Source: Phycisphaerae bacterium (lineage in GTDB: Bacteria > Planctomycetota > Phycisphaerae > UBA1845 > Fen-1342). From it: a DNA stretch of 64,000 nucleotides. Of the stretch, positions 1 to 64,000 are shown piece after piece. The notes below the pieces were generated by a model. That model did no database searches, had not been told where the DNA came from, and worked only from the letters and a program-made list of their open reading frames with translations. The stretch is taken from NCBI GenBank assembly GCA_017999985.1, contig JAGNKU010000004.1, forward strand, positions 124,001 through 188,000, given 5' to 3'. Position 1 is the stretch's first letter. Each line of letters opens with the position of its first letter. A program made the translations under genes and the position numbers.

Positions 1-1146
1 ACGGACGCGCCCGGCGAAGCTCTTGCCGGCCAGCGCGTCGACGGTCACCTGCACCGGCTGGCCGGGCTGGACCTTGCCGAGGCTCGATTCGTGGATCATC
101 AGCTCGGCCATCATGGCGTCGGTGGAGGGCAGGTAGATCAGCTCCTGCCGCTCGCGCACCGTCTGGCCCTCTTCCAGCGGCTGGGTCATGCCCGGGCGCG
201 ACTGCCGCGACGACGTCGCGTACACCACCAGCCCCGCGCGTGGCGCGATGATCTTGCTCTTCTCGATCAACTCGTCGATCTTGGCCAGCTTGACCTGCTG
301 CTGCCGGAACTCGGCTTCCTTCGCCTTGAGCTGGGCCTCCGCCTGCACGATATCCGCGTTGCCCTTCAGCCGCGTGCGATCGAGCGCCAATTTGGTCTGT
401 TCCACATCGCTTTCGAGCTGCCGCCGCTGGCGCTCGTGCGTGTACTGCTCCAGCAGGTCCTTGGCGGCCAGCGCGAGCTCGTAGTCCAGCCTGGCGCGCT
501 CGTAGGTCAGCCGGTCGGCTTCGTACTCCGTCCCGGAGAGATATTTCTCGTCGCAGAGGCGCTTCGACCAATCCATCTTGTCCTTGGCGCGGTTCAGTTC
601 CTCGTTCGCGATCGTGATTTTCGAGGTCGCCTCGCGATGCTGCTGCTGGTACTCGCCCTCCATGTACTTCTTCAGGTCCTGCACGGCGAATTCGGCCGCC
701 AGTTCCGCCTTGGAGATATCCCCGGCGGTCTGGTTTTTCACGATCGACAGGTTTTCGCTCGCCTGAATGTACGCCGCCTGGGCGTTGTCAACCTGAATCT
801 GCCGCTCGACCCGGTCATCGCGGAGCTTGCTGGCGTCAAGCTCGGCCAGCAACTCACCCTCCTGCACGCGCGTCCCCTCGGGGATCAGGAAAATCAGCGT
901 GGTCTGACCCTCGACCTCGCTCTTCAGCACCACCTGGTCCTGCGACTTGATCGTGCCCGACTCGACGACGCTGATGGTCAGCGGCCCGCGCTGCACCGTG
1001 AAGGTCGGCACCGTCGTGGCCGTGCCCGCCAGGCTGGCCGCCCGTGACAGCACCATCGTGCCGGCGACCGCCAGCACGGCGACGCCGCCGAGAATCACCG
1101 GCAGCCATCGCCGCCAGCGTGTACCGTTAGTTTTCGGGAGACTCAT
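1..1146 (-). CDS. RND/HlyD-type efflux periplasmic adaptor subunit (3' end outside window)
   Basis: This is a membrane-fusion adaptor that would link an inner-membrane transporter to the TolC-like channel encoded just upstream. 382 residues are visible before the left edge. An N-terminal transmembrane helix (about residues 14-35, WLPVILGGVAVLAVAGTMVL) is followed by a first biotinyl-lipoyl half (ESGTIKSQDQVVLKSEVEG), a long Glu/Lys/Gln-rich coiled-coil hairpin (about 100-290) and a second lipoyl half (IIAPRAGLVVYA). The start ATG at 1146 lies inside the 3' end of the tolC-like gene, with a 20-nt overlap in another frame, so the two are probably translationally coupled. The transporter gene itself should lie to the left. 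The exact substrate class cannot be told. Confidence 0.85.
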   Translation of the reverse strand, partial: MSLPKTNGTRWRRWLPVILGGVAVLAVAGTMVLSRAASLAGTATTVPTFTVQRGPLTISVVESGTIKSQDQVVLKSEVEGQTTLIFLIPEGTRVQEGELLAELDASKLRDDRVERQIQVDNAQAAYIQASENLSIVKNQTAGDISKAELAAEFAVQDLKKYMEGEYQQQHREATSKITIANEELNRAKDKMDWSKRLCDEKYLSGTEYEADRLTYERARLDYELALAAKDLLEQYTHERQRRQLESDVEQTKLALDRTRLKGNADIVQAEAQLKAKEAEFRQQQVKLAKIDELIEKSKIIAPRAGLVVYATSSRQSRPGMTQPLEEGQTVRERQELIYLPSTDAMMAELMIHESSLGKVQPGQPVQVTVDALAGKSFAGRVR

Positions 1147-3091
1147 CTTCCTTGGCCTCATTCTGCGGCAGGTATTCCTGCCAGAGCCCCCGCTCGTTCA
1201 CCGCGAGCACGCCCAGATCGCGCTGCAGCGCGAGCTCACCGAGGCGGTAGCTGACCAGCGCAGCGGTCAGGGCGTTCTGGGCCGAGATCAGCGCGTCCTG
1301 CGCCTCCAGCACGTCGCGAATCTCGGCGCGCCCGGCCTCCAGGAACAGGTTCGTGCTCTCGACGCGCCGGCGGGCCACGGCCACCGCGTCCGTCTGGATG
1401 CGCAGTGACTCGCGCGCCTCCAGCAACTGGCTCAGACGGTTGCGGACGTCGAGCTTAACCTGGTCCTCGAACTGCTGCGCCGCGCGCACCGCCTGCTCCA
1501 ATCCGATCAGGCTCGCACGGTACGTGTTCCGCTCGGCCGTGCGCTCCAGCGGCAGATCCACCGTCAGCAGCGCCGAGTAGGTGCCCTCGTCGGGCCGCAG
1601 GATCGCGTCATCCGAGCTCACGCTCGCCAGGGTGCGGCTCGCTCCGGCCGACCCGCGCCCCAGCAGCGTCACGTCGGCCCGCAACTGGTCCGCGGCCACG
1701 GCCACGGTGCGCTGCGCATCGTCGATCTGCCCCAGGGCCACGCGCAGGTCGAGCCGGTGGGCGAGCGCGATGGCGACGGCCTCGGCCGGATCGAACTCGT
1801 ACGGCCCCGCCGCGCCGGTCCCGGGCGGTGTCAACTCGATCGGCGCATCGGCCGCCGGTGCGGTCGCCGCCCCGGCAACCCCCGCTTCGGGCGGGAACGC
1901 CTGCTCGGCGCGGGCTGCCAGGCGTTCCAGTTCGCCGTAATCGAGGGTCACATCCGCGTCGGCCGGCAGGCCCAGCGTCACCTTGAACGCATCCAGGCGC
2001 CGCTGGTACTGCTCGGTCGCCGCGACCCAGCGCTGCCGGGCACGCAGCTCGTCCTGCCGCGACTGGTCCACCTGGATTTCGGGCAGCCGCCCCGCGTCGG
2101 CCAGGCGCCGCGCCCGGCGGGTCGAGGCAATCAGGCTGCGGTAGTTGTCCTCGGCATTGCGCACCTGGTCCCACTGCTGCAGCACGTCGAAATAGTCGGT
2201 GGCGACGTCGACGGCGAACGTGTGCTTGAACCGCTCGAACGTGTAGATCGCGTAGACGACATTGCGCTCGGCCTGCGTCAGCGGCTCGGTCACGACGAAT
2301 TCGCCCGCGCCGCGCAGCAGCGGCAGCGAGATGCTGACATCCGCATAAAGCCCGCGCGAGTACAGCCGGTCCTGGGTCATCAGCGAGACCAGGTCCACGC
2401 CGAGTGCCCCGGTAAAACTCAAGCCGTTTTTCAACCGTTGCGAGAACTCCAGCACGCCGTCGTTCTCGAACCCCGACACCGTCTGCAGGTCGGTGTGCCC
2501 CTTGTCATCGAGGGCCACCGTCCGTTCCAGGTTGGACTGGAACAGGCTCGTCAGGACGCCCGACCACGTCTGGCGAAATGCGTCGCGCTCCAGGTCGAGC
2601 TGCAGTGCCGTGCGGAACACGGTTTCCTTCTGGCTCTGGTACTCGCGGCTCTCATGGGCGGCGATCTGCAGGACGTCGGTCAGCTTCAGTTTCAGCGGCG
2701 CGTTTGACGGCAGCGACGCGATGAACTCGTCCGTGGTGCCCTGCGGCTGCAGGTAGGCCTTGTCCGGCCACTGCGGAATCGGCGCGATGTCCTGCGCGCC
2801 AAGTGAGGCGGTTGTGGCACGCGGCAGTTGCTGATCGAGCAGCAGCCGGCGTCGCAGCGCCTCGACCGGGCGCTCGACCGTGAAAGGCTCGGTGCGTCCC
2901 AGCGCCTGGGCCTGCGTCTGCGCGATGGCCCGGTACGCGACCCGATCCGCGTCGCGGCGATGGAACTCGGCCGTGCAGCCGCAGGCCCACAACGCGGCGC
3001 TGCCGAGGCAGATCAGCCGCGCCAGGCGGGTGCCGGGCGGTCGCGCGGCGACGGTGGAACAGCGCGGGCTTGCAGGGTGTAGTCGTTTCAT
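1127..3091 (-). CDS. TolC-family outer-membrane efflux lipoprotein
   Basis: Outer-membrane factor of a tripartite efflux or secretion system, 654 residues. The start at 3091 gives a basic N-terminus, a hydrophobic stretch and a lipobox-like LWAC near residue 37. Longer frames upstream would run through the neighbouring small lipoprotein gene. Two long alpha-helical repeats typical of TolC follow, with AERNVVYAIYTFERFKHTFA near the middle and QDALISAQNALTAALVSYR at the end. An Ala/Pro-rich low-complexity insert (around residues 400-440, containing GVAGAATAPAADAPIELTPP) interrupts the second half. It is longer than the usual 420-500 residues because of the N-terminal extension and this insert. 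It overlaps the adaptor gene, which fits a two-gene export operon. Confidence 0.87.
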   Translation of the reverse strand: MKRLHPASPRCSTVAARPPGTRLARLICLGSAALWACGCTAEFHRRDADRVAYRAIAQTQAQALGRTEPFTVERPVEALRRRLLLDQQLPRATTASLGAQDIAPIPQWPDKAYLQPQGTTDEFIASLPSNAPLKLKLTDVLQIAAHESREYQSQKETVFRTALQLDLERDAFRQTWSGVLTSLFQSNLERTVALDDKGHTDLQTVSGFENDGVLEFSQRLKNGLSFTGALGVDLVSLMTQDRLYSRGLYADVSISLPLLRGAGEFVVTEPLTQAERNVVYAIYTFERFKHTFAVDVATDYFDVLQQWDQVRNAEDNYRSLIASTRRARRLADAGRLPEIQVDQSRQDELRARQRWVAATEQYQRRLDAFKVTLGLPADADVTLDYGELERLAARAEQAFPPEAGVAGAATAPAADAPIELTPPGTGAAGPYEFDPAEAVAIALAHRLDLRVALGQIDDAQRTVAVAADQLRADVTLLGRGSAGASRTLASVSSDDAILRPDEGTYSALLTVDLPLERTAERNTYRASLIGLEQAVRAAQQFEDQVKLDVRNRLSQLLEARESLRIQTDAVAVARRRVESTNLFLEAGRAEIRDVLEAQDALISAQNALTAALVSYRLGELALQRDLGVLAVNERGLWQEYLPQNEAKEDESPEN

Positions 3092-3138
3092 CACGCTTGT
3101 AGGCAACCAGGGGTGGGGCGCGCTTCGGGCGGTGATCA

Positions 3139-3330
3139 TCAGTTCCCGGCCAGGTACTGCGCCAGGGCCTCCACCAGCGAGTCGACCGCGGCCTGCAGCG
3201 CGGCCCGCGTCGTCTCGGTCACGACGAGATCTTGGTCGATCGGGCACCCCCCGCTCGCCAACCACAAGGTCCCGGCCAGCATCCAAACGGCCCAGCGCCG
3301 GCACGACCGTCCAGCCATCCGAAAGTTCAC
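3139..3330 (-). CDS. small lipoprotein upstream of the efflux operon
   Basis: A 63-residue predicted lipoprotein. A basic N-terminus (MNFRMAGRSCRR) precedes a hydrophobic segment and a lipobox-like SGGC at about residue 29, followed by a short amphipathic segment (TRAALQAAVDSLVEALAQYL). It sits 47 nt upstream of the tolC-like gene on the same strand and is probably the first gene of that operon. I infer that it is real because it has a full lipoprotein signal, an in-frame stop and a sensible position; no function is recognised. It may assist or regulate the efflux complex. Similar very short lipoproteins of this shape seem common in planctomycetes, but I could not check that here. Confidence 0.6.
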   Translation of the reverse strand: MNFRMAGRSCRRWAVWMLAGTLWLASGGCPIDQDLVVTETTRAALQAAVDSLVEALAQYLAGN

Positions 3331-3718
3331 ATTCAGACTCCCACATGCTTGCCGCCGTACTGTGCGGCCGGCGCGCGGACTTGCGCTCCACTGTGGCTGT
3401 CCACCGACACGCTGGCGGCACCCCTATTGTGGCCGCATGGACGGCAAGCGCTCAAGAGCGCCGGCGGGAGCGTTGCCACTTCGGAGCCCAGATTTACACA
3501 TTCTTACGCGCAGCACACCACGCTGCTTCGCGTGCTGGTAACGGGCTGTCTGTACCGGGCGCGCCGCCGTCGCCGCGACCAGATCGGTTCGCAGACTGTC
3601 GTGCACTCCGGTCGTGTCCCGTTGTCCCCCTCCGAAAAGCATGCGGGCACGGCGAACCGTGCCCGCGCGTTCACGCCAGTTCTATCGGCGGTCTTTCAGT
3701 CGGCGGCACGCACGCGAA
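3331..3718. other. intergenic region without a recognised gene
   Basis: 388 bases between two minus-strand genes. It holds the hairpin at 3643-3666 and presumably the promoter of the small lipoprotein/efflux operon, but no convincing -35/-10 pair was seen. Open frames on both strands here are Arg/Ala/Pro-rich and look like GC-driven shadows. Confidence 0.5.
3643..3666 (-). terminator. GC-rich hairpin, probable terminator of the DPND-repeat gene
   Basis: A perfect 10-bp stem (GCGGGCACGG / CCGTGCCCGC) closed by a CGAA tetraloop lies 53 nt beyond the stop of the minus-strand gene at 3719. On the minus strand it is followed shortly by TTTT in ATGCTTTTC. The stem is strong but the T-run is short, so this may be an intrinsic or a partly Rho-assisted terminator. 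Confidence 0.5.
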
Positions 3719-4642
3719 TCAGCGCATGCCCGCGTAACGGCGGCTCACCCGCCGCTTCAAGCCGCACCAGCCGAGGATGGACAGCGGGAGCCAGCCCAGG
3801 GTCCCTGCGCCACAGGCGCCGGCACCACAGCCGCACGCGCTCGGGATGAAATCATCGCCGCCGTCGTTGGGGTCATTGGGGTCATCGATGTCGTTGGGGT
3901 CTTCGATGTCGTTCGGATCTCCGATGTCATTCGGATCTCCGATGTCATTCGGGTCTTCAATGTCGTTGGGGTCTTCGACGTCGTTCGGGTCTTCGATGTT
4001 ATTCGGATCCTCGATGTCATTCGGATCTTCAATGTCGTTGGGATCCTCGACATCGTTGGGGTCCGATGGCTCCAGCGCCGCCAGGAAATTCCGCGGGCCG
4101 ATGTTCTCCGTAACGGCTTCGAAAGTCGTGCTTGCGGGCGTGAACGTGTAGCCGGACTTGCTGGGCGTCACGGTCCCGGACCAGTCGCGCAGCACGTAAG
4201 TCTGGTAGTAGCCGTCCGCATCCGTGCTGATGTCCAGCGGAAAACCGCTCAATTCCACATCGGCAATGCCCACGCCGTCCGCGTCGCGGACGAAACCGAA
4301 GACCGAGAACACGGCCTGCAGCGCCTCATAGTTCTGATTGGTTTGATCCACGAACAACAGGGCGTATTCACGACTCTCCGGCTCGAACACGAAGTTGACA
4401 TCGGTCGGGGTCACTGTGCCGGTGAACCCCGCCGGCACCGTGACTGAGTAGTACCCTTGGTTGTTCGTCAGCGTGTTGTCCGGCAAGCCCGTCACCTTCA
4501 TCAGGATGGCGGCGGCGGGTGTCCCGTCTTCCAACAGCACCCGGCCTGAGATGACTACGGCCAAGGCCGGGGACGCCGTGACGGCGAGTAGCACTACGGA
4601 CAAGATTCCACACATCAGTTGCGTTTGCGTTCTCTGATTCAT
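3719..4642 (-). CDS. secreted carboxypeptidase-regulatory-like protein with DPND repeats and Cys-rich C-terminal anchor
   Basis: A 307-residue exported protein of unknown role. A signal peptide (about residues 1-28, ending SPALA) is followed by two Cna-B/CarboxypepD_reg-like beta domains (about 28-110 and 110-195; GRVLLEDGTPAAAI, GFVRDADGVGIADVELSG). Next comes a linker of about eleven six-residue units of the type EDPNDI (about 198-262). The C-terminus has a Cys/Gly cluster (ACGCGAGACGAG), a hydrophobic stretch (TLGWLPLSILGWCGL) and a basic end (KRRVSRR). That last arrangement resembles MYXO-CTERM/PEP-CTERM-type sorting tags. No clear Shine-Dalgarno sequence precedes the ATG at 4642; a start at 4615 is possible but would shorten the signal peptide. 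Confidence 0.75.
   Translation of the reverse strand: MNQRTQTQLMCGILSVVLLAVTASPALAVVISGRVLLEDGTPAAAILMKVTGLPDNTLTNNQGYYSVTVPAGFTGTVTPTDVNFVFEPESREYALLFVDQTNQNYEALQAVFSVFGFVRDADGVGIADVELSGFPLDISTDADGYYQTYVLRDWSGTVTPSKSGYTFTPASTTFEAVTENIGPRNFLAALEPSDPNDVEDPNDIEDPNDIEDPNNIEDPNDVEDPNDIEDPNDIGDPNDIGDPNDIEDPNDIDDPNDPNDGGDDFIPSACGCGAGACGAGTLGWLPLSILGWCGLKRRVSRRYAGMR
3862..4063. repeat. 18-bp periodic coding repeat (DPND linker)
   Basis: The plus strand shows a run of units such as GTCGTTGGGGTCTTCGAT with an 18-bp period, encoding EDPNDI-type hexapeptides on the minus strand. Units differ mainly at third codon positions (GTCATTCGG, GTCGTTGGG), so the array is old or under protein-level selection. 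Tandem DNA of this type is prone to copy-number change. Confidence 0.85.
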
Positions 4643-5023
4643 TCCGGGACTCGCTTGGACCGTGATCGGGGGTTCAGCCCTCTCCGGCCCTCATGTTGGA
4701 TTTCCAGTCACCCTTGCCCGACCCGACCGTCGGGCCGTACGAACTCGCCAACTTTGCCTACAGCCCCGTGCAGACCCCTTCGCCGGGGTTGGTCCCCGAC
4801 GTTGGGCGCCGGTCCGGGCTGCGGATCCTCGAATCGCCTCAAATGCGTCCGCCCATTCTACCCCGGGAGGTCAACCAGTCCAAGTGGCCCCGAACCGGCC
4901 CGCAGCACTGACTCGTCCGCCGCGTCGCGCGCTATCCGTCACCGCTTCCGTACCGCGGACCGCGGCACACCCCGCGAGCCTGAACGCGGCCCCGCCCCGC
5001 ACCCGAAAGCTCACCGCGTGACG
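4643..5023. other. intergenic region without a recognised gene
   Basis: 381 bases between the DPND-repeat gene and the terminator of the PEP-CTERM gene. It should contain the promoter of the minus-strand gene that starts at 4642. I saw no strong promoter, structured RNA or believable small open frame. Confidence 0.45.
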
Positions 5024-5065
5024 AAAAAAAAGGCGCGGCGAACGCCTTACGGCGCCCGCCGCACC
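5024..5065 (-). terminator. intrinsic terminator of the PEP-CTERM gene
   Basis: On the minus strand, 42 nt past the stop of the gene at 5107, a 9-bp GC-rich stem with one mismatch (5032-5040 with 5057-5065) encloses a 4-bp inner stem with a short loop. It is followed by eight consecutive T (A-run at 5024-5031 on the plus strand). This is a textbook Rho-independent terminator. Confidence 0.85.
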
Positions 5066-5106
5066 CAAAACTCATGTTGCAGTCGCGTGCCGGTCTACGC
5101 CGGGAA

Positions 5107-5706
5107 CTACGCCTCGCGACGACGCAGGCTGATCAGCAGCCCGCCGGCAACCAGGAGCACCATCGACGCGGGCTCAGGGATGGCCGACGAGGTGAACGAC
5201 GCGGTCCACGTGGCCAGATCGCCCACTTGGGCGTCGTTGGCGAAGCTGAACGCGAAGCGATCCTGGCCGAACGGCTGCGTCGGCTGCGCGGGATCGTAGA
5301 AAACCACGTTCTGCAGGGCCAGATCACTCGCCCCGAACCCGATGTCCGGCGCCAGCGAGGCCGACTGGAACGTGATCCGGAAGACCAGGACGCTGGACGC
5401 GTCGAAGAACTCAATCGTCCCGCCGCTCAGCGAGTAGTAACCAGGCACGATCTGCGTCGCCGAGAGCGTGGTCATCGTAAAAGTGGCATCCGGGATGTCG
5501 CCCGTCAGCGGCAGGCCCGGCGTCAGCAAGTCCAGATTAAGGCCGGTCCAGCCACCCTGGAACTGGGCGCCGTCGAAGGTGAACAGCGGCGTCGAGGCGT
5601 CATCCGCGGGATCGGCGAACGTCACCATCGTCAACGTCTGGGCCATGGCGGCCGGCAGAATAAGCGCGATGAGACCCACGAGTACAGCGCGGCGTGTCGA
5701 CTGCAT
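5107..5706 (-). CDS. PEP-CTERM sorting-domain exported protein
   Basis: A 199-residue secreted protein. The signal peptide covers about residues 1-22 (VGLIALILPAAMA). The body is a beta-rich domain rich in Phe, Asp and Thr, of unrecognised function. The last 26 residues form a PEP-CTERM tag: IPEPASM, then a hydrophobic stretch (VLLVAGGLLIS), then LRRREA. Such tags are recognised by exosortase (XrtA-type), which cuts at Pro-Glu-Pro and helps place proteins in the envelope or extracellular matrix. No exosortase gene is in this window. AAAGGAG lies about 9 nt upstream of the ATG. A strong intrinsic terminator follows, so the gene is probably transcribed alone. Confidence 0.88.
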   Translation of the reverse strand: MQSTRRAVLVGLIALILPAAMAQTLTMVTFADPADDASTPLFTFDGAQFQGGWTGLNLDLLTPGLPLTGDIPDATFTMTTLSATQIVPGYYSLSGGTIEFFDASSVLVFRITFQSASLAPDIGFGASDLALQNVVFYDPAQPTQPFGQDRFAFSFANDAQVGDLATWTASFTSSAIPEPASMVLLVAGGLLISLRRREA

Positions 5707-6191
5707 GAGTGTGTGCTCCTTTCGTTATGAGCCATACCCGGAGGTGAAGTTGCACCCCAGGGCGCGGACTCTCCACTGCTCCAAGCCCCGGTGTTTCGAC
5801 ACCCGACTTGGCGCGTCTTGCCCTGCTCCCTCAATGTCTGCAATGGAACAGTGCTCTACCCTACGTTTAGGCCCCCCACTTTCAGGAGGTCAAGTTACGG
5901 CGCCTGCGAGGGCCGGATTTGCACTAAACGTCCGAAAATAACATGTTCTTGGCGCTCCAAGTTGAACTCATGCGCCGTGCGCGCCTCATTTTCTCAACGG
6001 TGGCAACCAGCGGGCGCTGCCGCGCATAGCCATCCGGGTGCGCTTCCATCCGCCACTGCGGGCAGCCGTGAATCCCCCGCGCCGGACCAGAAGGAAGTAA
6101 CCCGGGCCGCCTCCAGTCAAACCTGAACCCCCGCCTTCCGATCATCGCTTGCCGCGGCACGGAAGCGGGACCGGTCAACCCCCACCCCCCA
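5707..6191. other. intergenic region without a recognised gene
   Basis: 485 bases between two minus-strand genes. It should contain the promoter of the PEP-CTERM gene. The part near 5930-5960 is relatively AT-rich (AAAATAACATG) but I could not place a convincing promoter. Open frames on both strands look like shadows. Confidence 0.4.
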
Positions 6192-6755
6192 TCAGCCGAT
6201 GGCCCAGACCCGCAGCGCGTCCAGCAACGGTCGACGCTTCGCACGCTCAAAGTCGAAGCCGTACGCGCGCATCTCTTCCAGCGCCTGCTCCAGCGCCCAG
6301 CCGCACGCGCGGATCCGATAAGCGGCGCACAGAATCCCCGTGCGATGAAAACCCTGCTCGCAATGCACCAGCACCGGCCGCCGGGTCGGCTCCGCCACCA
6401 GCGTCAGAAACCGCTCGAACACATCCGCCGGCGGCGTCGCCGCGTCCGAGAACGGCATGTGCTCCAAGTGAATCCCCGCGGCCGCACAGTATACCTGCTC
6501 CTTGCGAAACCAGCGCCCGCGCAGCGGATGTCGCGTCCCGCCCCGCGCACACACCACGGTTCGCAGGCCATGCTCAACGCGGATCTGCTCCAGCTCGCGC
6601 ACCCGCGGCTGCCCACAGCGCATCAGCACCCCCGGCTCCACCACCGCGAAATGGCACAACCCGTCGTACCGGCTGCCGATCAGCCCGGCCAGCCATAGAC
6701 GCCACTGGTGCGGGTCAGACAGCCCGGAGCGCGTGCGCGGCGGCGGGCCGGCCAT
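6192..6755 (-). CDS. dual-specificity/tyrosine protein phosphatase-like protein
   Basis: A 187-residue cysteine-based phosphatase. The active-site P-loop HCEQGFHR (His131-Cys132-X5-Arg138) fits the CX5R signature of the tyrosine/dual-specificity phosphatase superfamily. Asp104 in PFSDAATPP is a candidate general acid. The preceding core (RVRELEQIRVEHGLRTVV) resembles the strand-helix pattern of DSP domains. The ATG at 6755 shares its A with the stop of the UMP kinase gene (TGATG), so translation is probably coupled to pyrH. The longer open frame upstream is inside pyrH and was not used. Substrate is unknown; phosphoprotein, nucleotide or inositol phosphate are all possible. Confidence 0.82.
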   Translation of the reverse strand: MAGPPPRTRSGLSDPHQWRLWLAGLIGSRYDGLCHFAVVEPGVLMRCGQPRVRELEQIRVEHGLRTVVCARGGTRHPLRGRWFRKEQVYCAAAGIHLEHMPFSDAATPPADVFERFLTLVAEPTRRPVLVHCEQGFHRTGILCAAYRIRACGWALEQALEEMRAYGFDFERAKRRPLLDALRVWAIG

Positions 6756-7483
6756 CAGTCTGCATCCATCCGCGTGCCCAGTGGCTCGCCGAGCACGACC
6801 CGCCGCAGCGTCCCATGCTTGTACAGATTGAACACGACGACGGGCAGGTTGTACTGCTGGCACATCTCGGTTGCACTGATGTCCATGACCCGCAACCGAC
6901 CGTCGATGACCTGGTCGTATGAAACGTGCGTATACAGCGTTGCGTTCGGGTTGCGGGCCGGATCATCGTCGTACACGCCATCCACTTTCGTCGCCTTCAG
7001 CAGCACGTCGGCTTTCAGCTCGATCGCCCGCATGGCCGCGCATGAATCCGTTGTCACGTGCGGGTTGCCGGTGCCCGCCGCGAGAATCACGATCCGCCCG
7101 TCCTCGAAATGCCGCAGGCAGTGGTGCCGGTCGTACGGCTCACCGACGCGGCTGATCGTCAGAGCGCTCTGGATGCGGGCCGAGAAGCCCAGCCGCTCGA
7201 ACGCGTCGTGCAGCGCCAGGGCGTTCAACACCGTGCCCAGCATGCCCATGTAGTCGGCGGTCGCCCGGTCGATGCCAAGCTCGTCGGCAAAGCGCGAGCC
7301 GCGCAGAAAGTTGCCGCCCCCGCAGACCACCCCAACCTGCACCCCCAGCGCCGCGACCTCGCCGATCTCTGCCGCGATCCGGTCCAGCGGGGCCCGGTGC
7401 ACACCAAACCCGCCCGGCGGGCAAAAGCCCTCGCCGCTGATCTTCAGAATCACACGCCGGTAGCAGGGGTTTTGCGCGGTCAT
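6755..7483 (-). CDS. pyrH: UMP kinase
   Basis: Phosphorylates UMP to UDP with ATP in pyrimidine nucleotide synthesis, as a hexameric amino-acid-kinase-fold enzyme of the cytosol. The 242-residue product has the expected motifs: RVILKISGEGF at the N-terminus, VVCGGGNFLRG (phosphate-binding Gly loop), LAAGTGNPHVTTD, and ELKADVLLKATKVDGVYDDD (nucleotide and UTP site region). The start at 7483 was chosen because it gives the normal family length and has GGAGG 12 nt upstream. An ATG at 7495 sits directly on that site, and the far upstream frame is low-complexity. Its stop overlaps the start of the phosphatase gene by one base. Confidence 0.95.
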   Translation of the reverse strand: MTAQNPCYRRVILKISGEGFCPPGGFGVHRAPLDRIAAEIGEVAALGVQVGVVCGGGNFLRGSRFADELGIDRATADYMGMLGTVLNALALHDAFERLGFSARIQSALTISRVGEPYDRHHCLRHFEDGRIVILAAGTGNPHVTTDSCAAMRAIELKADVLLKATKVDGVYDDDPARNPNATLYTHVSYDQVIDGRLRVMDISATEMCQQYNLPVVVFNLYKHGTLRRVVLGEPLGTRMDAD

Positions 7484-7611
7484 GGCTGGCAACATCCTCC
7501 GTCCGGGATCGCTGTGCGGGCGATGATACGGCGGCGGCGCGCGTTCGGCCAGTCGCCGTAGGCAGGGCCGGGCCGCTGACAAGCCGGCCGATTTCGGGTA
7601 AGACGGGCACC

Positions 7612-8694
7612 GTGAAACCCAGCACCGCCGACCCCGCGCCGCACCTGACCTATGCCGCCGCCGGTGTCGATCTCGACGCCGCCGACCGCATGGAAGACCT
7701 CATCGGCCCGCTCGTCCGCCGGACGTACGGCCCGCGCGTGCTGCCCAGCCACGGCGCCTTTGGCGGCCTGTTCCGGCTGGACTACGACGAGCGCCTGTTC
7801 GCGCGCAAGTTTCGCGACCCGGTGCTGGTCGGCTGCACCGACGGCGTGGGCAGCAAGCTGCTCGTGGCCATCCAGGCCCGCCGGTATAACACGGTCGGCA
7901 TCGATCTGGTCGCGATGAACGTCAACGACCTGCTGTGCTGCGGGGCGGAGCCGCTCTTCTTCCTCGATTACGTCGCCGTCCACAAGCTCAAGCCCGAGTT
8001 CGTGGCGGAGATCGTCGCCGGCGTGGTCGCCGGCTGCGAGCTGGCGGGCTGCGCGCTGCTCGGCGGCGAGACCGCCGAGATGCCCGACCTGTACCGCAAG
8101 CGCCATTTCGACCTCGCCGGTTTCGCGGTCGGCGTCGTCGAGCGCAGCCGCATGTTGGTGCGCGAAAACGTCCGGCCGGGCGACCATCTCGTCGGCCTGC
8201 TTTCGAGTGGCCTGCATTCCAATGGCTACGCCCTGGCGCGCAAGCTGCTCTTGCACGATGCGCGGCTGCCGCTCATGCAGCCGGCCCGCGCCCTCGGCGA
8301 GCCCCTGGTCGACGCCCTGCTGCGGCCGACGCGCATCTACGTCCGTCCCGTGCTCGACGCCTTGCGGCACTATCAGCAGCGCCCGCTCATCACCGGCATG
8401 GCCCACATCACCGGCGGCGGGCTCCCCGGCAACGTGCCGCGCATGCTGTCCGACGACTGCGACGCCATCATCCGCCGCGGATCGTGGCCCGTCCCACCGG
8501 TCTTCGGTCTGCTCGAACACCTCGGCGTGGCCGAGGAGGAAATGTACCGCGTCTTCAACATGGGGATCGGCTACGTGCTGGCGGTCCGGCCCAAGTCGGT
8601 GGAGGCCGTCGTCCGGCGGCTTACCAAGTCGGGCGAGCAGGCTGCCGTGATCGGTCGCGTGCGAAAGGGCACGGGCCGGGTGGAGATCGTCTGA
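7612..8694 (+). CDS. purM: phosphoribosylformylglycinamidine cyclo-ligase (AIR synthetase)
   Basis: Catalyses ATP-dependent ring closure of FGAM to AIR, the fifth step of de novo purine synthesis. The 360-residue protein begins at GTG with the typical LTYAAAGVDLDAADRMED start and GAFGG region. It then shows VGCTDGVGSKLLVA (ATP/metal site), DLLCCGAEPLFFLDY, GCALLGGETAEMPDLY, GLLSSGLHSNGYALARK and ITGGGLPGNVPRML, all in family order. It is divergent from pyrH with 128 nt between the two starts, so promoters for both probably lie there. The following lipoprotein gene begins right at its stop codon, which suggests an operon. Confidence 0.96.
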   Translation: MKPSTADPAPHLTYAAAGVDLDAADRMEDLIGPLVRRTYGPRVLPSHGAFGGLFRLDYDERLFARKFRDPVLVGCTDGVGSKLLVAIQARRYNTVGIDLVAMNVNDLLCCGAEPLFFLDYVAVHKLKPEFVAEIVAGVVAGCELAGCALLGGETAEMPDLYRKRHFDLAGFAVGVVERSRMLVRENVRPGDHLVGLLSSGLHSNGYALARKLLLHDARLPLMQPARALGEPLVDALLRPTRIYVRPVLDALRHYQQRPLITGMAHITGGGLPGNVPRMLSDDCDAIIRRGSWPVPPVFGLLEHLGVAEEEMYRVFNMGIGYVLAVRPKSVEAVVRRLTKSGEQAAVIGRVRKGTGRVEIV

Positions 8695-9645
8695 ATGCGG
8701 CGCAGCGGGCTTCTCATCAGCAGCATCGTCCTCGCACTGAGCGGATGCGTCGCGACCAAGCCGCGCCCGCCCGTCGAATTTCAGAGCGAGCCGTGGACGT
8801 TCGCGCAAGTCCCGGGCTTCAAGCTGACCTCGGCGCACTATGTTGTTCACACGACGCTGCGCGATCCGGTGCTGCGAGAGGCGCTGCCCGGTTTCGTCGA
8901 GGCGGCCTACGAGAACTACACGCGCCTCGTGCCGCCGGCCCGCACGCCGCCGGAGCGCATGCAGGTCTTCCTGTTCGCCGGCCGCCACCAGTGGGAGGCA
9001 TTCACGCGCCGCTTCACCGGCCCGCGTGCCAGCACGTTCCTCCAGGTCCGCAACGGCGGCTACTCCGAGCGCGGCGTATCCGTCATCCAGTACGTGTCGC
9101 ACGAGGTGACGTTCCCGCTGTTCGCGCACGAGGGCTTTCATCAATATCTATACAAATGTGTGCCGACGCCGGTGCCGCCCTGGGTACACGAGGGCCTGGC
9201 CGTCTGCTGTGAAGGGCAGCGCTGGGATGATCACGGCATCCGGGAATTCGATCCCTGGTACAACCCGTCGCGCCGCAACGAACTGGCCGCGGCCCTGATC
9301 GGCGACTACCTGCACCCGCTGCGCCGCCTGTTGGAGACCGACGCCGGGCACATCATCTCCGGCAGCAACCGGTCCGTGGGCGCCTACTACGGGCAGGTCT
9401 GGGCGCTGGTGCTGTTTCTGCGCGAGGGTGAGGGCGGCAAGTATGCCGCCGGGTTCCAGCGCCTGTTGGCCAGCCTGTCCGCAGCCGACACGGAACAAAG
9501 CGCCCGTGCGGCGCACATCTGGTCGGACCAGCGCGATTTCAACTACGGGCGCGATCTGTTCTGCAACTTCATCAGCGCCGACCTGGAGACGGTCGAGCGC
9601 GAGTACGTCGCCTTCATGCGCGCGCGCTTTCTCGGCCCGGGTTGA
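8695..9645 (+). CDS. lipoprotein with HExxH metallopeptidase-like (MA/DUF1570-type) domain
   Basis: A 316-residue predicted lipoprotein: signal peptide with lipobox ALSGC (Cys18). The body has a gluzincin-type motif His145-Glu-Gly-Phe-His149 in FPLFAHEGFHQYLY, followed by PPWVHEGLAVCCEG. The second acidic cluster, in a WVxEGLA setting, is a usual place for the third zinc ligand in peptidase MA families and DUF1570 proteins. The ATG directly follows the purM stop with no gap, which argues for translational coupling. Its role beside a purine gene is unclear; likely an envelope peptidase or a structural relative. An active enzyme is inferred from the intact HExxH. Confidence 0.78.
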   Translation: MRRSGLLISSIVLALSGCVATKPRPPVEFQSEPWTFAQVPGFKLTSAHYVVHTTLRDPVLREALPGFVEAAYENYTRLVPPARTPPERMQVFLFAGRHQWEAFTRRFTGPRASTFLQVRNGGYSERGVSVIQYVSHEVTFPLFAHEGFHQYLYKCVPTPVPPWVHEGLAVCCEGQRWDDHGIREFDPWYNPSRRNELAAALIGDYLHPLRRLLETDAGHIISGSNRSVGAYYGQVWALVLFLREGEGGKYAAGFQRLLASLSAADTEQSARAAHIWSDQRDFNYGRDLFCNFISADLETVEREYVAFMRARFLGPG

Positions 9646-9669
9646 CGGGCCGGCTCAGGAGAGCTTCCG

Positions 9670-10014
9670 ATGTCCGAGACTCCCGCCATCATTCAGTTCG
9701 ACGACTTCCTCAAGCTGGACCTGCGCGTTGCCACGGTGCTCCAGGCGGAGCCCCATCCGGCGGCCGACAAGCTGCTGGTCCTCCAGGTGGACTTGGGTAC
9801 CGAGCAGCGCCAGATCATCGCTGGCATCCGCGGCTATTACGAGCCCGCCGCGCTGGTTGGCAAGCAGATCATCGTCGTGGCGAACCTGGCGCCGCGCAAG
9901 ATGCGCGGCCTGGACAGCAACGGCATGCTGCTCGCCGCGACCAGCCCCGACCACACGCAGGTCATCCTGCTGACCACCGAACGGCCAATCGCCGCCGGCG
10001 CGCGCGTGTCCTGA
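9670..10014 (+). CDS. tRNA-binding domain protein (CsaA / MetRS C-terminal-like)
   Basis: A 114-residue stand-alone OB-fold protein of the EMAP-II/Trbp111/CsaA group. Visible features are FDDFLKLDLRVATVLQAEPHPAADKLLVLQVDLG at the start (quoted in outline only), IAGIRGYYEPAALVGKQ, NLAPRKMRGLDSNGMLLAA and a short hydrophobic end. These match the C-terminal tRNA-binding domain of methionyl-tRNA synthetase, and free versions bind tRNA elbows or act as chaperone-like CsaA. GGAGAG lies about 10 nt upstream of the ATG. It follows the metallopeptidase-like gene by 24 nt, probably in the same transcript. Confidence 0.9.
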   Translation: MSETPAIIQFDDFLKLDLRVATVLQAEPHPAADKLLVLQVDLGTEQRQIIAGIRGYYEPAALVGKQIIVVANLAPRKMRGLDSNGMLLAATSPDHTQVILLTTERPIAAGARVS

Positions 10015-10024
10015 CCAATGCGGC

Positions 10025-10513
10025 TCAGTTGCTCTGCGGCTCGACCGTGTAGCTGGTCTCCAGCGAGCTGCCGGCCGGGTTGAACGTGAACCGCACGATG
10101 TCGCCGCAGCGCACGTTCAGGTCCTCCTGCAGCACGATCTGCTGGCCCTCGCCCAGCGGCGCGTTCAGGTCATCCCCATACAGCCCGCCGGCCGTCGCGA
10201 TGTAGACTCCCGCGCCGCAGTTCACGCTCAGTGTGGCCTCTTTGCCGGCCTCGACCAGCCCCAGCCCGGCGAACCCGAAGTCGGTCCGCTTGTTAGCCGA
10301 CGTGAAGAGCTGGCCGAGCCCGCCACTGATCGCGCCGACATAGATCTCCGGGTCCAGCGGCTTGGTCGTCCCGTTGTAGAGCTTGATCGTGATCGTCGAC
10401 GGCTGCGGCGGGGGATTATCGTCGGGCCCGAACTGAATGGTGCAGCCGGCCGCGGCCAGCGCCAGCACCACCCCCACCAACCGAACAGCACCCATGGTCT
10501 GTCTGACGCACAT
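10025..10513 (-). CDS. hypothetical lipoprotein
   Basis: A 162-residue predicted lipoprotein with a hydrophobic signal and lipobox ALAAAGC (Cys about 24). A short Pro-rich linker (GPDDNPPPQPS) is followed by a beta-rich domain with TITIKLYNGTTKPLDPEIYVG and two further Cys residues. AAAGGAG is placed 7 nt before the ATG at 10513. It converges with the preceding plus-strand gene, only 10 nt apart, and is divergent from hutI. I do not recognise a family; planctomycete genomes carry many lipoproteins of this size. Confidence 0.7.
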   Translation of the reverse strand: MCVRQTMGAVRLVGVVLALAAAGCTIQFGPDDNPPPQPSTITIKLYNGTTKPLDPEIYVGAISGGLGQLFTSANKRTDFGFAGLGLVEAGKEATLSVNCGAGVYIATAGGLYGDDLNAPLGEGQQIVLQEDLNVRCGDIVRFTFNPAGSSLETSYTVEPQSN

Positions 10514-10588
10514 CCGGGGCTCCTTTGCTCGATTTCAACCCACGCGGCATGGTAGCATGTGTCGTCGGGCCACGAAAGGAACGCGAGC

Positions 10589-11863
10589 ATGAGCGCGGAA
10601 CGCCGCGAGTCCACATCGTTACTGATCACCCGCATCGGCACCCTGGCCGTTGTGCCGCCGGGACCGCTGCCCGGCCCGCGCATGGGCCAGATCACCATGA
10701 TCCCCAACGCCGCCCTCCTGGTGCGCGATGGACGCATCGCCTGGTTCGGACCCGCCCGCGACGCCCCGCTCGACGAAGGCGCCATGCAGCTTTCCGCCGG
10801 CGGCGGCTGCGTCATCCCCGGCCTGATCGATCCCCACACGCACATCCCGTTCGTCGGTGACCGCAGCGGCGAGTTCGTCCGGCGCTTGGCCGGCGAATCC
10901 TACCTGTCCATCATGGAGTCCGGCGGCGGCATCCGCAGCACGTGCCGCGCCGTCCGCAACGCCAGCCTGGATGAGCTCGTCTCCGCCAATCTGCCGCGCC
11001 TGCACCGCATGCTCGAGAACGGCGTGACGCGCATCGAATGTAAGAGCGGCTACGGCCTGTCGCCTGAGCACGAGCTGAAGCAGCTCGAAGCCATCCGGGA
11101 GCTTGGCCGCCAGCAGCCAATCGAGCTCGAAGCCACCTACCTCGGGGCCCACGCGCTCCCGGATGACTTCGACGGTCGGCCCGATGAGTTCATCGAGACC
11201 ATCGCCAGCCCGCAACTGTTCGCCGAGATCGCGCGCCGCGGCCTCGCGCGCTTCTGCGACGTCTTCTGCGATCGCGGGGCCTTCGACGCGGCGCAGGCCC
11301 GCCGGGTGCTGGAGCGCGCCGCGGCGGCCGGTCTGCGGCCGAAGCTGCATGCCGACGAGCTGGCCCAGATCGGCGCCACGCGCCTGGCCGGCGAGCTGCG
11401 TGCGGTCTCGGCTGACCATCTGGAGCACATCGATGACGCCGGCATCGCGGCGCTGTTGGCCACGGGGGCCGTCGCGGTCGTCCTGCCCGGCACGTCGTTC
11501 TACCTCGGTATCCCGCATTGCGACGCCCGCCGGCTGATCGCGGCCGGGTTACCCGTCGCGCTGGCGACCGACTTCAATCCCGGCTCCTGCATGATCGAGT
11601 CGTTGCCCTGGATCATGAACATCGCCTGCTGCCAGTTGCGGATGACGCCCAACGAAGTGCTGACCGCCTGCACGGCGAACGCGGCCACGGCACTCGACGT
11701 CCACCGCCATGCGGGCGCTATTGAAATCGGCTTCGTGGCTGACCTGACGATCCTGGACGTTCCCTCGCTGGAAGCGTGGTTCTACACGCCCGGCCGCCCG
11801 CGCGTGCGTGGCGTGGTCAAGTCCGGGCACATCGTCTATCGCCGCCCTGAGCACTACCTGTAA
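10589..11863 (+). CDS. hutI: imidazolonepropionase
   Basis: Hydrolyses 4-imidazolone-5-propionate to N-formimino-L-glutamate, the third step of histidine degradation. The 424-residue protein belongs to the amidohydrolase superfamily: DPHTHIPFVG with the metal-binding His83-X-His85, SGGGIRSTCRAVR, ECKSGYGLSPEHELK, YLGAHALPDDF, KLHADELAQIGATRLA, SADHLEHI and ALATDFNPGSC are all present. The ATG at 10589 has AAAGGA about 9 nt upstream and was preferred over a GTG 30 nt earlier. The partner gene hutU lies about 26 kb away on the same strand, and hutH is not in the window, so the pathway is split. Confidence 0.95.
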   Translation: MSAERRESTSLLITRIGTLAVVPPGPLPGPRMGQITMIPNAALLVRDGRIAWFGPARDAPLDEGAMQLSAGGGCVIPGLIDPHTHIPFVGDRSGEFVRRLAGESYLSIMESGGGIRSTCRAVRNASLDELVSANLPRLHRMLENGVTRIECKSGYGLSPEHELKQLEAIRELGRQQPIELEATYLGAHALPDDFDGRPDEFIETIASPQLFAEIARRGLARFCDVFCDRGAFDAAQARRVLERAAAAGLRPKLHADELAQIGATRLAGELRAVSADHLEHIDDAGIAALLATGAVAVVLPGTSFYLGIPHCDARRLIAAGLPVALATDFNPGSCMIESLPWIMNIACCQLRMTPNEVLTACTANAATALDVHRHAGAIEIGFVADLTILDVPSLEAWFYTPGRPRVRGVVKSGHIVYRRPEHYL

Positions 11864-12558
11864 TCACGGTCCGCCGGGCGTGGGAGTTCCACGGAAGTCG
11901 CGCCCACCAGTGCCAGCCAATTCATCCGCCGCACCAGCCAGTTCTCGCCGCTGCCCGGCACCGGCCGGAGCAGGCGCCGGCGCAGCGCGCCGTGCAGGCA
12001 ATGCAGGATGCGCGGCTCCGGATGAAACCGGCACCGCGCCGTGACGCAGTGCGACTCGAAGACCAGCTCGAACACGGACGCCATCGTCACCTCGAAGCGG
12101 TCCCCGCTGGAGACTTCCAGAACGTCCGGCTGCCCGCTGCGGTGCCAGCCCACGTGCGGCAGGTACAACGCGGAGCGCAGAATGGCCAGCAGCGGCGAGG
12201 CGTGGCTCACGACGACTGCCGCGATCTCCGGGCCACGTAGCCATCGCACCAGCCAGCGCGTCAGGCGGCTGGCAACATCGTACAGGCGCTCCGTGCGATG
12301 CCACTCCCGCAGGTCGCCGGCCAGTCGCACTGGCACATGCAGCGTCCCGCCGATGCACTCGGCCGTCTGCCGCGTGCGGGCCAGCGGCGACGCGTAGATC
12401 GCCTCGGCCGCGGAATCCGCGAGCACGGCGGCGGCCTGCGCGGCCTGCTCCCACCCGGTTGGCGACAACGGCGGTCCGGGCAGCTCGTCGCCCGGCTGCC
12501 GGCAGCGATAGTCCGGCAGTCCATGCCGGACCAGCCACAACCGTCGCACAGTGCTCAC
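11854..12558 (-). CDS. histidine phosphatase family protein (phosphoglycerate-mutase-like)
   Basis: A 234-residue protein with the branch-1 histidine phosphatase signature. It has LWLVRHG (Arg11-His12-Gly13, phospho-acceptor His), LSPTGWEQA, IYASPLARTRQTAEC, LREWHRTERL and VVVSHASPLLAIL, which holds the second catalytic His. The C-terminal 60 residues are not typical and may be a family-specific extension. The start is a GTG whose last bases overlap the stop of the upstream lipoprotein gene (GTGA), so the two are coupled. Its 3' end overlaps hutI by 10 nt in convergent orientation. Substrate cannot be predicted. Confidence 0.85.
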   Translation of the reverse strand: MSTVRRLWLVRHGLPDYRCRQPGDELPGPPLSPTGWEQAAQAAAVLADSAAEAIYASPLARTRQTAECIGGTLHVPVRLAGDLREWHRTERLYDVASRLTRWLVRWLRGPEIAAVVVSHASPLLAILRSALYLPHVGWHRSGQPDVLEVSSGDRFEVTMASVFELVFESHCVTARCRFHPEPRILHCLHGALRRRLLRPVPGSGENWLVRRMNWLALVGATSVELPRPADRDYR

Positions 12559-13304
12559 GGGCCGGATCCCTCCGCGCCGGGGGCTGAGCCGGGCGCGCGG
12601 GCCCTGGACAGCAGCCCGACACCGCGGCGCAATCGTGCCTTCACTTTTTCCATGAGCACGAGCGGATTGCTCCGAATCTCATCGGCCGATGGCCGGCCGC
12701 CTTCGAGTTCCTTGAGCACCAGCCCCAGCCCCTGGGCCAGATCGCGAAACGCGGCCGGGAGTTGCGCGGAGTAGCCGGGGCCGGGGTCCAGCCGCCAGGT
12801 GCCGTCCACCCGCACCAGCCGTGCCCGCCGCGCCGGCAACCGCCCTTCCAGCATGTAGGCGACGTCAGCGACATCGCCGTCCACGGCTTCATCCAGCAGC
12901 TCGACACGCCGACTGAACACCCCCAGCCCATCGCCGACATAGAGCGCGAGATCATCCGCGACGTACGCCTGGTCAACCGTCTGCGCTACGCCCAAGCCAA
13001 CGCGCTCACGCAGCCAATGACACAGCTGCTCGTTGGTGCCCAGGAAATCGTCCACCGCCAGCAGCAGCTCGACCACGTCCGCCCCGTGCGGCGGCGCGAT
13101 CTGCGCCACCAGCGCGCGATATTGCCGGTCCGCGCGCCGCTTCATCAGGTCCTGTAGCGTCTCGCGCGGCCCGGCGGTGCTCACCGGCACCGCTGCGGCC
13201 TCGCGGGTCGGCGGACGCGCGCACCCGTCGCCAAACGGCGCCGCGCACGCCAGCGCAATCCACACGCCGCACCTGCACATGTTTCGGCGCGGATGAGCTC
13301 GCAT
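12555..13304 (-). CDS. hypothetical exported protein or lipoprotein
   Basis: A 249-residue protein with a hydrophobic N-terminal segment (GVWIALACAAPFGDGCARPP) that may be a lipoprotein signal. Its later part has a helical region (RETLQDLMKRRADRQYRALVAQI) and a compact mixed region with RLVRVDGTWRLDPGPGYSA that looks like an NTF2/DUF4440-style tail, though this is only a shape impression. It is coupled to the histidine phosphatase by a 4-nt overlap. No family is recognised. Confidence 0.65.
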   Translation of the reverse strand: MRAHPRRNMCRCGVWIALACAAPFGDGCARPPTREAAAVPVSTAGPRETLQDLMKRRADRQYRALVAQIAPPHGADVVELLLAVDDFLGTNEQLCHWLRERVGLGVAQTVDQAYVADDLALYVGDGLGVFSRRVELLDEAVDGDVADVAYMLEGRLPARRARLVRVDGTWRLDPGPGYSAQLPAAFRDLAQGLGLVLKELEGGRPSADEIRSNPLVLMEKVKARLRRGVGLLSRARAPGSAPGAEGSGP

Positions 13305-13315
13305 GACACCTGCTG

Positions 13316-14461
13316 CTAGTGCGGCTTCGCCAGCGGAGCCAGGCGCTCCGGGTGCGAGGCCCGTGCCCGGATCAGATACGCCTCCAGCCAGCCGCGCGTC
13401 TTGTCCGGGTGCATCTGGGCGTACAGGATCGCCTCGTGGTCCATTTCGTTGATCCGGTCGTTGGCCGCCCGCAGGGCATCCATGCTGATCTGCAGCGCCG
13501 TTTCGACCGGCATGCGCTCCGGGTTGATGTCGATCCCGAAGTACCCCTGGTACCCGTACATCTTCAATGTATAGAGGAACGCCTCCAACTGCTCCGGGCC
13601 GATCACGCCCACGTTCAGGTCCTGATCGTAGTTGCCCAGCGGCTGGCTATTGCAGTGCGTGTGCGCCAGGCGCCCTTCCGACAGCGGCCAACTGTACGAG
13701 TACGCGAGGTCCTCGTAACCCATGAGCACGTGCCCGATCTCCGGGTTCAGGCAGCACAGCGCATGCCCCTGCTCCAGCAGCTTGCGATTCTCCGCGTGCT
13801 TCAGACGCGCCTCGACCATGTGGCCGAGCATGAGCCCCTCCGGCGTCGTGCCGAACAGAATGTGGCCCCGCGGCTCGTACGGCTTCGGCTCGAATGCGAT
13901 CCGCACGCCCGGCACCGTGTCCAGCGCCTCGGCCAGACCATCCGCAAAACGCGCCCGCATGCTCACGAAATCGACGCCGAACGGATTCTCGTAGCCATCA
14001 ATGCCCGGCCAGACGATGGCGAAATCGGTGTCCAACCGTTTGTTGAGCGCAAAGGCCCGCTTCGTCCGTTCGATCGCCATCTTGCGCGGCTTCTCCAGCG
14101 GGCTCGACAGCGAGCCCCACTCGAAATGATCATCCCAGAACAGCAACGGGATCACGGTAAGCAGCCGGATCCGCGAATCGGCGCAGAACTTCTGCCAAAG
14201 GTCGACGTTCTCCTCGTTGATCTCGTTCGGGTAGTGCGCCTCCAGCCCCTGCAACCCGTGGGACGCCAGCGACGCCGCACGCTCGAGACGTTGCTCGATC
14301 GACTGCTCATCGCCGTACTTGTCGTGAAAGCGGCTGTTCGGCGGTGAGAAGAACCAGATGCCCGCTGAGAACTTCATCTCAAGTTGAAACGACTGCAGAT
14401 GCTTGAGCAGTTCCTCGGGGTTTCGGCGAGTGGCTTGCGGACGCAGATCGGCGAGTGCCAT
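13316..14461 (-). CDS. xylose-isomerase-like TIM-barrel protein
   Basis: A 381-residue sugar-isomerase-type TIM barrel. Segments typical of the xylose/rhamnose isomerase superfamily are FSAGIWFFSPPNSRFHDKYG, LQGLEAHYPNEIN, IAFEPKPYEPRGH (Glu in a metal-site strand), CCLNPEIGHVLM and AHTHCNSQPLGNYDQDLNVG. The last two would supply further metal-binding His, Asn and Asp. The start at 14461 has GAGGAGG 6 nt upstream. It differs from classical XylA in length and order of some motifs, so a sugar isomerase of unknown substrate is the safest call. It is divergent from the candidate RNA and zinc-protein region at 14800-15590. Confidence 0.85.
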   Translation of the reverse strand: MALADLRPQATRRNPEELLKHLQSFQLEMKFSAGIWFFSPPNSRFHDKYGDEQSIEQRLERAASLASHGLQGLEAHYPNEINEENVDLWQKFCADSRIRLLTVIPLLFWDDHFEWGSLSSPLEKPRKMAIERTKRAFALNKRLDTDFAIVWPGIDGYENPFGVDFVSMRARFADGLAEALDTVPGVRIAFEPKPYEPRGHILFGTTPEGLMLGHMVEARLKHAENRKLLEQGHALCCLNPEIGHVLMGYEDLAYSYSWPLSEGRLAHTHCNSQPLGNYDQDLNVGVIGPEQLEAFLYTLKMYGYQGYFGIDINPERMPVETALQISMDALRAANDRINEMDHEAILYAQMHPDKTRGWLEAYLIRARASHPERLAPLAKPH

Positions 14462-14816
14462 CACGGGCCTCCTCAGGGCTGGCAGGATCGCGAGGCCGCG
14501 CAGCGCCTCAAGCGCCGCGCGCCGCACGACCTCACACGGGGATTCGCCGTAGCTTCACCCCCACTGCCATTGTGTGTCAAGGAAAAGCCTGCGGCACACC
14601 CTGGCTGCGGACGCCGCGGGGTCAACGAACGATCGGCTGGATATTGGCCGATGCGCGAATCCACGCACGGCAGACGGCATCCGAGCCACCGCAGGGGCGG
14701 CGCCAAAATCAACACAAATGTTTATAAAGAAATGACTTACGATCAATTCGGCGACCGGCGCGGAGTCCGCTCGGGAACAGGGTCCGAAAAAAATGCGATA
14801 GACCGATAAAAAGCGG

Positions 14817-14844
14817 TTGACACCGGCATACCCGGAAATATACT
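14817..14844 (+). promoter_or_regulatory. strong sigma-70-type promoter
   Basis: A perfect -35 TTGACA (14817-14822) and TATACT -10 (14839-14844) are separated by 16 nt, inside a locally AT-rich stretch of an otherwise GC-rich window. Transcription would start near 14851 and run into the terminator hairpin about 20-55 nt later. Confidence 0.7.
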
Positions 14845-14850
14845 TCCGGC

Positions 14851-14909
14851 GCTTCTTTCCCCTCCGGAGAGCACCGGGCCTGCCGCATGGCACTCGGTGC
14901 CCTCTTTTT
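14851..14909 (+). ncRNA. candidate small RNA or terminated leader
   Basis: A transcript from the promoter at 14817 would be about 59 nt. It begins with a pyrimidine-rich single strand containing TTTCCCCTCC, which is complementary to Shine-Dalgarno sequences, and ends in a hairpin. The outer stem pairs GCACCG (14871-14876) with CGGTGC (14895-14900) and is extended by four more pairs past one mismatch. An inner stem TGCC/GGCA sits within. Five T (14905-14909) follow. No open frame fits inside. It could be a trans-acting RNA or an attenuator ahead of the gene at 15054. Confidence 0.5.
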
Positions 14910-14955
14910 ATGCGGACAGAGAATCGGCCTTCCTGACGCCACGAGGGCGTTTCGG

Positions 14956-14976
14956 CAGTCTGCGAGACTGTATAAT
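14956..14976 (+). promoter_or_regulatory. palindromic operator candidate next to a perfect -10 box
   Basis: CAGTCT-GCG-AGACTG (14956-14970) is a perfect inverted repeat with a 3-nt centre, directly joined to TATAAT (14971-14976). No good -35 is present, which is common at regulated promoters. The gene at 15054 starts about 75 nt downstream, so a repressor or activator binding here could control it. Confidence 0.45.
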
Positions 14977-15053
14977 TCCTAACTCGATGAGCTCCTGCGG
15001 ATCCCTTGCGATGTTTATCTGACGCATCATTCGAGCCAATGGGGACTGGATCG

Positions 15054-15590
15054 ATGGCCACACCGATTCCTGAACTCCGCTGTGCCCTCTGCGGGGAACC
15101 GATCGACGCCTTGGGCGCATTCTTCCGAACTTCGGGCGACTTTCTGCCGCCCAAGGATCCCCTGGTGCCTTTCTGCAACGCGCCGCTGCACTGGAATTGC
15201 TACGCCGACTGGTCCGAACGGCCGCGTTTCGCGCGCCTGTACGTCGAGGCCTGGGCCGCCGCCAATCGCAAGAACCCGTTCTGGTGGCGGATCTTGCACG
15301 ACGCGGGGGTCTACGTCTCCGCCAACCCGGAGCGCCCGGTCGAGGAGGCGTCGGTGCGCTGCTGGGCCGTCGGCAGTGAGATCCGCGTGCCGCTGCCCAA
15401 GTGGACCGCCTGGCTCGCGAATCCGGACGCCGTCACGCCCGGCCTGCAACCGCTCGAGCGCGAAACGCTGGCAGCCGTGCTGCCCACGCTCCGCGCGCGC
15501 TTCCCCGATGACCACGCCGTGGTGGACGCGATCGACCCCGCCGAAAAGCGCGGCGGTTCGTCCCAGGCTCGTTCGGCACCCAAGCCTTGA
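15054..15590 (+). CDS. hypothetical treble-clef zinc-binding protein
   Basis: A 178-residue cytosolic protein. The N-terminus holds a likely zinc site: Cys10-X2-Cys13 in LRCALCGEPID and Cys41-X4-His46-X2-Cys49 in FCNAPLHWNCYADW, a spacing seen in RING/treble-clef-like fingers. The rest is Trp/Pro-rich (NPFWWRILHDAGVYVSANP) and not recognised. The start ATG at 15054 has GGGGA upstream; the earlier in-frame ATG at 15006 would add 16 residues before the first Cys. The gene sits behind the palindrome/-10 element at 14956-14976. Function unknown. Confidence 0.7.
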   Translation: MATPIPELRCALCGEPIDALGAFFRTSGDFLPPKDPLVPFCNAPLHWNCYADWSERPRFARLYVEAWAAANRKNPFWWRILHDAGVYVSANPERPVEEASVRCWAVGSEIRVPLPKWTAWLANPDAVTPGLQPLERETLAAVLPTLRARFPDDHAVVDAIDPAEKRGGSSQARSAPKP

Positions 15591-15711
15591 GGCGTCCCAT
15601 CAGGAAGTCCGGATCACAACGGGTGTCGAACGCTCGCCACCGTGGCGACGTCCAGCCATAAAATAGCTGGGTCGAAAACCGAGCGGCGAGCTCGGCCGCG
15701 CCAAGGAGCTA

Positions 15712-16311
15712 ATGATGCTGCGAACTCAGAACGCGGTTGTGCTGTGTTCCCTGATCATCCTGCACCAGGTAGCCGTGACGCGCGCTCAGAGTCCGCCGAC
15801 GCCGACGGCCAGTGCCCCCGCGCCAGTCAGCACCGAGCGACCCGCACCGCCCGCGTCGCCGCACCCCGGTTGGGAAAAACTCAAACAACTGGCCGGTGAG
15901 TGGATCGCCGCCGTCGATGCCGCCGCTGAGAAGGATACATCGGCCGATGCGGTGCTGCCCCTGTGCATCTACCGCGTGACGTCTGCAGGCTCAGTCGTAC
16001 AGGAGACGCTTTTCCCCGGCACACCCCACGAGATGGTCACGATGTACCACCTCGACGGTCCGGACCTCGTTCTCACACATTACTGCGCACTCGGCAATCA
16101 GCCGCGCATGAGGGCTGAGCCGCCGGGCGCGCCGAACAAGCTCGTCTTCAAGTTCGCCGGGGGGACGAACATCGATCCGGCGAAGGATGGGCACATGCAC
16201 GATCTGACGCTGACGTTCATCGACGCCGACCACGTGCGGGCGGAGTGGGCTTCCTATGCCAAGGGCAGACAGAGTGGCGTGAAGACGTTTGAGATGAAGC
16301 GCAAGAAGTAG
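15712..16311 (+). CDS. hypothetical exported protein
   Basis: A 199-residue secreted protein with a signal peptide (LCSLIILHQVAVTRA, cut near residue 25), a Pro/Ala/Ser/Thr linker and a beta-rich domain. Segments such as PGWEKLKQLAGEWIAAVD, HEMVTMYHLDGPDLVLTHYC and FIDADHVRAEWASY have the shape of DUF1579-like or lipocalin-like small domains. AAGGAG precedes two adjacent ATG codons (15712 and 15715); the second has the better spacing. It lies just ahead of the zinc-ribbon membrane protein gene with a 20-nt gap. Confidence 0.7.
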   Translation: MMLRTQNAVVLCSLIILHQVAVTRAQSPPTPTASAPAPVSTERPAPPASPHPGWEKLKQLAGEWIAAVDAAAEKDTSADAVLPLCIYRVTSAGSVVQETLFPGTPHEMVTMYHLDGPDLVLTHYCALGNQPRMRAEPPGAPNKLVFKFAGGTNIDPAKDGHMHDLTLTFIDADHVRAEWASYAKGRQSGVKTFEMKRKK

Positions 16312-16331
16312 CCGCGCCGCGCGGGGCCCGC

Positions 16332-16895
16332 ATGTCGGCTGACCCGATGCATCCCGACGACGACGATGACCGGCCGCTCGAGGCCCGGTTGCCGCCGCCG
16401 GTGGTCGCGACGCCCAGCGACCTGCGGGGAGAGCCCGCCCAGCCGCTCGTGTGGTGGACGCCAGGTTGGCAGGATCTCGTGCGGCACGTGGGCTATCGGT
16501 GGGTCTACCTGCTGCCGGCGGCGGGGCTGCTTTTGCTGCTGGGCGGTGCGGTCATCTTTCCGCCCCTGGCCGGGGTGATGGCGTTACTCGGTGTGAAGCT
16601 GCTGATTGTGGTCGGCGCACTGGCCATCACGTTGACAGGGTACGTGATCCGGCGGGCGGTGCGGGCGCGGCGCGAGCCATTCTGCATTCACTGCGGGTAC
16701 AACCTGTCGGGCTTGCCGGACAACTATCGCTGCCCCGAATGCGGCCGGCCGTATACATGGCGGCTCATCGCGGAATACCGCCGCGACCCGCGCTGGTTCA
16801 TCGAGCGCTACAAGGCCCGCCAGAAGCTGCCGCCGGCCGGCCCGACGTTACCGGCCGGTCCCAGCGCGAAGCCTCGCCGCCGCGACGGCACGTGA
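16332..16895 (+). CDS. membrane protein with C-terminal planctomycete-type zinc ribbon
   Basis: A 187-residue protein with an acidic N-terminus (PDDDDDRP), two predicted membrane helices (about 58-80 and 84-107: YLLPAAGLLLLLGGAVIF, LLIVVGALAITLTGYV) and a cytosolic zinc ribbon: CIHCGYNLSGLPDNYRCPEC. That CGYNLxGL...CPECG pattern is, in my experience, typical of planctomycete proteins. A basic tail (KARQKL...RRRDGT) follows. Function unknown; the ribbon may bind a protein or RNA partner at the membrane. Confidence 0.8.
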   Translation: MSADPMHPDDDDDRPLEARLPPPVVATPSDLRGEPAQPLVWWTPGWQDLVRHVGYRWVYLLPAAGLLLLLGGAVIFPPLAGVMALLGVKLLIVVGALAITLTGYVIRRAVRARREPFCIHCGYNLSGLPDNYRCPECGRPYTWRLIAEYRRDPRWFIERYKARQKLPPAGPTLPAGPSAKPRRRDGT

Positions 16896-16903
16896 CGTGA
16901 CCC

Positions 16904-17242
16904 TTACGCAGTCTCCGGCTCAATCACGACCGCTGTGCCGTAGCAGAGCACCTCGGTCGCGCTCGCGCGGCTGGCGATCTCGGACGCATCGTAGCGCAGA
17001 CCGACAACGGCGTTTGCGCCGAGTGCGACGGCGTGATCGATCAGCAGGTCGTAGGCCTGCTGCCGCGCCTGCTCGCACATCTCCGTGTAAGCCCCGATGC
17101 GACCGCCGACAATGGACTTGAGCCCGCCCAGGATGCCCTGCGGGATCGTCGGGGCCCGGACGATGATGCCGCGCACGACGCCCAGGTAGCTCTTGATGCG
17201 GTAGCCTTCGATGACGAAGGTCGTCGTAACGGGAATCGACAT
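16904..17242 (-). CDS. YbjQ/UPF0145-family heavy-metal-binding-like protein
   Basis: A 112-residue cytosolic protein of the YbjQ/UPF0145 group: VTTTFVIEGYRIKSYLGVV, then IGAYTEMCEQARQQAYDLL and ALGANAVVGLRYDASEI, ending in a short beta strand (EVLCYGTAVVIEP). Members form small pentameric or decameric assemblies and are often labelled heavy-metal-binding, though the role is not settled. The start at 17242 has GGAGGA 7 nt upstream and matches the family N-terminus. The longer frame to 17290 is not needed. Confidence 0.88.
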   Translation of the reverse strand: MSIPVTTTFVIEGYRIKSYLGVVRGIIVRAPTIPQGILGGLKSIVGGRIGAYTEMCEQARQQAYDLLIDHAVALGANAVVGLRYDASEIASRASATEVLCYGTAVVIEPETA

Positions 17243-17290
17243 TGCACGTCCTCCGCGCCACGCCACCCGCGGCTCGTGTGCCAAGCGCAA

Positions 17291-18391
17291 CTATAGCGAC
17301 GCGTGACCGTGCGTGCGAGTGCCACCGTGCGCAGCGCTGCGCTCGGCCGGCACGAAGCGAAACACGCAATCGAACAGCTTGCCGCCAACGCGCGCCGCCA
17401 CAGCCTCGTCCTTGAGCACCGCCGACCACAGCGTGTCACACGTGAAGCGGGCGTGGAAGTTGCTCTCGATCGCCCGGCCCATGCCGTGCAGAATGAGCAG
17501 GTCGGCATCCGCGCTGGCCGCCACGAACTCCTCCGACAGCGCCGCCAGGTCGATCAACGGCACCGCACTGCCCGTCGCGACCACGCCCAGCCGGCCGCCG
17601 GTCAGGGCCGCCTGCAGCGCGCCGTCCAGTGCCGCGCAGCGTTCCAGCAGCGGCACCAGCTCCGCGGCGGTGACGTCGTTCAGCGCCGGCGCGCTGTTCG
17701 CCGCCAGCGTCACCCGTGCTCCGGCCTGCACCAGCCACCGCGCCAGCGGCACACAGCCCAGCACGATGTCACTGCCGGCGTTGTCCACGAAGAACACGAC
17801 GTGCCTGTACGCCGGCGCAGCGCTCCAGCGCCGCCACCACGCCGCCACGTCATCGATTAGCCACGGCCGCGCGGGCTGCGACGCGCGCGCGTGTCCAAAC
17901 GCCGTCGTGCCAGCACGGTGCCGCTGAATCGTCGCGGCGGATCCCAGGTCAAAGATGTTTCCCGCCATCAGGCCCTGCACCAGCAGTTCCTGGCGCTGGG
18001 CCGGCGCGGCCCCGTCCAACTCGGCCAGCACATCCGGCAGCAGCCGCAGCGCCGTGTCATTCTCCCGCTGCTTGACGCCCGCGAACGGATCGTCGAAGCC
18101 ATAACGACACAGCGCGGCCCGGCGCAGTTCCGTGAAGACCACGATGTCGAGCGGCCCGCCGGGTTGCGTGGTCCCATCCAGCGCCGCATACGCCGCCAGG
18201 TAGTCGCGCCGCACGGCCGCCAGGCGCTCCGCCGGCGGCGCATACTCCTCCTGAATCAGTGGAATCAGCACGTCGTCCAGGTGCCAGCGGAAGAGCGCCT
18301 GCCATCGCGCGCGGCCCGCCGCATCCGTCGCCAGGTCCCAGTCACAGCGGCGATACCCCGCCGGGTCCGCCAGTTGTCGCAGGTCGGCCAT
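17291..18391 (-). CDS. DUF89/ARMT1-like damage-control phosphatase
   Basis: A 366-residue metal-dependent phosphatase of the DUF89 family, which removes phosphate from damaged or surplus sugar-phosphate metabolites. Signature segments are GQ-free N-terminal helices (WQALFRWHLDDVLIPLIQEE), a glycine-rich middle (MAGNIFDLGSAATIQ), VVFFVDNAGSDIVLG with the metal-binding Asp/Asn pair, VTLAANSAPALNDVT and LLILHGMGRAIESN. This arrangement is closest to the plant/PANK4-type subfamily rather than ARMT1 itself. It is divergent from the nrnA-like gene 54 nt away. Substrate not predictable. Confidence 0.87.
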   Translation of the reverse strand: MADLRQLADPAGYRRCDWDLATDAAGRARWQALFRWHLDDVLIPLIQEEYAPPAERLAAVRRDYLAAYAALDGTTQPGGPLDIVVFTELRRAALCRYGFDDPFAGVKQRENDTALRLLPDVLAELDGAAPAQRQELLVQGLMAGNIFDLGSAATIQRHRAGTTAFGHARASQPARPWLIDDVAAWWRRWSAAPAYRHVVFFVDNAGSDIVLGCVPLARWLVQAGARVTLAANSAPALNDVTAAELVPLLERCAALDGALQAALTGGRLGVVATGSAVPLIDLAALSEEFVAASADADLLILHGMGRAIESNFHARFTCDTLWSAVLKDEAVAARVGGKLFDCVFRFVPAERSAAHGGTRTHGHASL

Positions 18392-18445
18392 TCGTCCTCC
18401 GGGCGGCTGTCATCGCCGTGTCGGGCGCATACAATCTGCCGCATC

Positions 18446-19444
18446 ATGATCGCTCCGGAAGCATATCACAACGTGCGCACCTGGCTGGCAGGCTGCCGGC
18501 AGCCATTGCTCTTGACGCATCGGCGGCCCGACGGCGACGCGCTCGGTGCCATGGCGGCCATGACCTATGCGCTGCGCGCCCTCGACCTCAACCCGCGGCC
18601 GGCGCTGTACGAGCCGCTCCCGTCACGCTATGCGCTGCTCGCCCGAGACATCTGCTGGCAACTCTGGGCGTCCGAGCGGGCGCGCCTGGTCGCTGAGTGT
18701 GACGCCGTGGTGGTCCTCGACACCTGCGCCTGGTCGCAGCTCGAGCCGGTCGCGGACTATCTCCGGACGGCGCCGCGGACGCTGGTAATCGATCACCATC
18801 CCACCCGCGACGTGCTCGGGCAGCGCGCCGGCGACCTGCTGTTGTGCGACGAATCCGCCGGCGCCGTGTGCCTCCTGGTCGCTGAGTGGATGGAGACGGT
18901 CGGCCTGCCGATCGAACCGCCGACGGCCCGCGCGCTGCTGACGGGGCTGGCGACCGATTGCGGCTGGTTCCGTTTCGCCAATACCGATGCACGCCTGTTG
19001 AACATGGCGGCCCGACTCGCCGTCGCCGTTCCTTCGATTAACGACATCTATCGCGCCATCTACGAGCAAGACTCCCCCGGCAAGCTGCGCCTGATCGGGC
19101 GGATGCTGCTGTCGCTCGAGCTACTGGCAAACGACAAGCTCGCCGTGCTCAAGCTCCGTCAGGCCGATTTCGCCGCCGCCGGCGCCGACGGCACCATGAC
19201 GGAGGACATCGTGAACGAAGCCGGGCGCCTGAACGGCATCGAGGCCACCGTGCTGTTCACCGAGGAGCCCGACGGCAGCGTGCGCGTCAACTTCCGCAGC
19301 AAGCAGACGCTGGACGTTGCCGCGCTTGCCGCCCAGTTCGGCGGCGGCGGTCACCAGCGCGCCGCGGGCGCCCGCCCGCACGGGTCCTGGGACGAGGTTG
19401 TCGCGCGCGTCACCGCCGCGACCGCGGCCGCGCTCCGCACCTAG
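18446..19444 (+). CDS. DHH/DHHA1 phosphoesterase, NrnA-like (nanoRNase / pAp phosphatase)
   Basis: A 332-residue exopolyphosphatase/nanoRNase-family enzyme, expected to degrade 2-5-nt RNA and possibly dephosphorylate pAp. The DHH domain shows THRRPDGDALGAM, VVVLDTCAW and LVIDHHPTRD. TDCGWFRFANT completes the metal site. The C-terminal DHHA1 substrate domain has VRVNFRSKQTLDVAALA and the glycine-rich QFGGGGHQRAAGA. ATG at 18446 was chosen because it directly precedes the conserved N-terminal helix; the open frame further upstream lies antisense to the DUF89 gene. A TACAAT box at 18430 may be its -10. Confidence 0.9.
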   Translation: MIAPEAYHNVRTWLAGCRQPLLLTHRRPDGDALGAMAAMTYALRALDLNPRPALYEPLPSRYALLARDICWQLWASERARLVAECDAVVVLDTCAWSQLEPVADYLRTAPRTLVIDHHPTRDVLGQRAGDLLLCDESAGAVCLLVAEWMETVGLPIEPPTARALLTGLATDCGWFRFANTDARLLNMAARLAVAVPSINDIYRAIYEQDSPGKLRLIGRMLLSLELLANDKLAVLKLRQADFAAAGADGTMTEDIVNEAGRLNGIEATVLFTEEPDGSVRVNFRSKQTLDVAALAAQFGGGGHQRAAGARPHGSWDEVVARVTAATAAALRT

Positions 19445-19464
19445 CCGCCCGGACGGCGCGCGGG

Positions 19465-21675
19465 CTACAGGTTCTCCAGGATAAAGTTGAGCTGCAGCGT
19501 GTCCCAGTGCGCCCCGCCCACGCCGTGCCCGTCGGAGGGGTAGATCATCAGGTCAAACTGCCGGTTCGGCCCCCGCGCCGCCTCGATGAACTGCCAGACG
19601 TTCGTCAGGTGCACGTTGTCGTCCACCGCGCCGTGCACCAGCAGCAGCCGCCCGTGCAGCGTCCCCGCCGCCGTCACCGCCGACGACGCCAGATAGCCCT
19701 CGATGTTGTGCTCGGGCATGCGCATGAGCCGCTCGGCGTAGACCGAATCGTAGTTGCGCCAATCCAGCAGGGCCGAGCCCGCGATCCCCATCTTGAACAT
19801 CTGGCTGTGCGTCAGCGCGAACGCCGCCATGAAGCCGCCGTAGCTGTGCCCGACGATCCCGACGCGCGTCAGGTCCGCGCATTCATGCGCGGCCAGCCAG
19901 CGCAGGCTCTCTTCCAGGTCGGCCAGCTCCACCACGCCCAGCTTCTGCCACGCGTGCCACGCGCTCACCGCGCCTTCGCCGCCCGCTGAATGGGGATCCA
20001 CCGCCCAGATGATGTAGCCCTGCTGCGCCAGCCACTGATGAAATGCGTAGTCCCCCGCCTCCCAGCGATTCTCGACCATCGGCATGTGCGGCCCGCCGTA
20101 CACCAGCGTCAGCACCGGATACTTGCGGCTGCGATTGAAATCCGGCGGCCGCAGGATACACGCGTGCAGATTGTGGCCCGCCGGCGTCGGCACCGTGACC
20201 ATCTCCGGCGTGCTCAGGCGATACTCGCGCAAGGCCGGCACCTCATTGGCGCTGATGACCCGCTCCAGCTCGCCGTTGGCACGCCGTAGGTGCACCTGCG
20301 TCGGCGCCGTGATGCTGCTGAACGTATCGAAGAAGTACCGGAATTGCGGGTCGAAGTTTACGCCATGGCTGAAGCCCGGCGTGGTTAGCCGTTCCAGCCC
20401 ACTGCCGTTTAGCCGGACACGATACGCGTGCGACTCGACGTGGCTATCGCGCGTGCCGGAAAAATAGACCCAGCCGTTTACTTCATCGACGCCATGCAGC
20501 GCGCGGACCTCCCACGCGCCGGACGTCACGCGTCCGAGGAGCGTTCCATCCGCTGCGTAGTGATAGAGATGCGCCCACCCGTCCTGCGTGTTGCGCCAGA
20601 CAAACGTGCCGTCCTTCAGCCAATGCGGCGGTCCGTAGTACTCCACCCACGCGGGCGAGTTCTCGACCACGAGGGTCTGCGTCGTCCCGGGCTCCACGCC
20701 GGCGGCATCCAGGTGCAACCAGCGCTGCTCCCGGTCCTGCACCGCGAACACCACCCGCCCGTCCGGCGACCACGACACGCCGGAGATGAGGATGTCGGTG
20801 CCTTCGTACGCCGCGAGATCGACCCAGGTCGTCGCGCCGCCGGTGGTGGGCACGATTCCCAGGCGCACGCGCGGATTCGGGTCCCCCGCCTTCGGATAGC
20901 GCAGCTCCTGGACTTTCGGCCGGATGGGCACATAGTCCACCAGCGGGTAGACCGGCACCTCGCTCTCATCGAGCTGCAGGTACGCCAGGTGGCCGCCGTC
21001 CTCGGACCACCAGTACGCCCGCCAGTTGCCGCGGCCATACAGCTCTTCCTGGTACACCCAGTCCAGTACGCCGTTGAGCAGCGTGGGGCTGCCATCCTGC
21101 GTGAGCTGCTTCTGCTCCGCGGTCGTCGTGTCGATCGTGTACAGGTTGTTGTCACGGACGAAGGCCACGTGCATGTTGTCGGGACTGATCGTCAGCTCGG
21201 GGCACTCGCCGGGCTGCTCGGTCAGACGGACCAGCTGGCCGTGGGCGAAGTGATAGGCATACCAGCGCTGGGCGTGCTCCAGCAGCGCCAGGCCGCGGTC
21301 AGCGCTGAACTGCGCCGGGTGCCGCGCGCCGCGCGCCGCCGCCCCCGCGTCGAAATCGCCCTGCGCCAGCAATGCCCTCTCCAGCGCGCCAGAGTCGTAC
21401 GCCGGCTGCGCGGCGTCGCTGACCGCGTCCACCTGCTGCAGCACGTCGTCGCGCCACTCGAGGTAATGCCGCCCGTCGTCGAGCCACGTCAGCCCCCACG
21501 CGTGACTCACGTTGAAATCGACCGGGTTCGGCCCGTAGACCGATTCCAGCGTCAGGCGCTTCAGACCGCCGCGCGGCGCTACGCAACCGCTCAGACCGGC
21601 GCTCGCCGCCAGGGCCAATACCGCAACGCAGCGCCCCCAGGCTGCCCGTCGAACCGCACTGCTGGCCACGCGCAT
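19465..21675 (-). CDS. dipeptidyl-peptidase IV-like S9 serine peptidase, lipoprotein
   Basis: A 736-residue S9B peptidase that removes X-Pro dipeptides from peptide N-termini, probably in the periplasm. It carries a lipobox LSGC near residue 30. The N-terminal beta-propeller includes DWVYQEELYGR with the Glu-Glu pair that holds the substrate amino group in DPP-IV. The C-terminal alpha/beta-hydrolase domain has VGHSYGG (Ser about 610), GAVDDNVHL (Asp about 684) and YPSDGHGVGG (His about 717). All catalytic parts are intact. It is divergent from the gene at 21816. Confidence 0.93.
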   Translation of the reverse strand: MRVASSAVRRAAWGRCVAVLALAASAGLSGCVAPRGGLKRLTLESVYGPNPVDFNVSHAWGLTWLDDGRHYLEWRDDVLQQVDAVSDAAQPAYDSGALERALLAQGDFDAGAAARGARHPAQFSADRGLALLEHAQRWYAYHFAHGQLVRLTEQPGECPELTISPDNMHVAFVRDNNLYTIDTTTAEQKQLTQDGSPTLLNGVLDWVYQEELYGRGNWRAYWWSEDGGHLAYLQLDESEVPVYPLVDYVPIRPKVQELRYPKAGDPNPRVRLGIVPTTGGATTWVDLAAYEGTDILISGVSWSPDGRVVFAVQDREQRWLHLDAAGVEPGTTQTLVVENSPAWVEYYGPPHWLKDGTFVWRNTQDGWAHLYHYAADGTLLGRVTSGAWEVRALHGVDEVNGWVYFSGTRDSHVESHAYRVRLNGSGLERLTTPGFSHGVNFDPQFRYFFDTFSSITAPTQVHLRRANGELERVISANEVPALREYRLSTPEMVTVPTPAGHNLHACILRPPDFNRSRKYPVLTLVYGGPHMPMVENRWEAGDYAFHQWLAQQGYIIWAVDPHSAGGEGAVSAWHAWQKLGVVELADLEESLRWLAAHECADLTRVGIVGHSYGGFMAAFALTHSQMFKMGIAGSALLDWRNYDSVYAERLMRMPEHNIEGYLASSAVTAAGTLHGRLLLVHGAVDDNVHLTNVWQFIEAARGPNRQFDLMIYPSDGHGVGGAHWDTLQLNFILENL

Positions 21676-21815
21676 CTCCTCACACGCCCGCCACCACCCG
21701 CCCGGGCGTGCGACGTATCCTACCCGGCGTGCACGCGAACGAAAGCCCGCCCTGCCTGCCGTTGCGTTCCGGCGCCGCTTTTGCTTTCATGCTGGCGCCG
21801 CGCGTGGAGCCCTGG

Positions 21816-22421
21816 ATGGACTTCGCCAACACGACTGACCTGGACAGCGCCCGACTCGAGCGGCTCTACACCCGCCACACTTGGCCCTATCGGCACGACC
21901 GGCTCACCGTCCGGGTGCGCTGCAGCCGCGGGGCGGCCTTCTCCGGCACGTGCTACTACACCGACGGGCGCATCTTCGTAAACCTCGGCCGGCGAAACAC
22001 CTATCCGTACGTGCTGAGTACGCAGATCGCCCGCTCGCAGTCGAACCGGACGCACTGGTGGCGCGAGACGTATCGCCTGGTGCTGCCGGACGCGTACCAG
22101 CTCGCCCTCTTCGTCTACCTCCACGAGCTGTACCACTTCCTGGTCAAGGCCGCCGGCCACAATCCGCGCCGCAAGGAGGCGATGTGCGACCGCTTCGCCG
22201 CGCGGGCGCTCGTGGACGCGTGTGGGGCGCGCGTGCACGACGCGCGCGGCCGGCCGGTCGCCAGGTCCAGTTGGGACTTCCAGGATCTGCACGGCTTCGT
22301 GGCGGCGGCGCCCAAGGTGCCCGTGCAGGGCACACTCTTCGGCGGCATCGAGCCGCGCATCATCCCGGTGACCATCTACGGCGTCCGCACCGGCACGCGC
22401 CGGCCCGAGCGGCGCCCCTAG
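21816..22421 (+). CDS. HExxH metallopeptidase-like protein
   Basis: A roughly 201-residue soluble protein with His-Glu-Leu-Tyr-His in LFVYLHELYHFLVKAAGH, followed by RRKEAMCDRFAARAL. The Glu/Asp in this second helix could complete a zincin site, as in SprT- or ImmA-like peptidases. Upstream, GRIFVNLGRRNTYPYVL forms a beta part. I chose ATG 21816 because GGAG sits 7 nt ahead. ATG 21789 or GTG 21708 would extend the N-terminus by 9 or 36 residues without a signal peptide. Function unknown; catalytic activity is inferred from the motif only. Confidence 0.68.
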   Translation: MDFANTTDLDSARLERLYTRHTWPYRHDRLTVRVRCSRGAAFSGTCYYTDGRIFVNLGRRNTYPYVLSTQIARSQSNRTHWWRETYRLVLPDAYQLALFVYLHELYHFLVKAAGHNPRRKEAMCDRFAARALVDACGARVHDARGRPVARSSWDFQDLHGFVAAAPKVPVQGTLFGGIEPRIIPVTIYGVRTGTRRPERRP

Positions 22422-22545
22422 CCGCGCTGCCCGCCGCGTTGCGCGCTGTACATCCCGCCGATCGAGGGCCAGAATGCCCAGGTTTGTAAGGCCGGGTGCG
22501 CCGCGGAGACGGCGCCGCATGTTCGCTCAAGTGGAGGATCCTGAG

Positions 22546-23112
22546 ATGCTTCGCACGTCATTCGCACTTGTCGTCGGCGCTGCTCTGTGCCTGTCGCTCG
22601 CCGGCTGTCAGCAGCCGCGTCTGGATGAGATGATGGTGCAGCCGCCGCGGCCGACTGAGCTCGACCGCCTCAACGCTTTCGTCGGCACGTGGGAAGGCAC
22701 GTCGGAGATGAAGCTGCTGGGCAGCGGCGAGACCCTGCAGAGCACGGGCACAAGCACTGTCACCTGGGAGGCCAACCAGTGGCTGCTCGTCGAACGTTTC
22801 GAAGACACCATGGGGACCGCAGAGACGAAGTACGCCGGCCTCTGCATCTGGTCCTGGGACGCGAGCACCGGCAAGTACCGCCTGGACTTTTTCGACAATT
22901 TCGGCGGCGGCGGGTCCGGCACGGCGACGTACGACGAGGCGCAGCAGACCTGGCACATGACCGTCAAGACCAACTATGGCGGCCAGACCGGCTGGAGCGT
23001 GGGCACGGCGACGTTCACCGACCCCGACACGATGGAGTGGGAGCACACGCAGTGGGACAGCCTGAAGCTCACGAAGTGCGCGGAGATGAAGGGCACGAGC
23101 CGCCGCAAGTAA
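22546..23112 (+). CDS. DUF1579-family lipoprotein
   Basis: A 188-residue lipoprotein with a strong signal (FALVVGAALCLSLAGCQQ, Cys about 21). The mature part is a DUF1579-like lipocalin-style beta barrel: RLNAFVGTWEGTSEMKLL, STVTWEANQWLLVERFED, CIWSWDASTGKYRLDFFD, TFTDPDTMEWEHTQWD. Members are of unknown function, perhaps carriers of small hydrophobic compounds. GGAGG is 9 nt upstream of ATG 22546; the longer frame from 22474 has no signal-like start. The weakly similar exported protein at 15712 may be a distant relative. Confidence 0.82.
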   Translation: MLRTSFALVVGAALCLSLAGCQQPRLDEMMVQPPRPTELDRLNAFVGTWEGTSEMKLLGSGETLQSTGTSTVTWEANQWLLVERFEDTMGTAETKYAGLCIWSWDASTGKYRLDFFDNFGGGGSGTATYDEAQQTWHMTVKTNYGGQTGWSVGTATFTDPDTMEWEHTQWDSLKLTKCAEMKGTSRRK

Positions 23113-23178
23113 GCGCGCCGGGGCGCCGCCGCAATCCAGCCGCGCCCGGGACACGCGCGCGGGTCGTGCGGATGTGTG

Positions 23179-23733
23179 CTATTCCTTCCCGACGTAGGTG
23201 CGGGTGCGCGTGTCGACGCGGATCGTGTCGCCCATCTTGATGAACAGCGGCACGCGCACCACCAGGTGGTTCTCGAGCGTCGCTTCCTTCAGGACGCTGC
23301 CGGCATTGCCGACCGAATGCGACGGCGCCGCGGTTTCGGCCACGGCCAGGCGGATGATCTCGGGCATTTCCAGCGCGAGCGGGCGGTCGTCGACGAACAT
23401 GACGCGATACTCTTCGCCCTCCTTCAGGAACGGTTCACAGCCGTGCAACTGCACGCCGCTCAGCGCGTGCTCCTCGAACGTCGCGCTGTCCATGAAGACG
23501 TAGGCCCCGCCCTTCGCGTAGAGGTATTGCATCGCGCGCATGGCGTGCGAGACCTCTTCGATCGGCTCCAGGTCCGCCAGCGTGCGGTCCACCGGGTGGC
23601 CGTCGCGCACGTCGCGCAGCGACACGTGCACCGTAGGCCGCTGCTTGCCCGTGTGCCGCTCCTGGAAATCGGTCACCGAGTAGACATGGTTCTGATGACG
23701 GATCAACATGCCACGCTTGAGAGGGATGTTCAT
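23179..23733 (-). CDS. efp: translation elongation factor P
   Basis: Relieves ribosome stalling at polyproline. The 184-residue protein has the KOW-like N-terminal domain (LKRGMLIRHQNHVYSVTDF) and a loop HTGKQRPTVHV whose Lys is the likely site of post-translational modification. OB domains follow with YLYAKGGAYVFMD, YRVMFVDDRPLALEMPEII and the C-terminal signature VRVPLFIKMGDTIRVDTRT. The start at 23733 has GGAGA 7 nt upstream. No epmA/epmB/earP modifying gene is nearby. EF-P is relevant here because several products in the window are Pro-rich. Confidence 0.93.
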   Translation of the reverse strand: MNIPLKRGMLIRHQNHVYSVTDFQERHTGKQRPTVHVSLRDVRDGHPVDRTLADLEPIEEVSHAMRAMQYLYAKGGAYVFMDSATFEEHALSGVQLHGCEPFLKEGEEYRVMFVDDRPLALEMPEIIRLAVAETAAPSHSVGNAGSVLKEATLENHLVVRVPLFIKMGDTIRVDTRTRTYVGKE

Positions 23734-23953
23734 GACGTGCTCTCCGACATGCGAGTGGCTGCGCCTATTATACCGTATCCCGGGGTCGGAGGGACCCCCC
23801 AGCCGCGAACGCGGGGCGGCCGGATCGACCCCACCGGCAGCCCGCTGCCGGGTTGCCACGCGGCCCCTGCACGGGCCGATGCGGGGAGGTTTGACGCCCG
23901 CGGTCCCGGCCCCTAGTTTGAGCCACACAGCGCCCCAGCAGAGGTAACGTGCG

Positions 23954-24514
23954 ATGATCGATCGTGGAGTCTATGCCAAGGTGCCGGCCGGGACGCACTT
24001 GCCGTCCGCGGTGAATGTCATCGTGGAAATTCCCAAAGGCCGGCGGAGCAAGTTCGAGGTCGATCAGGCGACGGGGCTGATCCGGCTGGACCGCTACCTG
24101 TACTCGTCGAGCCACTACCCCGGCGACTACGGGTTCATCCCGCAGACGCTGGCCGAGGACGGCGACAACCTGGACGTGCTGGTGATGGTGAACGAGCCAA
24201 CGTTCAGCGGCTGCCTGATCCAGGCCCGCGTCGTGGGACTGTTCCGGATGATCGACCGCGGGCAGCACGACTACAAGGTGCTCGCGGTGCCGAGCTCCGA
24301 TCCGCTGTTCGCGGAGATCAGGGATCTCCCCGACGTGCCGAAGCACTACCTGCGCGAAGTCGAGCACTTCTTTGCCAGCTACAAGCTGCTCGAGGGCGTG
24401 ACGATCATCACCGAGGGCTGGGACAACGCCACCGCGGCCAGCACGGAGGTGCACGCGTCGGTGGACCGGTTCATGGCGGAGCTGGCCCGCCGGGCGAAGA
24501 GCCAGTTGGGCTGA
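23954..24514 (+). CDS. ppa: inorganic pyrophosphatase, family I
   Basis: Hydrolyses pyrophosphate to two phosphates, pulling biosynthetic reactions forward. The 186-residue protein shows NVIVEIPKGRRSKFEVD, LDRYLYSSSHYPGDYGFIP, and the metal-binding EDGDNLDVLVMV with the Asp cluster of family I, then DYKVLAVPSSDP and HYLREVEHFFASYKLLEG. All are in normal order and spacing, and the length fits. GAGGTAACG lies ahead of the ATG. It is divergent from efp and 12 nt ahead of the UPF0316 gene. Confidence 0.95.
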   Translation: MIDRGVYAKVPAGTHLPSAVNVIVEIPKGRRSKFEVDQATGLIRLDRYLYSSSHYPGDYGFIPQTLAEDGDNLDVLVMVNEPTFSGCLIQARVVGLFRMIDRGQHDYKVLAVPSSDPLFAEIRDLPDVPKHYLREVEHFFASYKLLEGVTIITEGWDNATAASTEVHASVDRFMAELARRAKSQLG

Positions 24515-24526
24515 CGAGGAGTTGAC

Positions 24527-25075
24527 ATGGTCACCGTGCTGCTCACGTGCGGGCTGATCGTGCTGGCGCGCATCGCCGACGTCTCGATCGGGACGATCCG
24601 GACGATCAACGTCGTGCAGGGCCGCCGATCACTGGCGCTGGTGCTCGGGTTCTTCGAGGTGCTGATCTGGGTGTTCGTCGTCTCGCGCGTGATCAGCGAA
24701 ATCCGCCAGCCGGCCTATGCCCTGGCCTACGCGCTGGGCTTCGCGCTGGGGAACTGGGTGGGGATGACGATCGAGGCGCGCCTGGCGATGGGTCGGCAGG
24801 TGGTGCGGATTTTCAGCCGACAGGGACCGGAGCTCGCGGTGGCGCTGCGCGAAGCGGGGCTGCGCGTGACGCAGTTCGACGGTTACGGGCGTGACGGTCC
24901 GGTGCAGCAGCTGTTCATCGAGGTGGAACGCCGGTCGGCCAGCAACGTGATCACGCAGGCGCGGGGGCTGGACCCGGCGTGCTACTACATGGTGGACGAC
25001 GTGCGGTTCGCGTCGTCGCAGATGGTGCAGGCGAGCCAGCCCACCGGCTGGCGGGCGGTGTTCAAGAAGAAGTAA
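24527..25075 (+). CDS. UPF0316/DUF5698 membrane protein with DUF2179 domain
   Basis: A 182-residue membrane protein: three predicted helices (about 3-22, 37-57, 60-82: FFEVLIWVFVVSRVI, YALAYALGFALGNWVGM) followed by a cytosolic DUF2179-type domain (VRIFSRQGPELAVALREAGL, RVTQFDGYGRDGPVQQLFIEV). The same design is found in the YebE/UPF0316 family of uncertain function. The motif ARIADVSIGTIRTINVVQGRR near the start is characteristic. It follows ppa by 12 nt and is probably cotranscribed. Confidence 0.88.
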   Translation: MVTVLLTCGLIVLARIADVSIGTIRTINVVQGRRSLALVLGFFEVLIWVFVVSRVISEIRQPAYALAYALGFALGNWVGMTIEARLAMGRQVVRIFSRQGPELAVALREAGLRVTQFDGYGRDGPVQQLFIEVERRSASNVITQARGLDPACYYMVDDVRFASSQMVQASQPTGWRAVFKKK

Positions 25076-25177
25076 CTGGCGGACACGGCGGCAGCAGCGG
25101 CGCGCGGGCCGTCACTGCACGTGCTCCGGCGCGGGTGGCACGGTTTGGCGCAACCAAGCCGTGGCCGCGTGCCGGAC

Positions 25178-25549
25178 CTACCGGCGTCGAGTCCGCTTCT
25201 GCACATGCTCCGCGGTGATGACCGAGCGCAGGCCGCCGCGGGGGTTCCAGTCCGTCTCGATGCGCATCCAGCGCGGGTGCAAGACGGCGACCAGCTCGTC
25301 GAGAATCCGGTTCGTGACCGCCTCGTAGAAGATGCCCTCCTCGCGGAAGCCCTGCAGGTAAAGCTTCAGGCTCTTGAGTTCCACGCACAACCGGTCGGGA
25401 ACATACTCGATCACGACCGTGCCGAAATCCGGCTGCCCCGTGACGGGGCAGCGGCTCGTGAACTCCGGCGCCACATGCCGGATCGTGTAATCGCGCCGGG
25501 GACTGGGGTTGGCAAACGTCTCCAGACCGTAGTTCTTGCGCTGCGCCAT
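25178..25549 (-). CDS. queF: NADPH-dependent 7-cyano-7-deazaguanine reductase
   Basis: Reduces the nitrile preQ0 to preQ1 in queuosine synthesis. The 123-residue protein is the short (unimodular, YkvM-like) type. Cys34 in [13 protein letters not shown] is the thioimide-forming nucleophile and Asp41 the proton donor, with the usual seven-residue spacing. The QueF motif [20 protein letters not shown] follows, then [16 protein letters not shown]. The start at 25549 has GGAGTGAGG upstream. No other queuosine gene is in the window. Confidence 0.95.
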
Positions 25550-25791
25550 GGCCTCACTCCGCATCCGCTGGGGCACCGGTCACCGGCCACCGCCGCCTGT
25601 CTGATAAGCCGGATCGCCGCCGGTCGCAAGCGGGTCACGGCCGAAACCGCCGGTGGCCTGGAAATCTGCATCGCGTCCGCCCGAATTCTCCATGCGGCGC
25701 AGTTGGCCCGCGGCGTGTGGCCCGGGCGCGTTCCGGAAACGGTGCGTTTTTCTAATTCCACTACCCGTTGTATGGATTACACTTACACCTG

Positions 25792-26211
25792 ATGGAAACG
25801 ATCGGCGGCGGTGGCGGCGGCCTGCTCGGGCGGCTGGGCGAAAGGGTGCTCGGGTACATTGCACTCGGGCTCATCGTCCTCGCCGGCGTGGCCTTGTGGC
25901 GCATGGGACCGGAGGGCCGCGGCGCGATCTGGAGCGGCATCTGGCGCACGGCGGTGTGGATCATCATCGCCGTCGGCCTGCCGTGGGGCGCGCGGCTGTT
26001 CATCAAGCGGATCCTGGAGGTCGGCTCGAATTGGGCCGGCGTGATCCTGCTGGTCGCGTTGGGCGTGGTGGACCTGGTGGCCGGGCTGATCCTGATGGGC
26101 GGCTGGCCCACGGGCGGCTGGGGCTGGGCGGCGGCGCTCGCAGCGCTGGCGCTGGCCGTGTCGTATAATTACCTGGTGACGGAGTATCTGTCGGAGCAAG
26201 CCGGCGGATGA
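25792..26211 (+). CDS. hypothetical membrane protein ahead of the kinase
   Basis: A 139-residue integral membrane protein. After a Gly-rich start (METIGGGGGGLLGRLGERVL) there are four hydrophobic segments (YIALGLIVLAGVALW, TAVWIIIAVGLPWG, GVILLVALGVVDLVAGLIL, WAAALAALALAVSYNYLV). No Shine-Dalgarno sequence is evident and the leader is AT-rich. It lies 19 nt before the protein kinase gene and heads the plus-strand run that includes the ESCRT-like genes, so it may be the first gene of that transcript. No family recognised. Confidence 0.6.
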   Translation: METIGGGGGGLLGRLGERVLGYIALGLIVLAGVALWRMGPEGRGAIWSGIWRTAVWIIIAVGLPWGARLFIKRILEVGSNWAGVILLVALGVVDLVAGLILMGGWPTGGWGWAAALAALALAVSYNYLVTEYLSEQAGG

Positions 26212-26230
26212 GGGGTTGGCGAAGGGACCG

Positions 26231-27307
26231 ATGAACACGAAGTACCAACCGGGCGCGCGAGTCAGCGAGTACGTACTCGAGGAGTGCGTGGGAGCCGGTG
26301 CGTTCGGCGAGGTCTGGCGCGCCCGGCACCACATCTGGGAGAACGAGCGCGTCGCGGTGAAGGTGCCGACCGAGCCGGAGTACGTCCGCTACCTGCAGCG
26401 CGAGGGCGTTGTCGTCCACGGCCTGCGGCACCCGAACATTGTGCGCGTACTGGGCCTGGATCCCTACGCTGAAATCCCCTACCTGGTCATGGAACTGGTC
26501 AGCGGCCCGTCGCTGCGCGACGTGCTGAACGAGCATCCGCAGGGCCTGCCGCTGCCGACGGTCAGCGTCATTCTCCGCGGTGTGCTGCGCGCCATGACGG
26601 CGGCCCACGAGGCCCACATCATTCACCGCGACCTGAAGCCGGGTAATGTGCTGCTGGATCTCGACGAACGGCCGCTGGCGGCGTTGGGCGTCGACGACGT
26701 GAAGGTCGGCGATTTCGGACTCGGCTTCGGCAATGCCGACGCGCTGCGCTCCATGGTCGTGCAGTCCGCGTCGATCGCGCGCACCGACGAGAGCGCCGTA
26801 CTGGCCGGCACGCTGGCGTACATGGCACCGGAAGTTCGCGACGAGGGCCGCACGCCCGACCCGCGGGCCGACCTGTTCGCGATCGGCGTAATCCTGTTCG
26901 AGCTGCTGACGGGCAAACGGCCGGCGGGCGCGGAAGTGCCGAGCACACTGCGGGGCGACACGCCGGCGGCGCTGGACGAAGTGTTTCGCCGGCTCTACGC
27001 GCGTTATGACAACCGCTACGAGAGTGCGAATGCCGTGCTGCGCGACCTGGACGCACGGCTGGAGCCCGGTCGCACCGCGCGGACGCCGGGCGTGCCGCCA
27101 CCACCGCCGCCGCCGACCGCGGGAGGCACGTATCTGCTCTGCCCGGCGTGCAATCGGCCGGTGGAGCGTGAGGACCAGTTCTGCACGCACTGTGGATTGC
27201 AACTGTCGAAATCGGTGCGGCGCTGCCTGAGCTGCGGCGGCTACCCGGGGCCGCATGACAATTACTGCATCTTCTGTGGGACGGCACTGGCGTCGTCCCG
27301 GGAGTAA
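26231..27307 (+). CDS. Ser/Thr protein kinase with two C-terminal zinc ribbons
   Basis: A 358-residue Hanks-type kinase. Kinase landmarks are the glycine loop GAGAFGEVWRA, the ATP-binding Lys in VAVKVP, IIHRDLKPGNVLL (catalytic loop), GDFGLGF (Mg loop) and YMAPEVRDEG, all intact. After a Pro-rich linker (GVPPPPPPPTAGG) come two zinc ribbons: CPACNRPVEREDQFCTHCG and CLSCGGYPGPHDNYCIFCG. There is no transmembrane helix, unlike most bacterial PASTA-type kinases, so it is probably soluble or recruited by its ribbons. It is tightly followed by a zinc-ribbon membrane protein and the ESCRT-III-like genes, which are possible substrates. Confidence 0.9.
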   Translation: MNTKYQPGARVSEYVLEECVGAGAFGEVWRARHHIWENERVAVKVPTEPEYVRYLQREGVVVHGLRHPNIVRVLGLDPYAEIPYLVMELVSGPSLRDVLNEHPQGLPLPTVSVILRGVLRAMTAAHEAHIIHRDLKPGNVLLDLDERPLAALGVDDVKVGDFGLGFGNADALRSMVVQSASIARTDESAVLAGTLAYMAPEVRDEGRTPDPRADLFAIGVILFELLTGKRPAGAEVPSTLRGDTPAALDEVFRRLYARYDNRYESANAVLRDLDARLEPGRTARTPGVPPPPPPPTAGGTYLLCPACNRPVEREDQFCTHCGLQLSKSVRRCLSCGGYPGPHDNYCIFCGTALASSRE

Positions 27308-27313
27308 CGCGCC

Positions 27314-27604
27314 ATGTGCCTGGCCGACGCGGGAATCACGTTCGTCTGGGTCGGCGGGATCCTGCTCGTCGGGTTCGTCGGCTTCTTCGTGATGATCGCG
27401 GCCGCGGTCGGCCGCGTGCTGCGGTTCATTGTCCGGTCGGTACTGGGACGCGGCGCGCGGTCGGCGCTTCCGACGCTGGCCGGGACGGCGGAGCGGGTCT
27501 GCGGGCACCCGCGCTGCGGGCACCTGAACCCGCGCGATGCCCGCTATTGTGCCCGGTGCGGCAGCGCGCTCGGGGCAACTGGGAATGTAGACGACTATGG
27601 ATGA
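27314..27604 (+). CDS. single-pass membrane protein with zinc ribbon
   Basis: A 96-residue protein with one strong N-terminal membrane helix (VWVGGILLVGFVGFFVMIAA), a basic segment (RVLRFIVRSVLGRGARS) and a C-terminal zinc ribbon (CGHPRCGHLNPRDARYCARC). It begins 6 nt after the kinase gene and its 3' end overlaps the next gene by 8 nt. The ribbon resembles those on the kinase, which suggests the two share a partner or assemble together. It may anchor the system at the membrane. Function unknown. Confidence 0.72.
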   Translation: MCLADAGITFVWVGGILLVGFVGFFVMIAAAVGRVLRFIVRSVLGRGARSALPTLAGTAERVCGHPRCGHLNPRDARYCARCGSALGATGNVDDYG

Positions 27605-29030
27605 GCGCAGCCGGCATCGCCAGTTCGAAGACCAGTTCCTCCGGCAGTTGCGCGCCCGGGCGCAGGCCCTGCTGCGCCGCACGCTGCCGGCGGACCAGTT
27701 TCAACTCGAGACATTGCCGGATGGCATCGACACCGTGCGGGCGACGCTGACGCGACTGGAGCGTTTCGACCGCGCCCTCATCGAGCAATTGCCGGGGACA
27801 CGGGCGGTGCAGATGCGCTTTCAGCAGCGCGTCTTCGGGCCGTTTTACTCGACGGTGGCGCGGCTGCGCGCGCAGACACTCGCCCCGCTGGAGGCCCTGG
27901 TCGCCAACGAGCCGGCCGGTCCGGTCGGACGCGAGCAGGTGCTGGACGCGCTCGCGCGCTACGAGCTGCTGCCACGCCGCGAGCGGCCCAAGCTGGCGGC
28001 GTTCGCGAGCGCGACCGGGTTCACGCCGGAGGCAAAGGCCCTCGTGCATTCCGGCAATACGCCGACGCTGGTCCTGCTGGGCGGGCGGCCCGACGGCGGC
28101 TGGGATGTCGAGCTGCCGGCTGCGCTGCGGCGCGGGGCGTGGGGCAAGTTGTTCGAGCTGGAGTCGCAGGACGAGCGGCTGAAGCGGCTGCTGTCGCACC
28201 TGGAGAAGAGCCGCGGGCAGCTCGAATCACGCGGCATCTCGGTGCCGGAGCTGGCGGAGCAGCTCGGGTTGGAGCGGGAGGCGACGGAAGCGCTGGTGCG
28301 GCAGGCGTGCCGGCATGATTCGCGCTTGCTAACCGTCGTGCATGAAGGCACGATTCACGTGTGTCGCAGCCCCCTGGGAGAAGAGAGCAACACGATGAGC
28401 CTGCGAAGCTGGATCCGGAAATTGCTGCGGCTGAAGCCGACGGTGGGCGAGCAGGTGCGGGCCCTCACGGCGCAGCGCGTGCAGCTCGAACAGCAGCGGC
28501 ATGAGGTCGACCAGCGCATGACCGGGCTGGAGACCGAGGAACGCGAGTGCGTCGAGAAGGGCGCCGCCGCCAAGACCGACGTCGAACGCAAGCAGCTCGC
28601 GGGCAAGCTGATGCGCGTCCGGCGTGACCTTCGGCGGGTGCGGGCGCAGGCCAACGTCTATACGCAGCAGATCGACATCCTGGGCACGCATATCCACCAT
28701 CTCACGCTCGCCGAGCAGGGCAAGCGGATTGAGCTGCCGAAGGCCGAGGAGCTGACGCGCGAGGCCGCCGAGGCCGAAGGCATGATGGCCGAACTGGCGG
28801 CGAACGCGGACCTGGCGAACAGCATCGAGGTCGGCGCGCAAACGCCGCTGATGGCGGAAGAAGAAGCCGCCATCCTGGAAGAATTCAAACAGGCAGCGGG
28901 CCAGCAGGCCGCGGCGCCGGAAGCGGCCAGCGGCGTCAAGGCGCCTGCGGAGCGTGCCAGCGGCCGTGAGGCGGCGTCCACTCCGCCGGTGCCAACGGAC
29001 AAGAGCAAGGCCCGGCCGGAGATGACCTGA
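27597..29030 (+). CDS. winged-helix region fused to an ESCRT-III-like helical domain
   Basis: A 477-residue cytosolic protein with two parts. The N-terminal 265 residues include a helical region and, near 215-262, a winged-helix-like unit (SVPELAEQLGLEREATEALV, then SRLLTVVHEGTIHV). Residue 267 begins MSLRSWIRKLLRLKP, an amphipathic basic helix. A long charged helical hairpin follows (VRALTAQRVQLEQQRHEVDQ, VERKQLAGKLMRVRRDLRRV), then an acidic helix (AEEEAAILEEFKQAAG) and an Ala/Pro tail. The second part resembles the two neighbouring helical proteins in plan. A winged helix before ESCRT-III recalls CHMP7. This is an architectural reading, not a search result. It overlaps the previous gene by 8 nt. 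Confidence 0.72.
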   Translation: MDERSRHRQFEDQFLRQLRARAQALLRRTLPADQFQLETLPDGIDTVRATLTRLERFDRALIEQLPGTRAVQMRFQQRVFGPFYSTVARLRAQTLAPLEALVANEPAGPVGREQVLDALARYELLPRRERPKLAAFASATGFTPEAKALVHSGNTPTLVLLGGRPDGGWDVELPAALRRGAWGKLFELESQDERLKRLLSHLEKSRGQLESRGISVPELAEQLGLEREATEALVRQACRHDSRLLTVVHEGTIHVCRSPLGEESNTMSLRSWIRKLLRLKPTVGEQVRALTAQRVQLEQQRHEVDQRMTGLETEERECVEKGAAAKTDVERKQLAGKLMRVRRDLRRVRAQANVYTQQIDILGTHIHHLTLAEQGKRIELPKAEELTREAAEAEGMMAELAANADLANSIEVGAQTPLMAEEEAAILEEFKQAAGQQAAAPEAASGVKAPAERASGREAASTPPVPTDKSKARPEMT

Positions 29031-29033
29031 ACG

Positions 29034-29073
29034 CGTGGGCGCGTGGGCACGTGGGAAGGTGAGAACGTGGGAA
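29034..29073. repeat. octamer tandem array, CGTGGGAA type
   Basis: Five 8-bp units in a row: CGTGGGCG, CGTGGGCA, CGTGGGAA, GGTGAGAA, CGTGGGAA, starting 4 nt after the stop of the winged-helix/ESCRT-III-like gene. The array differs in sequence from the GGTGATAA arrays 700 bp downstream but has the same 8-bp period and a similar copy number. Confidence 0.75.
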
Positions 29074-29094
29074 CGGGCCGCGCAGCGCGATCTG

Positions 29095-29122
29095 GCTGAA
29101 TGCTGAACGCTGAAAGCTGAGA
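29095..29122. repeat. heptamer tandem array, GCTGAAA type
   Basis: Four 7-bp units GCTGAAT, GCTGAAC, GCTGAAA, GCTGAGA, ending 8 nt before the ATG of the next gene (29131). A two-unit version with the same borders (TCTGGCTGAA at the left, GCTTCT at the right) occurs at 46214-46237, so this is a dispersed repeat with variable copy number. Its position overlaps the place of a ribosome-binding site. Confidence 0.75.
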
Positions 29123-29130
29123 GCTTCTTC

Positions 29131-29730
29131 ATGAACTTCTTCGAGTGGCTCACGACGCGGCGGAAGACGCTGGCGACCATGAACGCGGCCGAGTTGCGGG
29201 CGCAGGAGATGCTCCTCGACAACGAGCGCAACCGCATGCAGGCCAAGATTCGGCAGCTCGCCGGCGAGAAGCAGAAGATCATCGAGCAGGGTGCGAAGGA
29301 GAAGACGCCGGAGATGCGGCGGACGTTCGCCCAGCAGTTCGACCTGTTGCACACCGAGCAGATGATGGTCGCGCGGCAGCTCAACATCCGCAGCAAGGAG
29401 ATCATCACCGTCTCGCGGCTGCGCATGCTGCGCGAGCATGCCCCGACGGCCGCGCTGGCCGGCGGACGCGTGACGATCCGCGACGCGGACCTGGCGCTGA
29501 TCGCCCGGCTGATCGAGAACGACCAGATCACGAGCGAGATGTACAACGAGCGGCTGAATGAGATCCTCGCGCTGGGCCAGGCCGCGGACGAGGCCGCGAC
29601 GGGCCTCTCGCCGGCGAGCCAGGAGCTGATGAAGGTCTGGAACGACATGGACGCGGGCCTGATCAAGACGACGGGTGAAGCGTTCGACGAAGCGGAGAAA
29701 CGCGTGCGCGAGCGCGGAGCGGAAGCGTAA
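29131..29730 (+). CDS. ESCRT-III-like all-helical protein
   Basis: A 199-residue, highly charged, all-helical protein without signal peptide. It begins MNFFEWLTTRRK, an amphipathic basic start, followed by a long helical hairpin (about 15-105: QEMLLDNERNRMQAKIRQLA, RRTFAQQFDLLHTEQMMVAR). After a short break (TAALAGG) come shorter acidic helices (LIENDQITSEMYNERLNEIL, WNDMDAGLIKTTGEAFDEAE). Size, charge order and helix layout match the ESCRT-III/Snf7 plan: basic hairpin first, acidic C-terminal helices last. No PspA-type N-terminus is seen. It lies between two similar genes, so the three are likely paralogues that co-assemble. Confidence 0.65.
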   Translation: MNFFEWLTTRRKTLATMNAAELRAQEMLLDNERNRMQAKIRQLAGEKQKIIEQGAKEKTPEMRRTFAQQFDLLHTEQMMVARQLNIRSKEIITVSRLRMLREHAPTAALAGGRVTIRDADLALIARLIENDQITSEMYNERLNEILALGQAADEAATGLSPASQELMKVWNDMDAGLIKTTGEAFDEAEKRVRERGAEA

Positions 29731-29732
29731 GC

Positions 29733-29764
29733 GGTGATAAGGTGATAACGTGATAAGGTGATAA
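29733..29764. repeat. left arm: four GGTGATAA octamers
   Basis: Four exact-length 8-bp units GGTGATAA, GGTGATAA, CGTGATAA, GGTGATAA just after the stop of the ESCRT-III-like gene at 29730 and just before the four-helix-bundle gene. The reverse complement of this array occurs at 30232-30263 on the other side of that gene. Confidence 0.88.
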
Positions 29765-29776
29765 GGGAGGTCGCGC

Positions 29777-30214
29777 GTGGGGGCGAAGCGATTCGAAGAT
29801 CTCAAGGTGTGGCAAGCCGCGCGTGAGTTGACGCGCGGCGTATATCGTGCGGCGGACACGCAGCAGCTCGGGAAGGATTGGGCCTTGGCGAATCAGATGA
29901 AACGCGCGGCGGTCAGCATTGGCAGCAACATCGCCGAGGGCTTCGAGCGCGGCACGCGGAAGCAGCAGATCGAAGCCTGCTACACGGCCAAGGGTTCAGC
30001 CGGCGAGCTGCGCAGTCAGGTGATCACTGCGTCAGACGTCGGTCTCATCGACAAGCGGGCATACGAGTGGTTGCTCGAGCGCTGTGAGTCGTGTTCCCGT
30101 CAGCTCCAGGCGTACATAGCCCACTTGCGACGGACGCGCGACGGCTGTCCCGGCCCCAAGTACCTCGAGCCGAGCGGGGACGGCACAAAAGGAGCCGGCG
30201 ATGAATGGGCATGA
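29777..30214 (+). CDS. four-helix-bundle protein (23S rRNA intervening-sequence protein family)
   Basis: A 145-residue protein of the S23/IVP four-helix-bundle family: KRFEDLKVWQAARELTRGVY, the hallmark MKRAAVSIGSNIAEGFERGT, KQQIEACYTAKGSAGELRSQ and LLERCESCSRQLQAYIAHLR. Family members are often encoded inside 23S rRNA intervening sequences; molecular role unresolved. It starts at GTG with GGGAGG 6-7 nt ahead. It interrupts the row of ESCRT-III-like genes and is flanked by inverted GGTGATAA arrays, which marks it as a likely insertion and not a functional part of that system. Confidence 0.92.
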   Translation: MGAKRFEDLKVWQAARELTRGVYRAADTQQLGKDWALANQMKRAAVSIGSNIAEGFERGTRKQQIEACYTAKGSAGELRSQVITASDVGLIDKRAYEWLLERCESCSRQLQAYIAHLRRTRDGCPGPKYLEPSGDGTKGAGDEWA

Positions 30215-30231
30215 AAGGCGCCCAGCGCACC

Positions 30232-30263
30232 TTATCACGTTATCACCTTATCACTTTATCACC
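30232..30263. repeat. right arm: four inverted octamers (TTATCACC type)
   Basis: Units TTATCACG, TTATCACC, TTATCACT, TTATCACC, the reverse complement of the left array at 29733-29764 with two unit-level differences. It ends 23 nt before the start of the next ESCRT-III-like gene. Confidence 0.88.
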
Positions 30264-30286
30264 CTCGCGCAAGTCGGGAGCTGACT

Positions 30287-30895
30287 ATGGGTTTGTTCAA
30301 GTCGAAGGACGAACGCCGCATCGAGCGGGACATCAAGATTCGGCAGGGCATCCGGCGCATCGAAAAGTCCATCGCCGAGCAAAACAAGTTCACCGACGAG
30401 TTCGTCAAGAACGCCCGCCAGGCCAAGCAAATCGGCGACATGGCGAGCTACCAGTTCATCCGCAACTCACTCAAGAAGACGGCGACCATCAAGAAGCTGC
30501 TCGAACGGCAGCTTCTGGCGGTGAAAAACGCCCTGCTGATCAAGCGGCAGGCCGAGGCGGCCGCGGACTTCGCCGGTGCAATGAAAACCATGGCCGCCGA
30601 GGTGAGCCGGCTGTACGGCGACACGGACCTGGCGAAGACGCAGCTGGACTGGGAGAAGGCCATGGCCCAGTCGCAGTCGATGGAAGAGCGCATGGCGATG
30701 TTCCTCGACGGCATGGAAGAGGGCGCGGCGGCGGACGTCTCGCGCGCCCCGGCGGAGGCGATCAGCGACGAGGAGATCGACCGGATGATCGCGGCCGAGG
30801 AGCAGGTCGACCAGGCCCGCGAGGCGCAGCAGATGAGCGCGCTGCGGGCGGAGCTGAACGCCCTGAAGGACCCGGGGCAGAAGGAGACGAAGTAG
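30287..30895 (+). CDS. ESCRT-III-like protein with MIM1-like C-terminal tail
   Basis: A 202-residue all-helical protein whose layout is close to Vps2/CHMP2. It has a short start (MGLFKSKDERRIERDIKIRQ) and a basic hairpin (about 15-85: GIRRIEKSIAEQNKFTDEFV, NSLKKTATIKKLLERQLLAV). A middle helix follows (AAADFAGAMKTMAAEVSRLY), then acidic helices (EKAMAQSQSMEERMAMFLDG, AEAISDEEIDRMIAAEEQVD). The end, ALRAELNALKD (about 185-195), has the L-x3-L-x2-L-basic spacing of a MIM1 motif (CHMP2A: LEERLKNLRRD), the ligand of Vps4 MIT domains. A Vps4-like ATPase with an MIT-like domain is encoded 1.8 kb downstream. Similarity was judged by eye. Confidence 0.72.
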   Translation: MGLFKSKDERRIERDIKIRQGIRRIEKSIAEQNKFTDEFVKNARQAKQIGDMASYQFIRNSLKKTATIKKLLERQLLAVKNALLIKRQAEAAADFAGAMKTMAAEVSRLYGDTDLAKTQLDWEKAMAQSQSMEERMAMFLDGMEEGAAADVSRAPAEAISDEEIDRMIAAEEQVDQAREAQQMSALRAELNALKDPGQKETK

Positions 30896-30991
30896 GCTAT
30901 GTCGCTCCCGTGGATCGAGCTGCATGGTCAACGTTCGCCGCGTGAGCGGATGTGGCGTGGGCGTCCGCTTTCGCCGGTAACGGAGGTACGC

Positions 30992-31570
30992 ATGTTCTTC
31001 AATGATCAGGGACCGGTGCCGGAGACTTTTCGCAAGCTGCGCGAGCGGTTGGCGCAGGCTGGGTTGCCGCACATTTTCATGGGTGCCGTGGCGTTGAATG
31101 CCCATGACTACCGGCGGGCGTCCGAAGACGTTGATTTGTGCATGCGGGCGGAGACGCTGGAGGCGTTTCGCAAGCTGTTCGTCGGCACGGTGTATCAGCA
31201 GGTGGCTGGCCGACCGCGGAAGTTCTTCGATCCGCAGACGCAAGTGACCTTCGACATCCTCGTCGCGGGCGAGATCGCCGGCAATACGCGCAAGCAGCGC
31301 CAGGTGCGCTTTCCGGACCCCTCCGAAGCGGAAACGCACCGCGACACGCCGGTCCCGAGCCTGGCGCGCCTGATCGAGCTAAAGCTGGTCACTTGGCGCT
31401 ACAAGGACTGGGGCGATGTGGTCGAGCTGATTCGCATCCACGACCTGGGCGAGTCCTTTGCGGATCAGCTCAACCCGATTGTCCGTTCCGCCTACGTGCA
31501 GTGCTACGACCAGAAAGTCGAAGAGGACCGCTACAACCCGGAGATCCGCGATCCGCCGCCGGCCGATTAG
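30992..31570 (+). CDS. nucleotidyltransferase-like protein
   Basis: A 192-residue protein with a minimal nucleotidyltransferase-type core: IFMGAVALNAHDYRRASEDV with the Asp-Val-Asp-Leu end of a GAxALxxH...SxDVDL pattern, then VTFDILVAGEIAG (third acidic position) and SLARLIELKLVTWRYKDWGD, as in AbiEii/MNT-like domains. The start at 30992 has GGAGG 6 nt upstream and matches the domain start. It is flanked on the left by the ESCRT-III-like gene and on the right by a decayed copy of that gene's 3' end, so it was probably inserted or arose in a duplication. It may act alone. Confidence 0.75.
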   Translation: MFFNDQGPVPETFRKLRERLAQAGLPHIFMGAVALNAHDYRRASEDVDLCMRAETLEAFRKLFVGTVYQQVAGRPRKFFDPQTQVTFDILVAGEIAGNTRKQRQVRFPDPSEAETHRDTPVPSLARLIELKLVTWRYKDWGDVVELIRIHDLGESFADQLNPIVRSAYVQCYDQKVEEDRYNPEIRDPPPAD

Positions 31571-31603
31571 GCGGGCCAGATGCAAGCACTAGACGAACGG
31601 ACG

Positions 31604-31660
31604 GCGCTCCGGGCGGAGTTGAACGCCTAAAAATACGCAGGGCAGAAAGAGACGAAGCGG
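31604..31660 (+). pseudogene. decayed duplicate of the 3' end of the ESCRT-III-like gene
   Basis: These 57 bases align without gaps to 30839-30895, the last 57 bases of the ESCRT-III-like gene, with about 12 mismatches. The frame still reads ALRAELNA but then meets TAA. The copy covers exactly the MIM1-like tail region and lies just past the nucleotidyltransferase gene, giving a direct repeat around it. It is either the remnant of a second paralogue or the trace of the insertion event. Confidence 0.75.
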
Positions 31661-31703
31661 CGGGCTTGAACGCCAGAAAGCGCGCGATGGTAGGACCTTG
31701 CGG

Positions 31704-32564
31704 ATGAGTTGCCGAGCCGTATGGCCACTTGGGACCGTCCTCGCGCTCGCGGCCGTATCCCTCGGCGTCGCGTGCCAGCGGAGTTCGGATCGTGCGCCGG
31801 CGCGTGAGCTGCCGCCCCGTCCGTTGCGCGTGCTGACGTGGAATGTCCAGAAGGGCGAACACGGACTCGATGCTCTTATTGCTGAGCTGCGCCAGGCTGA
31901 CGCCGACATCATCTGCCTGCAGGAAGTGACGGAGCCGCGTGGCAAAGCCGCAGTTCCCAACCAGTCTGAACAGCTGGGCAAAGCGCTGGGCATGTATGTC
32001 TACTCGCACGGCGACCGCTTGGACGACGAGCGCAACCAGGCGCTTGCGATCCTGAGCCGCGTGCCGCTGCTGGAGACGAAAGCGCTGTGCGCGCCGGACA
32101 CGACGCGCAACTACGCAGTCACCGCGGTCGCGCCCTGGCGCGACCTGCGCCTGCGCATCGCGTGCGTCCATCTGGCCGGCACATGGAAAGCACAGTGGGA
32201 GCACGTTCAGGAAACGAGCGCGGCGCGCCTCCGTGACTGGACCGCTCTACGCGCGGCGGCGAACCAGTGGACCGGACCGACGATCATTGCCGGCGACTTC
32301 AACACGCTGCCCGGTGCATCGCAATTTGCCGAGCTCGGCGATCGGCTACGCATCGTCAGCGGCACGGAGCCGACGTTCCCCAGCGCAACACCGGCAATGT
32401 GCCTCGACTATGTGCTGTCGAGCACGGAGTTGTCCTGCACCAAGGTCACGCGCGTCGCGACCGCCGCGTCTGACCACCAGCCGGTGCTGGTAGAATTCGA
32501 CCTGACCGACGCCGCCACAACGAAGCCAACCACGCAACCGAGGCAGGCTGAACGTGAGCCCTGA
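31704..32564 (+). CDS. endonuclease/exonuclease/phosphatase-family lipoprotein
   Basis: A 286-residue secreted or membrane-anchored EEP-fold hydrolase. The N-terminus has a signal with lipobox-like LGVAC. The domain has all main motifs: VLTWNVQKGE, ADIICLQEVTE, IACVHLAG, IIAGDFNTLPG, MCLDYVLSS and ASDHQPVLVEF. EEP enzymes cut phosphodiester or phosphomonoester bonds in DNA, phosphoinositides or sphingomyelin. Outside the cytosol, a phospholipid or secreted nucleic acid would be a natural target. It lies among the membrane-remodelling genes, 88 nt before the Vps4-like ATPase. Confidence 0.87.
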   Translation: MSCRAVWPLGTVLALAAVSLGVACQRSSDRAPARELPPRPLRVLTWNVQKGEHGLDALIAELRQADADIICLQEVTEPRGKAAVPNQSEQLGKALGMYVYSHGDRLDDERNQALAILSRVPLLETKALCAPDTTRNYAVTAVAPWRDLRLRIACVHLAGTWKAQWEHVQETSAARLRDWTALRAAANQWTGPTIIAGDFNTLPGASQFAELGDRLRIVSGTEPTFPSATPAMCLDYVLSSTELSCTKVTRVATAASDHQPVLVEFDLTDAATTKPTTQPRQAEREP

Positions 32565-32651
32565 GTACGAAACCTGTATTGCGCCGCGTGCGCTCGAACC
32601 GCCCCGCGGCGGTGATCTCAAACCGATGAACCGCAATTGAGCAGTGGAGCT

Positions 32652-33770
32652 ATGCCGGCCACCTTCGCCACCTTCCAGCGTCTGAAAGACAAAGGCCTCG
32701 CGGCCCTGCGGCAGGGCGACTATGTCGCCGCCAAGCCGTATCTCATCCAAGCCGCCGAGTGCATGATTGACATCTCCGAGGAGAACAAAGACCCCCGCCA
32801 ACGCGCCGAGCAGGAGGCCTACGCCAAGGAGCTGCTCGAACTCGCCAAGGACTGCGACCGGCGGGCGACGCGCGGCGGCGGCCCGCGCGGCGAACGCGTC
32901 CGCGAGGACGGCGACTCCGGCGCGAAAGCCGACGACTGGATCGTCCGCGAAAAGCCGAACGTGCGCTTCACCGACATCGCCGGCCTCGACGACGTCAAGG
33001 ACGAGATCGCCCTGAAGATGCTGTATCCGTTCCAGCACCCGGAGCTGGCCCAGCGCTACGGCATCAGCGTCGGCGGCGGCATGCTGCTCTTCGGCCCCCC
33101 GGGCACCGGCAAGACCATGTTCGCCAGGGCCATCGCCTGCGAGCTCGACGCGACCATGTTCGTCATCAGCCCGGCCCAGCTCATGAGCAAATGGGTCGGC
33201 GAGGCGGAGCAGAACGTCAAGAAACTCTTCGACGCCGCCAAGAGCGAGCAGAAATCCGTCATCTTCATGGACGAGGTCGAGGCCCTGGTGCCCCGCCGGC
33301 GGGAGAGCCAGTCCACGGTCATGACGCGCGTCGTGCCGCAGATCCTGCAGGAGATCGAGGGCTTCGACCGCAAGTCCGACCGGGCCCTGATGTTCCTCGG
33401 CGCGACCAACGAGCCCTGGAGCCTCGACCCGGCCATGCTGCGCCCGGGCCGCCTGGACGCGAAGATCTACGTCCCGTTGCCCGATGCGGAGGCGCGCTTC
33501 AAGCTGTTCGAGATCTACCTCGGCAAGCGCCCGCTGGACGACGACGTGGATTTCGCCAAGCTCGTCGAGGCCACCGACGGCTACAGCGGGGCCGACATCA
33601 AGGCCATCGCCGAGCGTTCCGCAAGTCGTCCGTTTTTAGAATCGGTGGCGGGGGCTCAGCCGCGTAACATAATGATGGCGGACGTGTTGGACGTGATCGC
33701 GCGCACGCCGGCATCGGTCAGCCGCAAGGACCTGGCGAAGTTCGACCAGTGGGCCGCGGAACAGGGTTAA
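32652..33770 (+). CDS. Vps4-like AAA ATPase with N-terminal MIT-like domain
   Basis: A 372-residue AAA ATPase. Residues 1-70 form a three-helix MIT-like domain (FQRLKDKGLAALRQGDYVAA, KPYLIQAAECMIDISEEN, EQEAYAKELLELAKDC). A charged linker follows. The AAA core begins FTDIAGLDDVKDEI. Walker A is GPPGTGKT (148-155), the pore loop SKWVGEAEQNVKKLF has Trp181, and Walker B is VIFMDEVEAL (Asp207-Glu208). Sensor and Arg-finger regions are FLGATNEPWSLDPAMLRPGR, then KIYVPLPDAEARFKLFEIYL and DGYSGADIKAIAE. Trp in the pore loop and the IYVPLP segment are hallmarks of the Vps4/katanin/spastin clade. Predicted role: extraction of the ESCRT-III-like polymers through their MIM-like tails. Confidence 0.85.
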   Translation: MPATFATFQRLKDKGLAALRQGDYVAAKPYLIQAAECMIDISEENKDPRQRAEQEAYAKELLELAKDCDRRATRGGGPRGERVREDGDSGAKADDWIVREKPNVRFTDIAGLDDVKDEIALKMLYPFQHPELAQRYGISVGGGMLLFGPPGTGKTMFARAIACELDATMFVISPAQLMSKWVGEAEQNVKKLFDAAKSEQKSVIFMDEVEALVPRRRESQSTVMTRVVPQILQEIEGFDRKSDRALMFLGATNEPWSLDPAMLRPGRLDAKIYVPLPDAEARFKLFEIYLGKRPLDDDVDFAKLVEATDGYSGADIKAIAERSASRPFLESVAGAQPRNIMMADVLDVIARTPASVSRKDLAKFDQWAAEQG

Positions 33771-33815
33771 GGCGCGCCCGGCGAAGTCGGGTGTGCCGCT
33801 GACGGAGGACTGAAC

Positions 33816-34037
33816 ATGCGATCGGTTGGGTGGGCGTACGCGTTGTGGGCGCTGTGCCTGGTCGCGGTGGCCGGTGTGCACCGCTTCTACCTCGGCAGGT
33901 ACATCACGGGCACGATCTGGTTCTTTACGTGGGGCGTGTTCGGGATCGGGTCGTTCATCGACCTGTTCCTGATCCCGGGCATGGTGGAGCAGAAGAACCG
34001 GCAACTGGTGGGCGCCGGAAGCTGGCAGATGCCGTAG
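33816..34037 (+). CDS. TM2-domain membrane protein
   Basis: A 73-residue protein with two membrane helices joined by the TM2 hallmark: YALWALCLVAVAGVHRFYLG, then TIWFFTWGVFGIGSFIDLFL ending in IP. The HRFYLGR turn and DLFLIPGMV segment are typical. TM2 proteins are small two-helix proteins often coupled to varied cytosolic partners. GGAGG lies 7 nt ahead. It sits 45 nt after the Vps4-like gene, and is probably a membrane component of the same locus. Confidence 0.9.
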   Translation: MRSVGWAYALWALCLVAVAGVHRFYLGRYITGTIWFFTWGVFGIGSFIDLFLIPGMVEQKNRQLVGAGSWQMP

Positions 34038-34062
34038 CTCGCCGCAGTCACGGAGCATGGGC

Positions 34063-35901
34063 ATGAGCCGCGACGTGTTAAAACGGCTGACCGATCCGCT
34101 GGTGGTCGCCCTGCGCTGCACGGGCGCGGACTGGCCACGCGGGCTGCTCGCGGAAACGCGCCTCCCGCCGGCGTGGCTCGCACTCGTCGTGCGCGCGGAT
34201 GGCCGCCGCCGTCTCGTCCCGGCCGGCGAAGACCCGCGCCCGGAGCGCGACGACACCGTCGTCCTCGTACGTCAGCATGCGCTCGCCATCCCCCTCACCG
34301 CGAACAATGTGCCCTCCGCGGATGGGCACCCCGTCAGCGTGGCCGGCGAGCTGATCGTGCAATGCGCCGCGCGCGACGACGAGCTGGCGGCGCTGCACAA
34401 GACGTTGCTGGCCGCCGATGAGCTGCACGTCGCGGACGTGGCCAGCGCCCTGCGTGACGCCGGCGCCCGCACGGCGATGCAGCAATTCATTCAAACGCAG
34501 CCGGCCGAGCGATTGGTGCATGCGGACCTCCGCGCGGAGCTGCTTGCCGCCCTGCGCACGGCCTTGCAGCGCTTCCTGTTCTCCGCCGGCCTGGTCGTCG
34601 AGCGCATCGGCAAACTCGAATTCACGAGCGCGAGCTTCACCCGGCACACCGCCCTGGAGCGCGACACGGCCCGTCGCATCAAGGAAATCGAAGCCCGGGG
34701 CGTTGTGGAGCGCGCCGCCCTCGCGGCCACGCAGCGCCGCCTGGGCGAACTCGGCGATATCCTGGCCAAACTCAAGGCCACCGCCGCCGCCGATGAGGGC
34801 CGGCAGTGGCGCGAATTGCTGCCAAGCCTCACGCCCAGCGAGCGCGGCCGACTGCTCGAAAGCCTGTGGCGACTCACGCCGGACCGCACCACCGCGGAGG
34901 CCCTGGTGGCCGTCGCCGGGCTGGAGTGCGTCTGGCTCGACCCCGCCGAGCCAGAGCGGATCGTCCGGCGGGTGACGCTCTCGGAGGAACTCGGCGGCCT
35001 GCGTTCGGTCGTGCATGATCCGAGCGGCGCCCTTTGGGTGGGTGCCGCGCGGGGTGTGTGGCGGCTGCGCGCCGGCGACGGTGCCGTGCTCGGCCACTAC
35101 GCCATTCCCGGCGACGATACGCCGCGCACGGGGATCAACGCGGCGGTGGCGCACGGCGGGCGCCTGTTCGCGACGCACTCGCAGCTCGGTGTGTGGTCGT
35201 GGAGCATCGATGATGCAGCGGATGTGGCCCCGCTATTGACGCCGGCGGGCGGCGTACCCAAGACCATCCGGGCCGTGACAGTGACGGAGCACGGCTGGAT
35301 CGTGCTGGCTGCGGACGAGTTCGTGCACGCATTCACCGCCGCCGGCGAGCGACTGTGGCAGAGCGGTCGCGCGGACGGGTCGATTCATTGTCTCGCACCG
35401 CTGGAAGGCCGGCTCTACGCCGGCACGGCGCGCGGGGCGTTGCAGCGCTGCGAGCTGGAACTGCCCGGCACGTGGCTGACGCTACACCGGGCACGCGCGG
35501 CCATTGAGACCGTGCAGGCCCGGCGGTGGGACGACCTGGTCGAACTGGTGATTCCGGCGGGCGCGGAGGGCGTGCATGGCGTCTACGCCGAGGAGGGCAT
35601 GGTCTCGCGCTTGCTCGAGGCGCCAGTGCCAGTGCGGCGCGTGTGGGCATGTGACGATGTGCTCGTGGCGCTCGCGGACCAGCGCGACCGGCTGATTGTG
35701 CTGAACGGGTCAATGCCGGCGCGGACGGGGCGGGAGGTACCGATCGCGCGGCTGCTAGGCCGGTCGGTGCACGATGCGTGTCTGGTTGTCCGGCACGCAG
35801 ACAGCGACGCAGCCAGACCCCCGAGCGGCGAGTGGGCCCGCGCAGCGGCGAGAAGTTGCCCAGCGACAGAGCCACGCACCCACGAAGGGAAGGACGCATG
35901 A
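34063..35901 (+). CDS. SPFH/band-7-like protein with C-terminal beta-propeller-like region
   Basis: A 612-residue protein. Residues about 60-200 look like an SPFH (stomatin/flotillin) domain: IPLTANNVPSADGHPVSVAG followed by LIVQC, a long helix with repeated Ala/Leu (LRAELLAALRTALQRFLFSA) and VVERIGKLEFTSASF. A helical stalk (RRIKEIEARGVVERAALAAT) leads to residues 290-590. That part shows repeated beta blades (VVHDPSGALWVGAARGVWRL, HGGRLFATHSQLGVWSWSI, LEGRLYAGTARGALQRCEL), as in WD/PQQ-type propellers. SPFH proteins scaffold membranes, which suits the locus. ATG 34063 has GGAG at a good distance; 34057 is too close. The last codons overlap deoC by 4 nt. Confidence 0.68.
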   Translation: MSRDVLKRLTDPLVVALRCTGADWPRGLLAETRLPPAWLALVVRADGRRRLVPAGEDPRPERDDTVVLVRQHALAIPLTANNVPSADGHPVSVAGELIVQCAARDDELAALHKTLLAADELHVADVASALRDAGARTAMQQFIQTQPAERLVHADLRAELLAALRTALQRFLFSAGLVVERIGKLEFTSASFTRHTALERDTARRIKEIEARGVVERAALAATQRRLGELGDILAKLKATAAADEGRQWRELLPSLTPSERGRLLESLWRLTPDRTTAEALVAVAGLECVWLDPAEPERIVRRVTLSEELGGLRSVVHDPSGALWVGAARGVWRLRAGDGAVLGHYAIPGDDTPRTGINAAVAHGGRLFATHSQLGVWSWSIDDAADVAPLLTPAGGVPKTIRAVTVTEHGWIVLAADEFVHAFTAAGERLWQSGRADGSIHCLAPLEGRLYAGTARGALQRCELELPGTWLTLHRARAAIETVQARRWDDLVELVIPAGAEGVHGVYAEEGMVSRLLEAPVPVRRVWACDDVLVALADQRDRLIVLNGSMPARTGREVPIARLLGRSVHDACLVVRHADSDAARPPSGEWARAAARSCPATEPRTHEGKDA

Positions 35902-36584
35902 ACGCAGTGCCGAATACCCGGGCCGAATTGGCGCGCGTGATCGATCACACGTTGCTCAAGGCCGAGACCACGCGGGCACAGGTCGAGAAGCTGTGCGACG
36001 AATGCCTGGAATACGGGTTTTTCGCCGCGTGCGTGAACCCCGTGTGGGTACCGCTGTGTGCCGATCGGCTCGCGCACGGCGACACCGTCGTCGCGAGTGT
36101 CGTGGGTTTTCCGCTCGGCGCGAACACGAGTGACATCAAGGCGTATGAGGCCCTGACCGCGCTGGAGAACGGCGCCCGCGAGGTTGATCTGGTGGTCAAC
36201 CTCGGCGCGCTCATCGCCGGCGATCGGACCGCCGTCACGCGCGACATCGCCGCCGTCGTCGAGTCGGTCAAGCGCGCCGACCCCGCAGCGCTGGTGAAGG
36301 TCATCCTCGAAACTCGGGCGCTCACCGATGAGCAGATCATCGCTGGCTGCCGCTGCGCTGCGGAGGCCCAGGCCGATTTCGTCAAGACGTCGACCGGCTT
36401 TCATCCCGCCGGCGGCGCCACCGTCGAGCATGTGGCCCTCATGCGCAAGCACGCCGCCCCGCTGAAAGTGAAAGCCTCGGGCGGCATCCGCGACCTGGCA
36501 ACGGCACGGGCCATGCTGGCGGCCGGCGCCGACCGGCTGGGCGTCTCCGCCGGTGTGGCGATCGTGCGTGAGCTGGAGGGCTGA
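35898..36584 (+). CDS. deoC: deoxyribose-phosphate aldolase
   Basis: Cleaves 2-deoxyribose 5-phosphate to acetaldehyde and glyceraldehyde 3-phosphate in nucleoside salvage. The 228-residue class I aldolase has LARVIDHTLLKAETTRAQVE, VASVVGFPLGANTSDIKAYE, EVDLVVNLGALIAGD, VKVILETRALTDEQI and DFVKTSTGFHPAGGATVEHV with the Schiff-base Lys, then LKVKASGGIRDLATA. All residues expected are intact. The ATGA overlap with the SPFH-like gene suggests coupled translation. It is metabolically unrelated to the genes before it and may simply be at the end of the transcript. Confidence 0.96.
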   Translation: MNAVPNTRAELARVIDHTLLKAETTRAQVEKLCDECLEYGFFAACVNPVWVPLCADRLAHGDTVVASVVGFPLGANTSDIKAYEALTALENGAREVDLVVNLGALIAGDRTAVTRDIAAVVESVKRADPAALVKVILETRALTDEQIIAGCRCAAEAQADFVKTSTGFHPAGGATVEHVALMRKHAAPLKVKASGGIRDLATARAMLAAGADRLGVSAGVAIVRELEG

Positions 36585-36588
36585 GCCC

Positions 36589-36960
36589 ATGAACGGCGAG
36601 CGGCGGGCGCTGTCGTGCCCTCAATGCGGGTGGCAGATCACGCCACGCGGGCGCAGCGTGCCGCGTTTCTGCGCCGTGTGCGGGCAACCGCTGGCAGCAA
36701 CGCTGCCGAATTTCGCCGCGAGTTCGCCGATGCCGCGGCCTACGCCGCCGGGCGCCTCGGCGGCCTTCATTCTCGGCTTGTGTGGGATTGTGCCGGTCGT
36801 GGGGCTTGCGCTCGGGATAGTGGCGATGGTGCTGGGGGGCCGCGCGCTGCGGACCATCCGGACTTCCGGCGGTCAGCTCGGGGGCGAGGGTCTGGCCCGG
36901 GCCGGCATGATCATCGGCGGCTTCTGCGCGCTGCTCTGGATGATCGCGCTTTTCCGCTGA
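36589..36960 (+). CDS. zinc-ribbon and DUF4190 membrane protein
   Basis: A 123-residue protein: an N-terminal zinc ribbon (CPQCGWQITPRGRSVPRFCA, then CG) and a Pro-rich spacer. Two membrane helices follow (AAFILGLCGIVPVVGLALGI, MIIGGFCALLWMIALF) with the DUF4190 pattern GRALRTIRTSGGQLGGEGLA between them. It starts right after deoC. Ribbon-plus-membrane proteins recur in this window (16332, 27314), so this is a common building plan in the organism. Function unknown. Confidence 0.82.
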   Translation: MNGERRALSCPQCGWQITPRGRSVPRFCAVCGQPLAATLPNFAASSPMPRPTPPGASAAFILGLCGIVPVVGLALGIVAMVLGGRALRTIRTSGGQLGGEGLARAGMIIGGFCALLWMIALFR

Positions 36961-37062
36961 ATTACTGAAAACGGTGGGGGTAGCACGGACCACCGTGGCA
37001 CGACCGTGTATGAAGGTCGGCGGGGTTTTATAATCGTGTGTGACTGCGTCAAGGAGACACCC

Positions 37063-38730
37063 ATGACGACCGGCCAGACCGGCGCCCGCACCGTCCGTGC
37101 CCCCCGCGGCGCCCAGCTTTCCTGCCAGGGCTGGCAGCAGGAAGCCGCCCTGCGCATGCTCATGAACAACCTCGACCCTGACGTCGCCGAAAACCCCGAC
37201 CAGCTCATCGTCTACGGCGGCTCCGGCCGCGCTGCACGCAGTTGGGCGGATTTCGACCGCATCGTCGCGGCCCTGAAGCGCCTGCAGAACGACGAGACGT
37301 TGCTCGTCCAGTCCGGCCGCGCCGTCGGCGTCATCAAGACCCACCCCGACGCCCCGCGCGTCCTCATCAGCAACGCCATGCTCGTGCCCAAGTGGGCCAC
37401 CTGGGACGAGTTCCGCCACCTCGAGGGCCTCGGCCTCACCATGTACGGGCAAATGACGGCCGGAAGCTGGATCTACATCGGCACGCAGGGGATTCTGCAA
37501 GGCACCTACGAGACCTTCGCCGCCGCCGCCCGCAAGCACTTCGGCGGATCGCTGAAGGGCCGGCTGCTCGTCACCGGCGGGCTCGGCGGCATGGGCGGCG
37601 CGCAGCCGCTCGCGGCCACGTTCAACGGGGCGGCAGCGCTCTGCGTGGAAGTGGATCGCAGTCGCATCGAGCGGCGCCTCAAGACGCGCTATTGCGACAA
37701 GCTCGCAACCGGTGTGGACGAGGCGCTGGACCTGGTGCTCAAGGCCAAGGCCGCCGGCCAACCACTGTCGGTCGGCCTGCTCGGTAACATCGCCGACGTG
37801 CTGCAGGATCTAATCGATCGGAACATCACGCCGGATGTGCTGACCGACCAGACGTCAGCCCACGATCCGCTCAACGGCTACGTGCCCAACGGCATGACGT
37901 ACGAAGCCGCCCTGGCCCTCCGCAAGAGCCACCCGAGCCAGTACACCAAGGCCGCCTTCCGCACGATGGCCGATCACATGCGCTGCATGTTGGAGCTGCA
38001 GCGGCGCGGCGCGGTCACATTCGACTACGGCAACAATCTCCGCGGCCACGCGCAGCAGGCCGGCGTCGAGAACGCCTTCGACGTCCCCGGCTTCGTGCCC
38101 GAGTACATCCGCCCGCTGTTCTGCGAGGGCTCGGGCCCGTTCCGCTGGGCGGCCCTCAGCGGCGATCCGGCGGACATTCACGCGACGGACGACGCCGTGC
38201 TCGCCACGTTCCCGCAGGAAGAGCATCTCTGCCGCTGGATCCGCCTGGCGCGCGAGAAGGTTGCGTTCCAGGGTCTGCCCGCCCGCATCTGCTGGTTGAA
38301 GTACGGCCAGCGGGCCATGATGGGGCACGTGTTCAACGAGCTGGTGCGCACGAAGAAGGTCTCAGCGCCGATCGTGATCGGCCGCGACCACCTCGACTGC
38401 GGCTCAGTCGCCAGCCCCAACCGCGAGACCGAGGGGATGAAGGACGGCTCCGACGCGATTGCCGATTGGCCAATGCTCAACGCCCTGACGAACACCGCGT
38501 GCGGCGCGACGTGGGTCTCGCTGCACCACGGCGGCGGCGTGGGGATCGGCTACTCGCTGCACGCCGGCATGGTCATCGTCGCCGATGGCACGCCGGAGGC
38601 CGATCGCCGCCTGCAGCGCGTGCTGACGGCCGACCCGGCAACGGGCGTCATGCGGCACGCCGATGCGGGCTACACCGAAGCCCTCGCCGTGGCGCGCACA
38701 CAGGGCGTGGACATCCCCGGCCTGAAATAG
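37063..38730 (+). CDS. hutU: urocanate hydratase
   Basis: Converts urocanate to 4-imidazolone-5-propionate using NAD+ as an electrophilic cofactor, step two of histidine degradation. The 555-residue protein shows [51 protein letters not shown], the NAD-binding [45 protein letters not shown] and [20 protein letters not shown], with the catalytic Cys region following ([19 protein letters not shown]). AAGGAG is 7 nt upstream of ATG 37063. A perfect TATAAT at 37029-37034 is a likely -10. The product feeds HutI, encoded about 26 kb away. Confidence 0.96.
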
Positions 38731-38811
38731 CAGTGCAGAAATTCTCGGGCTCGTACTCAGGTACGTACGCACGCAGCGGCGTGCCCGCTCGATCCCTCTC
38801 CTCCAAAGGAC

Positions 38812-38843
38812 CGGGCCCGCGTTCGTTGCCGAACGCAGGCCCG
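38812..38843. terminator. strong hairpin between convergent genes
   Basis: A 14-bp stem with one mismatch (CGGGCCCGCGTTCG at 38812-38825 with CGAACGCAGGCCCG at 38830-38843) and a TTGC loop lies between the stop of hutU (38730) and that of the FG-GAP gene (38893). It could end transcription from both sides. T-runs are weak, so efficiency is uncertain. Confidence 0.5.
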
Positions 38844-38892
38844 TGGTGGTCGCTTCAATCATGTCGCCGGCACGGTCGCCGGTCGGGGGTTA

Positions 38893-41800
38893 CTAATCGC
38901 CGCGGCCGTAGAGGATGTACACCTCACCGGCGTCGGCACGGCTCTCCGGATCGGCCAGCATGGCGCTGATCGCAAAGTCGCGGAAGCCGTCGCCGTCGAG
39001 ATCACCCAGCGCGGTCACGCCGCGGGAAAACGCCGTGAAGCTCTTCCCGGAGCTGGTGGTATAGTCGTAGGACTTAGCTCCGCCGCCGAGCTCGTCGCCC
39101 ACCTTGCGGCCCAGGAACCGCGCACCAGGCAGATCCACCGTCCCGATCGTGTCCGCGACGACGATGTCGCCGGTCAGGTCGGGCGAGCCGTAGATCAGGT
39201 ACGCCACGCCACGCCCGCCATCGGCGCCGGGGGCGGCGATCAACACGTCGGCGTAGCCGTCGCCGTCCACGTCACCGAGGCCGGCCACGTTCGCGCCCAA
39301 CTGCTCGCCGTTCGTGCCGACGAAGCGGATGGCACGCTGTTCCGCCACGATCGCGGGGACCGTCCAGCCGCCCGCCGGGCTTTCCAGGGACTCGTTGCCG
39401 AGAATGATGATGACCTCGCCGTCGCCGGCCGGGCCCGCCTCGGCACCGACAATCACGTCATCGATGCCGTCGCCATTGAAGTCGCCGGCGTCGTCGAACA
39501 CACGGGCCAGCGGCGCGACCACGTTGGAGCCCTTGAGCATGACGCCGGCCAGGCGGCCCGCGTCACCGGGGGCCCGGTGCAGATCTTCGAGCAGCACGTG
39601 ACCCTCAAAGCCGATCGGCCGGCCGTACACGATGTAAATGGCACCCACCGCCTCGCCGGTGACCGGGTCCTCGATGTTCGGCGAGCCGACGCCGAAGTCG
39701 CGCACGCCGTCAGCGTTCAGGTCGCCCAGGGCCCGCACGTAGGACAAGTGGGCCGGCGTGTTCTGCTCGGGCCCGATGATCTCGGGCGTGCGGTCCACGT
39801 TGTACCCGGCCGTGCCGGTGGGATACGGCGAATAGTCAGCGTCATACCACGCGGACACGGTGGCTTCCGCTTCCACGCAATCGTCCTCGATGACGTGCGT
39901 GCTAAACCCGTAGTTCATGCGCCACGAGCCCACCGTCTCGATGATGTACTGATGCGGGGTCGGCAACGTGTAGTCGGAGCGCTCGGTCTGCTCCACGTCG
40001 GGGTTGGGCCAGCGCTGTCCCGGCTCGACCCAGAGCTGGGCCGTGTTCACGCCGTCGGAGCCGCGCTGATCGGCGCGCACCATGTACACAGTACCCGCGC
40101 CGACACGCTCCGCCGTCAACGCCGGTACATCGTCCGGCCGGGCCGTGTGCTCCGGCGCGCTGATGTACAGCCACGTGCCGTCGCAGGCCACGGCGGTGCC
40201 GAAGCGATCGTCCAGGTCCTGCCCGAGCACGCGGGCCCCAATCGAGGTCGGCGGGATAAACATGCCGGCCCGGACGTATGCCAGCGGGACGCCGCCGCCG
40301 TCCAGGTTACCGTAGTATCCGGTCCACGCGGAGATCCCGGAGCCCGCCACGTCCCAGGCCGGGTTTTTCACCAGGCTCGTGCGTGCGATCGAGAGCCACG
40401 TCACCCAGACATTCGTAAGCTTGCAGCCGTCGGGGCAGCCGTCCGTGTCCAGCGGCAACGTGAGGCCGAATGACGTGGGATTGCTCAACGGCGGATCGGC
40501 CGGCGGCACGGTCCACGGCATGTGGAAGCCGCCCGCGCCTTGTGGGGTCCACCAACCGTTCCACGTGTCCCAGACCACGGTGATATCCCGGTACTCGGTC
40601 TCGTTCGGGTTGTCTTCGATTCCGCCGCAATCGCCGCAGCCATCCGTGCAGTCGCAGGGGCAGGCCGGGTTCGTGGGGTCTGCCGGGTCGCAGTACGTCG
40701 GCGGATCACCGCTGTCCGGGCACTCGGTCTCCGGATCATAGATATCCGGGAGGCAGTTCACGCACGGCGTCTCCGGCACGCTTTCGATAATCCGATAGAT
40801 GTAAGCATCCAACCCGACGCGTCCCATCCCCGTGAACAACTGCCCAACCTCATGCAGGTCGAGGACGCGGTCGAACTTGCGCGTGATCATGTCCCGGTTG
40901 CTGAGCACGTCGTTATGACTCGAGACGATGACGATGCCGCCCCGGGTGAACTGCGCCAGGTCGAAATTCCATGCACCCATCGAGACAGCATCCAGCTCGA
41001 ACTCGCCCATGTTGGACAGGTCCGGTTCAAGCAGCGGGTGCTGGAAGGGCCGGGACTGGGTGAGGCTCACGGACTCGACCCGCGGGAAGCTGAACGCGAT
41101 CTCCGCAAGTCCGTCGCCGTCCATATCAGGGATGACCGAGATGTCGGACAGACCTTCGGTCCAGTTGGTGTTTTGCGGCGCGCGAATCCCGCGGAACACC
41201 ACGCCCGGGATGGTCGTGCCCGTCGCGTTCAGGTACTTGGTGCCGCGCAGCCGCGTGCTGCCGCCGTAGATCATATAGGCTTCGCCCCAGCCCTGACCCT
41301 GGAAAGACGCCAGGTTGGGCTTGCCGAAACGCGCCCCGACCAGCAGCTCGTCCTTGCCGTCCCCATCCAGGTCCGGCACGCTCGTCAGCGTGCTGCCGGC
41401 CAGGTCGTTGAAGTTGTGGCCGCGGAGGATCGCGCCTTGCGCGCTGTCGGCCAGGTCATTCAGGTCGAAATCGCCGATCAGCCGATTCGTGATCGACAGC
41501 TTCGCGAACTTGCCGATGTGCGTCAGGTTTGGCGCGTAGAAAGCCGTGGGCGGCTCGACGCCGTCGGATACCACCACGTAGTAATAGTACGTGCCCGCCG
41601 ACACCGCGAGCGTCGGTGCGAAGTCCCGCTGAACGTTCGTGCCCGGGCCAAACGTCGTATCGCTGACCAGGAAGCCGGCGTAGCCGTTGGCCGGATTCGT
41701 GTCATCGTCCAGCAGGATGCGGACCGTGTGGCTGGAGTTGTCGCTCGTGGTGATCGCGATCGGCCACGTCTTGGGGCTGACGAGGAAATCGTCCGTCGGG

Positions 41801-42450
41801 CTCACCCAAGTCGCCGTGGGCGGCACCGCATCCACCGTGATCGTGCCGGGGGCGTAAGCGGTCTTGACTTCGCCGAAGCTCGAGGTCACGCGCAGACCCA
41901 GGACGAAGTGCCCCAGGCCGTTGCTCAGCAGGCCGGCGGTCGCGTTTGTGTCGTACGTGATCGTCCCCGAACCCGTGGTCAGTGTGACGACTTGGGCGGT
42001 GACGGGGGCACCGTCCGCGACCCCATTCTGGTCGCTATCGCGGGCCACCAGGAACTCGGACTTGGTCACCACGCGCTCCCGGTCGGTTAGCCGGTACGCC
42101 ACGTCGACCATGGTGCCGGGACGCAGGGCCTGCCCCGTCAACGGGGCACTGATGCGCAGCGTGAAGGTGCCGGTGTCGCCCCCGTCGCCGCCGCCATCAT
42201 CGCCGCCGTCGTCCCCGCCGTCATCCGGCGTGTTCGCGTCGTTTGAGTCGATGATGACCGGTGGGATGGGCCGATCCTGCCCCCCCTGATTGGTATCGTC
42301 CGGCGGGGTGGTATTCGGCTCGTTGCTGTCCGGGGTGTTGGAGTCGGGGACCTGCTGCTGTGGACAACCGCCCAGCGACATGATACCCATAGCAACCGCG
42401 GCAGCGAGCACCAACGCGACTGGCACGCTGGCAGTGGATCGTGACAACAT
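38893..42450 (-). CDS. giant FG-GAP/integrin-alpha-like repeat lipoprotein
   Basis: A 1185-residue surface lipoprotein. Signal with lipobox SLGGC (about residue 29), then an Asn/Asp/Pro-rich stalk (DSNTPDSNEPNTTPPDDT) with a Gly/Asp run. Beta domains follow (FTLRISAPLTGQALRPGTMV, VPPTATWVSPTDDF). At least six Ca-binding FG-GAP units occur: DLDGDGKDELLVG, DMDGDGLAEIAFS, DLNADGVRDFGVG, DFNGDGIDDVIVG, DVDGDGYADVLIA and DLDGDGFRDFAIS. A Cys-rich insert sits in the middle (CPCDCTDGCGDCGG). FG-GAP units form beta-propellers in adhesins. GGAGG lies 9 nt before the ATG at 42450. Likely a cell-surface binding protein. Confidence 0.87.
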   Translation of the reverse strand: MLSRSTASVPVALVLAAAVAMGIMSLGGCPQQQVPDSNTPDSNEPNTTPPDDTNQGGQDRPIPPVIIDSNDANTPDDGGDDGGDDGGGDGGDTGTFTLRISAPLTGQALRPGTMVDVAYRLTDRERVVTKSEFLVARDSDQNGVADGAPVTAQVVTLTTGSGTITYDTNATAGLLSNGLGHFVLGLRVTSSFGEVKTAYAPGTITVDAVPPTATWVSPTDDFLVSPKTWPIAITTSDNSSHTVRILLDDDTNPANGYAGFLVSDTTFGPGTNVQRDFAPTLAVSAGTYYYYVVVSDGVEPPTAFYAPNLTHIGKFAKLSITNRLIGDFDLNDLADSAQGAILRGHNFNDLAGSTLTSVPDLDGDGKDELLVGARFGKPNLASFQGQGWGEAYMIYGGSTRLRGTKYLNATGTTIPGVVFRGIRAPQNTNWTEGLSDISVIPDMDGDGLAEIAFSFPRVESVSLTQSRPFQHPLLEPDLSNMGEFELDAVSMGAWNFDLAQFTRGGIVIVSSHNDVLSNRDMITRKFDRVLDLHEVGQLFTGMGRVGLDAYIYRIIESVPETPCVNCLPDIYDPETECPDSGDPPTYCDPADPTNPACPCDCTDGCGDCGGIEDNPNETEYRDITVVWDTWNGWWTPQGAGGFHMPWTVPPADPPLSNPTSFGLTLPLDTDGCPDGCKLTNVWVTWLSIARTSLVKNPAWDVAGSGISAWTGYYGNLDGGGVPLAYVRAGMFIPPTSIGARVLGQDLDDRFGTAVACDGTWLYISAPEHTARPDDVPALTAERVGAGTVYMVRADQRGSDGVNTAQLWVEPGQRWPNPDVEQTERSDYTLPTPHQYIIETVGSWRMNYGFSTHVIEDDCVEAEATVSAWYDADYSPYPTGTAGYNVDRTPEIIGPEQNTPAHLSYVRALGDLNADGVRDFGVGSPNIEDPVTGEAVGAIYIVYGRPIGFEGHVLLEDLHRAPGDAGRLAGVMLKGSNVVAPLARVFDDAGDFNGDGIDDVIVGAEAGPAGDGEVIIILGNESLESPAGGWTVPAIVAEQRAIRFVGTNGEQLGANVAGLGDVDGDGYADVLIAAPGADGGRGVAYLIYGSPDLTGDIVVADTIGTVDLPGARFLGRKVGDELGGGAKSYDYTTSSGKSFTAFSRGVTALGDLDGDGFRDFAISAMLADPESRADAGEVYILYGRGD

Positions 42451-42540
42451 GAACCGGTACCTCCGCAGTACGGGGAACGTATGTAACCGGGATGCGACCG
42501 CGCGGCGGGAAACCCCGCGTGGATACGCAGTCACTCATTA

Positions 42541-42569
42541 AAGCTATCGACTCACAAGTGCCCAGTCAA
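42541..42569 (-). promoter_or_regulatory. promoter candidate for the FG-GAP lipoprotein gene
   Basis: On the minus strand TTGACT (42564-42569) and TAGCTT (42541-42546) are separated by 17 nt, about 95 nt upstream of the ATG at 42450. The -35 is good, the -10 only partial. Confidence 0.35.
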
Positions 42570-42733
42570 CGATAACAGGCTGCCGCAAATTGGCGCGGCT
42601 CGCCTGGCCGGTGCCCGCGTTAGGTCTGTCATGACTGAGAGTTACGACACGCGACGTCGCGCCCATCGTCCGGAGAACGGCTCCGTCCGATACGGCTCGC
42701 GGCAACGTCCGAGAACCGCCCAGGAAACCAACC

Positions 42734-44023
42734 ATGAGTACGATTCGTCCCCTTCCCGGAGTACGCTACGCGACAACCCGGTCGCGCGATATCTCCGCCC
42801 TGCTTTCGCCGCCGTACGACATTATAGATGACCGCGGCAAGGCCGAGCTGCAGGCGCGCCACCCGCGAAACTTCGTGACCGTCGATCTGCCGCACATGCC
42901 GCCCAAGTCCGCCGGCCCGGCCCACGTCTACGCCGCCTGCAAGACCACGCTCGACCAGTGGCTCGCCGACGGGACACTTGTGCGTGACGCTGTTCCTGCC
43001 CTGTACGTCTACCACCAGCTCTACCGCCACGCCGGAACCGCGTACGTTCGCAAGATGTTCTTCGCCCGCCTCCGCCTCGAACCCTTCGGCGAAGGCAGCA
43101 TCTTCCCGCATGAGCGGACATTTGGTGGCCCCAAGGAGGACCGCCTGGCCCTGACCAAGGCCACCCAGGCCAACCTCAGCCCCATCTTCGGCCTCTACGA
43201 GGACGCCCGGAACGAGATCGCCGGCCGGCTGGAACAGCAACTCAGCCGCGAGCCTCTCGCCATCGGCACCGCCGAGGGCGTCGAAAACCGCCTCTGGGCC
43301 GTCACCGACGCCGCCACCATCGCCGACGTCACCCGCCTCATCGCCCCCAAACCGACCTACATCGCCGACGGCCACCACCGCTGCGGCACCGGCATGCTCT
43401 ATCGCGACTGGCTGATCAGCGAGCGCGGGCCCCTGCCGCCGGAACACCCCGCTAACTACGTGCTCTGCGTGTTCTGTGCCATGGAAGACCCCGGCCTGCT
43501 CATCCTGCCGACCCACCGCATTCTGCCCGGCGTGAAGGTCACGCCTGAGACCTTCGCCGGCGACAAGCAGGTAGAGGTTAAGCCGCTGAAAGCCGCCGGC
43601 CCCAGCGCCGCGATTGCGGCGCTGCGCGACTTCGGCCCGCAGGCTGTCGCCCTCTACTGCGCCGCCACGCAGACCTACAGCGTCGTGCGGCCCATGCGCC
43701 CGGACATCCTGGACACTTTGGAACCCGAGCGCACGCCCGCCTGGCGCCGCCTCGGTCTGGCGTTCCTCCACGCGTACCTGCTCGACCGCGTCGTGACACC
43801 GAAGCTCTGCGGCGGAACGGCCAGCGAGATCCGCTACATCAAGGCCGACGATGATGCCATCACCGTCACGAACCAGACCGGCGGCACCGGCTTCCTGATG
43901 CAGCCGACGACCATGGAAGAACTCCGCGCGGTCTGCAAGGCCGGCGACCTGATGCCGCAGAAGAGCACGTACTTCTATCCGAAGCTCGCCAGCGGCCTCG
44001 TGATCAACCCGCTGACGGAGTAA
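42734..44023 (+). CDS. DUF1015-family protein (SerK-like)
   Basis: A 429-residue cytosolic protein of the DUF1015 family, to which archaeal ADP-dependent serine kinase SerK belongs. Visible family segments are LLSPPYDIIDDRGKAELQAR, FPHERTFGGPKEDRLALTK, NLSPIFGLYED, PTYIADGHHRCGTGMLYRDW and GGTGFLMQPTTMEEL, with FYPKLASGLVINPL at the end. Phosphotransfer on serine is possible by relation only. It is divergent from the FG-GAP gene. Confidence 0.9.
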   Translation: MSTIRPLPGVRYATTRSRDISALLSPPYDIIDDRGKAELQARHPRNFVTVDLPHMPPKSAGPAHVYAACKTTLDQWLADGTLVRDAVPALYVYHQLYRHAGTAYVRKMFFARLRLEPFGEGSIFPHERTFGGPKEDRLALTKATQANLSPIFGLYEDARNEIAGRLEQQLSREPLAIGTAEGVENRLWAVTDAATIADVTRLIAPKPTYIADGHHRCGTGMLYRDWLISERGPLPPEHPANYVLCVFCAMEDPGLLILPTHRILPGVKVTPETFAGDKQVEVKPLKAAGPSAAIAALRDFGPQAVALYCAATQTYSVVRPMRPDILDTLEPERTPAWRRLGLAFLHAYLLDRVVTPKLCGGTASEIRYIKADDDAITVTNQTGGTGFLMQPTTMEELRAVCKAGDLMPQKSTYFYPKLASGLVINPLTE

Positions 44024-44046
44024 CTGCGCCGCGAACGGTCCGGGCT

Positions 44047-44107
44047 CGGGTGGTATGGGCATCTTGCCCGTCCGACTGTGAAACGGGCGGGACGCCCGCA
44101 CCACCCG
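44047..44107. repeat. REP-like palindromic intergenic element
   Basis: A 61-bp three-stem palindrome. The outer stem is CGGGTGGT (44047-44054) with ACCACCCG (44100-44107). One inner hairpin is GGGCA/TGCCC (44057-44069) and a second is CGGGCG/CGCCCG (44084-44098). It lies between two plus-strand genes. Its look, with a GGGC...GCCC half and a GGGCGGGACGCCC half, resembles dispersed intergenic palindromes of other genomes. Other copies should exist outside the window. Confidence 0.65.
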
Positions 44108-44137
44108 GATCGAATAGAATCGCACCGGAGGCACCGC

Positions 44138-44701
44138 ATGCCGCGCATCACTCGCGTCTACACTCGTACCGGCGACGACGGCACCACCGCCCTCGGCTCC
44201 GGCCAGCGCGTCCCCAAGAGCGCCCGCCGCATCGCGGCCTACGGCACCGTCGATGAGCTGAACGCCCAGCTCGGCGTCGTCCTCGCCAGCGGTGTGGCCG
44301 CCGAGCTCGTCGCGCCGCTCCGGCGAATTCAAAACGACCTCTTCCACGCCGGCGCGGAGCTGTGCATCCCCGAGGCGGAGCGCGCCGCGCACCCGGGTCC
44401 GCGGATCGAGGCGCGCCATGTCGCGGCGCTGGAAGAGCTCATGGACCAGCTCGGCGCGCAGCTTCCAGCGCTGCAGAACTTCGTCCTGCCCGGCGGTGCG
44501 GCGGCCGCGGCTCACCTGCACGTCGCGCGCACCGTCTGCCGCCGCGCCGAGCGCGAGGTTGTCGCGCTCGCCGCGGAAGAGCCGATCGGCCCGCACGTGC
44601 TCGTCTACCTGAACCGGCTCTCCGACGCGCTCTTCGTGCTGGGCCGCTATCAGAACAAGCTCGCCGGCGTCCCCGAGCCCATCTGGGACAGCCACGCGTA
44701 G
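44138..44701 (+). CDS. cob(I)yrinic acid a,c-diamide adenosyltransferase (PduO type)
   Basis: Transfers the adenosyl group of ATP to cob(I)alamin to make coenzyme B12. The 187-residue PduO-type enzyme has the N-terminal ATP site [20 protein letters not shown] and [16 protein letters not shown]. The trimer helices follow ([38 protein letters not shown]) with [10 protein letters not shown] and [20 protein letters not shown] sits 6 nt before ATG 44138. B12-dependent genes are not seen nearby. The next gene begins 10 nt after its stop. Confidence 0.94.
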
Positions 44702-44711
44702 GGAGGTGCAA

Positions 44712-45881
44712 GTGGGCTTCAACTACGTGATCCTCGGTGCCGGGCGGCAAGGCGTCGCGCTGGCGTATGACCTCGCCCGCCGTGGCGACGCCGCCCGCAT
44801 CACGCTCGCCGATCTCGACCATCGCACGGGACAGAGCGCCGTCTCGCGACTGGCTGCCTTGCTGCCGGACTCGTCCTGCCGCATTACGGCCGCCGCGTGC
44901 GATGTGTCGCAGCCGGCCGAAGTCGCCCCCGTGCTCAGCGGCGCCGACGTCGTGCTCTCCGCCGTGCCGTATCGCTTCAATCTCGCGCTCACCGACGTCG
45001 CGCTCGCCGCCGGCGCATCGTTCTGCGACCTCGGCGGCAACACGGCCGTCGTGAAGCAGCAGCTCGCGCGGCACAAGCGCGCCGCCGCCGCCGGCGTCAG
45101 CATCGTGCCCGACTGCGGCCTCGCGCCCGGCCTCGGCAACCTGCTCGCCGCCCACGGTATGGCCCTGCTTGACGAGCCGGAGCACGCCCACATCCGTTGC
45201 GGCGGCCTGCCGCAGACGCCGGTCGGCCCGCTCGGCTACAAGCTCGTGTTCAATTTCGACGGACTGATCAATGAATACAGCGGCTGTGGCGAGTTTCTGC
45301 GCGACGGCCAGCGCGTCGAAGTGCCGGCGCTGACGGAGCTGGAGGAGATCGAGTTTCCGCCGCCGCTGGGCAAGTGCGAGGCGGCGGTAACGTCCGGCGG
45401 AACGAGCGTATGCGCGGAGACATTCGCCGGGCGGCTGAAGACGTTCGACTACAAGACCGTGCGGTACCCGGGGCATTTCGCGATCATCCGGGCGCTGTTC
45501 GCGCTGGGGTGCCTGGAGGACGAGGTCACGTTGCCGGATGGCAGCCGGGCGCGCCCGCGGGCGCTCTTGCGGCATTTGATGGAGCAGCGGCTCACGTATC
45601 CCGACGTGCGCGACCTGGTCGTGCTGCGCTGCACGGTGAGCGGTCGCCACCAGGGCCGGCCCTGCACGCGGCAATACGACCTGCTCGACCGGCAGGACGA
45701 GCGCACCGGCTTCACGGCGATGGAGCGCACCACGGCGTTTCCGGCGGCGCTGGTCGCATACATGCAAGCCCGGAAGCTGGTCGAGCCCGGCGCGCGGCCA
45801 TTAGAGGTCGCAATTCCGGTGCGGCAGTACTTCGACGAACTGGCCGCGCACGAGATCGACGTTCGCGTCCACGTGGGCTGA
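44712..45881 (+). CDS. saccharopine-dehydrogenase-family oxidoreductase
   Basis: A 389-residue NAD(P)-dependent enzyme. The N-terminal Rossmann fold begins FNYVILGAGRQGVALAYDLA with the GxGxxG loop, then LADLDHRTG, ADVVLSAVPYRFNLALTDVA and SFCDLGGNTAVV. The saccharopine dehydrogenase C-terminal domain has VPDCGLAPGLGNLLA, then TSGGTSVCAETFAGRLKTFD and VRYPGHFAIIRAL. Similar proteins act in lysine metabolism or carboxynorspermidine synthesis; the exact reaction is open. GTG 44712 has GGAGG 5 nt ahead. Confidence 0.88.
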   Translation: MGFNYVILGAGRQGVALAYDLARRGDAARITLADLDHRTGQSAVSRLAALLPDSSCRITAAACDVSQPAEVAPVLSGADVVLSAVPYRFNLALTDVALAAGASFCDLGGNTAVVKQQLARHKRAAAAGVSIVPDCGLAPGLGNLLAAHGMALLDEPEHAHIRCGGLPQTPVGPLGYKLVFNFDGLINEYSGCGEFLRDGQRVEVPALTELEEIEFPPPLGKCEAAVTSGGTSVCAETFAGRLKTFDYKTVRYPGHFAIIRALFALGCLEDEVTLPDGSRARPRALLRHLMEQRLTYPDVRDLVVLRCTVSGRHQGRPCTRQYDLLDRQDERTGFTAMERTTAFPAALVAYMQARKLVEPGARPLEVAIPVRQYFDELAAHEIDVRVHVG

Positions 45882-45895
45882 GGGGGGAGTTCTAA

Positions 45896-45972
45896 GTCGT
45901 CAGTTGTCAGTTCTCAGTCGTCAGTCATCAGTACTCAGTTCTCAGTCGTCGGTTGTCAGTTCTCAGTCGTCG
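45896..45972. repeat. heptamer tandem array, GTNNTCA, 11 copies
   Basis: Eleven contiguous 7-bp units (GTCGTCA, GTTGTCA, GTTCTCA, GTCGTCA, GTCATCA, GTACTCA, GTTCTCA, GTCGTCG, GTTGTCA, GTTCTCA, GTCGTCG) in the gap between convergent genes. Positions 1-2 and 5-6 of each unit are almost fixed. This resembles the STRR heptamer arrays known from cyanobacteria. Confidence 0.92.
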
Positions 45973-46237
45973 GCCTTCAGCCGGGGGCCGGCGCGCCAGC
46001 CTCCGCTCCGCGCCCGCAGCGCAATCCGAGCCCGCCGCGCAAGCAAGGGCCTGCTGAAGCGCGCGCAAGGGCCCATTGAGCGCGAGCGCAGGCTCTCATC
46101 AGAACCCGGAGCGGTAGCGACGGGCTCCAATTGGCGCCGTCGCTGGCGCTGCGGGGTGCGCCAGCGCGCTGCATCCACGGCCTGGCTGCGCCAGACCGTG
46201 CCACGCGCCGACCTCTGGCTGAAAGCTGAAGGCTTCT
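45973..46237. other. intergenic remainder with hairpin and GCTGAAA heptamers
   Basis: Between convergent genes. It holds a perfect 9-bp hairpin (CGCTGGCGC at 46141-46149 with GCGCCAGCG at 46158-46166) and two GCTGAAA-type heptamers (46218-46231) bordered like the array at 29095. No believable gene was seen. The hairpin may serve as a terminator for the minus- or plus-strand neighbour. Confidence 0.5.
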
Positions 46238-47068
46238 CTACCGTCCCCGCCGCACCGGCTCGAACGCCTGCACGCCACCCTGAGGCACGATGAAGATCTC
46301 CACCCGTCGATTCTTCGCTGCGTCGTCGCCCAGCGGGCGCTTGTCCGCGTACCCCATCACGCCCAGCCGCGCCGCCGGCACACCGCCCTTTGCCAGCACG
46401 TCCTTCACCGCGATCGCGCGGTGCACTGACAAGTGCCAGTTCGTCGGGTGCTTCTCCAGCGTCTCGGCCTTCGTGATCGGAGCGGCGTCCGTGTGGCCGA
46501 CCACGATCATCTCGTACTCTGCGAGTTCCCCCGCCGCCAGCACCTGCGCCAGCTCGTGCAGGGCGGCCTGCGCGTCGGCCCGCACCGCGTCGCTGCCAGA
46601 TTCGAACAGCCGGTCGTTCGCGAAGCTGATCGCGCCGCGGCCGCGCTCGTACCAGACGCGATCGCCGTACTTGCCGGCCAACGCCTGCAGGGCCGCATCG
46701 GTGTTCGCCGGCAACGGCGACGCCGGCAGCTCCGGCCGCTTCAGGGAGCCCGACTTCGTCTGCTCGATGATGGCCTGCAACTCCTGGTTGTGCTGCGCCA
46801 CCTTGGCCGCGTGGTCGTTCACCGCGGCGATCTGCGCGCGCGCGGTGCGTGCTTCTTCCTCGGCCCTGTTGGCCCGCTGCTGCAGACTCGTGACCTGCGC
46901 GCGCTCGCTGGCGAGTTGCTGGCGCAGGCTGTCGCGCTCCTGCTCGCACGTGCGCTGCGCGTCCGCGCCGGGCTGCGCGCCAGCCGTGGGGCTGGGACTG
47001 GAGCTGGGGCTCGTGCATCCGCAGATGCCAGTTACAAAAAGAGCAGCCGCGACGATCGTCCGGTACAT
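46238..47068 (-). CDS. OmpA-family peptidoglycan-binding lipoprotein
   Basis: A 276-residue lipoprotein. Signal ends near TGICGCTSPSS, followed by a Ser/Pro linker, a periplasmic coiled coil (about 45-105: RDSLRQQLASERAQVTSLQQ) and a spacer. A C-terminal OmpA-like domain follows (GAISFANDRLFESGSDAVRA, MIVVGHTDAAPITKAET, HLSVHRAIAVKDVLAKGG, LGVMGYADKRPLGDDAAKNR, RVEIFIVP). Such domains bind peptidoglycan. GGGAGG is 5 nt before ATG 47068. The longer frame from 47092 would bury the signal. Likely tethers the envelope to the wall. Confidence 0.9.
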   Translation of the reverse strand: MYRTIVAAALFVTGICGCTSPSSSPSPTAGAQPGADAQRTCEQERDSLRQQLASERAQVTSLQQRANRAEEEARTARAQIAAVNDHAAKVAQHNQELQAIIEQTKSGSLKRPELPASPLPANTDAALQALAGKYGDRVWYERGRGAISFANDRLFESGSDAVRADAQAALHELAQVLAAGELAEYEMIVVGHTDAAPITKAETLEKHPTNWHLSVHRAIAVKDVLAKGGVPAARLGVMGYADKRPLGDDAAKNRRVEIFIVPQGGVQAFEPVRRGR

Positions 47069-47122
47069 GTCTACCTCCCTGTCATGGTCCACCCCGCGCC
47101 ACCGGGCGGACGTCGTGTCCGG

Positions 47123-48049
47123 CTAGCGCCGGCGCGGGACGAAAGCCTTGCCGAGGAACCAGCCGACCACGAGTGCGATCACGGGCACCAGCACCGCCCC
47201 GCCGAGGAAGAAGTAAAAGGTCTTGCCATCGCCGAGGAACTTGCCGTAGTCAGGCAGGTAGCCCTGTACGACGCCCGCCACAACGGTCGCCGCCAGCGCC
47301 ATCAGCACAAGCGCGCCGACCAGCAGGCCGGAGAACATCCCTTCGGTCGTGTCGCCCACGACGGCCGGCAGCGGCAGCGGCACTTCCGCGGGGGCCGCCT
47401 CCTCCAGCGGGGCTTCTTCCACCGCGGCGGGTTCGACGGCCGCCGGCGCGGCCTCCTGCACCGGTGCAGCTTCCTGCTTGGGCTCCGCCGCGGCCTCTTC
47501 CTCCCCGGGATAGATTTCGTCCAGCAGGTCGGCGCCCAGAGCCGTGTCGTCGGCCTCGCGCGCCAGGTCCAACAACCCGGACCCGCTGCCCGCGCCTTCG
47601 AGCGACACCTGGTCGTCCGTGGCGCCAGTGGTGATCTGCGTCTTCGCCATGGGGTCGGCGTCGACCTCGATTTCGTCCTCGTCAAATACGCCGATGCCCT
47701 TGGCGGTGATGACCGTGTCCTCTTTCTTCTCTTCCTCCTCGGGCAGCGGTTCGAGCCCGATGATGCTCGTACCCCCCGAGGAATCCGCCAGACTGGCCAG
47801 TTCATCGCGTCCGGCCGGGGGCTCCGGCGACGTTTCGCCGGCAGGTTCGAGCAGGATCTCGCCGGTGTCCGATGCTTCCGACGCGCTGCTGGTGACGAGT
47901 TTCTCGATGTCGTCCGCCTTGAAGAAGACCTTGCCCGCGTCGCGGAACTCGCGCAGGACGCCGCCGCGCACGAGGGCTTTCACCTCGTCGGCGGTCTTGC
48001 CGAGCTTCGCACAGACTTCTTCCAACGAGTAAAACGGCTTGCTGGCCAT
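47123..48049 (-). CDS. membrane protein with N-terminal MerR/excisionase-like HTH
   Basis: A 308-residue protein. Residues 1-52 form a MerR-like winged HTH (FYSLEEVCAKLGKTADEVKA, LVRGGVLREFRDAGKVFFKA, DDIEKL). A long acidic, Ala/Pro/Glu-rich disordered linker (about 55-230) follows, then two membrane helices at the C-terminus (FSGLLVGALVLMALAATVVA, FYFFLGGAVLVPVIALVVGW) and a basic end (FVPRRR). The same layout of HTH, acidic linker and two C-terminal helices occurs in planctomycete proteins of unknown role. It may bind DNA or a protein at the membrane. It lies in a minus-strand run with the OmpA-like gene. Confidence 0.78.
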   Translation of the reverse strand: MASKPFYSLEEVCAKLGKTADEVKALVRGGVLREFRDAGKVFFKADDIEKLVTSSASEASDTGEILLEPAGETSPEPPAGRDELASLADSSGGTSIIGLEPLPEEEEKKEDTVITAKGIGVFDEDEIEVDADPMAKTQITTGATDDQVSLEGAGSGSGLLDLAREADDTALGADLLDEIYPGEEEAAAEPKQEAAPVQEAAPAAVEPAAVEEAPLEEAAPAEVPLPLPAVVGDTTEGMFSGLLVGALVLMALAATVVAGVVQGYLPDYGKFLGDGKTFYFFLGGAVLVPVIALVVGWFLGKAFVPRRR

Positions 48050-48075
48050 GCGGTACTCCTGTCGCCTGCGAGGGC

Positions 48076-48564
48076 TCAGTCCTTGGGCGGCGGCACGTCG
48101 GTCGGCCGCACGGGCTCGTCCGCGCCGGGCTCGGGCGGCGTCGCGCCGGCTTGCGCCCGCTGCTGGGCTACCAGCTTCTGCACCATGCGGAAATCCGGGG
48201 CCGCACAGTTGAAGTCCTGCAGGTAGCGATCATAAATCCAAGTGCGGGCGGCGACCAGCCGCAGCTTGCTGGTTCCGCCAACCGTTTCAAACGCATAGCA
48301 CCAGATCGTCCCCTGATCGACATCGAGCATGAAAAGGCCGTACTGGTCGCGCTGGAGCGGGCCGGTAAAAGCGAAGATGCCGCGGGCGCCGGCGAGCGGC
48401 GGCTGGCCTTGGGCGAAGGCCGCCGGCGCGCTGAGGCCGATCGGACGCGCCCACAGCGCCCCGGCAATGACGCCCAGCAAAACCGCCAGCACCCAGAGCA
48501 CGGTCTGGCTGCCAGGTCTGCGCGGGGTAGCCGGCACGTGGTTGTCGGGCGAAATCGGGGTCAC
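48076..48564 (-). CDS. hypothetical membrane-anchored protein
   Basis: A 162-residue protein with one membrane helix near the N-terminus (TVLWVLAVLLGVIAGALWAR), a spacer, and a small soluble domain (GIFAFTGPLQRDQYGLFMLD, DQGTIWCYAFETVGGTSKLR, TWIYDRYLQDFNC) that looks beta-rich. The tail is Pro/Glu/Asp-rich. GTG 48564 with GGAG 6-7 nt ahead was chosen; the longer frame upstream has no support. It lies 26 nt before the HTH-membrane gene, probably in one operon. No family recognised. Confidence 0.65.
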   Translation of the reverse strand: MTPISPDNHVPATPRRPGSQTVLWVLAVLLGVIAGALWARPIGLSAPAAFAQGQPPLAGARGIFAFTGPLQRDQYGLFMLDVDQGTIWCYAFETVGGTSKLRLVAARTWIYDRYLQDFNCAAPDFRMVQKLVAQQRAQAGATPPEPGADEPVRPTDVPPPKD

Positions 48565-49121
48565 GGGACACTCCACGAGGATGGCGTTACTGCCCCATGG
48601 GATGCTAGTGCTCGCCGGGTGACGACGCAAGGCCCGGGCGGCTTGGGGGAGCGCTCCCGGTCGAGGCAGCGGAAACGCAAACAACATAGTCTGGCCCCTA
48701 GCAATCCAGACGGCGGGTGATATAATCTTGAGCGACGGATTTAGGTACTTAGGGTGACGATGGTTGCGCGCCTTTCCCAGGCTTCGGCTGAGGTGCCGGG
48801 CTTGGTTAAGCGGCGAAGGCTCGATCACGGAGTGCGAAGCGATAAAGAGCGGCGCCGCCCGCGTGCGGCGCAATCACATGTGCGAGACGCGATGCCCAGG
48901 ATCCAGTTTTCATAAACCCCTCATTCACGATTCATTCACGGATCCTGCAAATCGCGAGCGCGGTGTGAAGTCTTACCGCTGATCTCTCCCGGGAACTGCG
49001 GGTGCCGTAAAGCGGCGTCGGGTCAGGTCCCGCCGGAGCGTTGCCTGCCATCGCGCCCATGGACCCGGGGCGCGTGAGTAGCTGCCCCGCCTTTGATCAT
49101 GCTCAAAAGGCGGATGAAAAC
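48565..49121. other. intergenic region between divergent genes, promoter region of rny
   Basis: 557 bases with no believable gene. It contains a perfect TATAAT at 48721-48726 with CTAGCA 17 nt upstream as a weak -35, on the plus strand. A 7-bp perfect hairpin (48852-48858 with 48865-48871) follows. If the promoter drives rny, the leader is nearly 400 nt long, so regulation within it is possible. Confidence 0.45.
48698..48726 (+). promoter_or_regulatory. promoter candidate upstream of rny
   Basis: TATAAT (48721-48726) and CTAGCA (48698-48703, three of six matching TTGACA) have 17-nt spacing. It is the most AT-rich motif in the gap between the divergent genes. Confidence 0.3.
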
Positions 49122-50831
49122 ATGTTCTCCCAACAACTCGTGCTCGCCATGCCGGATTCGGCCATGGCGTGGGCTGCGGCCCTGCTCGGTTCCGCCGTGG
49201 TCGGGGGCGCCGCGGTGCTGGCGTTTTTCCACTTTCTCGGTCACAGGGAACGTGCTGCCCGGCAGGCCGAAGCGCAGCGACTGATCGCGGATGCCCAGGA
49301 GCGCAGTGCGGCCGTGCTGCGCGCGGCGGAGATCGAGGCGCAGAAGAAAGCGCTCGAGGCCATGGAGCGCTTCGAGCAGGAGACGGCTGAAACCCGTAAC
49401 GAGCTGCGCGCGGCGGAGCGACGCCTCGACAAGCGCGAGGACACGCTGGTCAAGAAAGAGGACGTGCTCACGACCAAGGAGCGCAAACTCGAGGGCGATC
49501 AGGCCAAGCTGGCGGAGCAGTCCCGGATCCTCGCCGAAAAGACCACCCAGGTAGACAGCCTGCTGGCCCAGCAGCGGACCGAGCTCCTCCGCATCGCCCG
49601 TTTAAGCCCCGACCAGGCCCGTTCTCTGTGCCTCAAACAAGTTGAACGCGAGGTCGAGAAGGAGGCCGGCCAGCTCGTCGAGCGGATCATCAACAACGCC
49701 GAGGAGAACGCGCGCGAGAAAGCCCGCTACATCATTGTGTCGGCCATCCAGCGCTACGCCGCCGAGCACACCTGCGAGACGGTTGTCGCGACGGTGGACG
49801 TGCCATCCGACGAGATGAAGGGCCGCATCATCGGGCGCGAGGGCCGGAATATCCGCGCGTTCGAGAAGACCACCGGCGTGACCGTCATCGTCGACGACAC
49901 GCCCGGCATCGTGCAGGTGTCATGCTTCGACCCGGTGCGCAAGGAAATCGCGCGCCAGTCGCTGGACCAGTTGATCCGCGACGGGCGCATCCATCCCACG
50001 CGCATCGAGGAAGTCGTCGCCGAGGTCACGAAGGAGGTCGAGGAACGCGTGGTCGTCGCGGGCCGCGAGGCCGCCGCGACGGCGAACGTGTCCGGCGTGA
50101 ACAAGAAGATCCTCGACGTGCTTGGCCGGCTGCAGTTCCGCACGAGCTACGGGCAGAACGTGCTCAAACACTGTGTCGAGGTGGCCTACCTGAGCGGGCT
50201 GATGGCCGATGAGCTGGGACTGGACGGGGCGCTCGCCCGCCGGTGCGGCCTGCTGCACGACCTCGGCAAGGCCCTGGACCACGAGGCGGAAGGCAGCCAC
50301 ACGAAGGTCGGGTACGAATTCGCCCGCCGGTTCAACGAGCCGCCGGCGGTGCTGAACGCGATTCAGGGGCACCACGGCGACGTGGCGGCGACGCATCCAT
50401 ACACGCCGCTGGTGTCCGCGGCGGATGCGATCAGTGCGGCGCGGCCGGGCAGTCGCCGCGAGTCGATCGAGCGTTACATCAAGCGTCTGCAGGAATTGGA
50501 GGCGATTGCGACGTCGTTTCCCGGCGTGCGGCAGGCGTATGCGATCGAGGCGGGGCGCGAAGTGCGCGTGATCGTGGACGCGGAGCGCGTGGACGACCGC
50601 TCGTCGCTGAAGCTGGCGCGGGACGTGGCGCACAAGATCGAGGAGGACGTGGCGACGTTCCCCGGCGAGATCAAGGTCACGGTCCTGCGCGAGGTGCGCG
50701 CCACGGAATACGCCATCAGCGGCCGGCATCGCGGCAACGGCGATCGCGCCGCCGAGCATCGATTCATTGAGTCTGAGCCGGAGCCGGACGAGCCAGCCGA
50801 TGCGGCGAGCGAGCCGCCGGCGGAGGCGTGA
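49122..50831 (+). CDS. rny: ribonuclease Y
   Basis: Membrane-bound endoribonuclease that starts bulk mRNA decay. The 569-residue protein has one N-terminal membrane helix (AAALLGSAVVGGAAVLAFFH) and a long coiled coil (about 45-200: RLIADAQERSAAVLRAAEIE, KALEAMERFEQETAETRNEL). A KH domain follows (DEMKGRIIGREGRNIRAFEK), then VTVIVDDTPGIV. The HD domain has HCVEVAYLSGLMADELGLDG and RRCGLLHDLGKALDHE. Family order and length fit, with a slightly extended acidic C-terminus (EPEPDEPADAASEPPAEA). ATG 49122 puts the membrane helix at the N-terminus as usual. Confidence 0.95.
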   Translation: MFSQQLVLAMPDSAMAWAAALLGSAVVGGAAVLAFFHFLGHRERAARQAEAQRLIADAQERSAAVLRAAEIEAQKKALEAMERFEQETAETRNELRAAERRLDKREDTLVKKEDVLTTKERKLEGDQAKLAEQSRILAEKTTQVDSLLAQQRTELLRIARLSPDQARSLCLKQVEREVEKEAGQLVERIINNAEENAREKARYIIVSAIQRYAAEHTCETVVATVDVPSDEMKGRIIGREGRNIRAFEKTTGVTVIVDDTPGIVQVSCFDPVRKEIARQSLDQLIRDGRIHPTRIEEVVAEVTKEVEERVVVAGREAAATANVSGVNKKILDVLGRLQFRTSYGQNVLKHCVEVAYLSGLMADELGLDGALARRCGLLHDLGKALDHEAEGSHTKVGYEFARRFNEPPAVLNAIQGHHGDVAATHPYTPLVSAADAISAARPGSRRESIERYIKRLQELEAIATSFPGVRQAYAIEAGREVRVIVDAERVDDRSSLKLARDVAHKIEEDVATFPGEIKVTVLREVRATEYAISGRHRGNGDRAAEHRFIESEPEPDEPADAASEPPAEA

Positions 50832-50964
50832 CGCCGGCCGCCAGACGCGCACGCATCGATGCTCGTCGATCGGCGGCTGGCCGGCGCTGGTTGCTTGGCC
50901 TGATTTTCGGTTCGCTCCGCGGCATCTGGCTGGCGGGATCCCCGGCCAAAAGGTCATCACGGGC

Positions 50965-51067
50965 TTTCGGGGTCTTCAATCGCGGGCTATAATCAAAACG
51001 CTCGAGTGGTGCGCGGCTCGTACGGGTTTACCCCCCGGCCTGTCGGCCCCGCCACTCGGGCATTTTT
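50965..51067 (+). ncRNA. structured element with promoter-like start and terminator-like end
   Basis: A TATAAT box (50988-50993), with a weak TTTCGG -35 17 nt ahead, is followed at once by a three-stem structure. A 10-bp outer stem with one G-U (51000-51009 with 51052-51061) encloses GGG-TTTA-CCC and GGCC-TGTC-GGCC hairpins and ends in ATTTTT. It may be a small RNA made from this promoter, the terminator of rny, or a leader for the WYL regulator gene at 51296. The rest of the 50832-51295 gap holds no recognised gene. Confidence 0.45.
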
Positions 51068-51295
51068 GTGCGCGGACCGCGCCGCGCGCGGGGGCTCTCC
51101 ACGCTGCGACTGACGCACGGCAGTGTCCGAGAGTGCAAAGAAGGTACGGGCAGTTCCTCAGGTTCCCTGTCCCCGCCCGGCGGCGCGCCGTCATCGATGT
51201 ACAACCGCGTGAGTTGGACCTACCGCAGTTGAGATTCGATCGTCGCCGCAGGTATGATGGCCTTCGGACCACAACTCATCAGCGGGTGTAGCGAT

Positions 51296-52330
51296 ATGGC
51301 ACGCGGCGAGCAAATCCTGCGGCAGTGGAATCTCTTGCGGACCCTCCAGACCCGCGGGCAGGGACTGCCGCTGCGCGAGCTGGCCGCCGAGAGCGGCGTC
51401 ACCGAGCGCACCGTGCAGCGTGACTTCGAAGTCCTCCAGGAGCTGGGCTTCCCGATCGACTACCAGGAAGACGAGTACGGCAAGCGCTTCTGGCGCCTGC
51501 CGCATGACTTCTTCAGGACCGGGCCGCTCGTGCTCAGCCTGACGGAGGCCCTGTCGCTGCACCTCGCCGAGCACCTGTTCGCACCGCTCGCCGGCACGCT
51601 CTTCGCCGAAGGGATCGCTTCAGTCCGCGACAAGCTCCGCAGCCTCATGCCGGCGCAGGCCCTGGAGTACTTCCGCGACCTGGATGAGACGGTCTACGTC
51701 CGCCGCACGGGCGTAACCGACTATTCCGCCCACGCCGACACCATCCGGACGCTGACCGAGGCCGCCCAGCGCGGGCAGGTCGTCGAGATCGCGTATCGGG
51801 GGCTCTGGCGGCCGGCGGAATACACGACGGCGGTCGATCCATACGGGCTGGTGCTCTACGAGGGCGACCTGTACCTGGTCGGCCGCTCGCACCGGGCCAA
51901 TGCCGTCCGCATTTTCAAGGTCACGCGGATCGAGACGGTGACGCCGCAGGTCTTCAGCCGGCCGCCGGGCTTCGCGCTCGAACAGCACTTTCGCAACACG
52001 TTCGGCATCGTCCGCACCGGCGGACCGCCGACCGAGGTGGTGGTGCGTTTCACCGGGCCGGCGGCGGCGCTGGTCGAGGAGCGCATGTGGCACGAGAGCC
52101 AGCACGTGGAGTGGCTGGCGACTGAGCACACGCTGTTCGAGGAGTGCAGCGGCGACCATCCGACGCTGCAGGCGACGTTTCGCCTGGCGGACGTGGTCGA
52201 GTTCAAGCGCTGGATCAAGGGATTCGGCGCCGACGCCGAGGTGCTCCGACCGGAGTCGCTGCGCCGCGAGCTGCGTGACGAGTTGCGCGCCACGCTGGAC
52301 CGGTATGAGCGCAGCGCGGGTGAAGCCTGA
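51296..52330 (+). CDS. WYL-domain HTH transcriptional regulator
   Basis: A 344-residue regulator of the YafY/PafBC class. The N-terminal HTH (LRQWNLLRTLQTRGQGLPLR, ELAAESGVTERTVQRDFEVL) is followed by a bridging helix region. The WYL domain (VVEIAYRGLWRPAEYTTAVD, PYGLVLYEGDLYLVGRSHRA) would sense a nucleotide or ssDNA ligand, and a WCX-type C-terminal extension (VRFTGPAAALVEERMWHESQ, FKRWIKGFGADAEVLRPESL) completes it. ATG 51296 was chosen because it opens the HTH helix. Target genes unknown. Confidence 0.9.
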   Translation: MARGEQILRQWNLLRTLQTRGQGLPLRELAAESGVTERTVQRDFEVLQELGFPIDYQEDEYGKRFWRLPHDFFRTGPLVLSLTEALSLHLAEHLFAPLAGTLFAEGIASVRDKLRSLMPAQALEYFRDLDETVYVRRTGVTDYSAHADTIRTLTEAAQRGQVVEIAYRGLWRPAEYTTAVDPYGLVLYEGDLYLVGRSHRANAVRIFKVTRIETVTPQVFSRPPGFALEQHFRNTFGIVRTGGPPTEVVVRFTGPAAALVEERMWHESQHVEWLATEHTLFEECSGDHPTLQATFRLADVVEFKRWIKGFGADAEVLRPESLRRELRDELRATLDRYERSAGEA

Positions 52331-52355
52331 AGGACGGCCTGCTTCCGGCGCCACG

Positions 52356-52982
52356 CTATGATCGTGACTCGAGTTGGCGCACGCGGTTTTTCAGGTCCTC
52401 AACCGCGCGCTGCAGGGTGTCCAGCCTGCCCTTGAGATCGGCGGAGACCGAGCTGGGAGCGGGGATGCTCCGGCCGGACACATCCCGCTCCAATTGCTGC
52501 ACGCGGCGATTGAGGCTTTCGGTTTCGCGCTGGGCGAGTTCGGCGGTCTTGCGGACTTCGCGATAGTCGTCCAGCGTGGCGGCCGGTGCGGCCCGCCCGC
52601 GCTCCGTGGATGTGGCTTCGAGGCGCGCGACCCGTTGCGTGAGCTCGTCGTATTGCCGCCTGGAGTCCTTGATCGACTCCTGCAAGTGGCGCACGTTGTC
52701 GCTGGGGTATGGCCCGCTGGGCTGCCCGCTGGCCCGGGTCAGACCGCGCAGCCCCTCTTCGAGGATTCTGAGACGCTGTTCGATGGCCGGGCGCGTCGGG
52801 TTGCGCTCGGGCAGCGCGAGCGTCTGCTCGATCGCCTGCACCCGCCGCACAAGGTCCGCCCAACCCGGAGGCTCGGTTGGGTCGTCCGGCCGCGCCTGGA
52901 CTGAGCTGGTCCAGACCAGGGGGAGCGCTATCGCAACGGCACCAACCAGCACCGCGCCGCCACGCAGCAAAGCCGTGTTCAT
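52356..52982 (-). CDS. secreted coiled-coil protein
   Basis: A 208-residue exported protein with a signal peptide ending SSVQA (about residue 30) and a coiled-coil mature part (ADLVRRVQAIEQTLALPERN, RLRILEEGLRGLTRA, SRRQYDELTQRVARLEATST, LNRRVQQLERDVSGR, DTLQRAVEDLKNRVRQLESR). GAGGAGG lies 8 nt before ATG 52982. The function is unknown; it could form a periplasmic fibre or partner another envelope protein. It converges with the WYL gene. Confidence 0.8.
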   Translation of the reverse strand: MNTALLRGGAVLVGAVAIALPLVWTSSVQARPDDPTEPPGWADLVRRVQAIEQTLALPERNPTRPAIEQRLRILEEGLRGLTRASGQPSGPYPSDNVRHLQESIKDSRRQYDELTQRVARLEATSTERGRAAPAATLDDYREVRKTAELAQRETESLNRRVQQLERDVSGRSIPAPSSVSADLKGRLDTLQRAVEDLKNRVRQLESRS

Positions 52983-53651
52983 GGTCGCAACCTCCTCGCG
53001 GAAGAAATGACGTTCTTTCCGGCGATCGGATTGTACCATACATGCGCGGGCGGAAGTCGCCGTGCATTGCGGGGACGGGGGAGCTCGACTCGAGTGGTTG
53101 AGGTGCGTTGCAGGAGAATTCTGCTTGCCGGGTACTCGCCGCGGCTTGCGCCGCAACGCGGCGACCACCGCCAGCGGTTGGGGGGCGACGCCGCCTGTCG
53201 GACCCTGCCTTCCGTTAGGACCGACCTCCCCTGTCGCTGGTCTGAATGAGACTTCTGGATGACGGCCCGGGGTCCGTTAGCCCACCGGCGTGGCGGTTCG
53301 GATTTCATCCCGCCGCCCGCCGGGGGCGCGGCACTTCCGAGCAGGCCCAACTTCGTCCAGATCCGCGCGGCCCGGAATGAGGGGGCCGGGCCGCGCGGAG
53401 TTCTCTGCGCTGTGTTGCAGCGCGCGGCCGCCGTTCAACCACGCCGCGCGCGGCGCGGATTGGGGCCCCACATCGCGTGCGGATCACGCCATTGCCACAC
53501 CCAGGTCCGAGAATGCGTGCCGCTCCCGCGCCAACGCGAACAGGCGGTCGGGCATGCGGTCGCCGCTCGCCGCGCGTACGGTGGCGACACGCCTCTTGTT
53601 CGCGGCGGAACAGCCGATATAACCAGTGCAGATACCCGAAGGAGCATTTCG
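52983..53651. other. intergenic region between divergent genes
   Basis: 669 bases without a convincing gene. Besides the large hairpin at 53363-53398 it holds the promoters of the coiled-coil gene (minus) and of the lipoprotein gene at 53652 (plus), which I could not place exactly. Open frames here are Arg/Pro/Ala-rich shadows. Confidence 0.5.
53363..53398. repeat. perfect 13-bp GC-only hairpin
   Basis: CCGCGCGGCCCGG (53363-53375) pairs perfectly with CCGGGCCGCGCGG (53386-53398) around a 10-nt loop. There is no T-run on either side. It sits mid-gap between divergent genes, so it is unlikely to be their terminator; it may be a REP-type element or an RNA structure. Confidence 0.6.
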
Positions 53652-54554
53652 ATGACACGCGTGATCACCCTCACACTGGTATTGCTTCTGGTCCTGGCCT
53701 TTCTCGCACTGCCCGGCGGTTGCCCGAATTCGACCGGCAACGACACCGGAACCACCGAGGACGATGGTTCGGGCGACTCGCACGACAGCACGAGCGGCGA
53801 CACGACAGACGACGCCGCGGATGATGATCAGGACGACGGGGACGGCTCGACGGCGTGCGGGACCCGGACGGTGGACGTGCTCCCGCCTGCCGGGTACCTC
53901 AAGTACACGGTGGCGGCGGAGTTGGAGGCCGACCCGGCTGATTCAACGCTTGCGAGGGTCATTTTCCAGGCGGCGTTATGCCCGCAACAGCAGGGCGCGA
54001 CGACAGCGCCGCTGTACCAGATCGATGCGGGCGGTTCCGTGGTGGCCATTTGGTCGCTGATCGACAGTGGGGATACGAAGGTCACTTACAGCACGGCGGT
54101 GACGGGGCAGCGATTTGTGATCGAGGATGGGTGCCTGCAAGCCGACTTCGAGCCGCCCGCGACCGAGGACGACCCGAACGATGTCGTCAATCCGCCGGAG
54201 AACGCCTGCGGACTGGGGACGATGCCGGTCTCGCGCGCGGGCATCGAGTGGGAGCCAACCGGGGAGTACATCTGCGTCGAAGTACACGCCACGTCCGCGT
54301 GCCGCGATTGCTGGGTGGCGGATGGCGTGTGGTACGAGACGATCGTGACTTCGGGATATTACGTGTCTCTGGGCACGCTGGACGGCATCACGCTATACGG
54401 TTGGGCCGCGGTGTGCGACCCGGATCACGAGGACGCCACCGGTACGATTACCACCGGCGACCGCGTCGACTTCACGTGGACCTACACGACTACGTACGAG
54501 GTCTCGGCCAGCCCGGCGGAATTGGGCTACACCGAGATCCAGTACGCGCCCTGA
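53652..54554 (+). CDS. hypothetical lipoprotein with acidic stalk
   Basis: A 300-residue lipoprotein with signal (LVLLLVLAFLALPGGCPNST, Cys near residue 25). A long Asp/Ser/Thr/Gly stalk (DDGSGDSHDSTSGDTTDDAA) follows, then a beta-rich domain containing about eight Cys (LPPAGYLKYTVAAELEADPA, CVEVHATSACRDCWVADGVW). AAGGAG is 7 nt before ATG 53652. The Asp-rich stalk and Cys pairs recall the FG-GAP lipoprotein at 38893. No family recognised; likely surface-exposed. Confidence 0.72.
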   Translation: MTRVITLTLVLLLVLAFLALPGGCPNSTGNDTGTTEDDGSGDSHDSTSGDTTDDAADDDQDDGDGSTACGTRTVDVLPPAGYLKYTVAAELEADPADSTLARVIFQAALCPQQQGATTAPLYQIDAGGSVVAIWSLIDSGDTKVTYSTAVTGQRFVIEDGCLQADFEPPATEDDPNDVVNPPENACGLGTMPVSRAGIEWEPTGEYICVEVHATSACRDCWVADGVWYETIVTSGYYVSLGTLDGITLYGWAAVCDPDHEDATGTITTGDRVDFTWTYTTTYEVSASPAELGYTEIQYAP

Positions 54555-54625
54555 GCGGAGCCGAAGGAGGCGGCCGACACAGCGCCGCGCATCGCATCAA
54601 GGGAGAATGCGCCATGCGGGGGGAA

Positions 54626-54699
54626 AGGTGGCGATGGGATTCGAACCCATGAAAAACGGATTTGCAATCCGCTCCCTTAGTCCACTCGGGCACGCCACC
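54626..54699 (-). tRNA. tRNA-Cys (GCA)
   Basis: A 74-nt cloverleaf on the minus strand: acceptor stem GGTGGCG/CGCCACC, D arm with GAGTGGACTAA, anticodon stem-loop GCGGA-TTGCAAA-TCCGT with anticodon GCA, T arm ATGGG-TTCGAAT-CCCAT and discriminator T. CCA is not encoded. It is isolated between the lipoprotein gene and the acyl-CoA synthetase gene. Confidence 0.95.
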
Positions 54700-54801
54700 T
54701 AACTGTGGCTGGACGCGGCCGCCAGGCGGGATCGCCCGGTCGATGCCCGTCCAGAACCCGTATTCTAAGCGGCGCCCCGCCGGTGGGGCAAGCGGAAGCG
54801 C

Positions 54802-56256
54802 TTATGGCTGCCCGACTTTCAGCGCCCGCTTGAGAATCTTCCCTGTCGGTCCGCGCGGCAACTCGGTCGCGATCGTGATCTGACGCGGCACCTTGTAGGC
54901 CGCCAGCCGCTCGCGGCAGAAGCCGCGCAACTCCGACTCGACCAGCGGCGCCGCGTCCGGCCGCGGAATCACGAACGCCACCGGCACCTCCCCGCGAATA
55001 TCGTCCTGCAGGCCGACCACCGCCGCCTCCGCGACGCCGGGATGGTCGACGAGCACGCTTTCAATCTCGAACGGGAACACGTTTTCACCGCCGACGATCA
55101 TCATTTCCTTCGCGCGGCCCGTGATGGACACATAGCCGTCCGCGTCGACGTGCCCGACGTCCCCGGTCCGCAGCGCACCGTCGCGGACGGTGGCCGCCGT
55201 GAGGTCAGGCTTGTTCAGGTAGCCCTGCATGACGCAGTGACCGCGCACGATGAGCTCACCCTCTTCCCCCGGCGGCAATGTTGCTCCGTGCGCATCCACC
55301 GCTACGACGGAAATGCCCGGCAGCGGCCGGCCGACCGTGCCCGCCCGGTACGCGCGTGGCGTGTTCAGCGTGATCACCGGCGAGGCCTCGGTCATGCCAT
55401 AGCCCTCGTAGATGCGCTTGCCGTAGCGCTGCTCGAAGACCTGGGCGACGCGGGCCGGCAGCGGTTCGCCGCCACTCACCGGATGGGTCAGCGACGCGAA
55501 CTGCTCTGCCCGGGCCTCCTTCATCGCCGCCAGGGCGCCGAACATGCTCGCGATCGTGATGAACACGGAGACGCCGCGCTCGGCGATCGTGTTGGCGACC
55601 GCGACGGGGCTGAAGCGCGGCAAATAGTGCACGGCCGCGCCCATGACCAGCGGGACGATCGTGGTCGCGGTCAACCCAAAGGCGTGAAACTGCGGGAGCA
55701 GGCCGAGGAAAACCTGGTCGGCGGACAGCTCGGCGGCGGCGATGCAGGCGCGGGCGTTTTGCGCCAAGTTGTCGAAGCTGAGGCAAACGCCCTTGGGATC
55801 GCCCGAGGTGCCCGACGTGTAGATCAACGCGCCGACGTCGGCTGGCGCCGCCGCCGGCGCCTGGCCCTCGCCCGGCACCAGCGTCTGCGCGCTCAGCGGC
55901 AGCAGCTTGAGTCCGGCCGCTGTCACCGTGGGCGCGAAGCGGTCGATGCTGACGATGAGGTCCAGGCCGGCGTCGCGGATGATTTTGCTCAACTCGGTTG
56001 GCGACAGCATGAAGTTCAGCGGGACGGGAACGCGGTTGGCGTACCAGCACGCGAAGACCGCGGCCGCGCACGCCGCCGAAGTTGGAGCGAGGATGCCGAC
56101 GTGCGGCTGCGCGGTTTGCGCGGCGATCTGCGCGCCCAGGCCGCAAGCGACGGCGCGCAGGCTCTGGTAGTCGAGAGCGAGGGTTGGATCAGACGCCGCC
56201 GGCCGGGTGGCCCGGTTGGCGCAGTTACGTTCGAAGTCGTCGAGCAGCGGGTGCAT
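54802..56256 (-). CDS. AMP-binding acyl-CoA synthetase (long-chain fatty-acid-CoA ligase-like)
   Basis: Activates a carboxylic acid as acyl-AMP and then as CoA thioester. The 484-residue enzyme has the ANL motifs in order: LIYTSGTSGDPKGVCLSFDN (A3), LPQFHAFGLTATTIVPLVMG (A4), YEGYGMTEASPVITLN (A5), RTGDVGHVDADGYVSITGRA (A7/A8), GGENVFPFEIE and RGPTGKILKRALK (A10, catalytic Lys). The start at 56256 gives the usual N-terminus MHPLLDDFERNCANR. The acyl chain is not predictable; short size favours medium- or long-chain acids or an FadD-like synthetase. Confidence 0.92.
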   Translation of the reverse strand: MHPLLDDFERNCANRATRPAASDPTLALDYQSLRAVACGLGAQIAAQTAQPHVGILAPTSAACAAAVFACWYANRVPVPLNFMLSPTELSKIIRDAGLDLIVSIDRFAPTVTAAGLKLLPLSAQTLVPGEGQAPAAAPADVGALIYTSGTSGDPKGVCLSFDNLAQNARACIAAAELSADQVFLGLLPQFHAFGLTATTIVPLVMGAAVHYLPRFSPVAVANTIAERGVSVFITIASMFGALAAMKEARAEQFASLTHPVSGGEPLPARVAQVFEQRYGKRIYEGYGMTEASPVITLNTPRAYRAGTVGRPLPGISVVAVDAHGATLPPGEEGELIVRGHCVMQGYLNKPDLTAATVRDGALRTGDVGHVDADGYVSITGRAKEMMIVGGENVFPFEIESVLVDHPGVAEAAVVGLQDDIRGEVPVAFVIPRPDAAPLVESELRGFCRERLAAYKVPRQITIATELPRGPTGKILKRALKVGQP

Positions 56257-56573
56257 AGGCGGCCCTTTCGTCCGAGTCGTGAGCAGCACGCTGTTGACTA
56301 GTCTACGGCGCAGGCGCGCTGTGGTGGCGGCATTCTGGCGGAAGTCATGGAGCGGAGCGAGCGGGCCGCGCTGGCAGAACCGCAAGCTTCCCGAACGGCG
56401 GGCGACCGGTGGCGGCACGGGGATGTGTGGCGAGCCGGGGTGGATGGATGCGATCGCGACCGTGTCCGCGCGTCCGCAATGTTCGGCCCGCCGATGGAGC
56501 CGGTGCGAACAACGTCTGTAAGATCATAAAAATTCTATACTTACGATCGCGCCATGGTGCCGGCGAGCGAATA

Positions 56574-56595
56574 TTAACAATCTGGATTGTCTAAT
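56574..56595 (+). promoter_or_regulatory. palindromic operator candidate upstream of the suf operon
   Basis: ACAATC-TG-GATTGT (56577-56590) is a perfect 14-bp inverted repeat, with ATTA/TAAT flanks that extend it except for one extra base. It lies 46 nt before the sufR-like start, in the AT-rich segment 56521-56630, the remainder of this 379-nt gap having no gene. It is a natural binding site for the SufR-like regulator itself. Confidence 0.5.
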
Positions 56596-56635
56596 CTATT
56601 CTGCCGCCTACAGTCAATCAGCGCAGGTGACGAGC

Positions 56636-57301
56636 ATGACGACCTCAGACGCACATCGCACGGTGCTCGGGTCATCCGCCCAGCGGGTGATCGACCTGCT
56701 CGTGCGCCGCGGGCCACACACGATGGCGCAGCTTGTCGCTGAGCTCGGCGTAACGACCACGGCGGTCCGACAGCAGGTCAATCGTCTGTTGGCGAACGGG
56801 TGGGTCACGCGGACACAGCGACGCCGCGGCCCCGGGCGACCCGCGGACGTGTTCGCAATCTCGGAGGAGGCACGCCGGCGGTTCGGCACCAACGCCGGCG
56901 AGCTGTCGCGTCTCTTGATCGAGGAAATCGTCGATGCCGAGGGACCCATGCGCGCGCGGATGCTGTTGCGGCGCGTCGGGCAGCGCATGGCGGAGAGTCA
57001 GCGGAGCGTCGTTGGCGAAGGGCCGCCGTTGGACCGTCTGCAGCGCCTGGCCGAGCTGCTGAGCCGTAATGGCATGACGGTCGCGGTCGAGCAGAGCGGT
57101 GAGGGCCTGAGGTTGATGGTGTTCACCTGTCCATTCGGTGGCCTGGCGACCGAGCATCCCGAAGTCTGCGACATGGAGCGCGAGGCGTTCAGCGCGCTAC
57201 TCGGCGGGCCGGTGCAACTGCGACGGTGCGTGCAGAGCGGGTATGCACGTTGTGAATTTGGTGTGTCGGCGGAGCCGCCCGCGCCTGAACCACAGGCTTG
57301 A
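56636..57301 (+). CDS. sufR: SufR-like iron-sulfur transcriptional regulator of the suf operon
   Basis: A 221-residue DeoR/ArsR-type winged-HTH regulator. The HTH is [20 protein letters not shown], then [20 protein letters not shown] and a basic wing [12 protein letters not shown]. The C-terminal part has four Cys (165, 178, 198, 206; C-X12-C-X19-C-X7-C), a spacing like that of SufR proteins that bind an Fe-S cluster and repress suf when clusters are plentiful. It lies directly ahead of sufB, with a palindrome in its promoter region. ATG 56636 has AGGTGA just upstream. Assignment rests on the Cys set and gene position. Confidence 0.85.
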
Positions 57302-57338
57302 GCCGCGCACGGCGCGGATGGCTGAAGGAGCCATAGCG

Positions 57339-58781
57339 ATGTCAACGACGGACGCGCTCGCCGCGTGGGAAAGATCGTCCTACAAGTACGGCTTCGTCAC
57401 GGAGATCGAGGCCGACAGCGTCCCGCCGGGCTTGAGCGAGGACGTGATTCGGCTGATCTCCGCGAAGAAGCATGAGCCGGAGTGGCTGACCGAGTGGCGG
57501 CTGAAGGCCTATCGGCACTGGCTGACGATGACGGAGCCGCGCTGGCCGAACGTGCACTACCCGCCGATCGACTACCAGGCGATCAGCTACTACTCCGCGC
57601 CGCGGCAGCGAAAAGCACCACAGAGCCTGGCGGACGTGGACTCCAAGCTGTTGGAGACGTACGGCAAGCTCGGCATTCCGCTGGAAGAACAGAAGCTGCT
57701 CGCGGGCGTCGCGGTCGATGCGGTCTTCGACAGCGTGTCGGTGGCCACGACGTTCAAGGAGAAGCTTGCCGAGCTGGGCATCATCTTCTGCTCGTTCTCC
57801 GAGGCCGTGCAGAACCACCCTGAGCTGGTGCGCAAGTACCTCGGCTCGGTCGTGCCGTACTCGGACAACTTCTTCGCGACGCTGAATTCGGCGGTCTTCA
57901 CGGACGGGTCGTTCGCGTACATCCCGCGGGGGGTGCGTTGTCCCATGGAGTTGTCCACGTATTTCCGCATCAACGCCGCCGCGACGGGGCAATTCGAGCG
58001 CACGCTGATCATCGCCGATGAGGGCAGCACGGTCAGCTATCTCGAAGGCTGCACGGCGCCGATGCGCGATGAGCACCAGTTGCACGCCGCGGTGGTCGAG
58101 CTGGTCGCGCTCGATGATGCGACGATCAAGTATTCGACGGTGCAGAACTGGTATCCGGGGGACGAGCAAGGTCGTGGCGGGATCTACAACTTTGTCACCA
58201 AGCGCGGCAAGTGCCTGGGGCGTAATTCGCGCATCGCGTGGACGCAGGTCGAGACGGGATCGGCGATCACGTGGAAGTATCCGAGCTGCATCCTGCTGGG
58301 CGACAACTCGGTGGGCGAGTTCTATTCCGTGGCCCTGACCAACCATCGGCAGCAGGCCGACACCGGCACAAAGATGATCCACATCGGCAAGAACACGCGC
58401 AGCTACATCGTGTCGAAGGGCATCTCGGCCGGGCGCGGGCAGAACACGTACCGCGGGCTGGTGAAGATCAACAAGGGCGCCGCGCACGCCCGCAATTTCA
58501 CGCAATGCGACTCGATGCTGATCGGCGACCAGTGCGGCGCGCACACGTTCCCCTACATCGAGGTGCGCAACCACACGGCGCACATGGAGCATGAAGCGAC
58601 AACGTCGAAGATCGGCGACGACCAGCTCTTCTACTGCAACCAGCGGGGGATTGCGACGGAGGACGCGGTCTCGCTGATCGTGAACGGGTTCTGCAAGGAG
58701 GTTTTTCGCGAGCTGCCGATGGAGTTCGCCGTGGAGGCCCAGAAGTTACTGGCCGTGAGCCTGGAAGGCAGTGTCGGCTAG
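57339..58781 (+). CDS. sufB: Fe-S cluster assembly scaffold SufB
   Basis: Core scaffold subunit of the SufBC2D complex that builds Fe-S clusters. The 480-residue protein has [115 protein letters not shown] and [20 protein letters not shown]. Length and order match SufB. AAGGAG lies 8 nt before ATG 57339; the long frame before it overlaps the regulator gene. It follows sufR by 37 nt. Confidence 0.97.
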
Positions 58782-58868
58782 CGGAGTATCAGACAACGGC
58801 GGTTGACGACCGCACCGAAACCAAGCGCCACGGTGTGTGTGGCGCCGGACTCGATTGAGAGCGCAAGC

Positions 58869-59636
58869 ATGTTGGAAATCCGTAATCTGCACGTGTCCGT
58901 GGAGGGCCACGAAATCCTCAAGGGCATCGACCTGACGGTGCGCGCCGGGGAGGTGCACTCGATCATGGGGCCGAACGGCTCGGGCAAGAGCACCTTGGCG
59001 CAGGTGCTGGCGGGGCGTGACACCTACGAGGTCACCGCCGGCGAGATTCGTTATGACGGCCAGGACCTGCTCGGGCTGGCGCCGGAAGAGCGGGCCTGCG
59101 CGGGGCTCTTTCTGGCGTTCCAATACCCCGTGGAAATCCCCGGCGTGAGTACGAGCTACTTTCTGAAGTCCGCGCTCAACGCACAGCGCAAGCAGCGCGG
59201 CCAGCCGGAAGTCGACGCGCTCGAGTTCCTGACGCTGGTGAAGGACAAGCTGAAGCTGCTCGACATGGACGAGCGCCTGCTCAACCGCGCGCTGAACGAG
59301 GGGTTCTCCGGCGGCGAGAAGAAGCGCAACGAGACGCTGCAGATGGCGGTGCTGGAGCCGCGGCTGGCGATCCTGGACGAGACGGACTCGGGGCTGGACA
59401 TCGACGCGCTGAAGATTGTCGCCGAGGGCGTCAACCGGCTGCGCAGCCCGGAGCGGGCCATCGTGGTCGTGACGCACTACCAGCGCCTGCTGAACTACAT
59501 CGTGCCGGACTACGTCCACGTGCTGGTCGACGGACGCATCGTGCGCTCGGGCGACCGGCGCCTGGCGCTGGAGTTGGAAGAGAAGGGTTATGGCTGGCTC
59601 GCGCCCGAAGCCGAGCCGGCGACCGTGACTGGCTAG
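58869..59636 (+). CDS. sufC: Fe-S assembly ATPase SufC
   Basis: ABC-type ATPase of the SufBCD complex. The 255-residue protein has Walker A (MGPNGSGKSTLAQVLAG), Q-loop (FLAFQYPVEIPGVST), ABC signature (FSGGEKKRNETLQMA), Walker B (LAILDETDSGLDIDALKIVA) and the H-loop (VVVTHYQRLLNYI). The Asp in Walker B is followed by Glu, as expected. ATG 58869 starts the conserved MLEIRNLHVSVEG. There is an 87-nt gap to sufB without a promoter. Confidence 0.97.
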   Translation: MLEIRNLHVSVEGHEILKGIDLTVRAGEVHSIMGPNGSGKSTLAQVLAGRDTYEVTAGEIRYDGQDLLGLAPEERACAGLFLAFQYPVEIPGVSTSYFLKSALNAQRKQRGQPEVDALEFLTLVKDKLKLLDMDERLLNRALNEGFSGGEKKRNETLQMAVLEPRLAILDETDSGLDIDALKIVAEGVNRLRSPERAIVVVTHYQRLLNYIVPDYVHVLVDGRIVRSGDRRLALELEEKGYGWLAPEAEPATVTG

Positions 59637-59652
59637 AGCAGGGAGCTGACAG

Positions 59653-60999
59653 GTGCCCCAGACCATGCGCGTTGGCGCGGAAAACTCGAGCCCGTTCGTG
59701 GCGGCCTGCGCGGCGCTGGAGCGCGACGTGGCGCGGGGGCCGGCGTGGTTGACGCCGGTCCGCAATGCGGCCATGGCGCGTTTCATGGAGCGCGGCCTGC
59801 CAACCGTGCTGGACGAAGACTGGCGTTACACGAACCTGGCGCCGCTGGCGCGCACCGCGTTCGGACGGGCCGAAGCGGACACCAACGACGTGGCCCCGGC
59901 GCAGCTCGCACCGTTCCTGCTCGAAGAGGCTGCCGCCGTGCTGGTGTTCGTGAACGGCCGGTATGCGCCGCGGCTTTCGCGCAGGACGCCGACTCCGGGC
60001 GTGCAAGTCGCGAGTCTGGCCACGTTGTTGCGCGAGACGCCTGACGTCCTGGAGCCGCAGTTGGCGCGTCACGCGGACCACCACGCCCAGGCGCTGGTGG
60101 CGCTGAATACGGCGCTGTTTGCCGACGGCGCGTATGTGGCGATCGCGCCGCAGAGCGTCATCATGCAGCCGATTCACTTGCTGTACGTCAAACAGCCGGG
60201 CGCGCAGCCCGCCGCGAGCCATCCGCGCAGCCTGGTCGTCGCCGGGGCGCACAGCCAGGCCACGATCGTGGAGAGCTACGTCGGACTGGGGACAGGCGTC
60301 TCGCTCACCAACGCAGTCACGGAGATCGTGGCGGACGAAAGCGCCGTGGTGGACCACTACAAGGTGCAGCGCGAGCTGGAGACGGCCTATCACCTCGGCA
60401 CGCTGCAGATTCACCAGCAGCGCGCCACGCAGGTCGCATCGCACTGTCTGTCGTTCGGCGGGGCACTGGTGCGGCACGACATCCGGACCGTGCTGGCCGG
60501 CCAAGGCGGCGACTGCACGCTGAACGGGCTGTTCAGCGTCCACGCGGACCAGCACGTCGACAACGCCCTGCGAGTCGAGCACGCCGCGCCGCACTGCAAT
60601 AGCCGTGAGTTCTTCCGCGGCATCCTCGACGGTCGCGGGCGCGGCGCGTTCACCGGGCGGATCGTCGTGCGGCCCGCCGCGCAGCGCACCGACGCCAAGC
60701 AGACCAATATGAACCTGCTGCTGTCGGGCGAAGCGCAGATCGACACGAAGCCGCAACTCGAAATTCTCGCCAACGACGTCAAGTGCACGCACGGGGCCAC
60801 CATCGGCCAGCTTGACGCGGACGCACTGTTCTACCTGCAGACGCGCGGCATCGCGGCACCGGCGGCGCGCAGCCTGCTGACGTATGCGTTCGCGGCCGAA
60901 AGCCTGGCGCAGATCAAGATCGAATCGCTGCGCCGGCAACTGCACGCGGTGCTCGTGGCGCGGTTGCCGGGCGGAGACGCTTTCCGGGAACTCGCATGA
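59653..60999 (+). CDS. sufD: Fe-S cluster assembly protein SufD
   Basis: The SufB partner in SufBC2D. The 448-residue protein has DEDWRYTNLAPLARTAFGRA near the start, then HHAQALVALNTALFADGAYV, IAPQSVIMQPIHLLYV and the beta-helix with TIVESYVGLGTGVSLTNAVT. The end shows FTGRIVVRPAAQRTDAKQTN, ILANDVKCTHGATIGQLDAD, LFYLQTRGIAAPAARSLLTY and FAAESLAQIKI. The His and Cys of the CTHGATIGQ segment fit the SufB-SufD interface. GTG start at 59653; the next gene overlaps its stop by 4 nt. Confidence 0.95.
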   Translation: MPQTMRVGAENSSPFVAACAALERDVARGPAWLTPVRNAAMARFMERGLPTVLDEDWRYTNLAPLARTAFGRAEADTNDVAPAQLAPFLLEEAAAVLVFVNGRYAPRLSRRTPTPGVQVASLATLLRETPDVLEPQLARHADHHAQALVALNTALFADGAYVAIAPQSVIMQPIHLLYVKQPGAQPAASHPRSLVVAGAHSQATIVESYVGLGTGVSLTNAVTEIVADESAVVDHYKVQRELETAYHLGTLQIHQQRATQVASHCLSFGGALVRHDIRTVLAGQGGDCTLNGLFSVHADQHVDNALRVEHAAPHCNSREFFRGILDGRGRGAFTGRIVVRPAAQRTDAKQTNMNLLLSGEAQIDTKPQLEILANDVKCTHGATIGQLDADALFYLQTRGIAAPAARSLLTYAFAAESLAQIKIESLRRQLHAVLVARLPGGDAFRELA

Positions 61000-62264
61000 C
61001 CACGGCGGCCACACGTGCGCCGGGGGCCTGCTCGCCGCCCGGCAGTTTTGATCCCGAGCGCGCGCGGGCCGATTTCCCCGCGCTCGCGCAGCTCATGCAC
61101 GGCCGGCCGCTTGTATACCTCGATAACGCCGCGACGACGCAGAAGCCGCGGGCCGTGATCGACGCACTGCGGCACTACTACGAAGCCGACAACGCGAACA
61201 TCCATCGTGGCGTCCACGCGCTCAGCGTCCGCGCGACGCAGGCGCACGAGCGGGCGCGGGCGGCGGTGCAGGGCTTCATCGGCGCCGCGCGCCCCGAGGA
61301 GATCATCTTTGTCCACGGCACGACCGAGGCGATCAACCTGGTCGCGCAGACCTACGGCCGGATGCAGCTCGGGCTCGGCGACGAGATTCTCATCACCGGG
61401 ATGGAGCACCATTCGAACATCGTGCCGTGGCAGATGCTCGCCGCGCAGACCGGCGCACGGCTGCGGGTCGTGCCGCTGAACGAGCGCGGCGCGCTCGAGC
61501 TGGACGCGTATGCCCGGCTGCTTGGCCCGGCCACGCGGCTCGTGGCCCTCGCGCACGTTTCGAACGCGCTGGGGACGATCAATCCGGTCGCGGAGATGAT
61601 CGCGCTGGCACATGCCCGGGAGATCCCGGTGCTCGTGGACGGCGCGCAGGCCGTGCCGCACATGCGCGTGGACGTCCGCCAGCTCGACGCCGACTTCTAC
61701 GCCTTCTCCGGCCACAAGCTGTTCGGGCCGACCGGCATCGGCGTGCTCTACGGCAAGCGCGACCTGCTCGAAACGCTGCCGCCGTACCAGGGCGGCGGCG
61801 ACATGATCCGCTCGGTCACATTCGAGCACACCACGTACAATGATCTGCCGTATCGGTTCGAGGCGGGGACGCCGAACATTGCAGGCGCGATCGGCCTGGG
61901 TGCGGCGATCGACTATCTCAGCGCGCTCGACCTCGACGCCGTGCAGCGCCACGAGGTCGACCTGTTGGCGTACGCGACCGAAGCCCTGACCGCCCTGCCG
62001 CAGGTGCGGCTGATCGGCACGGCCGACCATAAGACGGCGGTGCTGTCGTTCGTCATCGAGGGCGTGCATCCCCATGATGCGGGGACGATCCTCGACCAGG
62101 TGGGTGTCGCGCTCCGCACCGGGCACCACTGTGCCCAGCCGGTCATGGCACATTTCGGCGTGCCGGCGACGTGCCGCGCGTCGCTGGCGCTCTACAACAC
62201 GCGCGCGGACATTGATGCGCTGGTCGCCGGCGTGCGGCACGTGTGCGAGGTGTTCAAAGCATGA
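60996..62264 (+). CDS. sufS: cysteine desulfurase SufS
   Basis: Takes sulfur from cysteine for cluster assembly. The 422-residue PLP enzyme shows YLDNAATTQKPRAVIDALRH, NIHRGVHALS, EEIIFVHGTTEAINLVAQ, ITGMEHHSNIVPWQMLA, VDGAQAVPHMRVD and FYAFSGHKLFGPTGIGVLYG with the PLP Lys (241). Cys379 in RTGHHCAQPVM carries the persulfide. It starts with a 4-nt ATGA overlap with sufD and ends in an ATGA overlap with sufU. Confidence 0.96.
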   Translation: MTTAATRAPGACSPPGSFDPERARADFPALAQLMHGRPLVYLDNAATTQKPRAVIDALRHYYEADNANIHRGVHALSVRATQAHERARAAVQGFIGAARPEEIIFVHGTTEAINLVAQTYGRMQLGLGDEILITGMEHHSNIVPWQMLAAQTGARLRVVPLNERGALELDAYARLLGPATRLVALAHVSNALGTINPVAEMIALAHAREIPVLVDGAQAVPHMRVDVRQLDADFYAFSGHKLFGPTGIGVLYGKRDLLETLPPYQGGGDMIRSVTFEHTTYNDLPYRFEAGTPNIAGAIGLGAAIDYLSALDLDAVQRHEVDLLAYATEALTALPQVRLIGTADHKTAVLSFVIEGVHPHDAGTILDQVGVALRTGHHCAQPVMAHFGVPATCRASLALYNTRADIDALVAGVRHVCEVFKA

Positions 62265-62713
62265 CCGAGCTGTCGGACCTCTACCAGGAGATGATCCTCG
62301 ACCACTATCGGCGACCCCGGAACCACCACGCGCTCGCGGGCGCGGACCACATGGCCGAGGGGCACAATCCGCTGTGCGGCGATCACGTTACGATCTTCCT
62401 GAAGCTCAGGGACAACATCGTCGAAGAGGTCACGTTCGAGGGCGGCGGCTGCGCGATTTCCACGGCGTCGGCGTCGCTCATGACGGAAATGCTCAAGGGG
62501 AAAACGCTGGAGGCGGCGAAGGCGCTGTTCACGCGTTTTCACCAGTTGGTGACCGGCGAGGTGCGCGAAGCGACGGACGCAGCCGGCCTTGGTAAGCTCG
62601 AAGTGTTCTCCGGCCTGTGCCAGTATCCGGCCCGCGTGAAGTGCGCGACGCTGGCCTGGCACACGTTTGCGGCCGCGCTGGAGAACGCGGGCGGCGTGGT
62701 ATCCACCGAATGA
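62261..62713 (+). CDS. sufU: SufU-type zinc-dependent sulfurtransferase
   Basis: Accepts sulfur from SufS, as in Firmicutes and other bacteria with a SufSU pair. The 150-residue protein has LYQEMILDHYRRPRNHHALA and the zinc ligands Cys in HNPLCGDHV, Cys in FEGGGCAISTASASLM and Cys in YPARVKCATLAW, with an Asp near the first. There is no SufE gene in the operon. It overlaps sufS by 4 nt. Confidence 0.94.
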   Translation: MTELSDLYQEMILDHYRRPRNHHALAGADHMAEGHNPLCGDHVTIFLKLRDNIVEEVTFEGGGCAISTASASLMTEMLKGKTLEAAKALFTRFHQLVTGEVREATDAAGLGKLEVFSGLCQYPARVKCATLAWHTFAAALENAGGVVSTE

Positions 62714-62723
62714 GGACGAGCGC

Positions 62724-63116
62724 ATGAGCGCAGCAGAACCAGCGGAACTGCACCGGCAGGTGGTCGCCACGCTGCGCACCCTGCATGACCCCGAGCTGCC
62801 GGTGAACATCTACGACCTGGGGCTCATCTACCAGCTCGATGTGTCGCCCGCTGGCGCCGTGGCCGTGCGTATGACGCTGACGACGCCGGCGTGCCCGGTA
62901 GCGCGCGTGCTACCCGGGCAGGTGGAGACGAAGTTGAAGGCGCTACCGGGCGTCACCGATGTCAAGGTCGAGTTGGTGTGGGATCCGCCGTGGTCGCGCG
63001 AGCGCCTGTCGCCGGAGGCGCGTCTGCAGCTCGGGCTGGATGACCCGGGGCGGCACCGCCGGCGGTTCGTTTCCGGTGCTTCTTTGTTGCGGCGTAAAGA
63101 CGGCGCGGGAGATTGA
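62724..63116 (+). CDS. MIP18/DUF59-family SufT-like protein
   Basis: A 130-residue MIP18-family protein that helps Fe-S maturation or carrier steps. Motifs are LRTLHDPELPVNIYDLGLIY and the conserved RMTLTTPACPVARVLP with one Cys, then GVTDVKVELVWDPPWSRERL SP in shape. The basic C-terminal tail (PGRHRRRFVSG) is lineage-specific. It follows sufU by 10 nt. The gene symbol is left out because SufT naming depends on lineage. Confidence 0.92.
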   Translation: MSAAEPAELHRQVVATLRTLHDPELPVNIYDLGLIYQLDVSPAGAVAVRMTLTTPACPVARVLPGQVETKLKALPGVTDVKVELVWDPPWSRERLSPEARLQLGLDDPGRHRRRFVSGASLLRRKDGAGD

Positions 63117-63120
63117 TGGC

Positions 63121-63432
63121 ATGCCCGAGTATCTCACGGTCGCGCGGGCCAAGGACGTTCCACCCGGCAAGGCCCTGACAGTCGATGTCGAGGGCCTGCG
63201 GATCGCGGTCTTCAACATCAACGGCACGTACTACGCGATTGCCGACACCTGTCCGCATGCAGGCGCATCGCTCGCGGAAGGTGACGTGGACGGCTGCACG
63301 GTGGAATGCCCGCTGCACAGCGCGCGGTTTGACCTGGAGAGCGGCGCCGTGCTCAGTCCGCCGGCCGAGCGGAACGTGGCTGCGTACCAGGTGCGCGTGG
63401 CGGGGGATGAGCTGCAGATTCAGGTTGGTTGA
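63121..63432 (+). CDS. Rieske [2Fe-2S] ferredoxin-like protein
   Basis: A 103-residue Rieske protein: Cys-X-His in ADTCPHAGASLAEG and Cys-X2-His in CTVECPLHSARFDLESGAVL bind a [2Fe-2S] cluster. The core matches small ferredoxin subunits of non-haem dioxygenases and NirD-like proteins. It starts 4 nt after the MIP18 gene, so it is the last gene of the suf operon. It could be an electron donor for cluster assembly or a client. No oxygenase is seen nearby. Confidence 0.92.
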   Translation: MPEYLTVARAKDVPPGKALTVDVEGLRIAVFNINGTYYAIADTCPHAGASLAEGDVDGCTVECPLHSARFDLESGAVLSPPAERNVAAYQVRVAGDELQIQVG

Positions 63433-63447
63433 CGTGCCGCGATCTGC

Positions 63448-63999
63448 TCAGGTTTCAAGCAGGCCGAAGATGCGCTGTGCCCACGCGGGGGTCTGCTCCG
63501 CCGCGGCGCGCAGATGCCGCCGGCGCGTGAAGTAGTAGACGGACATGCCGCCCTGGACGGCAATGCTCAGCGTCATCACCAGGCCATAGAACGCATACGT
63601 GACGGTCGGAGCCCAGCGCTCGATCTCCCGCTCGACGTCCGCCTGCAGCTCGGGCAGTTGTGCGAGCTGGGTCTGCACGTCGCTGGACTTCCATTGCGCG
63701 CTAAGCTCCGTCTTGGAGAACGTGAGCATCTGCACGCTGCAATACCCGACGATCAGCAGCAGGAAGGCGAGCTGGTTGCAGCCGAGGAAGCGCGCGGCCG
63801 AGAGGTCCGCGCGGCGCATGCGGCGCGCGCCCATGTATTCGAGCACGCCGAGTATGCCGATCCCCGTGACCACGCCCGCACCGAGCCAGCTTGGATACAG
63901 CACGACCAGGGGCACGCTGGCTGCGGCGATCACCAGCATGCTCATCGCCGAGCCGCGCGCCGTCCGCGCTGCCCGCTGCACCGGTCGTCGCGCCGCCAC
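63448..63999 (-). CDS. hypothetical membrane protein (start uncertain, may extend past window)
   Basis: A protein of 183 visible residues with four hydrophobic segments: LVIAAASVPLVVLYPSWLGA, GVVTGIGILGVLEYMG, NQLAFLLLIVGYCSVQMLTF and VTYAFYGLVMTLSIAVQGGM. An amphipathic part lies between (TQLAQLPELQADVEREIERW) and a basic C-terminus (YYFTRRRHLRAAAE). The GTG at 63999 is one base from the window end, so the true start could be outside. The internal start at MSMLVIAAAS is also possible. It converges with the suf operon. No family recognised. Confidence 0.68.
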   Translation of the reverse strand: MAARRPVQRAARTARGSAMSMLVIAAASVPLVVLYPSWLGAGVVTGIGILGVLEYMGARRMRRADLSAARFLGCNQLAFLLLIVGYCSVQMLTFSKTELSAQWKSSDVQTQLAQLPELQADVEREIERWAPTVTYAFYGLVMTLSIAVQGGMSVYYFTRRRHLRAAAEQTPAWAQRIFGLLET

Positions 64000-64000
64000 C

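Follow-up and report, generated by a model that had tools for sequence, protein, structure and literature searches.

In human cells, the ESCRT-III filament cuts and repairs membranes; a Vps4-like motor would dismantle it. Planctomycetota are known for their unusual membranes and for the absence of FtsZ. According to published surveys, the pairing of ESCRT-III with Vps4 is limited to archaea and eukaryotes and is absent from bacteria. The ESCRT-III proteins of eukaryotes and of Asgard archaea fall into two classes, A-type and B-type (PMC11804906), and archaeal ESCRT loci also hold serine/threonine kinases, SPFH-coiled-coil proteins, zinc ribbons and WD40/PQQ propellers (PMC10936438). In bacteria, Vps4-like ATPases without snf7, as well as some PspA/Snf7-AAA neighbourhoods, were reported in 2024 (PMC11237479); next to the bacterial VPS4-like AAA+ protein ACB74714.1, snf7 is reported to be displaced by an unrelated TPR-6TM gene (mSystems 2024, PMC11237479). 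We found no report of a planctomycete ESCRT-III/Vps4 system in the literature searched, a body of work with preprints and most subscription papers outside it, and priority is not guaranteed.

The locus studied here lies in a 64,000-nucleotide stretch of DNA from a Phycisphaerae bacterium (the window), which an earlier note had interpreted as an ESCRT-III/Vps4-like membrane-remodelling locus. Our check of the window located all open reading frames of that note at their positions; the small membrane protein, kinase, H1, H2, H3, ATPase, SPFH-like and DUF4190 genes described below are all on the plus strand. The row opens with a small membrane protein of 147 residues (25768-26211), which gave no Pfam family; many relatives likewise have this gene at the head of the row, with orthologues 5' of the kinase in many loci. 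For the TM2 protein named in the note, we obtained no match. The gene that follows (26216-27307) does encode the proposed zinc-ribbon kinase, a Ser/Thr protein kinase (Pfam Pkinase, E 3.9e-35) with a C-terminal double zinc ribbon (DZR, E 8e-7). Then come the three helical proteins, here called H1 (27597-29030), H2 (29131-29730) and H3 (30287-30895), none of which gives a Pfam family above threshold, and the AAA ATPase (32652-33770). Three genes break the row: an IVP/S23 gene for a 23S-rRNA-intervening-sequence-type protein (29777-30214), a nucleotidyltransferase-like gene (30899-31570) and an EEP-type hydrolase gene (31698-32564), the latter two named by inspection. Their presence differs among genomes, and they are probably incidental to the row.

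Profile and fold comparisons make a strong case that H3 is an ESCRT-III homologue. We compared a profile of 131 H3 sequences with one of ten ESCRT-III proteins from human, yeast and fly by HHalign, which yielded a probability of 96.2%, a score of 63.9 and a P value of 2.2e-9, with a colinear alignment of 162 columns that begins at the first residues and reaches helix 5. This score lies above all nulls, namely 100 column shuffles (maximum 20.1), 100 block shuffles (maximum 37.9) and the reversed profile (16.0). Most of the ESCRT-III, MIT and Vps4 reference letters were checked: Snf7, CHMP2A 8-154, katanin and the AAA part of yeast Vps4 against PDB chains, CHMP1A/2B/3/4B/5/6 against Pfam Snf7, and CdvC by a 631-bit match. 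With PDB-verified reference letters only, H3 still matched ESCRT-III at P 1.4e-5, while an early, shallow ESCRT-III profile had given only P 1e-3. Pfam Snf7 is the commonest family among H3 members (19/33, best E 6e-4) and aligns over the full length of the window protein below threshold (residues 17-170 against 5-159 of 171), the gathering cut-off not being reached by H3; an hmmsearch of PDB sequences with the H3 profile gave no match. Since human CHMP2A and Sulfolobus islandicus CdvB, a bona fide pair, find each other by phmmer with an E value of only 0.38, a search by sequence has almost no power for this question when used by itself.

The predicted structure of H3 (AlphaFold2, 33-sequence alignment) contains helices at residues 7-49, 52-110, 115-152 and 161-194. 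With the middling confidence of this model (pLDDT 71.6, pTM 0.47), the helices appear to fit the ESCRT-III plan, a long alpha1-alpha2 hairpin followed by the shorter helices 3-5. The basic-then-acidic order claimed for the helical proteins is borne out for H3, whose first 100 residues carry a net charge of +12 and whose residues 101-202 carry -12. A Foldseek search of the PDB placed only members of the ESCRT-III superfamily at ranks 1-22, among them CHMP2A-CHMP3, Snf7, CHMP1B, IST1-CHMP1B, Shrub, Asgard ESCRT-IIIB, S. islandicus CdvB and Vipp1, and the first unrelated protein stood at rank 23. The best match was CHMP2A-CHMP3 (7zcg, E 7e-3, probability 1.00), no match to the PDB falling below E 0.001. 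By VIA-align, H3 reached Z 7-8, not above unrelated helical proteins, and the rows of that comparison fail to separate ESCRT-III from other helical proteins. Within ESCRT-III, the H3 profile is nearest to A-type (95.8%, versus 1.7% for B-type). H3 ends in an amphipathic Leu motif, LRAELNALK (30842-30868), that is loosely MIM1-like; its relaxed form occurs at the C-terminus of 87 of the 131 orthologues and the strict MIM1 motif in 0/131. Among ESCRT-III proteins, MIM motifs vary and are not universal, so we regard them as an auxiliary feature.

The earlier claim of ESCRT-III character for all three helical proteins holds to different degrees: strongly for H3, moderately for the C-terminal half of H1 (89%) and indirectly for H2, by way of that half (96%). 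The C-terminal domain of H1 (residues 265-477, 28389-29030; hereafter H1C) is probably ESCRT-III-type, judging from a colinear HHalign match to ESCRT-III that spans 156 columns (89%, P 2.2e-6) and scores 46.5 versus a null maximum of 33.7. H2, a hairpin protein and paralogue of H1C (HHalign 96%, P 4e-9), is probably ESCRT-III-type as well; its membership rests mainly on H1C, because H2 alone matches ESCRT-III weakly (HHalign 32%). Its predicted structure holds the hairpin, and CdvB takes Foldseek ranks 1, 2 and 7, but with E values of at least 0.45; Pfam Snf7 was not seen among H2 members, and an hmmsearch of PDB sequences with the H2 profile gave one chance match only. With PDB-verified reference letters only, the match of H1C to ESCRT-III falls to P 0.014, most of its significance being lost, and the assignment of H1C and H2 is for this reason probable, not proven. 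The H1C profile prefers B-type (82%) over A-type (8%), a preference resting on a short acidic stretch of 46 columns. The N-terminal region of H1 (residues 1-264, 27597-28388) is conserved in A6 and showed no match to ESCRT-III or to Pfam; a Pfam scan of H1 members revealed nothing convincing. On inspection, residues ~205-258 of this region read like a winged helix.

The ATPase starts with the ATG at 32652, in a reading frame that is open as far as a TTG at 32637, and Pfam finds AAA (E 1.6e-39), AAA_lid_3 and Vps4_C over the frame 32637-33770. Besides the Walker motifs and NEPWxLD, the protein carries the pore loop SKWVGEAE, with its Trp, and the IYVPLP segment, both as reported earlier. Its sensor region reads RPGRLD, like that of Cdc48, where CdvC and Vps4 carry RRF; the earlier note makes no mention of this motif. 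The Vps4_C match (E 1.1e-5) is above the cut-off. p97 also has Vps4_C, so this domain is not decisive for membership in Vps4. In a tree of 57 rows, with few reference taxa and without spastin, Msp1, PAN and euryarchaeal Vps4, the ATPase clade, which includes other planctomycete AAA proteins, was sister to CdvC/Vps4/katanin/AAA-2 (98/90); AAA-2, a second ATPase that is linked to the locus in other lineages, grouped inside the CdvC/Vps4/katanin clade (96/88). AU tests rejected joining the ATPase to Vps4/katanin/CdvC (p 0.02) and joining it to the Cdc48 D2 domains (p 0.0015). The proposed place in the Vps4/katanin/spastin clade is therefore not upheld, and on this evidence we do not count the ATPase as a Vps4-clade member. 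We set aside a ranking by PDB matches, which would make it Cdc48-type, as biased to two-domain Cdc48 proteins, and used the tree instead.

The N-terminal three-helix domain of the ATPase (32658-32876), described earlier as MIT-like, matched MIT with a HHalign probability of 43% (P 2.4e-4) when taken alone. It is homologous to the N-domain of AAA-2 (95.7%), and the two pooled matched MIT at 85% (P 5.9e-6) over 60/73 columns, with a signal that partly overlaps TPR (24 columns) and with provisional MIT-side reference letters (human VPS4A/VPS4B, yeast Vps4 MIT, KATNA1 MIT). The Pfam MIT model matched neither ATPase's N-domain. We have moderate confidence that the N-terminus is MIT-like. The ATPase is encoded together with the ESCRT-III genes, a feature that corresponds to criterion ii of PMC10936438, formulated for archaea and eukaryotes. 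From its domains and motifs, the ATPase probably works like Vps4.

Downstream of the ATPase, the predicted SPFH-like protein (34057-35901) was recovered: Band_7/SPFH is weak in the window protein, yet it was detected in 7/18 orthologues (best E 5.5e-5), and it is followed by a coiled coil and a C-terminal WD40/PQQ-like beta-propeller with PDB matches at E 4e-15. The last gene (36553-36960) encodes a zinc-ribbon membrane protein, as proposed, with zinc ribbon and DUF4190 matches in Pfam, and was seen only in the closest relatives. The likeness of the whole gene set to archaeal ESCRT loci is independent of the profile results and offers a useful contextual argument.

The locus is genuine and conserved, forming an operon in many Planctomycetota, and its layout is no chance arrangement. 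H3 orthologues of 50-85% identity occur in 40/150 genomes of the window's class and in 46 more genomes of a 246-genome phylum sample, with a single match per genome. Across 84,980 species genomes we found 127 H3 relatives, and 79 of the best 80 are labelled Planctomycetota, Phycisphaerae or similar planctomycete MAGs; none was found in viral contigs. We counted gene order at the best 80 of these 127 loci, wherever the flanking DNA was long enough. Upstream of H3 lie H1, H2 and the kinase in 67/70, the ATPase lies downstream in the same orientation in 49/63, and an SPFH-like gene is present in 45/63, the kept order being kinase - H1 - H2 - H3 - ATPase - SPFH/beta-propeller.

The survey of co-occurrence agreed with this picture. 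H3 and the ATPase are each present in 40/150 class genomes and both in 38 (Fisher p 1e-30, a value that ignores shared ancestry), and H2 is present in 41, among which are all 40 H3 genomes. One family of the class (f10) encodes the ATPase elsewhere in the genome, away from H3. Other classes carry AAA-2 upstream of H3; within the class of the window, neither profile search nor a DNA pattern detected it in the genomes tested. Altogether, the window ATPase or AAA-2 is encoded in 82/86 sampled H3 genomes, even where unlinked; of the four genomes with neither (G055, G109, G248, G351), three are less than 90% complete.

Judging from homology, domain order, gene order and co-occurrence, we consider it likely that the locus encodes a bacterial ESCRT-III system, an ATP-driven membrane-remodelling machine. 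In such a machine, H1, H2 and H3 would attach to a membrane from its inner face, and the mixed filaments that they form there would bend, constrict or seal it. The MIT-like domain of the ATPase would grip acidic helical ESCRT-III tails, H3 ending in an LRAELNALK-type helix, and the ATPase ring would thread subunits through its Trp pore loop and extract them, resulting in ATP-driven disassembly and filament turnover. A probable task of the SPFH/beta-propeller protein is to mark the membrane site or gather it into clusters; control of assembly probably falls to the zinc-ribbon kinase. Possible cellular jobs include fission or division, the formation of vesicles or invaginations, and repair; a part in the internal membranes of planctomycetes, as suggested earlier, is a further candidate.

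A narrower version of this reading, compatible with it, is that the system replaces FtsZ in division, like Cdv in Sulfolobales. Archaeal ESCRT does divide cells (PMC10936438), and an FtsZ/tubulin match was found in only 6/150 class genomes, 0/6 of which carry H3. Nearly all sampled class genomes are without FtsZ, however, whether the locus is present or absent. About 100 of the 150 have neither FtsZ nor H3, so the locus is not required for dividing without FtsZ; a dedicated FtsZ substitute is therefore only one possibility, and in our view an unlikely one.

It seems improbable that the helical proteins are PspA/Vipp1-type ESCRT-III relatives beside a passing AAA ATPase, serving ordinary phage-shock-like membrane repair. 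PspA from related genomes gave no profile match to H3 (P 0.59) or H2 (P 0.51), whereas H3 matches eukaryotic ESCRT-III at P 2e-9; the known PspA-ESCRT-III relation scores only 23.4 in the same profile comparison. PspA and Vipp1 do belong to the ESCRT-III superfamily and are present among the H3 Foldseek matches, and SPFH proteins accompany PspA in bacteria (PMC10936438), but the genome that holds the window carries its PspA gene at another place, separate from this locus, and the co-occurrence of the ATPase with H3 argues against a passing partner. We likewise give little credence to a protein quality-control module of HflKC-FtsH-like logic, a Cdc48-like AAA unfoldase with helical adaptors, an SPFH scaffold and no ESCRT filament, which the SPFH partner would fit, as would the RPGRLD sensor and the Cdc48-type top PDB matches (inflated by two-domain sums), but against which stand the rejected grouping with Cdc48 D2 (AU p 0.0015), the ESCRT-III fold and profile of H3, and the two ESCRT-III-type families together in the row.

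If the reading as a bacterial ESCRT-III system is true, a conserved bacterial operon that holds both Snf7-branch ESCRT-III and an MIT-type AAA ATPase would revise the inferred history of ESCRT and would allow membrane remodelling and division without FtsZ to be studied in a bacterium. The planctomycete system might represent an ancient transfer or a branch older than the split of bacteria and archaea, an origin that we hold conceivable but rate at somewhat below even.

Among known systems, PspA/Vipp1/IM30 share with the planctomycete proteins the bacterial setting and the hairpin fold of the ESCRT-III superfamily; they differ in giving no profile match to H3 or H2, and PspA is usually without a dedicated MIT-AAA ATPase. 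The ACB74714.1 system is also Vps4-like and bacterial, whereas in the planctomycete row the ESCRT-III genes adjoin the ATPase. Of the two eukaryotic and Asgard classes, A-type (Vps2, Vps24, CHMP1) is preferred by the H3 profile and B-type (Snf7, CHMP4-7) by H1C, the latter on the short acidic stretch, and the sequence distance is large in both cases. H1 is outwardly like CHMP7, with an N-terminal region and then ESCRT-III, and its putative winged helix, seen by inspection only, would be a further likeness to CHMP7 and also to the winged-helix ESCRT proteins of archaea. The examined part of the window showed no genes for CdvA, ESCRT-I/II or ubiquitin. Compared with archaeal ESCRT/Cdv (CdvB and CdvC; the 'main' and Meth_adaptin loci, PMC10936438), the planctomycete locus is bacterial, its ATPase carries RPGRLD and falls outside the CdvC/Vps4 clade in our small tree, and H1 has a large N-terminal region; yet both place ESCRT-III beside an AAA ATPase with an MIT or MIT-like domain, and both carry STK, SPFH-coiled-coil, zinc-ribbon and WD40/PQQ proteins.

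In other classes of Planctomycetota, we observed a second MIT-like ATPase, AAA-2, encoded upstream of the gene for H3, one of the ESCRT-III-type helical proteins of the window row. In these loci (L168, L175, L178 and L181-L187), the N-terminus of AAA-2 is MIT-like and the sensor region is RF-type, reading NRPWDLDPAVLSRFEKKILIPLPD in most of them, and the protein falls within the Vps4/katanin/CdvC group. AAA-2 was absent among the genomes tested from the window's own class, Phycisphaerae. At one locus, L162, a second, diverged H3-like copy with 46% identity lies about 1.4 kb downstream (9001-9603 and 10974).

The window row also carries intervening genes. A gene for an S23/IVP (23S-rRNA-intervening-sequence) protein (29777-30214; PF05635, E 6e-30) is located between the genes for the helical proteins H2 and H3, a position that it also occupies in many close relatives. 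A nucleotidyltransferase-like gene, so named by inspection, sits between H3 and the ATPase (30899-31570), and the same placement was seen in several lineages (L094, L101, L114, L116 and L154).

Elsewhere in the window genome, separate from the row, we found a PspA_IM30 gene (G000:C8:149024-149674); PspA scored above the cut-off in only 6 of 41 close genomes, this one included. Matches to FtsZ/tubulin were confined to 6 of the 150 class-sample genomes, all belonging to families f18 and f22.

Neighboring the window ATPase clade in branching order are further planctomycete AAA proteins (L215, L216 and L217), with NAPWHVDPAFRRPG-type sensor regions, which may represent the bacterial Vps4-like family described in the 2024 PSP paper (mSystems 2024, PMC11237479).
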